From assembly GCA_030706225.1 (NCBI GenBank), contig JAUZOW010000004.1, forward strand, positions 1 to 39,246: a stretch of DNA of 39,246 nt, read 5' to 3'. Below the pieces are notes generated by a model. That model searched no databases. It saw nothing but the letters and a program-made list of their open reading frames with translations, and had not been told where the DNA came from. The position numbers and the translations under genes are program-made. Of the stretch, positions 1-39,246 are shown piece after piece; position 1 is the first letter of the stretch, and every line of letters begins with the position of its first letter. Source of the DNA: Bacteroidota bacterium (GTDB taxonomy: Bacteria; Bacteroidota; Bacteroidia; Bacteroidales; FEN-979).

Positions 1-128
1 GCTGGAGTCATGATGATCCTGACTTCAGCACCTTCCCGGATAAACATCCGGATCAGGTACGGGATTTTATAGGCAGCGATACTGCCTGTAATTCCAATTA
101 CGATTCTCTTGCCTTTCAGGATATCCAT
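1..128 (-). CDS. coaBC: Phosphopantothenoylcysteine decarboxylase/synthase CoaBC, N-terminal fragment
   Basis: Only the first 42 codons are present; the gene runs off the left edge. The translation begins MDILKGKRIVIGITGSIAAY, followed by a segment ending IIMTPA. This is the flavoprotein (CoaC) opening typical of CoaBC: a beta strand, the GITGSIAAYK flavin-binding loop, then a helix leading to VxxIMTxxA. The family makes 4'-phosphopantetheine in coenzyme A synthesis by joining cysteine to phosphopantothenate and decarboxylating the product. The ATG at 128 lies 6 bases beyond the rpoZ stop, so it is probably the third gene of the bamD-rpoZ-coaBC operon, an order common in Bacteroidota. Whether the CoaB half is fused cannot be seen. 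Confidence 0.88.
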   Translation of the reverse strand, partial: MDILKGKRIVIGITGSIAAYKIPYLIRMFIREGAEVRIIMTP

Positions 129-134
129 AGTTGA

Positions 135-470
135 TTAAAAATCCTCAGGCCTTTCTTTATGGGGATTTCTGAAATACAGATCGTCGTTCAGATATTCCTG
201 AATAGCGATCAGTGTGGGCTTGGGAAGATGTTCATAATATTTTGCGATCTCGATTTGTTCACGGTTTTCAAAAACCTCTTCCAGGTTATCCGTTGTTGTT
301 GCAAACTCTGAGATCTTCTGGTTCAATTCTTCTTTCATTTCCAGCGAAATCTGATTCGCCCGTTTTGAAAGGACGGCAACCGTCTCATAAACATTGTTAG
401 TCCCCTTTGTGTAGTCCTCAATGTTTCTGGTAATAGCGACCGGTTCCGTCTTGACTTTCTTGAAATCCAT
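135..470 (-). CDS. rpoZ: DNA-directed RNA polymerase omega subunit, Bacteroidota type
   Basis: This 111-residue protein matches the omega-like RpoZ family of Bacteroidota, which is longer and diverged from the proteobacterial form. Family features visible are the core ETVAVLSKRANQIS (an omega-like helix), the acidic stretch NLEEVFENREQIEIAKYYE and the tail LPKPTLIAIQEYL. Omega helps assemble and stabilise core RNA polymerase by clamping the beta' subunit. It lies 23 bases after bamD and 6 bases before coaBC, so one transcript is likely. Identification rests on family resemblance and gene order; some annotations call such proteins only hypothetical. Confidence 0.85.
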   Translation of the reverse strand: MDFKKVKTEPVAITRNIEDYTKGTNNVYETVAVLSKRANQISLEMKEELNQKISEFATTTDNLEEVFENREQIEIAKYYEHLPKPTLIAIQEYLNDDLYFRNPHKERPEDF

Positions 471-493
471 CCTTTATATATTTTACTGTTCTT

Positions 494-1339
494 TTACTTA
501 ATTAATTTATTTTGATTCTTTTTGATCGTAGTGTTTTTCCCTGCTGCAATTGAGGCCAGATCCTTGTCAACTTTTTCTTTCAAATCTTTGGCTTCCTGGA
601 CAAATTTACTTTTTGGATATTGCGACATGAAATCATTGTATGCCGAAACAGCTTTCAGATCCCTTTCTTTCTTTTTGCTTTCAATACTCTTTTCAGCATA
701 CTTGCAGGAAGATTTTAAAATTAAAAAAAGGCTTTCTTCACGGTAATCGGTTTCCGGGTATTCCTTCAGAATGTTGTTAAAAGACACAATGGCTGCCATA
801 TAGTCATCCATTCTGAAATAAAGCCTGGCAAGTTTAAAATCCTTTTCGGCCAGCTTGTTCCTGAGCTTATCGATCAGATCATTACAATCCGGGACATGAG
901 AACTAGTCGGATAATTGTTGACAAAAAGCTGAAGATCCTTTATGGCTTCAGTGGAATTGGATTGATCCAGACTGTAATCAGGAGAATCCAGGTATGTGCA
1001 GTAAGCGGAAAGATACTGACATTCCTCAGCATTTTTCGTATTGGGAAAATTGGTTGCGTAACGTTTGAAATAGTATGATGCCATTGTATAATCCTTCTGA
1101 TTATAATAGCAATATGCATAAAGGTAATAAATCCTCTCTGATTTATCTGTTGCCCTGGCTGTACCTATTAACTGATCGAAAAGCTGCAAAGCACGGGAGT
1201 AATCCTTGTGCTCATACAATTCTATTGCTTTCTCGTATTTTGCATCTGCATCATTGCTTTTCAGAAGCTTTGAAAACGAGCATGAATTGCAAAAAAAAGC
1301 AGTGAAAATCAACAAGATAAAAGAGAGGCTTCTTTTCAT
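494..1339 (-). CDS. bamD: Outer membrane protein assembly factor BamD (lipoprotein)
   Basis: The protein has 281 residues from the chosen ATG. It starts with MKRSLSFILLIFTAFFCNSC, a lipoprotein signal peptide with the acylated cysteine at residue 20. Tetratricopeptide-like helical repeats follow, for example YEKAIELYEHKDYSRALQLF, then YYNQKDYTMASYYFKRY and DYMAAIVSFNNILKEYPETD. This is the BamD/YfiO architecture; BamD is the essential lipoprotein partner of BamA in inserting beta-barrel proteins into the outer membrane. The frame stays open upstream to 1405, but that extension would place the signal peptide internally, so the start at 1339 is preferred. It appears to be first in an operon with rpoZ and coaBC. 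The C-terminus is lysine-rich. Confidence 0.9.
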   Translation of the reverse strand: MKRSLSFILLIFTAFFCNSCSFSKLLKSNDADAKYEKAIELYEHKDYSRALQLFDQLIGTARATDKSERIYYLYAYCYYNQKDYTMASYYFKRYATNFPNTKNAEECQYLSAYCTYLDSPDYSLDQSNSTEAIKDLQLFVNNYPTSSHVPDCNDLIDKLRNKLAEKDFKLARLYFRMDDYMAAIVSFNNILKEYPETDYREESLFLILKSSCKYAEKSIESKKKERDLKAVSAYNDFMSQYPKSKFVQEAKDLKEKVDKDLASIAAGKNTTIKKNQNKLIK

Positions 1340-1343
1340 GGTG

Positions 1344-1351
1344 CAAAAGTA
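1344..1351 (-). promoter_or_regulatory. Candidate -7 promoter element for bamD
   Basis: On the minus strand these bases read TACTTTTG, a match to the Bacteroidota -7 consensus TAnnTTTG. It ends only 4 bases before the bamD ATG, so a transcript from it would have almost no 5' leader. No good -33 TTTG/TTG is visible at the usual distance, so the call is tentative. Confidence 0.3.
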
Positions 1352-1508
1352 TAATTTTTCGTTGAATTTACCTAAATTTTTTCTTTGGTTTATCCCATCA
1401 ATCAAAACTTTAACGTAAACTGTCTCCTGTCAGAAATAAACCTTTTCTCAAAACGGAAATTCTGTCTGAAAATTATGGCAAGCAGAAAAGAATGAATAAA
1501 ACGGGAGC

Positions 1509-1543
1509 TTGGAACGCCGGGAAATGAATAATTCATATTTTTG
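1509..1543 (+). promoter_or_regulatory. Candidate promoter for spt
   Basis: The -7 element TATTTTTG lies at 1536-1543, with a TTG at 1509-1511 as a possible -33 element; the 24-base spacer is a little long. The GTG start of spt lies 44 bases beyond the -7 element. The whole 248-base gap between divergent bamD and spt holds nothing else I recognise. Confidence 0.45.
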
Positions 1544-1587
1544 TACAATGATCAAACTTAATAACATTTAACTTAAATCTAATCATC

Positions 1588-2841
1588 GTGGATCTTTTTG
1601 AAAAATTTGTTGCGAATCCAGGTCCGTTAGGTCAATGGGCGGATACGGGATATGGATATTTTTATTTTCCCAAACTGGAAGGACCTATTTCTGACAAGAT
1701 GGTCTTCAAAGGGAAAAAGTGCATTGTCTGGAGTTTGAATAATTACCTGGGGCTTGCCAATCATCCTGAAGTCAGGAAAGTGGATGAAGAAGCTGCACGC
1801 GACTGGGGTCTGGCCTCTCCCATGGGAGCCAGGATGATGTCAGGGCAGACTGTTTACCATGAACAGCTCGAGCATGAGCTGGCAAAGTTTGAGCATAAAG
1901 AAGCAGCATATGTACTGAATTATGGCTATATGGGAATGGTTTCTATCATTGATTCCCTGCTTGACCGCCATGATGCAGTAGTGTACGATTCGGAAGCTCA
2001 TGCCTGTATCCTTGACGGACTCCGGCTACATATGGGGAAACGCTTTGTATACCCTCATAATGATATGGATGCTTTTGAAAAAGAGATGGAACGCGCCAAG
2101 AAACTTACCGATCAGACGGGTGGCGGAATCCTTGTTATTACCGAAGGTGTTTACGGAATGGCAGGTGATCAGGGAAAGCTAAAAGAAATCCTTTCTTTTC
2201 GTAATAAATATGATTTCCGTCTTCTGGTCGATGATGCCCATGGATTTGGAACCATGGGGAAAACCGGTGCCGGAACTTCGGAAGAACAAGGTGTAATGGA
2301 TGGTGTTGATCTCTATTTCGGAACCTTTGCAAAAGCTATGGCTGGCATTGGCGCATTTGTAGCAGGTGAAAAACGGGTCATTAAATCCCTTACGTTTAAA
2401 ATGCGTTCACAGATCTTTGCAAAATCATTGCCCATGCCTATGGTAATTGGCGCTTTGAAAAGGCTGGAACTTATTCAGACACATCCTGAAATCAAAGATA
2501 ATCTTTGGAAAATCGTTCATGCCATGCAGTCTGGCCTTAAAGCCGAAGGATTCAATATCGGCAATACCAATTCTCCTGTTACTCCTGTCTATTTAGAGGG
2601 CGGTATTCCTGAAGCAACCCAGATCATCTATGATATGAGGCAGAATTACGGTGTATTCTGCTCTATGGTTATATATCCGGTCGTTCCCAGAAATGTAATC
2701 ATGTTGAGAATTATCCCGACAGCCGGACATACACTGGAAGATGTAAAATATACCATCGATTCTTTTGCTGAAATCAGGAAAAACCTGGATGCCGGAAAGT
2801 ATTCTTCCGGGAAAGTTCCCCAGGTTGCTGATATATTCTGA
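1588..2841 (+). CDS. spt: Serine palmitoyltransferase-like PLP-dependent acyltransferase
   Basis: A 417-residue fold-type I PLP enzyme of the alpha-oxoamine synthase family. Visible motifs are NNYLGLANHP (residues 51-60), GARMMSGQT, DSEAHAC with the ring-stacking His138, LLVDDAHGFG with Asp215 and His218, and GTFAKAMAG with the likely PLP-binding Lys249. Length and N-terminus resemble the serine palmitoyltransferase used by Bacteroidota for sphingolipids: serine plus an acyl-CoA or acyl-ACP gives 3-ketodihydrosphingosine. Glycine C-acetyltransferase is the main alternative, but the family relatives with this N-terminus are sphingolipid enzymes. The start is GTG at 1588, with no better in-frame start. 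The next gene begins 14 bases after the stop, so co-transcription is likely. Confidence 0.82.
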   Translation: MDLFEKFVANPGPLGQWADTGYGYFYFPKLEGPISDKMVFKGKKCIVWSLNNYLGLANHPEVRKVDEEAARDWGLASPMGARMMSGQTVYHEQLEHELAKFEHKEAAYVLNYGYMGMVSIIDSLLDRHDAVVYDSEAHACILDGLRLHMGKRFVYPHNDMDAFEKEMERAKKLTDQTGGGILVITEGVYGMAGDQGKLKEILSFRNKYDFRLLVDDAHGFGTMGKTGAGTSEEQGVMDGVDLYFGTFAKAMAGIGAFVAGEKRVIKSLTFKMRSQIFAKSLPMPMVIGALKRLELIQTHPEIKDNLWKIVHAMQSGLKAEGFNIGNTNSPVTPVYLEGGIPEATQIIYDMRQNYGVFCSMVIYPVVPRNVIMLRIIPTAGHTLEDVKYTIDSFAEIRKNLDAGKYSSGKVPQVADIF

Positions 2842-2855
2842 TAAACATTCTGCTG

Positions 2856-4178
2856 ATGAATGCAGGAACCGATCATTTAAAAAGAAACAGCCGGATTTAC
2901 GTCATCTACAGAAAGATCAGGTTTCTCTTAAAACAAGGTTCCCTTTTCAGAAAAAAACAAAATAGAACCAGGAAACACGCTAAAATGCCATTCCTGGTAA
3001 AGTATCTGAAATTCGTTTTCAGCACCAAAGCAAAACGGCATTTTAAGGGAATCCGGGAAGCGGAAAGAATCCGTTTAGCCTCCGGGCCTAAAGGATATGA
3101 ATCTCTTACCGGAATCCCCTTTTTTATTGCTCCTCCGGATCTTTCATTTCCTCCTGCCCGGATCCCTTTTACCCTGAGGATTTATCGTATGTACCGTATT
3201 CTGCGATATCTCTTAATCAGGAAAAGAACTGAACGCAGAAAAAAACAATCTGAAAAACATCAAGCGAAAAAAGAACAAATCCGACGGATATGTTATCATG
3301 CACGAAAAGGTACTTTATTCAGAGTTAAAATTTCAAATCCTTTCACTCCCTTTTTGGAATATTTAAAGGAACAGTTTCGTAAAAGCAACCTGCTCATATT
3401 GCTGAATTCCACTACCCTTTTCCTTCTGTCTTACTTCTTTGTCTTTACCATAAGACTTTTTACAAAAGCAATTGCCGCAAAAACGCTTGATATTTCTACC
3501 ATCATTTATTACAAAGATGTCGATTTTCTGATCCGGAGCTCTCAATGGACCGTGGATGCCGTTAAAGTCGTTTATTCTTCCGCTCCCTTTATCTTCTTGA
3601 TCATCAGTATTATTTCTTTGATCATTTATAAAACTTTTCTTGAAGAAAAATGGATGTCCCGGCTGTTTGTCTTCTGGATCTTTGCGCATTCTTTTATTCA
3701 GGTTTTCGGGGATGTAATGATCGGATCCATGGTAAATCAGGGATTCGGCTATGTATTGATGTACTTGTTCCTCGATGATACTGAAAAATTATTCGTTTCC
3801 CTTGGATCCTTCGTCTTTATCCTTGTGACCGGGTTTGTTATGGGAAAGAATATGCTCTATACAGGAAATATTTATTATAATTTTCTGCTTCGGAAAAATC
3901 GGGGATATTTCGTCGCTTCCCAGTATTTTCTTCCTTTTATCCTTGGAAGTTGCATTATATTTTTACTTAAAGAACCGAAAATATTACCATTCGAAATAGC
4001 CGTCGATTCTTCTCTCCTGCTCTTCCTGATACCGGCATTTCTTAGAATGCCCTTTGTTAACGATCTTTACTTTGATGAAAATCCAAGAAAAATCAAAGCC
4101 GCTGTTATTCCATTAATTACAGCGGCTTTGATTGCTATATTATTCAGAGTGATCCTTGGCCAGGGAATCCGGATGTAA
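2856..4178 (+). CDS. Hypothetical multi-pass membrane protein with a long basic N-terminus
   Basis: I do not recognise a family. The 440-residue product splits in two. Residues 1-175 are very rich in Lys and Arg (e.g. RKRTERRKKQSEKHQAKKEQ) and probably cytoplasmic. Residues 178-435 hold about seven hydrophobic segments, near 178-200, 238-258, 268-288, 312-330, 352-371, 384-398 and 413-435. A conserved-looking loop reads FGDVMIGSMVNQGFGYV (284-300). The start is uncertain: ATG at 2856 follows the spt stop by 14 bases, and Met44 at 2985 is an alternative. The context suggests co-expression with spt, so a role in lipid or envelope biology is possible, but that is inference. Its 3' end carries a perfect inverted repeat that looks like a terminator for the opposite strand. 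Confidence 0.7.
   Translation: MNAGTDHLKRNSRIYVIYRKIRFLLKQGSLFRKKQNRTRKHAKMPFLVKYLKFVFSTKAKRHFKGIREAERIRLASGPKGYESLTGIPFFIAPPDLSFPPARIPFTLRIYRMYRILRYLLIRKRTERRKKQSEKHQAKKEQIRRICYHARKGTLFRVKISNPFTPFLEYLKEQFRKSNLLILLNSTTLFLLSYFFVFTIRLFTKAIAAKTLDISTIIYYKDVDFLIRSSQWTVDAVKVVYSSAPFIFLIISIISLIIYKTFLEEKWMSRLFVFWIFAHSFIQVFGDVMIGSMVNQGFGYVLMYLFLDDTEKLFVSLGSFVFILVTGFVMGKNMLYTGNIYYNFLLRKNRGYFVASQYFLPFILGSCIIFLLKEPKILPFEIAVDSSLLLFLIPAFLRMPFVNDLYFDENPRKIKAAVIPLITAALIAILFRVILGQGIRM
4085..4133 (-). terminator. Rho-independent terminator of the DUF6913-dapA-M14 operon, inside a convergent gene
   Basis: A perfect 15-base inverted repeat: AATCAAAGCCGCTGT at 4091-4105 pairs with ACAGCGGCTTTGATT at 4119-4133, with a 13-base loop that can form three further pairs. 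Read on the minus strand, the stem is followed by TTTCTT, and transcription would reach it 50 bases after the M14 peptidase stop at 4183. On the plus strand no T-run follows, so it suits the minus-strand operon. It lies wholly within the coding sequence of the convergent membrane protein. Confidence 0.7.
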
Positions 4179-4182
4179 TCCC

Positions 4183-5907
4183 CTATTCTTTAAGCAATTT
4201 TCCTTCCCAGATGTTACCGGCAGCATTCATAAACCGGATCAGGTAAAATCCTTTAGCATAACCCGAAATGTCAAGATTGATAAACGGATATTCAGGGTTT
4301 TCAGTGCCTTCCATTGATGTCACTTTATTTCCCAGTACATTAAAAACATCAAGAGAATAACCGGTAGCAACACTTTCCGGTAAAATAATCCGGCACTGGA
4401 TGCTGGAAGGATTCGGAAGTATATTGAGCTTCCCTGATGTAGTTTTTCCGTTTACTCCGAAATTTAACGGTACAAGCTGAACATTTTGCCGGTTTGTCTG
4501 GTATTTGACCGTACTGATCCCGTTAACGAGTTTCGTATTATATCCATCACATGAATAAGTCAAATCATACGTTCCATCAAATATCGGCCGGAAATACCAA
4601 CCCGAAGGAAGATGTGAATAAACAAAGGAATTGTCCTTATCGTGACCGAAAATAAACACCTTTGCATTTAAGGGTTTTCCTGAAACAGTATCCGTAATCT
4701 GCCCGTTGATGCCATATCCTGCTTCTTCAATATAATCCAGAATGGAACGTTTATTATAATTCCAATAATAAATTAATTTATACACCTGACTGGAAGGTAG
4801 ATTTTTAGTCGATGATATCTCAAGTGTTACTTCACGTCCGAATTTATAATATGTAGTATAGTCCTGGCGGCCGCCATATACACAATACCAGGCATACCCA
4901 TTGGTAATTCCATTATTTTCATCGGTAAAATAACCGGAAGTGCTGTATTTATGAACCGTGTCTGCATATTCTCTTCCGGTGAATTTCCACCAGTTGTCAT
5001 CTGCATGAAGCCTTGGCCATGTATCCCACGGATAATTGTAAACTTCTGATCCTCCATGGAAGTTCATAGACATGACAAAATCCGAATCGGCAATAGCCAT
5101 AAAAGCTATGGTTTCCGGTTGCCAGGCATATCCGTCAGGATGATCCCCTCCGGCCATATTGGGAAAATTCCGGTTCAAATCGACTCCGTTTGCATTATAA
5201 CGCGTAGAACCGTAAACGGTATTATTTCCTCCATGATAAGTCCCGTCCGGATTGGCAAGAGGGTTGATATAAATCTCAAAATTATCTACCAGATTAGTAA
5301 TGCGTGGATTCGTGCCATACCCGGAAAGCAGAGAATCAATCATGTGCAGCATCAACACATACCCAACCGTTTCATCTCCATGTATGGAAGATGTCAGCAA
5401 AACCCTGGGCTTTCCGCGTGAATAATCAACGCTGTCGCTGATCTTTACCATCAGAAGCTGACGTCCCTGGGTAGTAGTTCCGAAATTGATCAGTTTGCAT
5501 AAGGAAGGATTATTAGATGCAAAGTCATTCATATATTGCACGTACTGATCATAGGTCGGGTAAAAATTCCAGATAACACCTGAACCCGGAGCTTTAGGGC
5601 CGGTCATGATAGCATTATCGCCGGTCATGATTCCCGGATTCGGTAGTCTTGTAACCGAATATCCCAATGCGGAGAATTTCCTGAACTGTTCCGGGGTTGC
5701 ATATGCAGTGACCACATTCCCTTTGACATTATCAATTGAAATCATCCGGGTTATGGATACAAGTTCGTTTTTGTCCTTTATAGAAAAGCGGAAATAGATC
5801 TCGTCTGCACTATATTGTGAATTGCTCATGACGGGGGATATATTCTGAGCGGAAATTGTAAAAGTAAGCCCTAAAAATACTGAAAGGAGAAGGATGAGAT
5901 GTTTCAT
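4183..5907 (-). CDS. Secreted M14 zinc carboxypeptidase with T9SS sorting domain
   Basis: The 574-residue precursor starts with a signal peptide, MKHLILLLSVFLGLTFTISA. The M14 catalytic domain spans about 115-395: HGDE gives zinc ligands His176 and Glu179, NANGVDLNRNFP gives substrate-binding Arg246, MNFHGG gives zinc ligand His284, and VTLEIS gives catalytic Glu363. A carboxypeptidase regulatory-like beta sandwich follows (about 400-475). The C-terminus is a T9SS type A sorting domain, beginning KLNILPNPSS and ending GNIWEGKLLKE. The enzyme should remove C-terminal residues from peptides outside the cell or on its surface. Its ATG overlaps the dapA stop by one base (TAATG), implying translational coupling to a gene with no obvious functional link. 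Confidence 0.92.
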   Translation of the reverse strand: MKHLILLLSVFLGLTFTISAQNISPVMSNSQYSADEIYFRFSIKDKNELVSITRMISIDNVKGNVVTAYATPEQFRKFSALGYSVTRLPNPGIMTGDNAIMTGPKAPGSGVIWNFYPTYDQYVQYMNDFASNNPSLCKLINFGTTTQGRQLLMVKISDSVDYSRGKPRVLLTSSIHGDETVGYVLMLHMIDSLLSGYGTNPRITNLVDNFEIYINPLANPDGTYHGGNNTVYGSTRYNANGVDLNRNFPNMAGGDHPDGYAWQPETIAFMAIADSDFVMSMNFHGGSEVYNYPWDTWPRLHADDNWWKFTGREYADTVHKYSTSGYFTDENNGITNGYAWYCVYGGRQDYTTYYKFGREVTLEISSTKNLPSSQVYKLIYYWNYNKRSILDYIEEAGYGINGQITDTVSGKPLNAKVFIFGHDKDNSFVYSHLPSGWYFRPIFDGTYDLTYSCDGYNTKLVNGISTVKYQTNRQNVQLVPLNFGVNGKTTSGKLNILPNPSSIQCRIILPESVATGYSLDVFNVLGNKVTSMEGTENPEYPFINLDISGYAKGFYLIRFMNAAGNIWEGKLLKE

Positions 5908-6803
5908 TATGCGTTATCTATTTGCTGAATGAGGTTTTTAATAGTGTTATAGATATCGGGTCTGACGGGAACCAGCGGTAACCGTAAGTAATTTTTACAA
6001 ATCCCCTTGATTTCAAGTGCGGCTTTAATTCCGGCAGGGCTGCCATCGGAAAACAAAGCATTAATCAGATCAATCAGCTTAAAATGGATAAGTCTTGCTT
6101 TATCAAAATTCCCTTCCAGTCCCAGGCGGACCATATCACTGAATTCCCTGGGATAAACATTTGCTACAACTGAGATCACCCCATCAGCACCAGCCGAAAG
6201 CAAGGGTAGCGTTAATCCATCGTCACCTGAAATTACCAGAAAATCTTTCGGGCGATCTTTCAGAACATGATAAATCTGATCAAAGTTCCCGGAAGCTTCC
6301 TTGATTCCAATAATATTCTTTACATCATTTGCCAGTCGAAGCGTTGTCGTTGCTGCAATATTGCTGCCTGTCCTGCCGGGCACGGTGTACAGGATCACCG
6401 GCTTTGGACTGGCTTCTCCAATCGTTTTAAAATGCTGGTAAATGCCTTCCTGCTGAGGCTTATTATAATACGGGCATACTGAAAGTATAGCATCCACGCC
6501 ATTCAGTGGCATGCCATGAATGGAAAGTATGACTTCAGTAGTATTGTTTCCCCCGATACCCAGAACCAGAGGGACTCTTCCGTTGATCTTTGAAACTGCA
6601 TATTCGCAGAAAGTCTTTTTTTCCTGTTTGGAAATCGTTGGAGATTCGCCAGTCGTAGCCATCAGGACAATATAATCTGCCCCATTGCCGATCACATGTT
6701 CAAGAAGTTTATCAAAGGACCGGAAATCAATAGCTCCGGCTTTTGTGAAAGGCGTAACAATAGCCACACCTGTTCCCCTAAGCGTTGACAGAAGGTTCTG
6801 CAT
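5907..6803 (-). CDS. dapA: 4-hydroxy-tetrahydrodipicolinate synthase
   Basis: A 298-residue TIM-barrel aldolase of the DapA family, usual length. Key residues are visible: TTGES with Thr50-Thr51, YTVPGRTG with Tyr139 and Arg143, and GIKEASGN with the Schiff-base Lys168. It condenses pyruvate with aspartate semialdehyde, the first step of the diaminopimelate/lysine branch, and so feeds both lysine and peptidoglycan synthesis in the cytoplasm. Its 5' end overlaps the DUF6913 gene by 26 bases, and its stop overlaps the M14 peptidase start by one base. DUF6913 next to dapA is a common pairing in Bacteroidota. Confidence 0.95.
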   Translation of the reverse strand: MQNLLSTLRGTGVAIVTPFTKAGAIDFRSFDKLLEHVIGNGADYIVLMATTGESPTISKQEKKTFCEYAVSKINGRVPLVLGIGGNNTTEVILSIHGMPLNGVDAILSVCPYYNKPQQEGIYQHFKTIGEASPKPVILYTVPGRTGSNIAATTTLRLANDVKNIIGIKEASGNFDQIYHVLKDRPKDFLVISGDDGLTLPLLSAGADGVISVVANVYPREFSDMVRLGLEGNFDKARLIHFKLIDLINALFSDGSPAGIKAALEIKGICKNYLRLPLVPVRPDIYNTIKNLIQQIDNA

Positions 6804-7341
6804 TTTTATTGATTACAGTTAAATAGTAGATGATTTGCTTTATAAATTCATCAAGAGTAGCGGCAGGATTCAGGTTAATCATAAAATCATAGCAGCAGGT
6901 ATTCTCTTCGGTGAATCTACCCACTCTGCACTGAGCGCGTGAATGACCTGCCACGTATTGGACAGGGATCATTTCTTTCAGTGACAGATCAATCAGAAGA
7001 TCGAATTCTGTTTCCGTGAAATCCTTTACTCTTTTTTGTACAGGTACATTGAACCAGGTCACATCCTTTCTGGAAAAAAAATCATAGGAAAGCTTGGGAA
7101 GAAATCTTCCGATCAGGTCTTTATTCCTGACAAATCCAAGTGCTTTTACTTCCTTATGCTGGCGTTGAAGCTCCGTCACAAAACCGGACACAGTATCATA
7201 ATCAAGAGTATCATTCAGAACATAGATGATACCAATACGCCTGGCATCTGCCAGATTGATCATGGCTCTTTTCCGGTTAACTTTTACAAGACTTTTCCGT
7301 AACCGGGATTTACTGATGATACTGCGAAGATTTCTTATCAT
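6778..7341 (-). CDS. DUF6913 family protein
   Basis: A 187-residue soluble protein found in Bacteroidota, often directly upstream of dapA; its function is unknown. Visible traits are a basic N-terminus (MIRNLRSIISKSRLRKSLVK), then an alternating alpha/beta pattern, with IGIIYVLND and the segment FDLLIDLSLKE looking like Rossmann-type strands. A Cys pair occurs in ENTCCYDFMINL near the C-terminus. There is no signal peptide or membrane segment. It leads a three-gene overlapping cluster with dapA and the M14 peptidase. The family name is from memory of this sequence type and gene order, so the DUF assignment is moderately sure. Confidence 0.75.
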   Translation of the reverse strand: MIRNLRSIISKSRLRKSLVKVNRKRAMINLADARRIGIIYVLNDTLDYDTVSGFVTELQRQHKEVKALGFVRNKDLIGRFLPKLSYDFFSRKDVTWFNVPVQKRVKDFTETEFDLLIDLSLKEMIPVQYVAGHSRAQCRVGRFTEENTCCYDFMINLNPAATLDEFIKQIIYYLTVINKNAEPSVNA

Positions 7342-7357
7342 AATGAAAAAAGTAATG

Positions 7358-7365
7358 CAAAGGTA
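7358..7365 (-). promoter_or_regulatory. Candidate -7 promoter element for DUF6913-dapA-M14
   Basis: The minus strand reads TACCTTTG, a full match to TAnnTTTG, and lies 16 bases upstream of the ATG at 7341. The -33 element is not clear. Confidence 0.45.
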
Positions 7366-7454
7366 ATAGGAATCCCATTACATAATACCCTGAAATGGCG
7401 GTATTTTTCAAACTTTAAAATGTTAAAAAGCGTTAATGGCTCCATGGGATTTTG

Positions 7455-7462
7455 TAACTTTG
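7455..7462 (+). promoter_or_regulatory. Candidate -7 promoter element for the PhnP-like hydrolase
   Basis: TAACTTTG fully matches TAnnTTTG and lies 41 bases before the TTG start at 7504. The -33 region has only GTTAA-like sequence (7432-7436). The 162-base divergent gap holds nothing else I recognise. Confidence 0.5.
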
Positions 7463-7503
7463 TGATCTGTTATGATTGTCGTAAAGATTAAAATTTTGCT
7501 GTT

Positions 7504-8268
7504 TTGATTATAACTTTTCTGGGTACCGGAACTTCCCAGGGTGTTCCGGTTGTTGCCTGTACATGTCCTGTTTGCCGTTCCACGGATCCACGAGATAAAC
7601 GTTTACGTTCCTCCCTGCTGGTTGAAACCGATGGCAAAAGAATAGTTATCGATTGTGGAATGGATTTCCGTCAGCAAATGCTCCGCGAAGATATCCGCTC
7701 TATGGATGCCATTCTGATTACCCATGGACATAAAGACCACCTCGGGGGGCTCGATGATGTCAGAGCTTTCAATTATATCCTTAAAAGGCCTGCCGATGTT
7801 TACGCCAACCGGGAAACTCAGCGCTCCATAAAAAAAGAATTTGCCTATGCTTTTTCAGAAGACAGGTATCCTGGTGTTCCTGAAATCAACCTTCATACAA
7901 TCAATCTGAAACCTTTCACAGTTGACGGTATTAATGTAATCCCCATTAAAGCCAGGCATTATAACGAACATTTTGTTTATGGTTTCCGTATCGGGGATTT
8001 TACTTATATCACGGATGCTGTCGAGATTGCACCCCGGGAACTGAACAAAGCAAGGGGTTCCAGAGTTGTGGTCATCAATGCTCTGCGGAAACAGGTCCAT
8101 TATTCTCATTTTAACCTCGATCAGGCTGTTGCTATACTGAAAGACCTTCATCCTGAGAAGGGATTTATAACCCACATCAGCCACCAGATGGGAATGTACA
8201 ATGAGGTTAACCCTGAGTTGCCTGATTTTATTAATCTTGCCTGGGACGGGTTAAAAGTTGAATTTTGA
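7504..8268 (+). CDS. PhnP-like MBL-fold metallo-hydrolase
   Basis: A 254-residue metallo-beta-lactamase-fold protein. Metal-binding motifs are THGHKDHLGG (His74, His76, Asp78, His79), a later histidine in KARHYNEH, an aspartate in YITDA and a histidine in THISHQ. The opening GTGTSQGVPV and the CTCPVC cysteines (20-24) are typical of the PhnP-like subgroup, where cysteines bind a structural zinc. PhnP itself is a cyclic phosphodiesterase, but relatives outside phn operons have no fixed role, so only phosphodiesterase-like hydrolase is supported. The start is TTG at 7504; an in-frame TAA lies at 7489 and no ATG comes between. The gene abuts the convergent lipoprotein gene with no gap. Confidence 0.88.
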   Translation: MIITFLGTGTSQGVPVVACTCPVCRSTDPRDKRLRSSLLVETDGKRIVIDCGMDFRQQMLREDIRSMDAILITHGHKDHLGGLDDVRAFNYILKRPADVYANRETQRSIKKEFAYAFSEDRYPGVPEINLHTINLKPFTVDGINVIPIKARHYNEHFVYGFRIGDFTYITDAVEIAPRELNKARGSRVVVINALRKQVHYSHFNLDQAVAILKDLHPEKGFITHISHQMGMYNEVNPELPDFINLAWDGLKVEF

Positions 8269-9912
8269 TTAATATTTTCTGACTTTTCTCAGATCCAGCA
8301 GATTCATCGGATCGCATTCCATTCCAACAATATTGCTTTGAACAAAGCGTAACACCTGATCGTAATACAGAATTACTACCGGCGCTTCTTCCATGATCAG
8401 GCTGTCCATTTTATGATAACAGGTTTGGCGAAGGGTGTCATTGACTGCAGCCATGGAGATATCGTAAAGTTTATCGAATTTCGGGTTAGAAAAACGGGTG
8501 TAATTCGGGCCATTCGGGCAGAAATTACGGGTACTGAACAGTGAAAGATAATTTTCAGCATCCGGATAATCTGCAATCCATGAAGCACGGAAAAACGGAA
8601 GTTTAGCCTGTGCTTTCATCTCCTTGACGGCTGCCGGTGGTGAAACTTCAATCTTCATTTGGATACCTTCCTCTCCCAGCCTGTTCTGCAAGTATTTGCA
8701 GATATCAAGATAATCGGATGTTGTGGTTAATGTTATCGGCGGCATCCCTTTTCCGTCAGGATAACCTGCTTCTGCCAATAGTTTTCTGGCTTTTTCCGGA
8801 TTATAATCATAACCTGCAGATGTGCTGTCGTATGGAGGTAATCCTCTCGGGATAATCCCGTTAATTCCAGGAAAGCCTATATTATTCCTTAAAAACCGGA
8901 TCATTTTACGGCGATCGAATGCATAATTGATAGCCTGACGGATTTTCTTTAATCTGAGTGGGCTGGTATTAACTTCGGAAAGGGATGTATCCATAAGAAT
9001 TCCAAGGTATTCCGTATTCAGGTATGGCTTTGTGATCATATGAAACCTGCCGCTGTAACGTGGTTTCAGTTTCCCATCCGGAGTCAGGAGTTCATCTTTA
9101 TAGGTTGGATCGATCCCCGACATGAAATCCAGGCGTCCCTTTAAAAATTCCAGAAACGCCGATTGCTTATCCGACAAAAAAGTAATGGCAACCCCATCAA
9201 GAAAAGGCAGCCTTTTTCCGTAATATGTTTCAAAATATCGGGTATTCTTCACCAAAACCAGCTTGATCCCTTCCTTCCACAATTTGAATTTAAAAGGCCC
9301 CGTACCTACGGGATGCTTACGGAAATCCTGACCATACTCTGCAACCGCTTCCATGGGGACAACCGAACAATAGACAGTGCTCAGAAGTCCGAGAAAAGGC
9401 GGAAAAGCCTGGTTTAAGCGGATAATAAAAGTTGAATCATCAGATGCATCAAAGGCATACCTTCCCTTTTCCTGACTCACATAATTAAAGATCCAGAGTC
9501 CCGGTGATGCTACCCTGGGATTTGTAATCCTGTTAAAACTGAAGACGAAATCATGCGCATTGACCCGTCTCCCTCTTCCTCCCGGAAAAACCAAATCATC
9601 ATGAAAAAATACATCCTTCCTTAAATGAAATGTGTACTTCATCCCATCGGGAGAGATTTCCCATGATTTGGCAATGGCAGGACAGATATTCAGCCGGGTA
9701 TCGAGCTGAACCAGCCCGTTGAAGAGCTGATGAACTGCCCATATATTGGCCTGATCACGTGCAAAAGCCGGATCCAGTGAAGAAATCCCTGCTGCTTCAT
9801 TGTACCGGAATACCTTTCCGGATTCATCCGTATACTGTTCTCTGCAGGAAGTATGAATCAGTAACAATGCAGGAAAAAAAAGAAAAAGTACAATCCAGTG
9901 GAAATATTTCAT
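8269..9912 (-). CDS. Peptide/oligopeptide-binding lipoprotein (SBP family 5)
   Basis: A 547-residue extracellular solute-binding protein of the OppA/DppA family. It begins with a lipoprotein signal peptide ending LLLIHTSC, acylated Cys at residue 23. Family motifs include SSLDPAFA, NGLVQLD, AKSWEISPDGMKYTFHLRKD, DFVFSFNRI, GTGPFKF and QAINYAFDRRKMIRF. Such proteins hand di- or oligopeptides to an ABC permease. No permease or ATPase gene lies nearby, so partners must be elsewhere or it works alone. The frame is open upstream to 9963, but the chosen ATG at 9912 is the one giving a proper signal peptide. It is divergent from two secreted aminopeptidases, a sensible pairing for peptide uptake. 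The final bases abut the convergent hydrolase gene. Confidence 0.88.
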   Translation of the reverse strand: MKYFHWIVLFLFFPALLLIHTSCREQYTDESGKVFRYNEAAGISSLDPAFARDQANIWAVHQLFNGLVQLDTRLNICPAIAKSWEISPDGMKYTFHLRKDVFFHDDLVFPGGRGRRVNAHDFVFSFNRITNPRVASPGLWIFNYVSQEKGRYAFDASDDSTFIIRLNQAFPPFLGLLSTVYCSVVPMEAVAEYGQDFRKHPVGTGPFKFKLWKEGIKLVLVKNTRYFETYYGKRLPFLDGVAITFLSDKQSAFLEFLKGRLDFMSGIDPTYKDELLTPDGKLKPRYSGRFHMITKPYLNTEYLGILMDTSLSEVNTSPLRLKKIRQAINYAFDRRKMIRFLRNNIGFPGINGIIPRGLPPYDSTSAGYDYNPEKARKLLAEAGYPDGKGMPPITLTTTSDYLDICKYLQNRLGEEGIQMKIEVSPPAAVKEMKAQAKLPFFRASWIADYPDAENYLSLFSTRNFCPNGPNYTRFSNPKFDKLYDISMAAVNDTLRQTCYHKMDSLIMEEAPVVILYYDQVLRFVQSNIVGMECDPMNLLDLRKVRKY

Positions 9913-9943
9913 CAGTCGGGAAAGAGTTTCGGTTTTATCATTG

Positions 9944-9951
9944 CAAATGTA
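9944..9951 (-). promoter_or_regulatory. Candidate -7 promoter element for the peptide-binding lipoprotein
   Basis: The minus strand reads TACATTTG, a full TAnnTTTG match, 31 bases upstream of the ATG at 9912. No convincing -33 element is seen. It supports the start at 9912 because it would lie inside a longer reading frame. Confidence 0.45.
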
Positions 9952-9998
9952 TTTATTTTTCACTGTAAGATGACTTTAACTCACAATGGTATTTTCGT

Positions 9999-10006
9999 TA
10001 ACTTTG
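9999..10006 (+). promoter_or_regulatory. Candidate -7 promoter element for the M1 aminopeptidase pair
   Basis: TAACTTTG matches TAnnTTTG and ends 23 bases before the ATG at 10030. The spacing supports that ATG over upstream in-frame starts. The -33 element is weak (TTTA near 9975). Confidence 0.5.
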
Positions 10007-10029
10007 CTTTAATAAAAAGGTATTGGCCC

Positions 10030-12021
10030 ATGAAAAGATTTATACTTGTTCTTTCTGCGTTTATTTTGTTCTGCTTTACAGTTCAATCGCAGGATTTATC
10101 AACTATGAGCGGTGCTTATTATTGCTCCATGAAAAAGACTTCTATGCATCATCTTCCTTTTAAAATACCTGATACCGTTGGACTTGCCCCACATTCCTTT
10201 GATGTACTGGATTATTCGATGCATATTAATCTCTATTCATGCTTCTTTTATCCATACTCAAAAACATATCAGGCTAAAGTGACCATCACTTTCAAAGCCG
10301 ATTCTGCCATCAATAAAATTAAGCTGAATGCCCATTCCAGTCTGCAGATCGATTCGGTACGACTGGCTGGTGTTTCCTTCACCCATGCTCAGGATACCCT
10401 CACAATCCATCTTGACCGCACTTATAATGCCGGAGAAACCGCCCAGATCAGAATTTCCTATCAGCACCTGGATGTTGCCGACGGAGCATTTTATACCGGT
10501 AGTGGAATGGTATTTACTGATTGTGAGCCGGAAGGAGCCCGCTGCTGGTTTCCCTGTTATGATCATCCTTCTGATAAGGCTACCTTTGAAGTATATGCAA
10601 AAGTACCATCCACCGCGTACCTGGGTTCAAATGGAGTCCTCGTTGATTCCACTTTTGCGGGTGATACACTGACATATCACTGGAAAATTTCCCAGAATGT
10701 TGCAACTTATCTTATTGTTCTGGCCGGTAAACTGAATTATAAACTGGATATCGTATACTGGCATAAATTAAGCAACCCGTCTGATAGTGTCCCAATGCGG
10801 TTTTATTATAATGACGGAGAAAATCCTTCCAGCATGGAATCCATGATCCTTCCCCTGACCGATTATTACTCCACCAAATTTTGTGAGCATCCTTATGATA
10901 AAAACGGATTTGCAGCACTGAACAGTCAGTTCCAATGGGGAGGTATGGAAAACGAAACATTGACAACCATTTGCCAGGGATGCTGGTCAAGCGAGCTGGT
11001 GGCTCATGAATTTGCCCATCAATGGTTTGGAGATTTGATCACCTGCGCAACCTGGGCTGACGTATGGCTGAATGAAGGATTTGCAACCTGGTGCGAAACC
11101 AACTGGAATGAGCATAATTACGGACATGATTATTATATGAGTGAACTAGAAAATTATGCGAACACCTATTTCACCAATAACCCGGGATGGGCAATTTCTG
11201 TTCCCGACTGGGCAATTCATACTCCGGATCCTCAGGCAGTCCTTTTCAATTATACCATTACTTATTGCAAAGGCGCTTGTGCGCTGCACCAACTTCGCTA
11301 CGTTCTCGGTGACAGCCTTTTCTTCTCGGTATTAAATAACTATACCCACGATACAAACTTCAGGTTCCATTCAGCAACCATCCGTGATTTTAATAATAAA
11401 GTCAATGAGGTTACAGGACAAAATTATGACTGGTATTTTAATGACTGGCTTTATCAACCGGATCATCCTATCTATCAAAATACATATAATTTTGAAAATT
11501 TGGGTAACGGACAATGGAAAGTCAATTTCTTTACTTCTCAGGTTAGCCAGAATTTTTTCAGGATGCTCCTGGATTTTAAAATAATGTTCAAAGACGGATC
11601 CGATACTTCTTTCCGGGCTATGAATACGGATAACTATCAGGGTTTTAGCTGGATTTTCGACAAAGAACCCATGATCTTCAGATTTGATCAGGGAGATGAC
11701 ATTCTCTTAAAGAAGAGTACAACAATTCTTGGTATTCCCGAGCATAATAAAACAGCAAACGGATTGTTCCTTTCCCGGAATTATCCAAATCCTGCTTCAT
11801 CCTCCACAAAGATCTCATTTGAGATTCCTCAGTCGGCATATGTAAACCTGGATCTGCTGGATATAACCGGGAGTAAAGTAAGAACTATTCTCAACGAATA
11901 TCGCCTGTCAGGGAAGAATTCCGTTACGGTTGATTGCTCTTCACTGGCATCCGGAATATATTTTTACCGGTTAACCTCGGGAGGTCAATCACTTACTGAA
12001 AAGATGATCGTATCAAAATGA
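10030..12021 (+). CDS. Secreted M1 family aminopeptidase with T9SS sorting domain (first copy)
   Basis: The 663-residue precursor has a signal peptide, MKRFILVLSAFILFCFTVQSQ. An M1 N-terminal beta domain leads to the exopeptidase motif GGMEN (304-308), the zinc site HEFAH with NEGF (His326, Glu327, His330, Glu349) and the likely transition-state Tyr412 in TYCKGACALHQLR. The C-terminus is a T9SS sorting domain, from RNYPNPASSS to LTEKMIVSK. It should cleave N-terminal residues from peptides at or beyond the cell surface. It lacks the long helical C-terminal domain of PepN-type enzymes. An in-frame extension to 9898 exists, but it would bury the signal peptide and the promoter. Its stop overlaps the start of the paralogous next gene (ATGA). 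Confidence 0.92.
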   Translation: MKRFILVLSAFILFCFTVQSQDLSTMSGAYYCSMKKTSMHHLPFKIPDTVGLAPHSFDVLDYSMHINLYSCFFYPYSKTYQAKVTITFKADSAINKIKLNAHSSLQIDSVRLAGVSFTHAQDTLTIHLDRTYNAGETAQIRISYQHLDVADGAFYTGSGMVFTDCEPEGARCWFPCYDHPSDKATFEVYAKVPSTAYLGSNGVLVDSTFAGDTLTYHWKISQNVATYLIVLAGKLNYKLDIVYWHKLSNPSDSVPMRFYYNDGENPSSMESMILPLTDYYSTKFCEHPYDKNGFAALNSQFQWGGMENETLTTICQGCWSSELVAHEFAHQWFGDLITCATWADVWLNEGFATWCETNWNEHNYGHDYYMSELENYANTYFTNNPGWAISVPDWAIHTPDPQAVLFNYTITYCKGACALHQLRYVLGDSLFFSVLNNYTHDTNFRFHSATIRDFNNKVNEVTGQNYDWYFNDWLYQPDHPIYQNTYNFENLGNGQWKVNFFTSQVSQNFFRMLLDFKIMFKDGSDTSFRAMNTDNYQGFSWIFDKEPMIFRFDQGDDILLKKSTTILGIPEHNKTANGLFLSRNYPNPASSSTKISFEIPQSAYVNLDLLDITGSKVRTILNEYRLSGKNSVTVDCSSLASGIYFYRLTSGGQSLTEKMIVSK

Positions 12022-13964
12022 AACACCCGTTTTTTCTTTTTCTTTTTCTGCTTTTTGTTTTTCCATACGGAAAAGATGCAGACGCATTCAGGACTTTGCC
12101 GGCTGATACTGCTCATTTTTACATGTCACACTCGTTCGATGTCACGAAATATCAGCTTAATCTTGATATCTATTCCTGCTTTTCAAGTCCCTACCCTAAA
12201 AATTTCAGCGGATCTGAAATAGTTACATTTAAGGTTGATTCAACCCTCAGCAACATCCGGCTGAATGCAGTAAACGGTTCAATTCTGATCGATTCTGTTG
12301 GATTAGCAGGCGTTTCATTTACGCATGTTTCCGATACTCTGAATATCCTGCTGAATCATACATACTACCCCGGCCAGATGGTATCTGTTAAAATCTATTA
12401 CAAGCATCAGAATGTCGTAGATCATGCATTTTACGCCGGTTCTGGCTTCGTTTTCACGGATACTCCACCGGAAGGAGCACGAAAGTGGTTCCCTTGCTGG
12501 GACAGACCGTCGGATAAGGCATTTACAGAGATAACTGTAAAAGTCCCGGCAGCAGCACGTCTTGGCTCTAACGGGATATTGGCTGATTCTACGCTTACCG
12601 GTGATACTCTCTATTATCATTGGGTAAATAACCAACCTGTGGCCACCTATCTGGTAACTCTTTCTGCAAAAATGAATTACTTGATTTCTAAAATGGTATA
12701 CAATATCCCCGGAAATGTTCCAGATAGTATCCCTGCTGTGTTTTACTACAATCCGGGCAATAATCTTTCCAATATCCGGAACCTGATTCCTGTAGTGACT
12801 GATTTTTTTTCTCAAAAATTCGGAAATTATCCCTTCCGGAAAATCGGTTTTGCTGTTCTGAACTCATTATTTCCATGGGGTGGTATGGAAAACCAGACCA
12901 TGATAAACCTGATGCCTTCCGGCTTTTCTGATTCTCAGGTCATTGTTCATGAACATTCCCATCAATGGTTTGGTGACCTGATCACTTGCGGTACATGGGC
13001 TGATGTTTGGCTGAATGAAGGTTTTGCCACATTCTGCGAGGCTCTTTGGACGGAGCAATCGATCAGTTATGAAGCTTACAAAAACGAATTGGCCTTAAAA
13101 GCAAATGAATATCTTAATGAAAATCCGGGATGGCCGCTGTACCACCCGGAATGGGCAATTCAGACACCTTCTTCAAACCAATTGTACAATGTCCCTATTA
13201 CCTATGATAAAGGAGCCTGTGTTCTTCATCAGCTCCGGTATGTTATTGGAGATTCTCTGTTTTTCGAAGTGATGCATGCATATGCCACCGATACGAACCT
13301 GACTTATAAAAATGCCGTTACTTCCGATTTTGTCAATAAAGTCATTGATTTGACCGGTCAGGATCTGAACTGGTTCTTCCGGGAATGGGTATATGAACCC
13401 AATCATCCTGTTTATTATAATGTTTGGGAAATCCTTGAACCGGGAAACGGGAAATTCGTACTTTCTTTTTCCCTCGAACAAACTCAGACGAATACTGTGT
13501 TCTTCAAGATGCCTGTTGTTCTGAAAGTCGAATTTGAAGATGGGTCCGACACCTTGGTTAAAACCATGAATGATACGAATCCACAGGTTTTTGAATGGGC
13601 TTTTGCAAAACGCCCGGTAAATGTCATATTTGATCCTTACCGTGATATACTTCTAAAGAAAAATACAACAATTGCCGGCATCAAATCTCCAAAAGGTGTT
13701 TCTGAATTTAAATTGTTCGCTGCCCAGCCTAATCCCTTCAGGGAATACACAGATATCCGGTTCAATATTCCTGAACCGTGTTCCGTTTCGATTATCCTGT
13801 ACGATATTTTCGGGACTCCGGTAAATACGCTTATTGACCGGAAATTTGAAGCCGGTAAGTATAAGTTCCGTATCGACAAAGATTCATTACCGGCTGGTGA
13901 ATACATTTATAATATGAAAGCCGGAAAATACAATGAAAGCCGGAAAATTGTACTGATAAAGTAG
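12018..13964 (+). CDS. Secreted M1 family aminopeptidase with T9SS sorting domain (second copy)
   Basis: A 648-residue paralogue of the preceding gene, similar along its length, so a tandem duplication is likely. The signal peptide is MKHPFFLFLFLLFVFPYG. The catalytic elements are intact: GGMEN (288-292), HEHSH (His311, Glu312, His315), NEGF with Glu334, and TYDKGACVLHQLR. The T9SS domain runs from AQPNPFREY to ESRKIVLIK. HEHSH differs from the HEFAH of the first copy, which may mark altered specificity. ATGA overlap with the first copy implies coupled translation in equal amounts. The stop lies only 2 bases from that of convergent lon, with no clear terminator between. Confidence 0.92.
   Translation: MKHPFFLFLFLLFVFPYGKDADAFRTLPADTAHFYMSHSFDVTKYQLNLDIYSCFSSPYPKNFSGSEIVTFKVDSTLSNIRLNAVNGSILIDSVGLAGVSFTHVSDTLNILLNHTYYPGQMVSVKIYYKHQNVVDHAFYAGSGFVFTDTPPEGARKWFPCWDRPSDKAFTEITVKVPAAARLGSNGILADSTLTGDTLYYHWVNNQPVATYLVTLSAKMNYLISKMVYNIPGNVPDSIPAVFYYNPGNNLSNIRNLIPVVTDFFSQKFGNYPFRKIGFAVLNSLFPWGGMENQTMINLMPSGFSDSQVIVHEHSHQWFGDLITCGTWADVWLNEGFATFCEALWTEQSISYEAYKNELALKANEYLNENPGWPLYHPEWAIQTPSSNQLYNVPITYDKGACVLHQLRYVIGDSLFFEVMHAYATDTNLTYKNAVTSDFVNKVIDLTGQDLNWFFREWVYEPNHPVYYNVWEILEPGNGKFVLSFSLEQTQTNTVFFKMPVVLKVEFEDGSDTLVKTMNDTNPQVFEWAFAKRPVNVIFDPYRDILLKKNTTIAGIKSPKGVSEFKLFAAQPNPFREYTDIRFNIPEPCSVSIILYDIFGTPVNTLIDRKFEAGKYKFRIDKDSLPAGEYIYNMKAGKYNESRKIVLIK
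13914..13948 (+). repeat. Two 16-base direct repeats at the end of the second M1 gene
   Basis: ATGAAAGCCGGAAAAT occurs at 13914-13929 and again at 13933-13948. The 19-base period is not a multiple of three, so the copies are read in different frames (MKAGKY, then NESRK). It sits within the last codons of the T9SS domain. Confidence 0.8.
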
Positions 13965-13966
13965 AG

Positions 13967-16426
13967 TTAAACGGATAACACCTGGGGATCTTTCACTTTT
14001 TCTTTCAGCAATGCGAGCCCATCGATTTCTTTCATTTCTTCAATATAATGAAAAGATAATCCTTTGATATACTCAGGTTTCATTTCCAGAATATCCTTTT
14101 CATTATCTTTTGAAAGAATGATATCTGTGATTTCAGCCCGTTTAGCCGCAAGGACCTTTTCCTTGATACCTCCTACCGGGAGTACTTTTCCACGAAGTGT
14201 GATCTCACCTGTCATTGCAATCTTTTCCCTGACTTTCCTTTGAGTAAAGGCAGAGGCAAGCGAAGTGAACATCGTTATTCCTGCAGAAGGTCCGTCTTTC
14301 GGGGTTGCTCCTTCTGGAACATGGATATGAACATTGATTTTTTCAAAAACATCCGGTGAAACATCAAATAAGGAGGCATGTGCTTTCAAATAAGCTAATG
14401 CTATCGAAGCGGATTCCTTCATGACATCGCCAAGATTTCCGGTCAGGGTAAGTTCTCCTTTCCCTTTGCTCAGGCTGACTTCTACGAAAAGAATCTCTCC
14501 GCCGACGGATGTCCAGGCAAGACCTGTTACGACACCCGCAATTTCATTGGAAATAGATTTTTCTGCTTTAAAAATAGGAGGTCCAAGAATTTTCTCAAGA
14601 TCAGCGACAGATAACCGCTTATTGAATTTTTCTTTGGTAACAATAGATCTGGCTTTATTCCGGATTACTTTGGCAATATTCTTTTCCAGCATCCTCACTC
14701 CCGCTTCACGGGTATAATCTTCAATGATATGGCTGAGAAGATCTTTTGAAAATACGAGTTGTGTTTTTTTCAACCCGTGTTCTTTCATCTGCTTGGGAAC
14801 CAGGTGGCGGGTTGCAATTTCCAGCTTTTCTTCTGCCAGGTATCCCGGAAGCTCGATAATCTCCATTCTGTCGCGTAATGCAGGATGAATAGTACTTAGT
14901 GTATTGGCTGTAGCTATAAACATGATCCGGGAAAGGTCATATTCCATTTCCAGAAAATTATCGTAAAAAGCGACATTCTGTTCCGGATCCAGCACTTCCA
15001 GCATAGCTGCCTGGGGATCACCACTGATGTTCATACCGGCGACTTTATCGATTTCATCCAGAACAAACACAGGGTTCGAAGACTTGACTTTTTTCAGGCT
15101 TTGAATGATTCTCCCCGGCATCGCACCAATATAGGTTTTCCTGTGTCCCCTGAGTTCCGATTCATCCCTGAGTCCGCCCAGTGACATACGGGTATATTTC
15201 CGGCCAAGAGCTCTTGCGATCGAACGACCCAGAGAGGTTTTTCCTACACCCGGAGGCCCAACCAGGCACAGAATGGGCGATTTAAAATCTTTTTTCAGAG
15301 AAATAACGGCCAGATGCTCTATAATTCTTTCCTTTACCTTTTCCAATCCGTAATGGTCTTCATCCAGCACCTTCTGAGCATTTTCAAGGTCAAGGTTATC
15401 TTCTGTATATTCTCCCCATGGAAGTTGAACCAGGGTTTCAATGTAATTGATTTGAATAGAATACTCAGCAGCTGCGGGATGCATACGTTGAAGCTTGGCA
15501 ATCTCGCGTTCAAAAACCTCCCTGACTTCCTTAGTCCATTTCTTTGTTTTAGCCTGTTCCTGCAAGGTGTTTATTTCCTGGGCATTCGAGGTCCCTCCAA
15601 GTTCTTCCTGAATAGTTTTCAACTGTTGGTTTAACAGAAAATCACGCTGCTGCTTGTCCAGGTCGATTTTAACTTTATGCTGGATCTGGTTTTTAAGCTC
15701 CATCATCTGAAGTTCCCTTGTCAAAAGTCCCAGAACAGTATTGGCTCTTTCAACCAGGTCGATGATTTCCAGAAGTTTCTGCTTTTCCTTAAGATCTATG
15801 TTAAGATTGGAGGATACAAAATGAACCAGAAATACAGGACTTTCAATGTTCTTTATTGCAAATGCCGCTTCCGACGGCATATTGGGTGATCTATTAATGA
15901 TCTGGATTGCCAGATCCCTGACTGAAGAGATCAATGCCTGAAATTCCTTATCATCGGCCGGAACTTTAAAAGGTTTATCGTATCCGGTGATCTTTGCTTT
16001 CAGGTAAGGTTCTGTCTGTATCTGTTCATCGATGGTAATCCGGCGTTTTCCCTGAATAATGGCAGTATTACTTCCATCCGGCATTTGAAGAATACGCATG
16101 ATCAGTGCCACAGTACCAATATGATTGAGATCTTCAAATTCGGGATCTTCCACATTGGGATCTTTCTGTGCCACGACTCCGATGATTCTGTCACCCTTAT
16201 AGAAATCCTTGATCAGACGGATGGATTTATCACGTCCGACTGTAATAGGGATAACAACACCCGGAAATAAAACGGTGTTTCTTAACGGTAATATTGGAAG
16301 AACCTCAGGGATCTTCTCCGTGCTCATCGCCTCCTCATCTTCTGTTGATAAAAGAGGAATGAATTCAGTTTCTGCATCAATAATATCAGAAAGCGAAAGT
16401 TTATCGAAATTATTGGGGTTCTCCAT
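13967..16426 (-). CDS. lon: ATP-dependent Lon protease
   Basis: An 819-residue bacterial LonA. Domains in order: N-terminal substrate-binding LAN domain (about 40-240) starting [18 protein letters not shown]; a coiled-coil stretch; an AAA+ module with Walker [10 protein letters not shown] (about 390-398) and Walker [10 protein letters not shown]; and an S16 protease domain with PKDGPSAG holding nucleophile Ser714, and GGIKEKV with catalytic Lys757. It degrades misfolded and regulatory proteins in the cytoplasm. The start is taken at ATG 16426 (MENPNNF); a TTG three codons upstream is less likely. A well-formed promoter lies inside the end of the upstream gene. No CIRCE-type heat-shock operator is visible. 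Confidence 0.97.
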
Positions 16427-16496
16427 GTATGTCAAATTGACAAATTAATAATAATATATCCCCAAATCAAGATATATGCCAAAAATATTGGGAAGG

Positions 16497-16526
16497 CAAA
16501 GATAAAAGATTTTGTACGGATTACAA
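16497..16526 (-). promoter_or_regulatory. Promoter for lon
   Basis: On the minus strand TTG (16526-16524) is followed by 19 bases and then TATCTTTG (16504-16497), a full match to the Bacteroidota -33/-7 layout. The lon ATG lies 70 bases downstream. The -33 element falls within the last two codons of the upstream nucleotidyltransferase gene, so lon can be expressed separately. Confidence 0.65.
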
Positions 16527-17714
16527 CCACTTGTTTTTCCGTGTCAGGCTGAATACGCCGGAAAGAAGATCTTTTTCGGTTTTCGAAAATACCAGATTTC
16601 GACGTTTATATACGATTTCAGCTACTTCAATAGCTTTTTCCAGCGAATAGGATGTAAATCCGCCTGTTCCTCCCCAGGTAAATGAAGGGATGAAATTCCG
16701 TTGAAATCCGGCTCCGAAAATATTTGCATTTACCCCGACTACAGTACCGGAATTGAACATGGTATCAATTCCACATTTGGAATGATCGCCCATGATAAGT
16801 CCGCAAAACTGAAGCTGGGTATTTATAAAAGTTTGTTTCGGATAGTTCCATAGCCGGATGTCATCATAAGTATTTTTCAGGTTTGATGTATTGGAATCAG
16901 CTCCGATATTACACCATTCGGCGATGACAGAATGTCCGAGAAATCCATCATGTGCTTTATTGGAATAACCAAAAATGACAGAACTGTTCACTTCGCCACC
17001 AATACGTGAATGAGGTCCAATGGTCACCGGACCGTAAATTTTGGCACCCATTTTGACCTGAGCATGATCACAAAGGGCAAACGGCCCACGGATCATTGCA
17101 CCTTCCATAATCTCTGAATTCTGTCCGATATAAATCGGGCCATTACTGGTATTCAGGCTTACCCCTTCCACCGTTGCTCCTTTTTCAATGAAAAGTTTGC
17201 CATTTCCGATCAATCTGCTGGATTCCGGAAGTTTGGCGCTGCGACGGCCATGGGTAATCAGCTCAAAGTCCTCTGCGATGGCAATATTGTTCTTTGAAAA
17301 AATATCGTAGGTATTGCTTATTATCAAGGGGGTATTTTTTACTTCAATCTCATTTCCCCCTTCTGTGGAAGGCTCACCGGGATTATCAAGATCCTTTGCG
17401 GATACATGAAAAGCAATAATTGTATCCCCGGAAACTAATATCTGTTCCGGCTCAAGTCCATTAATCTTTTCTATAATCTCATCATTCGGGCAAACACAAC
17501 CGTTGATAAGAACGTTATTTTCTTCCCTGACAAGGGGAAATTTTTTTGAAAGATAGTCTTCTTCTGTAAGTGTAGAAGTCTTTACTTTCAAATGTTTTTC
17601 CCATTTTTCACGAATGGTAAGGATACCGATCCGGATTTCCGCAACAGGGCGCATAAAGGTAAGGGGAAGAAGATTAGCCCTGACCTGGCTTTCATCAAAA
17701 AGGATATAATTCAT
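16521..17714 (-). CDS. GlmU-like sugar nucleotidyltransferase/acyltransferase family protein
   Basis: A 397-residue protein of the GlmU-like group found in Bacteroidota (putative sugar nucleotidyltransferase). The N-terminal part, MNYILFDESQVRANLLPLTF with RPVAEIRIG, resembles a degenerate nucleotidyltransferase domain. The second half (about 180-370) is a left-handed beta helix of hexapeptide repeats, e.g. IGQNSEIMEGAMIRGPFAL and AKIYGPVTIGPHSRIGGEV, as in acyltransferases. True GlmU makes UDP-GlcNAc; whether this protein has either activity cannot be judged, as no clear pyrophosphorylase signature is seen. It follows the L31 gene, a common neighbour, but the terminator between them indicates separate transcription. 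Confidence 0.82.
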   Translation of the reverse strand: MNYILFDESQVRANLLPLTFMRPVAEIRIGILTIREKWEKHLKVKTSTLTEEDYLSKKFPLVREENNVLINGCVCPNDEIIEKINGLEPEQILVSGDTIIAFHVSAKDLDNPGEPSTEGGNEIEVKNTPLIISNTYDIFSKNNIAIAEDFELITHGRRSAKLPESSRLIGNGKLFIEKGATVEGVSLNTSNGPIYIGQNSEIMEGAMIRGPFALCDHAQVKMGAKIYGPVTIGPHSRIGGEVNSSVIFGYSNKAHDGFLGHSVIAEWCNIGADSNTSNLKNTYDDIRLWNYPKQTFINTQLQFCGLIMGDHSKCGIDTMFNSGTVVGVNANIFGAGFQRNFIPSFTWGGTGGFTSYSLEKAIEVAEIVYKRRNLVFSKTEKDLLSGVFSLTRKNKWL

Positions 17715-17774
17715 AAGGCTCTGGATTAACTTAATGGTATCGCTTTTTACAATTTAAATTTAACGTAGAATCAT

Positions 17775-17782
17775 CAAATTTA
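17775..17782 (-). promoter_or_regulatory. Candidate -7 promoter element for the GlmU-like gene
   Basis: The minus strand reads TAAATTTG, fully matching TAnnTTTG, 60 bases upstream of the ATG at 17714 and just after the L31 terminator. The -33 region would fall at the terminator T-run and is not distinct. Confidence 0.4.
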
Positions 17783-17793
17783 TTAGAGTCGAA

Positions 17794-17826
17794 GAAAAAA
17801 AAGCCCCCATCTGTTCAATGGAGGCT
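17794..17826 (-). terminator. Rho-independent terminator of the L31 gene
   Basis: On the minus strand AGCCTCCAT (17826-17818) pairs with ATGGGGGCT (17810-17802), one G-T wobble, around a 7-base loop, followed by eight T. It lies 24 bases after the L31 stop codon. Confidence 0.9.
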
Positions 17827-17850
17827 CTTGCCATGAAAAAATCTAAATGA

Positions 17851-18120
17851 TTATTTAGAATTCTTTAATTCCAGATGTTTCTGATAACGGCTCTTAAATT
17901 TATCAACTCTACCAGCCGTATCAATAAGTTTCATCTTTCCTGTATAGAAAGGATGAGATGTATGGGAAATTTCCAGCTTTACCAGCGGGTATTCAACACC
18001 GTCTTCCCAGACAATGGTTTCTTTTGTTTTAACAGTCGATTTTGATACGAATGAATAATCATTCGACATATCTTTGAAAACAACCAGCCTGTAGTCTTTC
18101 GGATGAATATCTTTTTTCAT
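17851..18120 (-). CDS. rpmE2: 50S ribosomal protein L31, type B
   Basis: An 89-residue protein starting [20 protein letters not shown], with the characteristic [19 protein letters not shown] and SHPFYTGK motifs. It lacks the zinc-binding cysteines of type A L31, so it is the C-minus, type B form. L31 bridges the large and small ribosomal subunits. The gene is monocistronic: a strong promoter lies upstream and a strong terminator 24 bases downstream. The C-terminus is basic ([16 protein letters not shown]), as expected for an rRNA-binding tail. Confidence 0.96.
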
Positions 18121-18153
18121 TACTAAATGATTGTTTTTATTATTTTAAGGGTG

Positions 18154-18184
18154 CAAAATTATAACATTTTTTTTGAATAGCAAA
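18154..18184 (-). promoter_or_regulatory. Promoter for the L31 gene
   Basis: The minus strand carries TTTG (18184-18181), 19 bases, then TAATTTTG (18161-18154). This is the best match in the window to the Bacteroidota housekeeping promoter (TTTG / TAnnTTTG). The L31 ATG is 34 bases downstream. Confidence 0.75.
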
Positions 18185-18196
18185 GAAAAATCAGGT

Positions 18197-19258
18197 TCAT
18201 TTCACTTTTATTGAAAGTAAAAATTCCATTGTATCCATCCCATCGGCATAGTCATTCAATGCAGGATGCTGGGATTGCCCGGGAAGACACCAACGGAAGG
18301 GCGCCTTTTCCCTGCTTACAATGCACTGGATATTCTCCTGTAACGATTCAAGCTTGCCGGCCAACACTTTCGGATGATTGTAATATTCATACTGCAAAAC
18401 GCCAACAGGAGAAGACAACTGCCCTGATTCCGTAAATAAAATGCATCCATTATCTGAAAACGGGATCCCGGCGACCATGAAGACGGAACGCTGGTACTCA
18501 TAATTATTCCGGTACCTGGTATGGTCAAGAACTTTCTTGAATCTGGAAAGAGCATCCCCGAGAACAGCCATATTATATCCTTCCGGAACAAATACTTTTG
18601 AAATGTTCCTGCAACCCATACCAAAATAGGTAAATACATCCTTCCCCAACGCTTCAAGTTCATCGGGAGATTCCTCCCCGGTAAGGATGGCAATACTCTT
18701 CCGGTCCTTCCTTATAATATGAGGGTATTTTCCAAAGTAATATTCAAAATATCGGGATGTATTCTGACTTCCTGTTGCGATGATGGCTTCCTGTCCGGTA
18801 AGATGGTCGTCGAAGAAAAATATCCGGGATTGAAACACAGGGTATTTATCGGTCATTATCTGAGCAATTTCAGGAAGAAGGGTATCATCCTTATGGGAAA
18901 GTTTTCCCAAAAAAATATTACCGGAAGCCAGCACGCACATAAAGTCGTGAAAACCAACCATCGGTATATTTCCGGCCATTACAACACCTATTTTCACAGG
19001 GCTATTCTGTAAGTGGTTTTCCAGCCTGTAGGGTTTTAACCATTTTTCCAGCTTTTCACGGGTCAGTTCATCTGCCCATGAATCCAGGGAAAAAAGGATA
19101 TTCTTTCTTGTAAACCATGGATTTCCGGTTTCTGCTTTCCTGACAGCATTTTCAATCCGTTCTCTCGTTCCATTTCTATCGGGACCTTCAGGATGAATAA
19201 AATCCTGAAAAATTGCTCCAAGCCATGAAAAAGCGCTGATAAGATCTTCAGAGGTCAT
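18197..19258 (-). CDS. LuxC-like acyl-CoA reductase
   Basis: A 353-residue protein of the LuxC acyl-CoA reductase family, related to aldehyde dehydrogenases. Evidence: GVVMAGNIPMVGFHDFMCVL (residues 91-110), the SHKDDTLLPE segment, ATGSQNTSRYFEYYFG in the nucleotide-binding region, and YFGMGCRNIS with the likely catalytic Cys216. LuxC converts fatty acyl groups to aldehydes with NADPH in bioluminescence; there are no lux partners here. In many Bacteroidota a homologue lies near serC-serA, as it does here, so a lipid or aldehyde metabolism role is more likely. The natural substrate is unknown. It is divergent from an exported protein of unknown function. Confidence 0.85.
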   Translation of the reverse strand: MTSEDLISAFSWLGAIFQDFIHPEGPDRNGTRERIENAVRKAETGNPWFTRKNILFSLDSWADELTREKLEKWLKPYRLENHLQNSPVKIGVVMAGNIPMVGFHDFMCVLASGNIFLGKLSHKDDTLLPEIAQIMTDKYPVFQSRIFFFDDHLTGQEAIIATGSQNTSRYFEYYFGKYPHIIRKDRKSIAILTGEESPDELEALGKDVFTYFGMGCRNISKVFVPEGYNMAVLGDALSRFKKVLDHTRYRNNYEYQRSVFMVAGIPFSDNGCILFTESGQLSSPVGVLQYEYYNHPKVLAGKLESLQENIQCIVSREKAPFRWCLPGQSQHPALNDYADGMDTMEFLLSIKVK

Positions 19259-19273
19259 CTGTTAAATTTTCCC

Positions 19274-19281
19274 CAAAGGTA
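19274..19281 (-). promoter_or_regulatory. Candidate -7 promoter element for the LuxC-like gene
   Basis: The minus strand reads TACCTTTG, a full match, 15 bases upstream of the ATG at 19258. It is only 9 bases from an oppositely directed -7 element. Confidence 0.45.
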
Positions 19282-19290
19282 CGGAAAACA

Positions 19291-19298
19291 TAATTTTG
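19291..19298 (+). promoter_or_regulatory. Candidate -7 promoter element for the exported hypothetical gene
   Basis: TAATTTTG fully matches TAnnTTTG and precedes the ATG at 19335 by 36 bases. The -33 region (about 19266-19271) is only T-rich. Confidence 0.4.
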
Positions 19299-19334
19299 AA
19301 CGATATTTGCCGTTTCAGAAGCATCTGAAAGACT

Positions 19335-20240
19335 ATGATGCAGCGTAAGATCATTTGTATTATTTGTGGAATTTTCATTTCGGGTTCAGTTTTTGCCCGG
19401 GAAGATCCGGTCAGGTTGAAGCTGATGGAGGATTCCCTGTACAGAATCATGAAAACTTTGCAAGGAACTCATGATCCGGGCGACCGCATTGATCTGAACC
19501 GGCAGTTTGCTGAAACGCTGAATCGTACTCTTTATCTGGAAGGCTCTTTCGATTATCCGTTCGATTCCCTGAAGTTTCTGGCACGTCTCACTTCTCCCGA
19601 TAAAGAATTCCGTATCTATAACTGGAATCTTCCCGACAGTTCCGGGAAAAACACATATTTTGCTTATATTCAATGGAATGAAAAGAAATACCCTAAAAAA
19701 CCGCTGCTGATTCTGAAAGATTATTCCGACTCCATCCGGGAGCCGGAGACGGTTTTACTTGACGCCCGCCACTGGTATGGCGTGCTTTACTATAAGATTA
19801 TTCCGACAGATATTAAAGGGAAAAGAGTTTATACTCTCCTTGGCTGGGATGGCGGCGATCCGGCTGTCACATGCAAGGTTATTGATGTGTTTTCCTTTGA
19901 CAAACAAGGCGGAGAGATATTCGGATCGGCCATTTTTCACGGTTATGGCGATGATAAGAAAACAAGGATCATTTTTCGCTTTTCCTCTGAATCTTCTATG
20001 GCATTGCGGTATCAGGAGCAGTTCATCCCATCTCAGAAGAAATGGAATTCAAAAAAGAAAGAGTTTGAGTATTCTGTAAAGAAGGAATGGGCTATCGTTT
20101 TCGACCGGCTGGTACCACTTTATCCGGATATGGACGGTCAATACAGGTTTTATGTGCCTTCCGGAGACGCTTTCGACGGATTTATCCTGTCAAAAGAAGG
20201 TTGGAGTTTTGTCTCTGATATTGACGCCAGGAATCATTAA
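19335..20240 (+). CDS. Conserved exported protein of unknown function
   Basis: No family recognised with certainty. The 301-residue product has a signal peptide, MMQRKIICIICGIFISGSVFA, with likely cleavage before REDP. The mature part is rich in beta strands and aromatic residues: a helical N-terminal segment (KLMEDSLYRIMKTL), then repeated strands such as NTYFAYIQWNEK, YGVLYYKIIPTD and YTLLGWDGGD. There is no lipobox, T9SS domain or recognisable enzyme motif, so a periplasmic location is inferred. Similar proteins occur in Bacteroidota, often near serC or acyl-CoA reductase genes. Two adjacent ATGs (19335, 19338) could serve as start. A T-rich stretch follows the stop before the serC promoter. 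Confidence 0.75.
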   Translation: MMQRKIICIICGIFISGSVFAREDPVRLKLMEDSLYRIMKTLQGTHDPGDRIDLNRQFAETLNRTLYLEGSFDYPFDSLKFLARLTSPDKEFRIYNWNLPDSSGKNTYFAYIQWNEKKYPKKPLLILKDYSDSIREPETVLLDARHWYGVLYYKIIPTDIKGKRVYTLLGWDGGDPAVTCKVIDVFSFDKQGGEIFGSAIFHGYGDDKKTRIIFRFSSESSMALRYQEQFIPSQKKWNSKKKEFEYSVKKEWAIVFDRLVPLYPDMDGQYRFYVPSGDAFDGFILSKEGWSFVSDIDARNH

Positions 20241-20284
20241 TTCTTTCTTTCTTGCTTTTTCAGATTTTTTTTTTAAATTTATCC

Positions 20285-20317
20285 TTTTAAAAGTACGGCT
20301 AAAAAAGTATACCTTTG
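20285..20317 (+). promoter_or_regulatory. Candidate promoter for serC-serA
   Basis: TACCTTTG at 20310-20317 fully matches the -7 element; TTTTAA at 20285-20290 lies 19 bases upstream as a weak -33 element. The serC ATG is 60 bases downstream. No riboswitch or attenuator hairpin was noticed in the leader. Confidence 0.5.
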
Positions 20318-20377
20318 CGACAAAGAGCATTAATGCTATAAATTGATCATATTCTATTATCAAAATCTATTTTTATC

Positions 20378-21448
20378 ATGAAAAAGCACAATTTTAATCC
20401 CGGGCCATCGATTCTGCCTAAAATCGCTATCGAAAATTCCGCTAAAGCCGTTCTTGATTTGGATGGTTGCGGCTTATCACTTCTCGAAGTTTCTCATCGT
20501 TCAAAAGAGTTTCAGGCAGTTATTGACGAAGCAGTTGCACTTTTTAAAGAGCTGATGAACATCCCGGCAAATTATCATGTACTTTTCCTTGGCGGCGGTG
20601 CAAGTCTTCAATTTTGCATGGTTCCTTACAACCTACTGCAAAAAAAAGCAGCTTACCTGGAAACCGGTTCCTGGGCACACAAAGCAATCAAGGAAGCTCA
20701 ATTATTTGGTCCTGTTGAAGTAGTTGCATCCTCATCTGACAAAAACTTCAATTATATTCCAAAAAACTTTACCATCCCTACAGATGCTGATTACTTTCAT
20801 GTAACAACGAACAATACCATTTTTGGATCGGAACTGAGAGTTGATTTGGACAGCCCCGTTCCTCTGGTTGCTGATATGTCATCAGATATTCTGAGCCGTC
20901 CGGTTGATGTTTCCAAATATTCTCTGATCTATGGCGGAGCACAGAAAAACCTGGGTCCTGCCGGTGTCACCTTTGTTATCGTGAAAGAAGATGTTCTTGG
21001 AAAAGTCACCCGTCCTATTCCTACCATGCTGAACTACAAAACCCATATTAAAGATGGTTCACTGTTCAACACTCCTCCGTGTTTCGCTATTTATACCTGT
21101 AAGGAAACTCTGAAATGGCTCAAAGCTCAGGGCGGTGTTAAAGCTATGGAAGAAATGGATATCCGTAAATCAAATCTTCTCTATGATGCTATTGACAACA
21201 GCAAAATGTTTGTAGGCACTGTTGAAAAAGAATCCCGTTCACGTATGAACATTTGCTTTGTCATGAAAGAACAATATAAAGACAAAGAAGCTGCATTCCT
21301 CGATTTTGCAAAAGGTAAAGGAATGGTCGGTATCAAAGGTCATCGTTCTGTCGGAGGTTTCCGCGCATCATTATATAATGCATTACCTATCGAAAGTGTA
21401 CAGGCATTGATCGATTGCATGCATGAATTTGAAAAAGCCAATGCATAA
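20378..21448 (+). CDS. serC: Phosphoserine aminotransferase
   Basis: A 356-residue class V aminotransferase. It begins with the SerC signature FNPGPSILP, continues with [10 protein letters not shown] and [11 protein letters not shown], and has [11 protein letters not shown] with PLP-binding Lys190. It converts 3-phosphohydroxypyruvate and glutamate to phosphoserine and 2-oxoglutarate, the second step of serine synthesis, in the cytoplasm; family members may also act in pyridoxal phosphate synthesis. The C-terminal [15 protein letters not shown] is the family's phosphate-binding region. serA starts 11 bases after its stop, so the two steps are co-expressed. Confidence 0.97.
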
Positions 21449-21459
21449 AAATTAACATC

Positions 21460-22383
21460 ATGACAAAAGTATTAGTTGCTACAAGCAAGCCTTTTGCACC
21501 TGTTGCTGTGCAAGGGATCCGGAAAGTGGTTGAAGAGGCCGGATATGAACTGGTATTGCTTGAAAATTATACTCAACCTGAAGAGTTCCAAAAAGCAGTT
21601 GCTGATGTGGATGCTGTGATCATTCGTAGCGACAAAGCCGACAAAGCCGTGATTGATGCCGGTAAAAACCTGAAGATCATTGTCAGAGCCGGTGCTGGTT
21701 TCGATAATATTGACCTGCAGGCTGCAACTGCCAAAGGCGTTTGCGCGATGAACACACCTGGTCAGAATTCCAATGCTGTTGCTGAACTTGCTCTCGGTAT
21801 GATGGTGTTTTATGCCCGTAATTTCTATAACGGAAAATCCGGGACAGAATTAAAAGGCAAACGGCTGGGTATCCATGCTTATGGTAATGTAGGTAAAAAT
21901 GTTGCCCGCATTGCCAAAGGATTCGGCATGGAAGTCTGGGCATTCGATCCTTTTCTGAAAAAAGAAGAAATCGAAAAAGATGGCGTTAAATGTGCTGCAA
22001 CAGTGGAAGATCTTTATAAGAACTGCCACTTTGTTTCTTTGCATATTCCTGCCAATAACCAGACTAAATCATCCATAAATTACAGCCTTTTGTCACTTAT
22101 GCCCGTCCCTGCTGTGTTGGTTAACACAGCCCGTGCAGAAGTGATTCATGAAGCCGACTTGCTGAAACTTTTTGGTGAAAGAAAAGATTTTGCTTATCTT
22201 GCTGATGTTGAACCTTCCAATAAAGCCGAATTCGAAGCTCTCTATAAAGGACGGTTCTTCTTTACACCGAAAAAAATGGGCGCTCAAACTGAAGAAGCGA
22301 ACATCAATGCTGGAATTGCTGCCGCAAACCAGATTGTCAAGTTCCTGAAAACAGGGGATCGCACTTTCCAGGTGAATAAATAA
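21460..22383 (+). CDS. serA: D-3-phosphoglycerate dehydrogenase, short form
   Basis: A 307-residue D-isomer-specific 2-hydroxyacid dehydrogenase. It has substrate-side VRAGAGFDNID, the NAD-binding GIHAYGNVG (137-145) and NTARAEV with catalytic Arg225; Glu251 in DVEP may be the catalytic Glu. It lacks the C-terminal ACT regulatory domain of longer SerA proteins, so serine feedback through that domain is not expected. The usual catalytic histidine motif TPH is replaced by TPKKMGAQT, with Lys271 in the His position; I recall this variant in other Bacteroidota SerA proteins, so it is probably functional. It catalyses 3-phosphoglycerate oxidation to 3-phosphohydroxypyruvate. Adjacency to serC strongly supports the assignment. 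Confidence 0.92.
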   Translation: MTKVLVATSKPFAPVAVQGIRKVVEEAGYELVLLENYTQPEEFQKAVADVDAVIIRSDKADKAVIDAGKNLKIIVRAGAGFDNIDLQAATAKGVCAMNTPGQNSNAVAELALGMMVFYARNFYNGKSGTELKGKRLGIHAYGNVGKNVARIAKGFGMEVWAFDPFLKKEEIEKDGVKCAATVEDLYKNCHFVSLHIPANNQTKSSINYSLLSLMPVPAVLVNTARAEVIHEADLLKLFGERKDFAYLADVEPSNKAEFEALYKGRFFFTPKKMGAQTEEANINAGIAAANQIVKFLKTGDRTFQVNK

Positions 22384-22466
22384 TAATTGACTATTTTCAA
22401 GATCGTTTTTGAATTCGACTATAAATATTCTCAATTACTTAGTATTCATTTAATTCCTTAATTGCC

Positions 22467-22898
22467 ATGGAAAACGAACAGGAAAGACCAGTGACCTTTT
22501 TTAGGTTTGAAGATCTGAGAATTTACCACAAATCTCTTGAATACATTGAATGGGTTTATTCAATGTCAAAGAATTCAAAAGATGATCAATTCGTTCAATT
22601 TTTTTTCGAGCGTTTCATTAACTCTGCAACCAATATTGCAACCAATATTGCAGAAGGATCATCGAGAAATAAGAGTCAGTTCATTTATTATTTGAAAATG
22701 GCAAAAAGCTCTGTAAGGGAATGCGTGGTTCTTTCTACCATCGCCCAGGATAGAAAGATTCTGAACGCAGACCAGTTTGATCACTCGAAAAACTATCTGA
22801 TGGAAATGACAAAAATGATTGGCGCCCTTATCGGATCTTTGCAACGCAGCGTAAAAGTCGGTGAACAGCAAAGTGAAGATGAGGACGAAATCGATTAA
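22467..22898 (+). CDS. Four-helix-bundle protein (S23/IVS-type)
   Basis: A 143-residue protein of the S23-type four-helix-bundle family. Typical features are FEDLRIYHKSLEYIEWVYSM (first helix) and the conserved NIAEGSSRNKSQFIYYLKMA, followed by two more helices and a very acidic tail (EQQSEDEDEID). Founding members are encoded inside 23S rRNA intervening sequences, but many stand alone; no rRNA is nearby. The molecular role is not established, with nucleic acid or protein binding suggested. It lies 83 bases after serA and 15 before the DUF1015 gene, in the serine operon, so co-transcription is likely. A 12-base tandem repeat encodes ATNI-ATNI within the signature region. Confidence 0.85.
   Translation: MENEQERPVTFFRFEDLRIYHKSLEYIEWVYSMSKNSKDDQFVQFFFERFINSATNIATNIAEGSSRNKSQFIYYLKMAKSSVRECVVLSTIAQDRKILNADQFDHSKNYLMEMTKMIGALIGSLQRSVKVGEQQSEDEDEID
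22626..22649 (+). repeat. Tandem 12-base repeat in the four-helix-bundle gene
   Basis: GCAACCAATATT occurs twice in tandem and encodes ATNIATNI just before the conserved AEGSS motif. It keeps the frame and the usual family spacing, so it need not be a recent insertion. Confidence 0.75.
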
Positions 22899-22913
22899 AC
22901 TAAACTTTCTACT

Positions 22914-24161
22914 ATGGCTATACTAAAAGCATTCAAAGGCTTGAGACCTCCAAGGGAGATCATTAAAGACCTGGCTTCAAGACCTTATGATGTGCTGAAC
23001 TCTGAAGAAGCAAGAGAAGAAGCAAAAGGGAATCAATACTCCTTATTACACATCATTAAACCTGAAATAGATCTCCCTCCGGATACCGATGTTCATTCAC
23101 AACCGGTTTATGAAAAAGCCCGTGATAATTTTAAAAAGTTTATCCAGAATGGATGGCTGATACAAGATTCCAAAGAATATCTGTATATCTATGCCCAGAC
23201 CATGAACGGAAAAACACAATACGGTATCGTGGGTTGCGCCGGTGTTGAAGATTACATGAACGGGATCATTAAAAAGCACGAACTGACGCGGAAAGACAAA
23301 GAAGAAGACCGGATGAAACATGTACGCATTACAGATGCCAACATGGAACCTGTCTTCTTTACCTACCCTGCTGTTCCTGAAATTGACAAAATTGTTGCTG
23401 ACTTCGTGAAAAACAACGAACCTGAGTACGATTTTACTTCAGTCGACGGAATCGGCCATCATTTCTGGGTAATCCGCGAACAGGATATCATCAGGAAAAT
23501 CATTTCGCTTTTCGAAAAGATCCCTTATACGTATGTAGCAGATGGTCATCACCGGACTGCTGCCGCTGCATTGGTGGGAAATGAAAAAAAGAAAAATAAC
23601 CCTCACCATCACGGAGATGAAGAATATAACTTCTTCCTGGCGGTTCATTTTCCGGATAACCAACTTACTATTATTGATTATAACCGGGTCGTAAAAGATC
23701 TCAACGGCAATACTTCCGCTGAGTTTCTTGAAAAACTTGGAAAAATCTTTGAAGTAAAGGAAAAAGGAAAAGAAATCTACAAACCGACAACCCTTCACAA
23801 TTTCAGTCTTTACCTTGAAGGGAAATGGTATTCGCTTACCGCTCATCCGGGTACCTTTGATGATTCCGATCCGATCGGCGTTTTGGATGTAACTATCCTT
23901 TCCCGCCTGGTTCTGGATCAGATTCTGAATATCAAAGATCTCCGTACATCCAACCGCATCGATTTCGTCGGTGGAATCCGCGGATTGGGTGAACTGAAGA
24001 AACGTGTCGACAGTGGCGAAATGGCGGCTGCCTTTGCATTATACCCTGTTTCCATGAATCAGCTTATTAATATTGCCGATTCCGGAAATATTATGCCTCC
24101 AAAAACTACTTGGTTCGAACCTAAACTCAGAAGCGGACTTGTCGTCCATCTACTGAAATAA
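22914..24161 (+). CDS. DUF1015 family protein
   Basis: A 415-residue protein of the DUF1015 family, which is common in bacteria and often lies beside serA in Bacteroidota and clostridia. Family hallmarks are FKGLRPPREI and RPYDVLNSEEAREEA at the N-terminus, then KHELTRKDKEEDR, and YVADGHHRTAAA (208-218), a histidine-rich putative active site. The C-terminal part includes DFVGGIRGLGEL and ends PKTTWFEPKLRSGLVVHLL. The function is not established; a kinase role in serine metabolism has been discussed for relatives, and the operon position here fits such a link. No signal peptide or membrane segment, so it is cytoplasmic. It closes the operon, with a strong terminator 10 bases after the stop. 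Confidence 0.9.
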   Translation: MAILKAFKGLRPPREIIKDLASRPYDVLNSEEAREEAKGNQYSLLHIIKPEIDLPPDTDVHSQPVYEKARDNFKKFIQNGWLIQDSKEYLYIYAQTMNGKTQYGIVGCAGVEDYMNGIIKKHELTRKDKEEDRMKHVRITDANMEPVFFTYPAVPEIDKIVADFVKNNEPEYDFTSVDGIGHHFWVIREQDIIRKIISLFEKIPYTYVADGHHRTAAAALVGNEKKKNNPHHHGDEEYNFFLAVHFPDNQLTIIDYNRVVKDLNGNTSAEFLEKLGKIFEVKEKGKEIYKPTTLHNFSLYLEGKWYSLTAHPGTFDDSDPIGVLDVTILSRLVLDQILNIKDLRTSNRIDFVGGIRGLGELKKRVDSGEMAAAFALYPVSMNQLINIADSGNIMPPKTTWFEPKLRSGLVVHLLK

Positions 24162-24170
24162 GTTCTTAAA

Positions 24171-24206
24171 AAAAAAGCCGGGAAAACTTCACCGGCTTTT
24201 TTTTTT
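24171..24206. terminator. Bidirectional rho-independent terminator
   Basis: An A-tract runs into GCCGG (24177-24181), a 10-base loop, CCGGC (24192-24196), then ten T. A-T pairing extends the stem on both sides. It can end the plus-strand serC operon, and read on the minus strand it can end the LTA-synthase-like gene, whose stop codon begins directly beside it. Confidence 0.92.
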
Positions 24207-26066
24207 CTAATACTCGAGATACTGGGAAAATACCGCCTGCATATATGCTTTGCCTTCCCGGATAATGGAATCCTGAATAGAGGTATTCATCTTGCAGAAA
24301 TGAAAATAATTCGTCGGAACATCAAATGAGAAAAAGGCATCCGGACGAATCCACCCTCCTCCGTCATCCGAGGCAATATAGGCAAAATCAGGTGTATATG
24401 GATTAAAAAGATTTTTACTCCACTGAAACGATTTGGCTGATAGATGAAGCTGGGCGAGCAATGTTGCCGGAATATCATTATGATTCCCCATCTTGCTCCA
24501 TTTCTTCCCTTTATATTGATCCTTTATGACATTCCCGTAGAAAAGCATCGGAATACGGTGATATTCCTGCGACAACGGATGCCAGTTTCTGTAGGAATTA
24601 TGACTGTGGTCGGCCACAATAATAAACAATGTATTGTCAAACCACGGTTCCTGCTTTGCTTTTCTGAAATATTCGCCAAGACAATGATCGGTGTAATAAG
24701 CAGCATTAATGTACTCATGCTCATTATCTCCCCATTTCAAAGGCTTCGGATAAGGTTGATCCCAGGGAGAATGTGTGCTTACTGTAAATAATGAGGAAAA
24801 GAATGGAACAGGTTCTTTATTAAGCTGCTGAAGCTGATAATTCAATGTATACTGATCATGTATGCCTAGTTTTCCACGGGGAAAAGCCGAAGGGAAGTTT
24901 TCTCCTTCCGTAATCCGGTCAAATTCATTGAACATCATATATCCTCGCATATTTCCGTAAATAAGCTGACCTCCAAAATAAAACGAAGTATGATAACCTT
25001 CTTTTTTCAGAATCTTGACCATACTTGGGAGTTTCATGTATTTATCGGGCTGAACAGTAATCGAGGAAACCTGATGAGCCGGGAAGCCACTGAAAATAGA
25101 CGCCATCCCCTGTTCCGACCGGCTTCCGGTTGCATATATCTGATCGAACAGAATTCCGTTCTTCTCCAGTTCCTTGAATTCCGGTGTTATTCCCGGTTCT
25201 CCGCCGAGATCTTCGATTAAATCGGCCGACCAGCTCTCCATGATTAAGATCACAATATTTGGACGTCGATTTTTCAAAATATTGATCGTGGTATCCTTTC
25301 GGGTCCTGTATATATCAGCAACCAGCCTTCGGGCTTCTTCCGGTTTCATGAATACATAAGGATCCTTGTTGAAATTTGCCAGGTTTTCGAATACACTGAT
25401 ATAAAGATTGAAAAAATTATTTACCGAAGCCATATTAAGAATCGTATGGCGGGAATAAAACGATTGGCTCTGATTGATAGGTATTTGCTGAACACCACCC
25501 CGCATTCCGATAAACAGTACCGGAAACATCACAACCATGAATACCAGGGAAAACCACCATTTTCGGGGTGATTCGTGAATTTCAGTGTAAAACAGCTTTG
25601 TATAGGCAAAGAAACCGGCCAAAAATAAAAAGATCAGTATAACCAGTAATATAAAAAAGGTGGAAGTTCCTGCAGAATTGTAAATTTCACTGGGATGCAT
25701 GAAATACTTCAAAACCTTATAGGTAAGCTTTGTTTTCCATTCTGAATATATCCCCATCTCCCCGGCTGCAGTCAAAGAATAAAAAAAGATCATGAGACCC
25801 GAATAGATCTTATTGATTACATTCAGCCACCGGAAGTTGTAAAAACTTTGAACTAAAAGGATCAGAAAAGGTATGACCAGCAAATAGCAGGCTGTTCCTG
25901 CATCAAGCCGGAGGGAATGCCAGAATACTCCGGTAACTTCCGTAAATGGAATATTCTCTGCATTAATGATCTTAAGATAATAAAGGAGAAAAACAAGGCG
26001 TGAGAAATCGAAGAACAGGATCCAGAAAACGAATTGTCTTACAAGTGATACAAGGATCTTTTTCAT
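24207..26066 (-). CDS. LTA-synthase-like membrane sulfatase family protein
   Basis: A 619-residue protein with about five N-terminal membrane helices (roughly 10-30, 55-72, 85-102, 135-155, 172-188) and an extracytoplasmic sulfatase-fold domain from about 268. Metal-site motifs are PNIVILIMESWS with Glu277, VSTHSPWD, and IIVADHSHN. The nucleophile region reads ATGSRSEQG, so Ser317 stands where LtaS and most relatives have Thr. In Gram-positives the family polymerises glycerol phosphate onto lipid; Bacteroidota lack lipoteichoic acid, so the likely role is transfer of a phospho-substituent (e.g. phosphoglycerol or phosphoethanolamine) to an envelope lipid or glycan, which is inference. The gene stands alone between a terminator and a divergent promoter. 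Confidence 0.88.
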   Translation of the reverse strand: MKKILVSLVRQFVFWILFFDFSRLVFLLYYLKIINAENIPFTEVTGVFWHSLRLDAGTACYLLVIPFLILLVQSFYNFRWLNVINKIYSGLMIFFYSLTAAGEMGIYSEWKTKLTYKVLKYFMHPSEIYNSAGTSTFFILLVILIFLFLAGFFAYTKLFYTEIHESPRKWWFSLVFMVVMFPVLFIGMRGGVQQIPINQSQSFYSRHTILNMASVNNFFNLYISVFENLANFNKDPYVFMKPEEARRLVADIYRTRKDTTINILKNRRPNIVILIMESWSADLIEDLGGEPGITPEFKELEKNGILFDQIYATGSRSEQGMASIFSGFPAHQVSSITVQPDKYMKLPSMVKILKKEGYHTSFYFGGQLIYGNMRGYMMFNEFDRITEGENFPSAFPRGKLGIHDQYTLNYQLQQLNKEPVPFFSSLFTVSTHSPWDQPYPKPLKWGDNEHEYINAAYYTDHCLGEYFRKAKQEPWFDNTLFIIVADHSHNSYRNWHPLSQEYHRIPMLFYGNVIKDQYKGKKWSKMGNHNDIPATLLAQLHLSAKSFQWSKNLFNPYTPDFAYIASDDGGGWIRPDAFFSFDVPTNYFHFCKMNTSIQDSIIREGKAYMQAVFSQYLEY

Positions 26067-26082
26067 CCTAAAAATATTATTG

Positions 26083-26090
26083 CAAAATTA
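26083..26090 (-). promoter_or_regulatory. Candidate -7 promoter element for the LTA-synthase-like gene
   Basis: The minus strand reads TAATTTTG, a full match, 16 bases upstream of the ATG at 26066. The -33 element is unclear. Confidence 0.45.
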
Positions 26091-26123
26091 CATAATCTTA
26101 AAAACAGAAAGAAAGCTTTTTTA

Positions 26124-26157
26124 TTGTATCGTTTGCATTACCATTTTTGTATTTTTG
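26124..26157 (+). promoter_or_regulatory. Candidate promoter for yggS
   Basis: TATTTTTG at 26150-26157 fully matches the -7 element, and TTG at 26124-26126 lies 23 bases upstream. The yggS ATG follows 18 bases after the -7 element. Confidence 0.5.
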
Positions 26158-26175
26158 TTCCAATCGCAATAGATA

Positions 26176-26838
26176 ATGAATATACGGGAAAAATTGGAGT
26201 CCCTTCATCAAGAGATCCCTTCAAATGTCAAGCTAATCGCGGTTTCCAAGACGAAACCTGCGTCAATGATAAAAGAAGCGTTTCAGGCAGGTCAGCGTGC
26301 GTTTGGTGAGAACAAGGCAAAGGAAGTACTGGAAAAGCATGTCCTTCTTCCGGAAGAAACAGAATGGCATTTTATAGGGCATCTGCAAACCAATAAAGTA
26401 AAGCAGATTGCCCCTTTCATTCATATGATCCAGAGTGTCGACTCTTTTCACCTGCTTAGGGAAATCAACAAGGAAGCCCTGAAAAACAACCGGGTTATCC
26501 CATGCCTGCTGGAATTCCATATTGCGACAGAAGAGACGAAGTCTGGTTTTAACCGTCAGGAAGTTACAGAGATGATTTCATCTCAGGAATTTAGTAATAT
26601 GAAGAATATCCGGATTGCCGGAGTGATGGGAATGGCAACATTTACAGATGATTCCAGTCTGGTTCATAAGGAATTCCGGGATCTTCATGAACATTTCAAC
26701 TTTTTAAAGTTTTCCTATTTCAAAGACGATCCGTCATTTTGCGAAATATCCATGGGGATGTCGAGCGATTACCCTATTGCCATTGAAGAAGGAAGTACAA
26801 TGGTCCGTATTGGATCTGCCATTTTTGGAGGAAGATAA
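26176..26838 (+). CDS. yggS: YggS/PLPBP family pyridoxal phosphate homeostasis protein
   Basis: A 220-residue single-domain PLP-binding TIM-barrel protein. Family motifs are LIAVSKTKPA with PLP-binding Lys25, FGENKAKE, EWHFIGHLQTNKVK, IQSVDS, GVMGMATF, and ISMGMSSDYPIAIEEGSTMVRIG ahead of the terminal AIFGGR; the last two hold the phosphate-binding residues. It has no enzyme activity of its own; the family buffers vitamin B6 levels and affects amino-acid metabolism. Length is normal. It is followed after 18 bases by a DUF3298 gene, with which it may be co-transcribed. Confidence 0.95.
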   Translation: MNIREKLESLHQEIPSNVKLIAVSKTKPASMIKEAFQAGQRAFGENKAKEVLEKHVLLPEETEWHFIGHLQTNKVKQIAPFIHMIQSVDSFHLLREINKEALKNNRVIPCLLEFHIATEETKSGFNRQEVTEMISSQEFSNMKNIRIAGVMGMATFTDDSSLVHKEFRDLHEHFNFLKFSYFKDDPSFCEISMGMSSDYPIAIEEGSTMVRIGSAIFGGR

Positions 26839-26856
26839 TTGTAAAAATTTTCTGTA

Positions 26857-27990
26857 ATGAAATCAATGAAAAGCAATTTATTGACAGTACTGATCGTTCT
26901 GGTTTGCCTTGTGCCTGCAGCCGGACAAACACCGGTTCCGAAGACTGCATACTTTCATATGAAGGGATCTATCGACAGAACTATTCCGGTAACATTCGAT
27001 GTTGTAAAGTTGAATGATACCCTTTATTGTGATTTCCTACTGAAAGATCCGACCCTGGCTTTGCAGGTTGAATCGACCGGAGAAATACCTGTGTTCTGTG
27101 GTAAAGCAGATGCTACGGGCGCCTTTACACTTCATCGTCCTTTCAAATCCGGAAAACCTTATATTAAAGGAAAACTTGTTAATGGTAATAAGATTACAGG
27201 AGTCTGGTATTCTGAAAACGGCAAAAATTACACAGTAGATCTTACCGAAGCCACACCGGCAGGAAGTGCTTCGCTGACTGCAACATATATGAAAGACTCA
27301 AAGCCACTGATCGCAAAGCAAAAATCTCCGTCTGCAAAAATCCAGATGGCGCTTATTTTGCCTCAGGAATCCTCTAATATTATTATTTCCGATTCACTGA
27401 GAAAGGTGATGGCTGAGAAATTCAGCGAACGGGCTGGAATTCATGAAACTTCGGAAGCTATCCTGGAAAATATCAAACGGGTATTTTTTACCACTTATAT
27501 ATCCAGCAACGAACAGCTTTATAAGACCAACAAAGGCATGAGCTTCCAATGGGAATCTCTGAAATTCATGCATATTCTCCATAATGAATCCAATATTTTT
27601 TCCTTCTATATTATCAATTATGCTTTTACCGGCGGAGCTCACGGACTGGAAACCTATGAATCCAGCAATGTGGATCTGCAAACCGGAAAAGAAATCCGGT
27701 TCAATCAGATATTCCGGGATGGATCTCAGGATGCGTTGAAAGAACGGCTGACTGCAAAGCTGAAAGCCAATTTTTCTTTAAAACCGGAACAAAAGCTGAC
27801 AGATAATGGATTTTTTACAGATGAAATCAAGCCGGGAGATCAGTTTTACATTAACGGTCAGGGAATCGGATTTATATATAACCATTACGAAATCGCCCCC
27901 TACTCTTCAGGTATCTTCTTTATTTTTCTGAATTGGGATGAAGTACGCGACCTGATCCGTCCGGATTCACATGTTCGTTCTCTGTTTTAG
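26857..27990 (+). CDS. Exported DUF3298 (RsiV-like) domain protein
   Basis: A 377-residue exported protein. It has a signal peptide, MKSMKSNLLTVLIVLVCLVP, with cleavage near AAGQ. Residues 30-145 form a beta-rich domain of unknown type. The C-terminal 200 residues resemble DUF3298: YAFTGGAHGLETYES, FNQIFRDGSQDALKERL, and FYINGQGIGFIYNHYEIAPYSSG. Related domains occur in the anti-sigma factor RsiV, where they bind lysozyme, but this protein has no membrane anchor or sigma-binding part, so an anti-sigma role is not supported; periplasmic location is inferred. The stop codon overlaps that of the convergent prmC by three bases. Confidence 0.8.
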   Translation: MKSMKSNLLTVLIVLVCLVPAAGQTPVPKTAYFHMKGSIDRTIPVTFDVVKLNDTLYCDFLLKDPTLALQVESTGEIPVFCGKADATGAFTLHRPFKSGKPYIKGKLVNGNKITGVWYSENGKNYTVDLTEATPAGSASLTATYMKDSKPLIAKQKSPSAKIQMALILPQESSNIIISDSLRKVMAEKFSERAGIHETSEAILENIKRVFFTTYISSNEQLYKTNKGMSFQWESLKFMHILHNESNIFSFYIINYAFTGGAHGLETYESSNVDLQTGKEIRFNQIFRDGSQDALKERLTAKLKANFSLKPEQKLTDNGFFTDEIKPGDQFYINGQGIGFIYNHYEIAPYSSGIFFIFLNWDEVRDLIRPDSHVRSLF

Positions 27991-28901
27991 TGAGGAACAT
28001 GCCAATAGGAAGTATCCAAGGGACGGAATTTTAATTCACCGGAAGCAAAACGGTCTTTTCCGTTAAGATCCTTGATAATTCCGGCAGGATTGAATTCATT
28101 CGCGTGCAACAGTTGATTTATCTGTGTTCCGAACTGTTCGTTGATCTCAATATACAACGATCCAGGTCTGTTAAGATGCTTTAGTGCAAAATTAACAATA
28201 GCTTTATAAAACAGCAGAGGATCATCGCCGGGAATAAAGATCGCCAGGGAAGGCTCATGATCCATCACATTCTTTTTCATCAACCTCTTCTCCTCTTCTG
28301 TTACATAAGGTGGGTTGCTGACCATAATATCAAAGGCCGGAAAATCATTCCACTGCGATTCATCCAAAATATTCTGATGAACAAACCGGATATCAGCCTG
28401 ATATCGTGCTGCGTTTTCTTCAGCAATGGCAAGGGCTTCCCGCGAGCAATCGGTTGCCCATATTTTTGCTCCCCGGAAAAAACGGGCGAGTGAAATGGCA
28501 ATGCATCCTGTACCTGTACCTATATCAAGAATGGTCAGATCCTCAAAACGCCTGAATTCGTTCTCTTTCAGGATGTACTGAATCAGTTCTTCCGTTTCCG
28601 GGCGCGGGATAAGGGTTGCCGGAGTGACTTTCAGATCCAGATCGAGAAAGGAAGATGTTCCTGTTATATATTGTATAGGTACTGATTCTTTCAACTGTTT
28701 CAAAGCATTGTTGAACTTTTCAACGTTTTCCTTATCTGTTAAGGTTTTTAGATTCATCTGAAGCTGGATTTGTGTCCATCCCATCCATTTTTCGCAAAGA
28801 AGGAAAAAAATCTGCCGGATTTCACCGGGAGTATACTGATCTCCGAGTTCTGCAAGGAAAATTTCACGGATTTTTTCTATTTCTTTTGGTTCTGTAATCA
28901 T
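27987..28901 (-). CDS. prmC: Peptide chain release factor N5-glutamine methyltransferase
   Basis: A 304-residue SAM-dependent methyltransferase of the PrmC/HemK family. It has the N-terminal helical domain, the linker LIPRPETEELIQYIL, the SAM-binding DIGTGTG (126-132) and the catalytic NPPY (196-199). It methylates the glutamine of the GGQ motif in release factors, which is needed for efficient translation termination. No release factor gene is adjacent. Its terminal codons overlap the convergent DUF3298 gene by four bases (TTAG is read as a stop on both strands), so neither has space for its own spacer. Start at ATG 28901, 53 bases from the divergent yigZ. Confidence 0.95.
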   Translation of the reverse strand: MITEPKEIEKIREIFLAELGDQYTPGEIRQIFFLLCEKWMGWTQIQLQMNLKTLTDKENVEKFNNALKQLKESVPIQYITGTSSFLDLDLKVTPATLIPRPETEELIQYILKENEFRRFEDLTILDIGTGTGCIAISLARFFRGAKIWATDCSREALAIAEENAARYQADIRFVHQNILDESQWNDFPAFDIMVSNPPYVTEEEKRLMKKNVMDHEPSLAIFIPGDDPLLFYKAIVNFALKHLNRPGSLYIEINEQFGTQINQLLHANEFNPAGIIKDLNGKDRFASGELKFRPLDTSYWHVPH

Positions 28902-28954
28902 ACCCCGAAATTAAAAATTTAAAAGTAATTTAGCGTTTTCCAGTCATTCCTTTT

Positions 28955-29578
28955 ATGCCAAACGATGACACTTATCAAACCTTAGCTTCCGTATCCCAGT
29001 CATCTTACAGAGACAGAGCAAGTAAGTTTTATGGCTTTGCTTACCCGGTAACTACAGAAGACGAAGTAAAAGAGATTCTGGCATCGATCCGTAAAAAGTA
29101 TCACGACGCTAATCATTACTGTTATGCATACCGGCTGGGCTATGACAATCCCGCGATCCGGATGAATGATGACGGGGAACCTTCGGGGAGTGCAGGTAAG
29201 CCAATTTACGGACAAATACTTTCAAAGGACATTACCAATGTGCTGATTGTTGTTGTGCGATATTTCGGTGGCACCAAGCTTGGAATTCCAGGATTGATCC
29301 AGGCATTCAGAACAGCTGCGCGGGAAGCTATTGAAAGTAATACTATTGTAACGCGTACGCTGGATGAAACCCATACCATCCTGTTTCCGTACCCTGTCCT
29401 CAGCCAGGTAATGAAAATCATTAAGGAAGACAGTGCTTCCATTCTGAATCAGAAATTCGACCAGCAATGCAGTATTACGTTCACAATCAGAAAATCCCTT
29501 TCCGGAAAAATCCTTGGGAGATTAGAAAGGGTTGCAGGGTTGGAAACAGATATTAACAATTTGAAGAGTGGAATTTGA
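28955..29578 (+). CDS. YigZ/IMPACT family protein
   Basis: A 207-residue protein of the YigZ (UPF0029/IMPACT) family. The N-terminal domain carries FYGFAYPVTTEDEVKEIL, the hallmark DDGEPSGSAGKPI and VVVVRYFGGTKLGIPGLIQA. The C-terminal DUF1949 ferredoxin-like domain covers about residues 135-200. Mammalian IMPACT regulates GCN2; the bacterial role is not defined, and RNA or translation-factor binding has been proposed from the fold. Length is normal. A weak TAATTTAG element just upstream is one mismatch from the -7 consensus. The start is ATG at 28955. Confidence 0.92.
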   Translation: MPNDDTYQTLASVSQSSYRDRASKFYGFAYPVTTEDEVKEILASIRKKYHDANHYCYAYRLGYDNPAIRMNDDGEPSGSAGKPIYGQILSKDITNVLIVVVRYFGGTKLGIPGLIQAFRTAAREAIESNTIVTRTLDETHTILFPYPVLSQVMKIIKEDSASILNQKFDQQCSITFTIRKSLSGKILGRLERVAGLETDINNLKSGI

Positions 29579-29885
29579 AAAATATATATCTAATTTAGAA
29601 TAAGTCCAATTATATTTTAGATGATATGTAGATTTCTGCAAGTAATTGTCTGTAAATGCAAATCATATTTAGAAATATTCCATTTTGTGGAAATCAATTT
29701 CAAATAAATTCTTATCAGATAAAGGTTTGCCAGCGATAAACACGTTTTAATGAACACACTGATTTTACAGGGGAAACACAAGAATTTTTATGAAAATATT
29801 TTAATAAATCAAGGGTAAAAAATTTTTTTTTTAAACTTTTTTTTTTAAAATTTGTTAAATCAAAAATGAGATTTTTATCCCCGCC

Positions 29886-29910
29886 GTATTTTGGCTTGCG
29901 GACAAAATAC
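29886..29910 (+). repeat. Perfect 8-base inverted repeat upstream of dnaA
   Basis: GTATTTTG (29886-29893) and CAAAATAC (29903-29910) are exact reverse complements around a 9-base loop, GCTTGCGGA. No T-run follows, so it is not a standard terminator. It could be an operator for a dimeric regulator or a structured upstream element. Confidence 0.6.
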
Positions 29911-29921
29911 TAAACGCTCGG

Positions 29922-29956
29922 TTGCATAAAGTTACAACATTTTTATATTAACTCTG
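29922..29956 (+). promoter_or_regulatory. Weak candidate promoter for dnaA
   Basis: TAACTCTG at 29949-29956 is one mismatch from TAnnTTTG, with TTG at 29922-29924 upstream; the spacer of 24 bases is long. The ATG follows 12 bases later, so the leader would be very short. Confidence 0.25.
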
Positions 29957-29968
29957 GGTGGTTTATTA

Positions 29969-31405
29969 ATGGAAAAACACGTCGTTGAAGTTTGGGAAAA
30001 TTGTTTAAAGATTATCAAGGATAATATTAATTATCAGAGTTTTAAGACTTGGTTCCTTCCCATCAAGCCGATCCGACTAAAAGATAATGTCCTGACAATT
30101 CAAGTTCCAAGTCAATTCTTTTATGAATGGCTTGAAGAACATTATATTGGGCTTTTAAAGAAAACAATAAAGAAGGAATTGGGTAGCGAAGGGCGCCTGG
30201 AATACAGCATTATAATGGATAATGCAACAAATGATCCGGAGCCTTACACTATTCACTTACCGACCGGTGAGAAGAAAGCAGTGGCCAATCCTGCAGTTTC
30301 TATGCCCATTGATCTCAACCGAGGCAGCAGCAAAGAGATTCCAAATCCCTTTATTATCCCCGGATTAAAGAAGATTAAAGTCAATTCACAACTGATCGAA
30401 AGCTATTCCTTTGATAACTTTGTTGAAGGCGACTGCAATCGGCTTGCCCGATCTGCCGGTTACGCTGTTGCTACCAACCCCGGTAAAACAGCTTTTAATC
30501 CTTTACTTATATATAGCGCTACCGGACTGGGCAAAACCCATCTCTCCCACGCTATTGGCCTTCAAGTTAAAAATAACTTCCCGGAAAAGACCGTCTTATA
30601 TGTTACTACCGACCAATTCATGAACCAATTCATCGACTCGGTCAAAAACGGGAACCAAAATGATTTTATCCACTTTTATCAGATCATCGATGTCCTTATC
30701 CTCGATGATATCCACAATCTTGCGGGGAAGGAAAAGACACAGGATGTATTCTTCCATATCTTCAATCATCTGCATCAGAAAAGCAACCAGATCATCCTGA
30801 CTTCCGACAAGCCCCCCGTGGAAATGAAAGGCATTGAACCCCGTCTTCTTTCACGCTTCAAATGGGGATTATCCGCTGATCTTCAGGTTCCCGACCTGGA
30901 AACCCGTATTGCTATCCTTCATAAAAAATTATACAACGACGGCATCGAAATCAGTGAAGATGTCGTGGAATACCTTGCTTACAGCATCAATACCAATATC
31001 AGGGAACTGGAAGGCGCTCTGATCTCCCTTCTCGCTCAATCCTCGCTGAATAAAAAAACCATCACCCTGGATCTTGCCCGTCAGATGATCGACAAATTCG
31101 TTAAGAACACTTCCAGGGAAATATCTATTGACTATATCCAGAAAGTCGTTTGCGATTATTTCAATATTCCTATCGAAATGATCCATTCAAAAACCCGGAA
31201 AAGAGAAATTGTCCAGGCTCGGCAACTTTCCATGTACTTCTCCAAAAAGCACACCAAAGCTTCTCTCGCCAGTATCGGGCTCCATTGTGGAAATAAAGAC
31301 CATGCTACGGTACTCCATGCATGCCGGACTGTTAATAATCTGGTCGAAACAGATAAACAGTTCCGTACCTTTGTTGAAGAATTGGATAAGAAAATAAAAC
31401 TTTAA
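29969..31405 (+). CDS. dnaA: Chromosomal replication initiator protein DnaA
   Basis: A 478-residue DnaA of usual size. Domain I covers about 1-75 (VWENCLKIIKDNINYQSFKTW), then a short variable linker. The AAA+ module has Walker A SATGLGKT (183-190), Walker B VLILDDIH (242-249) and sensor 2 NIRELEGAL. Domain IV binds DnaA boxes through a helix-turn-helix and the signature GNKDHATVLHA. It melts the origin when ATP-bound. The Walker A motif is unusual: its first position is Ser rather than Gly. The next gene begins 18 bases after the stop, so dnaA appears to head an operon with a small phosphatase, a PLP enzyme and an RsmI-like methyltransferase. Confidence 0.97.
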   Translation: MEKHVVEVWENCLKIIKDNINYQSFKTWFLPIKPIRLKDNVLTIQVPSQFFYEWLEEHYIGLLKKTIKKELGSEGRLEYSIIMDNATNDPEPYTIHLPTGEKKAVANPAVSMPIDLNRGSSKEIPNPFIIPGLKKIKVNSQLIESYSFDNFVEGDCNRLARSAGYAVATNPGKTAFNPLLIYSATGLGKTHLSHAIGLQVKNNFPEKTVLYVTTDQFMNQFIDSVKNGNQNDFIHFYQIIDVLILDDIHNLAGKEKTQDVFFHIFNHLHQKSNQIILTSDKPPVEMKGIEPRLLSRFKWGLSADLQVPDLETRIAILHKKLYNDGIEISEDVVEYLAYSINTNIRELEGALISLLAQSSLNKKTITLDLARQMIDKFVKNTSREISIDYIQKVVCDYFNIPIEMIHSKTRKREIVQARQLSMYFSKKHTKASLASIGLHCGNKDHATVLHACRTVNNLVETDKQFRTFVEELDKKIKL

Positions 31406-31423
31406 ATCCTTCTTCCCTGTCTC

Positions 31424-31909
31424 ATGAAGATCCTCTTTGTCTGTACAGGTAATATCTGCCGCTCTCCGATGGCAGAAGGCATTCTCCGCGATAAGCTGGA
31501 AAAGCTGAATATTCCCGCAGAGGTTGATTCTGCAGGCTTTGAAGAGTTTCATGCCGGAGATGAACCCGATGAAAGAGCTATCCTCACTACCCGGAAAAGA
31601 AGAATCGATATCACTGGCCATCGTGGAAGACTTTTTACAACCAATGATTTTGACCGTTTCGACAGGATCTATTTTATGGACTCTTACCATTATTACCAGC
31701 TATCCATGTTCTCAAGGGACGAGAATGATCTGAAAAAAACAGATTACCTCATGAATATAGTCTATCCCGGAAGAAATCTTCCGGTTAGTGATCCCTGGTA
31801 TGATGGAATGACAGCCTTTGAAAAGGTTTACGAACAACTCGATAAAGCTTGTGAGATCCTTGCCAGGTCATTGAAAACCAATGATCAAGATTATGGCAGA
31901 AAAAAATAA
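31424..31909 (+). CDS. Low-molecular-weight protein tyrosine phosphatase
   Basis: A 161-residue enzyme of the low-molecular-weight phosphotyrosine phosphatase family. The P-loop VCTGNICRSPMAEG holds the nucleophile Cys7 and Arg13; the general acid Asp123 is in VSDPWYDG. Both essential elements are intact. It removes phosphate from tyrosine (or similar small substrates) in the cytoplasm. There is no cognate tyrosine kinase nearby. Placement directly after dnaA and before an RsmI-like gene is a known order in Bacteroidota. Its 3' end overlaps the next gene by 29 bases (or 14 if that gene starts at its second Met). Confidence 0.93.
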   Translation: MKILFVCTGNICRSPMAEGILRDKLEKLNIPAEVDSAGFEEFHAGDEPDERAILTTRKRRIDITGHRGRLFTTNDFDRFDRIYFMDSYHYYQLSMFSRDENDLKKTDYLMNIVYPGRNLPVSDPWYDGMTAFEKVYEQLDKACEILARSLKTNDQDYGRKK

Positions 31910-32864
31910 TCTCCCCTACCCTTCTAAAGAAGATATCCTGAAAGCACATCAACGGATTACTCCTTATATTCATCATACTCCGGTACTTACCTCAAAAACA
32001 CTGGATTCCATGATGAATGCTTCTTTCTTTTTCAAATGTGAAAATTTTCAGAAAACAGGCGCATTCAAAGCAAGAGGAGCTACTAATGCCGTTTTCTCAC
32101 TGGATAGAGAAAGCCTGTCTTTTGGCGTTGCCACACATTCTTCCGGAAATCATGCTCAAGGCCTTTCCCGGGCTGCTTCTCTTGCCCATACCCCGGCATA
32201 TATCGTTATGCCTTCCAATTCCTCCAATGTCAAAGTTGCCGCAGTGAAAAACTACGGAGGAGAGGTGATCTTCTGTGAGCCCACATTGGAAGCCAGGGAA
32301 TCAACGCTTGCTGAAGTAATAAAAAAAACAAAAGCGATCGAAATTCACCCCTATAATAATCCACTGATCATTGCCGGACAGGCAACTGCCGCACTGGAAC
32401 TTCTCCATTCCGTTCCCGGTCTCGATATCATCCTGGCCCCTGTTGGTGGTGGTGGGTTGCTAAGCGGGACAGCCCTTTCCGCATATTATTTTTCACCTGA
32501 TACTTCAGTCATAGGAACAGAACCCGATCAGGCCAATGACGCTTATCTGTCGTTTACAAGTCGTACATTTATTCCCTCAGAACACCCCGATACTATTGCC
32601 GACGGACTTCGTACTTCACTGGGGAGCATAACATTCCCTATTATCCTTAGTCATGTAAGCCAGATCGTCACTGTCAGCGAGCAATCTATCATAAAAGCTA
32701 TGCGATTCGTCTGGGAAAGAATGAAAATACTTATTGAACCTTCTTCTGCCGTTCCTGTTGCTGCAATAATGGAAGACAAAATTGAAATCCGGAAAAAGAA
32801 AGTGGGAATCATTATTTCCGGAGGAAACATTGATCTTGATCATTTACCATGGATCCAAATCTAA
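31881..32864 (+). CDS. Serine racemase/threonine dehydratase-like PLP enzyme
   Basis: A 327-residue fold-type II PLP enzyme without the regulatory ACT domain of IlvA. Motifs are KTGAFKARGA with PLP-binding Lys63, HSSGNHAQ (86-93) and the glycine loop GGGGLLSG (189-196). The segment TEPDQAND places Glu214, Ala218 and Asp220 in the spacing of the metal site of eukaryotic serine racemase. It may racemise serine or deaminate serine/threonine to 2-oxo acids; sequence alone does not choose. The first ATG is at 31881, with Met6 at 31896 an alternative. It overlaps the phosphatase gene upstream and the methyltransferase gene downstream (16 bases), so it is translationally embedded in the dnaA cluster. 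Confidence 0.85.
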   Translation: MIKIMAEKNNLPYPSKEDILKAHQRITPYIHHTPVLTSKTLDSMMNASFFFKCENFQKTGAFKARGATNAVFSLDRESLSFGVATHSSGNHAQGLSRAASLAHTPAYIVMPSNSSNVKVAAVKNYGGEVIFCEPTLEARESTLAEVIKKTKAIEIHPYNNPLIIAGQATAALELLHSVPGLDIILAPVGGGGLLSGTALSAYYFSPDTSVIGTEPDQANDAYLSFTSRTFIPSEHPDTIADGLRTSLGSITFPIILSHVSQIVTVSEQSIIKAMRFVWERMKILIEPSSAVPVAAIMEDKIEIRKKKVGIIISGGNIDLDHLPWIQI

Positions 32865-33571
32865 AAAAAGGAACACTGTATCTTATCCCTGCTCCCATTG
32901 GGGAATGTCTTTTATCAAAGGTCATCCCTTCATACAATCTGGGTATCCTGGAAAATCTCCGGCATTTTATCGTTGAGGACATCCGGACTGCCCGCCGGTT
33001 TTTGAAAAAAGCAATTCCATCTTACAATATCGACCTCGCAACTTTCCTGGTTTTCAATGAACATACCGACCGGAGCCGCCTGGATTTATTCCTTGAACCT
33101 CTCAATAACGGAAATGATACCGGACTTTTATCGGAAGCAGGGTTGCCCTGTATTGCCGATCCGGGTTCGGAAATCGTACGAATGGCCCATCAGTCGGGAG
33201 TTCAGGTAGTCCCGCTATCCGGTCCCTCCTCTTTATTTCTTGCCCTGATGTCATCCGGCTTTAATGGACAACAATTCTGTTTTCACGGATATCTTCCCGT
33301 GGAAAAAAAATCAAGAGCCCGGAAACTCAGGGAACTGGAAAGGGAAATGATTCTGCATGATCAGGCTCAGCTTTTCATTGAAGCCCCTTACAGAAATCTT
33401 CAGCTTTTCCAGTCCATTCTTGAGATTTGTGCTGAAGAAACCCTGCTTTGCATTGCCTCTGACCTGACTCTTTCTACTGAATACATTTCAATGAAACCGG
33501 TGAGGGATTGGAAAAAGATTACTCCTGACATTCAAAAAAGGCCTGCTGTCTTTCTTCTTTACAAAGAGTAA
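32849..33571 (+). CDS. RsmI-like SAM-dependent methyltransferase
   Basis: A 240-residue tetrapyrrole-methylase-fold protein of the RsmI family (COG0313-like). Conserved segments are GTLYLIPAPIGE (8-19), VEDIRTARRFLKKA, LLSEAGLPCIADPG (93-106), VPLSGPSSLFLALMSSG, and QLFIEAPYRN, which follow the E. coli RsmI pattern with changes such as SEAG for SDAG. RsmI 2'-O-methylates C1402 of 16S rRNA near the decoding site. This Bacteroidota version is shorter and diverged, so the substrate is likely but not certain to be the same. It overlaps the preceding gene by 16 bases. Confidence 0.82.
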   Translation: MDPNLKKGTLYLIPAPIGECLLSKVIPSYNLGILENLRHFIVEDIRTARRFLKKAIPSYNIDLATFLVFNEHTDRSRLDLFLEPLNNGNDTGLLSEAGLPCIADPGSEIVRMAHQSGVQVVPLSGPSSLFLALMSSGFNGQQFCFHGYLPVEKKSRARKLRELEREMILHDQAQLFIEAPYRNLQLFQSILEICAEETLLCIASDLTLSTEYISMKPVRDWKKITPDIQKRPAVFLLYKE

Positions 33572-33638
33572 GGATGTTGTAATAAAATTGAAGTTCTTTC
33601 GTCTTTAATTTATTTATTTGGATCAAATATCTATCTAT

Positions 33639-34550
33639 TTGGAAACCATACTTTCCATCCATGGCCTATCGAAGCGATATGGCAGGATACAGGCGGTGAA
33701 TAATCTTTCAATTGAAATTAAAAAAGGACAGGTTTTCGGTATTCTAGGACCAAACGGCAGCGGGAAGACGACTACTCTGAGTACCGTACTCAGTCTGGTT
33801 TCAGCTGATACCGGTTCTTTTGAGTGGTTCGGAAACCCTCCTTGCAAAGAAAATCTGAAACGGATTGGATCCGTAATCGAAAGTCCTAATTTCTTTCCTT
33901 ATCTGACCGCTTTTCAGAATTTGCAGATTGTCGCACAAATCCGTGGAATTCAGGAGAATAAAATTGATGAGGTTTTGCAGGCTACCGCACTGTACGACCG
34001 GCGGAATTCCTATTTCCGGACTTTTTCTTTTGGCATGAAACAACGTTTAGCTGTAGCATCCGCCCTGTTGGGAGATCCAGATGTAATGATTCTGGATGAG
34101 CCCACTAATGGACTGGATCCTCAGGGAATAGCTGGAATCCGGGAAATTATCCTGGCGGTGGCAGCCAAAGGCATTACCATTATTCTGGCAAGCCATCTGC
34201 TGGATGAAGTTCAGAAGATCTGCAGTCACGTTGCGGTTCTGAACAAAGGAAACCTTTTATTTTCCGGGAAAGTAAGTGATGTCCTGGTTGTCTCCGACTC
34301 CTTCGAGCTTGCTTCCCATAATATCCCCGAATTAGTGAAGATACTTTCTCTTCATCCAAAATTCGACAGAGTGGAAGAAAATACCGAAACCGTGGTCGCT
34401 CACTTCAAAGAGCATGTTAACCCCGGTGAATTAAATTCTTTCTTCTTTGAAAAAGGGATGACTCTTTCACACCTTTGCGAGCGTAAACGCACTCTTGAAC
34501 AACATTTTCTGGAACTTTTAGCCGAAAACCAGCATGATCAGACTGCTTAA
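33639..34550 (+). CDS. ABC transporter ATP-binding protein
   Basis: A 303-residue ATPase subunit. It has Walker A GPNGSGKT (37-44), a Q-loop region near IESPNFFPYLTAFQNL, the signature FSFGMKQRLA (130-137 area), Walker B VMILDEPTNGLDP (149-161) and the switch histidine in LASHLLDE. It resembles ABC-2 type exporters of the bacitracin/natA kind. No ATG is near; TTG at 33639 gives the family-like opening METILSIHGLSKRYG, while TTG at 33618 adds seven residues and would overlap a weak promoter element TTTATTTG. It overlaps its permease gene by 17 bases. The substrate is unknown. Confidence 0.9.
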   Translation: METILSIHGLSKRYGRIQAVNNLSIEIKKGQVFGILGPNGSGKTTTLSTVLSLVSADTGSFEWFGNPPCKENLKRIGSVIESPNFFPYLTAFQNLQIVAQIRGIQENKIDEVLQATALYDRRNSYFRTFSFGMKQRLAVASALLGDPDVMILDEPTNGLDPQGIAGIREIILAVAAKGITIILASHLLDEVQKICSHVAVLNKGNLLFSGKVSDVLVVSDSFELASHNIPELVKILSLHPKFDRVEENTETVVAHFKEHVNPGELNSFFFEKGMTLSHLCERKRTLEQHFLELLAENQHDQTA

Positions 34551-35364
34551 AATCGAATTCAAAAAGATCCTGACTTACAAAGTTTTCTGGATCCTTCTGG
34601 GCCTTTATTTCATTTTCCTGACTCTTGGAATATTCCTGGCCGAATTTATGATCAACAATATGATCAACAATATGAACAAGCATTTTCCGATCCCTTTTGC
34701 TCATATTACCCTGTATTTCTTTCCGGATATCTGGCAAAACCTTACCTTTTTTGCAAGCATTCGCTTTATCCTGATTTTCCCGGCTATTGTGATCATCATC
34801 CTGATCACCAATGAATTTACGTATAAAACCATTCGTCAGAATATTGCGAACGGCATGAGCCGCAATGAATTTCTTCTTTCCAAGCTTCAGATCATATTTC
34901 TGCTTTCGGTACTTATCACACTTATACTGGCAGCATCCATCATCATTCTCGGGTTATCTCATTCCGATACCCAGGATTTTACAGGTATTTTCAGGAAAAG
35001 CGCTTTTATATTCGGCTTTTTCATTGAAATATTTTCCTTCATGATTTTTGCCTTTTTTCTCGGGTTTATGATCCGGAATACGGGTATGTCAATTGCCTTG
35101 TTCGTATTGTATACATTGATCATAGAACCCGTCATTTATTTTCTGCTGAAGATTCCTTCCCTTCAACCCAATCATATCAGCACTTACCTTCCGATCAACA
35201 CTATGATCCGGATAACTGAATATCCTTCCATTCCGGTACTCTCAAAAACAATGGGATTCCAGATCCAGGATCATGTCAGCTTTCTTGCATGCATGATCCC
35301 GTTGATCTATTCAGCGGTTATGATCGGAATCGTTCACTGGAGTATGCACAAAAGAGATCTTTAG
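34534..35364 (+). CDS. ABC-2 type transporter permease
   Basis: A 276-residue membrane protein with about six hydrophobic segments: near 12-35, 75-92, 125-148, 163-186, 190-210 and 250-270. It starts MIRLLKIEFKKILTYKVFW, the amphipathic opening typical of ABC-2 permeases. It has no signal peptide and little soluble sequence. With the upstream ATPase, to which it is translationally coupled, it should form a two-component exporter dimer in the inner membrane. Nothing adjacent hints at the cargo. The stop is 10 bases from the convergent M48 protease stop. Confidence 0.9.
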   Translation: MIRLLKIEFKKILTYKVFWILLGLYFIFLTLGIFLAEFMINNMINNMNKHFPIPFAHITLYFFPDIWQNLTFFASIRFILIFPAIVIIILITNEFTYKTIRQNIANGMSRNEFLLSKLQIIFLLSVLITLILAASIIILGLSHSDTQDFTGIFRKSAFIFGFFIEIFSFMIFAFFLGFMIRNTGMSIALFVLYTLIIEPVIYFLLKIPSLQPNHISTYLPINTMIRITEYPSIPVLSKTMGFQIQDHVSFLACMIPLIYSAVMIGIVHWSMHKRDL

Positions 35365-35374
35365 CTTACCGGGC

Positions 35375-36658
35375 TTATGATTCCGGATCGGGAGATTTCA
35401 GTTTTTCCAATGCGGAAAGCCTCTGAAGTAAAGTCGGATGCGAATAATAGAAAAACACATAAGCCGGATGCGGCCTCAGGTTGCTGAGATTATTCACTGA
35501 AAGTTTCTTTAATGCCTCCTGGAGAGAGTCAGGATTGTAATTCTCTCCGGCAAACCGGTCGGCTGCATATTCATGTTTCCTAGATAAGCGGTTCAACCCC
35601 ATATTCAGCAATAAGGAAAGTGGACTGTAAAGAAGTCCAAAGGCCATGACACCCATGTAAAAGCTCTGAGTAACCTCAAGGTTTGAAAATCCAGAAAGAG
35701 AATTGCAAAGCGCTAATGATAAAGGACTTCCCGGACGGATGAACAGGGATAAGATAAATAACATCAATGCTGTTTCCAGCAAAGAAAGGATCATTCCAAT
35801 GGTGGTGTGTTTCTTTTTATAATGGCCGATTTCATGTCCCAAAACGGATACCAGCTCTTCGGTTGTATGATTCTGGATAAGGGTATCATAAAGTACAATC
35901 CTCTTCTGAGGTCCCAATCCTGTAAAATATGCGTTGGATTTTTTTGATCTTTTGGATCCGTCGATAACATAGATATTTTTCAACCGGAATCCGACCTTTT
36001 TAGCAAAACCTTCAATCGAATCTCTCAGAGCTCCCGGTTCCAGCGGAGTTTGCTTATTAAACAGAGGAACGATCAGGTTGGAATAAAACATATTCATAAA
36101 GATCATAAACACTGCAATCACAGCCCATGTCACAATCCAGAAAAGATTGCCGGTTGAATCGTAAATCCATACCACTAAAGCGAGTAATCCGCCTCCGATA
36201 AGGATACTGAGAAGTATCCCTTTAATCCGGTCAAGAATGAAAGTCTTAGGTTTTGTCAGATTGAATCCGAATTTCTCTTCCAGACGGAATGTGTTGTATA
36301 TATCGAACGGAAGTGTCAGGATGTTTGATGCCAGCATAAGAATTCCGAAAAAGAGAAGCGCCAGCAGGATCGGATTTACGGTAATCATCCGGATCCATTG
36401 ATCCAGCCAGGCAAAACCTCCGGCAAAAAGCATGACCAGCATAGCCAGCAAACTCAAAGAAGATACAACGGTTGAAAACTTCATCTTCGCTTTTTCGTAC
36501 TGTTGCGATTTTTTGTATTTATCTTCATCGTAAATACCAACCAGTTCCGTTGGAAGGGTATCACTCCAGTAAGTAGAATTCAACCAATCCAGAATCCTTT
36601 CCAGAAGGAAATCAGCAACCAGAATTCCAACGATAATCCAGAAAAATAAATCTTTCAT
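35375..36658 (-). CDS. M48 family metallopeptidase (Ste24/CAAX-prenyl-protease type)
   Basis: A 427-residue integral membrane zinc protease. The N-terminal half has the Ste24-type membrane domain, including DIYNTFRLEEKFGFNLTKPK. The catalytic site LGHEIGHYKKKH gives His275, Glu276 and His279; the third ligand Glu363 is in RKHEYAADRFAGE. The motif SNAYFTGLGPQKRIVLYDTL is typical of the family. Bacteria do not make prenylated CAAX proteins, so the likely role is membrane protein quality control, as for HtpX; this is inference. It is longer than HtpX and closer to Ste24. It lies 44 bases after the VWA gene and could share its transcript. Confidence 0.92.
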   Translation of the reverse strand: MKDLFFWIIVGILVADFLLERILDWLNSTYWSDTLPTELVGIYDEDKYKKSQQYEKAKMKFSTVVSSLSLLAMLVMLFAGGFAWLDQWIRMITVNPILLALLFFGILMLASNILTLPFDIYNTFRLEEKFGFNLTKPKTFILDRIKGILLSILIGGGLLALVVWIYDSTGNLFWIVTWAVIAVFMIFMNMFYSNLIVPLFNKQTPLEPGALRDSIEGFAKKVGFRLKNIYVIDGSKRSKKSNAYFTGLGPQKRIVLYDTLIQNHTTEELVSVLGHEIGHYKKKHTTIGMILSLLETALMLFILSLFIRPGSPLSLALCNSLSGFSNLEVTQSFYMGVMAFGLLYSPLSLLLNMGLNRLSRKHEYAADRFAGENYNPDSLQEALKKLSVNNLSNLRPHPAYVFFYYSHPTLLQRLSALEKLKSPDPES

Positions 36659-36702
36659 ATTAATTGATTTTAAAAGACAAAGGGTTACAGGGTAAGAGTG
36701 TG

Positions 36703-38778
36703 TTAAGTGATCCCGTAACGTTTTCTAAGGAACCATTCCACAGAAAGCAAAGCAAGAATAATTAAAAATGCCCATAGATTCCCTGTAAGGTCGGTAAATT
36801 GCTGTTGCCGGTAAGATACAGGTTTGATATCCTCTCTTTTATCCAGTATCCTGGATAATTTTTCAAGATCACGGGGATAGATCATTTCTCCATTGTGACT
36901 TGCCGCGATTCTGAACAGGAGGTTATGATCGGCAACAGTATTCATAGCTTCCAGATTTAAAGGAGAAACGATAAACTCACCTTTTTTTGTATAAAGATTA
37001 CGGCCGGCCTTCACTGAAGCGGTAAATTTATAAGTACCCACAGCAAATGAGCCTGTATTTATATAATAAGCTTTTTCCGTTCTGCCGAAAACATAATGAT
37101 AATTCTTATTTTTCTCATCCGTAATCACCAGGTTGACATCAGGTTGATTGATAAGCTCATAGCTTTCGTTGTAAAGTTCCGAATGAAATTCCACCGAATT
37201 ATCTTCAGGGATCTGATTTTCCCATTTCACGATAAAGAAGCTTTTTTCTTCCCGGATGCAAAGGTATTGGGCTATCTTTCCGATTAATTCATCAAACACA
37301 AGATGGTCGCCGTTTTGCTGATAATCCGCAAGGCGCCATTTCCAAATATTTTCCCCGGTGATGACCCCTGTTTTTCGTGATGCAGATGGCATAAACAGAA
37401 TCAGTGGAAAATGGGTGGAAACATTACCAATCTTCTGGGAAAGCAGGATCTCTCCTCCTCCGGAACTCTGATATAGTCCTGCGGGGCTGTTCATGGGCGG
37501 GAAAGACCGGATACCTTCGATAATATTCCTTTCCAGGTTAAAAAATGAAAAATTTTCGTTTGGAATGGCCTGGATTTCATTCAGTCCAGATGAAGAAGTT
37601 TGAATGGTAAGACCCGTTCCCAATGCATTGAAAGCGGGGATAGAGGTTGTGCTTCCCACAATATAGAGCAATGATGCGGAAGATCCCGTGATCCGGGAAA
37701 GATTGTTATATCCGGAAACCGATGGGATCTGGCAAAGGATGATCAGGTCGTATTTTCCCGGGTCGGCTGTAAACTCAGTCATCCTGAATTCATCCACATC
37801 AAAGCGGGAAGAGGCTTCCAAAGCCTGCCGGATTGCTGCAATATCGGGATGAGGGACATCATACAAAATAGCTACTTTTTGTTTCTGATCGGTTACTTCA
37901 ATAAAGATATCCCTGGAATTATTCTTGTCAGTAAATTCTCCCTGAAGAGGTTTCAGGGAAATTGTATAATGCTGGATACCTTTTTCTTTAGCATCCAGCA
38001 TTACATTCACTTTTTGAAGATCTTCCTTGCCCCGGATTGGGATTTTCTTTGAAAAAATACTCTGTCCGCCTTTTTTTATTTCAAGATCCGCTTGTTCTCC
38101 GGCACAACGCATAGCAGCGATCTGGATTTCTAAAGGGAATGGTTCACCAACCTGAACGGTAGGGTTGTAAAGCACATTCCGGAGAATAAGATCGCGATAG
38201 ACTGTAGTATCTCCCAAAGCAATCGTATAAACAGGAAATTTTGCTTTTGTCAGGCTGTAATAGGGATTGGTTCCTTTGTTGAAAATGCCGTCGGTTGCAA
38301 TTATAAGAGCGCCGACATTCCGGTTAAGATAACGACTGGCAAATTCATCTGCCAGGGAAGAGATATCTGTTTGCTTTCCGGAAAAAGAAAAATCAAGGCC
38401 ATCCCGGTTCTTTTCGCTAAACGACCAGTTGATTACATTGAATTTATCTCCGGCATTTTTCAGGAAAGATTTTACTGCTTCAGGGTATTGAGACCGGTAG
38501 AAAGAAGAATCTTTTCCCATAACTATTGAAAGGGAATTATCCTGGGCAAAAAGCAGGATTGGTTTTTCCACATTTTCAGAAGTTTTCCTGACCAGAGGAG
38601 ATAAGAGAAGAAATGAAATAATGAAGACGGAAAGAAAGCGGAAAGCGGTCATAACGGCCATAACCCGGCCAGGGATCTCATTTTTTCCGGTCCTGTAATA
38701 CAAGAGGAAAGCATAAATTCCTCCCAGAATGAGGCAGAAAAGAATGAACCAAACCGGGTATTCCGTTAAGATTCTCAC
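36703..38778 (-). CDS. Membrane-anchored von Willebrand factor A-like protein
   Basis: A 691-residue protein with two N-terminal membrane helices (about 8-27 and 41-61) and one at the C-terminus (about 668-685). Between them is a large extracytoplasmic or periplasmic part. A VWA-type metal site appears complete: DNSLS (Asp80, Ser82, Ser84), Thr137 in KQTDIS, and Asp163 in IATDGIFNKG. Beta-rich domains follow, with a possible amidotransferase-like or Rossmann segment near KVAILYDVPHPDIAAIRQ. It resembles BatA/BatB-like and related Bacteroidota membrane proteins of unknown function. No MoxR-type ATPase lies beside it, as would be expected for a full Bat operon. It is 17 bases after fabG. Confidence 0.78.
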   Translation of the reverse strand: MRILTEYPVWFILFCLILGGIYAFLLYYRTGKNEIPGRVMAVMTAFRFLSVFIISFLLLSPLVRKTSENVEKPILLFAQDNSLSIVMGKDSSFYRSQYPEAVKSFLKNAGDKFNVINWSFSEKNRDGLDFSFSGKQTDISSLADEFASRYLNRNVGALIIATDGIFNKGTNPYYSLTKAKFPVYTIALGDTTVYRDLILRNVLYNPTVQVGEPFPLEIQIAAMRCAGEQADLEIKKGGQSIFSKKIPIRGKEDLQKVNVMLDAKEKGIQHYTISLKPLQGEFTDKNNSRDIFIEVTDQKQKVAILYDVPHPDIAAIRQALEASSRFDVDEFRMTEFTADPGKYDLIILCQIPSVSGYNNLSRITGSSASLLYIVGSTTSIPAFNALGTGLTIQTSSSGLNEIQAIPNENFSFFNLERNIIEGIRSFPPMNSPAGLYQSSGGGEILLSQKIGNVSTHFPLILFMPSASRKTGVITGENIWKWRLADYQQNGDHLVFDELIGKIAQYLCIREEKSFFIVKWENQIPEDNSVEFHSELYNESYELINQPDVNLVITDEKNKNYHYVFGRTEKAYYINTGSFAVGTYKFTASVKAGRNLYTKKGEFIVSPLNLEAMNTVADHNLLFRIAASHNGEMIYPRDLEKLSRILDKREDIKPVSYRQQQFTDLTGNLWAFLIILALLSVEWFLRKRYGIT

Positions 38779-38795
38779 CTGAAAAATAAATTAAA

Positions 38796-39246
38796 TCAGG
38801 TATGCATTGCGCCACAGACGCTGATTACCTGGCCGGAAACATATGAAGAAAGTTCGGAAGCAAGGAAAAGAGCCACATTAGCGACATCCTCCGGTGTCCC
38901 TGCTCTTCTCAGAGGAATTCCATTGATCCATTGATCACGGACATCTTCGGGAAGCTTATTTGTCATTTCAGTAGCTATAAATCCCGGTGCAATCGCGTTA
39001 CAGCGAATGTTTCTTGAACCCAGTTCCTTTGCGATGGATTTGGTAAAAGAAATGATCCCGCCTTTTGAAGCTGAATAATTAGCCTGGCCGGCATTTCCAT
39101 GGACACCCACAACGGAAGCCATATTAATTATTGATCCATAACGTTGACGGATCATAGTCTTTTGAACCGATTTAGTCAGATTGAAAACGGATTTCAGGTT
39201 GACGGTCATAACAAGGTCCCAATCTGCTTCTGACATTCTCATTAAA
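38796..39246 (-). CDS. fabG: 3-oxoacyl-[ACP] reductase FabG, N-terminus cut off
   Basis: The C-terminal 150 residues of a short-chain dehydrogenase; the start lies beyond the right edge, with the frame open to the last base. The visible part opens [20 protein letters not shown], a FabG hallmark, followed by [24 protein letters not shown], with the catalytic Ser, Tyr and Lys, and [14 protein letters not shown]. It reduces 3-ketoacyl-ACP with NADPH in fatty acid synthesis. The end, VSVCGAMHT in type, replaces the common VDGGM. It is followed by the VWA gene after 17 bases. Confidence 0.9.

What the first reader, a model, noticed from the sequence alone, without database searches (positions are those of the whole stretch)
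4085..4133. Terminator for one operon encoded inside the convergent gene
A perfect 15-base inverted repeat followed by a T-rich tract on the minus strand lies 45-93 bases upstream of the stop of the plus-strand membrane protein gene, and about 50 bases past the M14 peptidase stop. It is within coding sequence for a Lys-Ala-Ala...Ala-Ala-Leu stretch of a membrane helix. The palindrome restricts two strands at once: protein coding on plus, RNA termination on minus.
Basis: partly seen in the sequence, partly recalled or inferred. Interest (0 to 1): 0.6.

Follow-up and report, generated by a model that had tools for sequence, protein, structure and literature searches.

The report
Terminator hidden inside convergent membrane-protein gene
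A stop signal for making RNA from one bacterial gene is written into the end of the protein-coding text of the neighbouring gene that runs the other way; this kind of double use is already known, but a related genus keeps its own version at the same spot with clear signs of selection on both messages.

Summary
A perfect 15-bp inverted repeat (4091-4105 / 4119-4133, three more pairs after one mismatch) lies 45 nt before the stop of the plus-strand membrane-protein gene and 50 nt beyond the minus-strand M14 peptidase stop. Its minus-strand tail is U-rich. It is the second-longest perfect stem in 688 kb of the genome. Its minus-strand terminator score falls in the genome's own terminator range; the plus-strand score does not. 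Only 4 of 1,000 synonymous recodings of the same peptide score as high.

The convergent pair is kept across the order with almost no spacer. None of 27 family orthologues (31-47% identity) keeps the stem. A sister genus (records named Lentimicrobium or Bacteroidales) carries a different stem at the same protein site in 10 of 14 orthologues. There, compensatory base pairs and the highest synonymous conservation in the gene (0.81 against 0.47; ATA-AAA-ATA always kept) show selection on both messages. Best reading: an intrinsic terminator for the minus-strand operon, written into the partner's coding sequence, probably masked by translation on the plus strand. Terminators inside convergent genes are already reported in E. 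coli, so this is a well-documented new member of a known kind. No RNA data were available.

The parts
4091..4105 (-). 3' arm of the terminator stem in the minus-strand RNA (AATCAAAGCCGCTGT on plus)
4119..4133 (-). 5' arm of the terminator stem in the minus-strand RNA (ACAGCGGCTTTGATT on plus)
4106..4118 (-). apical part: one mismatch, three further pairs, 5-nt loop
4075..4092 (-). U-rich tract after the stem (TTTTTCTTGGATTTTC...), encoded on plus by Asn-Pro-Arg-Lys-Ile codons
2856..4178 (+). host gene: 440-aa membrane protein of unnamed family (no Pfam match), C-terminus conserved across the order; ATG start not tested
4183..5907 (-). M14 zinc carboxypeptidase with Por secretion tail, the gene whose transcript would be terminated
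5907..6803 (-). dapA-like gene (DHDPS) upstream in the same tightly packed minus-strand run
6778..7341 (-). 187-aa gene overlapping the dapA-like gene, likely first gene of the minus-strand operon

Best explanation
An intrinsic (Rho-independent) terminator for the minus-strand operon (187-aa gene, dapA-like gene, M14 peptidase) is encoded inside the last codons of the convergent membrane-protein gene because only 4 nt separate the two stop codons. RNA polymerase leaving the peptidase gene transcribes about 50 nt, the GC-centred hairpin folds, and the complex is released in the U-rich tract at about 4080-4092. On the plus strand the same sequence is translated: the tail there is not U-rich enough, and following ribosomes would keep the hairpin open, so the host gene is read through. 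The site suits this use because a Lys-rich stretch (A-rich codons, hence antisense U) precedes the last hydrophobic segment, which accepts many sequences, including Ala codons that give GC pairs. Shown: stem, tail, score, position, synteny, rarity under synonymous recoding, selection on the analogous stem in a sister genus. Inferred: actual termination, ribosome masking, independent origin in the two lineages.
For: Minus-strand d 10.1, dG -21.7, plus-strand d -22.4; of 42 hairpins with d>=10 in 688 kb, 39 are intergenic, 3 are antisense in CDS just after a same-strand stop, none elsewhere. Only 4/1000 synonymous recodings of the last 34 codons reach the observed score. Other strong stems of this genome show the same A-tract, GC stem, T-tract build. 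Sister genus g13: stem at homologous codons in 10 of 14 orthologues, partner is a homologous M14 gene, 0-1/1000 recodings reach their scores, compensatory pairs A-U/G-C at columns 36-53 and G-C/A-U at 40-49 with 11 double-changed cells against 4.1 +/- 2.3 shuffled, synonymous codon identity 0.81 over tail and stem against 0.47 gene-wide with the ten top windows of 257 all at the site, ATA kept though it is 20% of Ile codons there.
Against: No RNA 3'-end data. None of 27 family orthologues has a comparable stem. Most other tightly convergent pairs of this genome have no good terminator on either strand, so termination by another route is common here. The U-tract is interrupted (TTTTTCTTGG), and the plain consensus scan did not list the site, since it allows loops of 3-8 only. 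The peptide itself is somewhat permissive: 26/1000 recodings reach d>=0.
Confidence: 0.86

Rival explanations
1. The stem is a by-product of the peptide: an Ala-rich, roughly symmetric stretch of codons gives an inverted repeat by chance, with no role in RNA.
For: The peptide is unusually permissive (26/1000 recodings with d>=0); no family orthologue keeps a stem.
Against: Only 4/1000 recodings match the observed score; the expected number of such perfect stems is 0.014 in 688 kb; it lies at the one kind of place where antisense d>=10 hairpins occur in this genome; a sister genus selects for one at the same site.
Confidence: 0.09
2. The stem acts mainly after transcription: a 3'-end barrier that protects the peptidase mRNA from exonucleases, with polymerase stopping elsewhere (Rho or collision).
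For: Very stable stem; long stems stabilise mRNA ends (established knowledge); most tight convergent pairs here lack terminators.
Against: In the sister genus the U-tract codons are as strictly kept as the stem, which a mere barrier would not need.
Confidence: 0.06
3. Bidirectional terminator that also ends plus-strand mRNA inside the gene, before its stop codon, giving non-stop mRNA as known for E. coli arfA.
For: The stem is symmetric and its outer A-U pairs give UUUGAUUGCUAU on plus.
Against: Plus-strand score -22.4 is outside the genome's terminator range; the residues after the stem (FRxxxGxGIR) are conserved across the family, so full-length protein is the norm.
Confidence: 0.04
4. A DNA site (regulator or recombinase target) that happens to be palindromic.
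For: Perfect 15-bp arms.
Against: Single copy in the genome even with three mismatches; the stem-to-tail arrangement is that of a terminator; in g13 the stem sequence changes while pairing is kept.
Confidence: 0.02

Closest known systems
Rho-independent terminators in the coding sequence of convergent overlapping genes of E. coli (Lillo and Krakauer 2007, PMC2174442)
   Same: Terminator of one gene placed in coding sequence of the convergent partner; that paper counts 23 of 116 convergent overlapping genes of E. coli with such a signal and speaks of dual coding and regulatory properties.
   Different: Bacteroidales; the genes abut (4-nt gap) and do not overlap; comparative evidence of selection at a homologous site is added here.
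Bidirectional intrinsic terminators between convergent genes (Ju et al. 2019, cited in PMC10319736; PMC7566282; compensatory evolution in PMC5381666)
   Same: Convergent genes, hairpin with A-tract before and U-tract after, compensatory stem changes.
   Different: Those lie between genes and serve both; this one lies in a coding sequence and scores on one strand only.
E. coli mscL-arfA convergent pair (PMC10070815)
   Same: Convergent genes where one 3' UTR lies in the other's 3' coding sequence, with a stem-loop there.
   Different: The arfA stem acts on arfA's own mRNA; here the strong strand is the opposite one.

Membership tests
Intrinsic (Rho-independent) terminator | Stable GC-containing RNA hairpin | tested here: met
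   dG -21.7 for the 39-nt hairpin, 7 G-C among 16 pairs counted
Intrinsic (Rho-independent) terminator | U-rich tract directly after the stem | tested here: met
   UUUUUCUUGG, nT score 4.03; interrupted, so of medium quality
Intrinsic (Rho-independent) terminator | Lies after the stop of a same-strand gene | tested here: met
   50-52 nt after the M14 stop
Intrinsic (Rho-independent) terminator | RNA 3' ends in the U-tract, Rho-independent release | not testable with these tools
   no transcript data
Bidirectional terminator | Functional U-tract on both strands | tested here: not met
   plus-strand d -22.4
Dual-coding terminator (inside convergent CDS) | Host reading frame is a real conserved gene through the stem | tested here: met
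   homologues align through residues 438-440; C-terminus conserved
Dual-coding terminator (inside convergent CDS) | Synonymous sites and pairing under selection | tested here: inconclusive
   met for the sister genus stem; for the window itself only the recoding test is possible, 4/1000

The most novel reading that the evidence does not exclude
The last hydrophobic segment of this membrane-protein family is a recurrent host site for antisense terminators: two lineages of the order independently (different pairing register) wrote a terminator for the convergent M14 gene into the same codons, because Lys-rich then Ala-rich code pre-adapts the antisense strand, and the protein sequence itself (Gly/Ser changes) has moved with the stem.
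Probability: 0.4. Interest if true: 0.55.

Novelty: new member of a known kind. Interest (0 to 1): 0.42.

Why it matters
Tightly packed convergent genes leave no room for terminators. This locus is a clean case where the terminator is written into coding sequence. The sister genus shows that the arrangement is kept by selection strong enough to freeze synonymous codons and drive compensatory changes. It also warns that synonymous-site conservation near gene ends may reflect the neighbour's RNA, not the protein.

Tried and rejected
A single-protein scan of genome contigs found nothing; the alignment scan found 29 loci. The genus of the window has no other genome held, so a close-relative test was impossible. 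The mobile or repeated element idea was rejected: one copy only. A bidirectional terminator was rejected because of the weak plus-strand score. Further families of the order (24 extra loci) gave no third case inside the CDS; in one with a 90-nt gap (L225) the terminator lies between the genes. No structure prediction was run, as it would not bear on the question.

Full report
Observation. The window has one outstanding inverted repeat, 4091-4109 / 4115-4133: 15 perfect outer pairs, one mismatch, three pairs and a 5-nt loop. Both strands fold well, but only the minus strand has a U-rich tail directly after the stem (TTTTTCTTGG). The stem lies 45 nt before the stop of the plus-strand 440-aa membrane-protein gene and 50 nt beyond the stop of the minus-strand M14 carboxypeptidase gene. 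The two stops are 4 nt apart. On the minus strand three genes are packed with overlaps or shared bases (6778-7341, 5907-6803, 4183-5907), so this would be an operon's end.

Is it more than chance? From base composition 0.014 perfect stems of at least 15 bp with a 3-20 nt loop are expected in 688 kb. Four are seen, this being the second longest. The genome's other strong stems are mostly classical A-tract / GC stem / T-tract terminators, so the site looks like the genome's own terminators. I scored hairpin plus U-tail with a d'Aubenton-Carafa-type score on both strands of 61 stretches. Forty-two hairpins reach d>=10: 39 intergenic, 3 in antisense CDS within 150 nt after a same-strand stop (this one among them), none in sense CDS, none elsewhere antisense. 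This hairpin scores 10.1 on minus and -22.4 on plus. Randomly recoding the last 34 codons with synonymous codons gives such a score in 4 of 1000 cases.

The host frame is real through the stem. Homologues across the family and order align to the last residues, with a conserved C-terminus of the FRxxxGxGIR type. The stem codes IKAAV...TAALI at the start of the last hydrophobic segment. The convergent arrangement with the M14 gene is itself ancient: 47 junctions with a clear partner, stops mostly -24 to +116 nt apart.

Conservation. The genus has no second genome held. None of 27 family orthologues with a partner has a comparable hairpin (best d -31.6). One locus of another family, L049, has one at -56 from the plus stop with d 19.2. 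Its genus (records named Lentimicrobium sp. or Bacteroidales/Bacteroidetes bacterium) has 14 orthologues, of which 10 carry a stem with tail at the same place. Stem sequences differ: CGGCAGC...GCTGCCG, CGGCAACC...GGTTGCCG, GCAGCAGCC...GGCTGCTGC. Columns 36-53 switch A-U/G-C and columns 40-49 switch G-C/A-U; 11 double-changed cells against 4.1 +/- 2.3 in shuffles (0/500 reach it); sliding the partner by -1, -2, +1 or +2 drops pairing to 14-34%. The -3 and +3 slides still pair at 68% and 59%, because the stem is built of near three-base repeats, so the cells-paired figure alone is weak evidence. On the protein tree the 40-49 switch occurs in L119 and in the L121-L123 group, which sit in different groups, though many forks are open. 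Among carriers the synonymous codon identity over tail and stem is 0.81 against 0.47 for the gene; the ten best of 257 windows are all here. The Ile-Lys-Ile codons that give the U-tract are always ATA-AAA-ATA where Ile is kept, although ATA is 20% of Ile codons. Recoding reaches carriers' scores in 0-1 of 1000 cases. The partner is a homologous M14 gene.

So in that genus the terminator in the partner's coding sequence is under selection. The window's stem uses overlapping codons in a different register, and its relatives in its own family lack it, so independent origin is more likely than common descent (inference). A Lys-rich stretch followed by an Ala-tolerant hydrophobic segment explains why the same site serves twice (inference).

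Mechanism. The minus-strand RNA forms the hairpin and is released in the U-tract, so the peptidase operon's message ends about 100 nt inside the host gene. Plus-strand transcription reads on because the plus tail is weak and, as known for terminators in translated sequence, following ribosomes would block hairpin folding (established knowledge, not tested). The plus-strand message has no good terminator of its own nearby.

How common is it? Of 41 convergent pairs with a gap of 30 nt or less in the sampled own genome, this is the only one with d>=10 inside the partner. In 396 kb of a sister-genus genome (G342) 13 such pairs hold one further case at d 16.7 (L177) and this locus's own homologue at d 1.2.

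Literature. Lillo and Krakauer (PMC2174442) already state that terminators of convergently overlapping genes must lie in the partner's coding sequence and count 23 of 116 such genes in E. coli. Bidirectional terminators between convergent genes are well known (PMC7566282), and compensatory evolution of terminators has been shown in Bacillus cereus (PMC5381666). The kind is therefore known; the new part is a documented case in Bacteroidales with a comparative signature.

Noticed in passing
window 24168-24205: Classical bidirectional terminator (14-bp perfect stem with A9/T9 flanks) between convergent genes 22992-24161 and 24207-26066; a good contrast to the finding.
   Followed up: partly
L105 8254-8286 (own genome C146): Second case in the own genome: 15-bp stem with T-rich tail (d 17.1), almost wholly inside the last codons of the convergent gene 8252-9079.
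   Followed up: partly
L177 10878-10896 (G342:C1): Terminator with d 16.7 inside the convergent partner's coding sequence where the two genes overlap by 10 nt, in a sister-genus genome.
   Followed up: no
L081 8383-8425 (own genome C24): Longest perfect stem of the sample (19 bp, 5-nt loop, no T-tail) in a stretch with no called gene (7934-9000).
   Followed up: no
window 2856-4178 and orthologues L002-L056: Membrane-protein family without Pfam match, next to a convergent M14 peptidase gene across many families of the order; the lasting pairing may be functional.
   Followed up: partly
own genome sample: Most convergent pairs with a gap under 30 nt have no strong intrinsic terminator on either strand, so overlapping 3' ends or Rho must be common here.
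   Followed up: no
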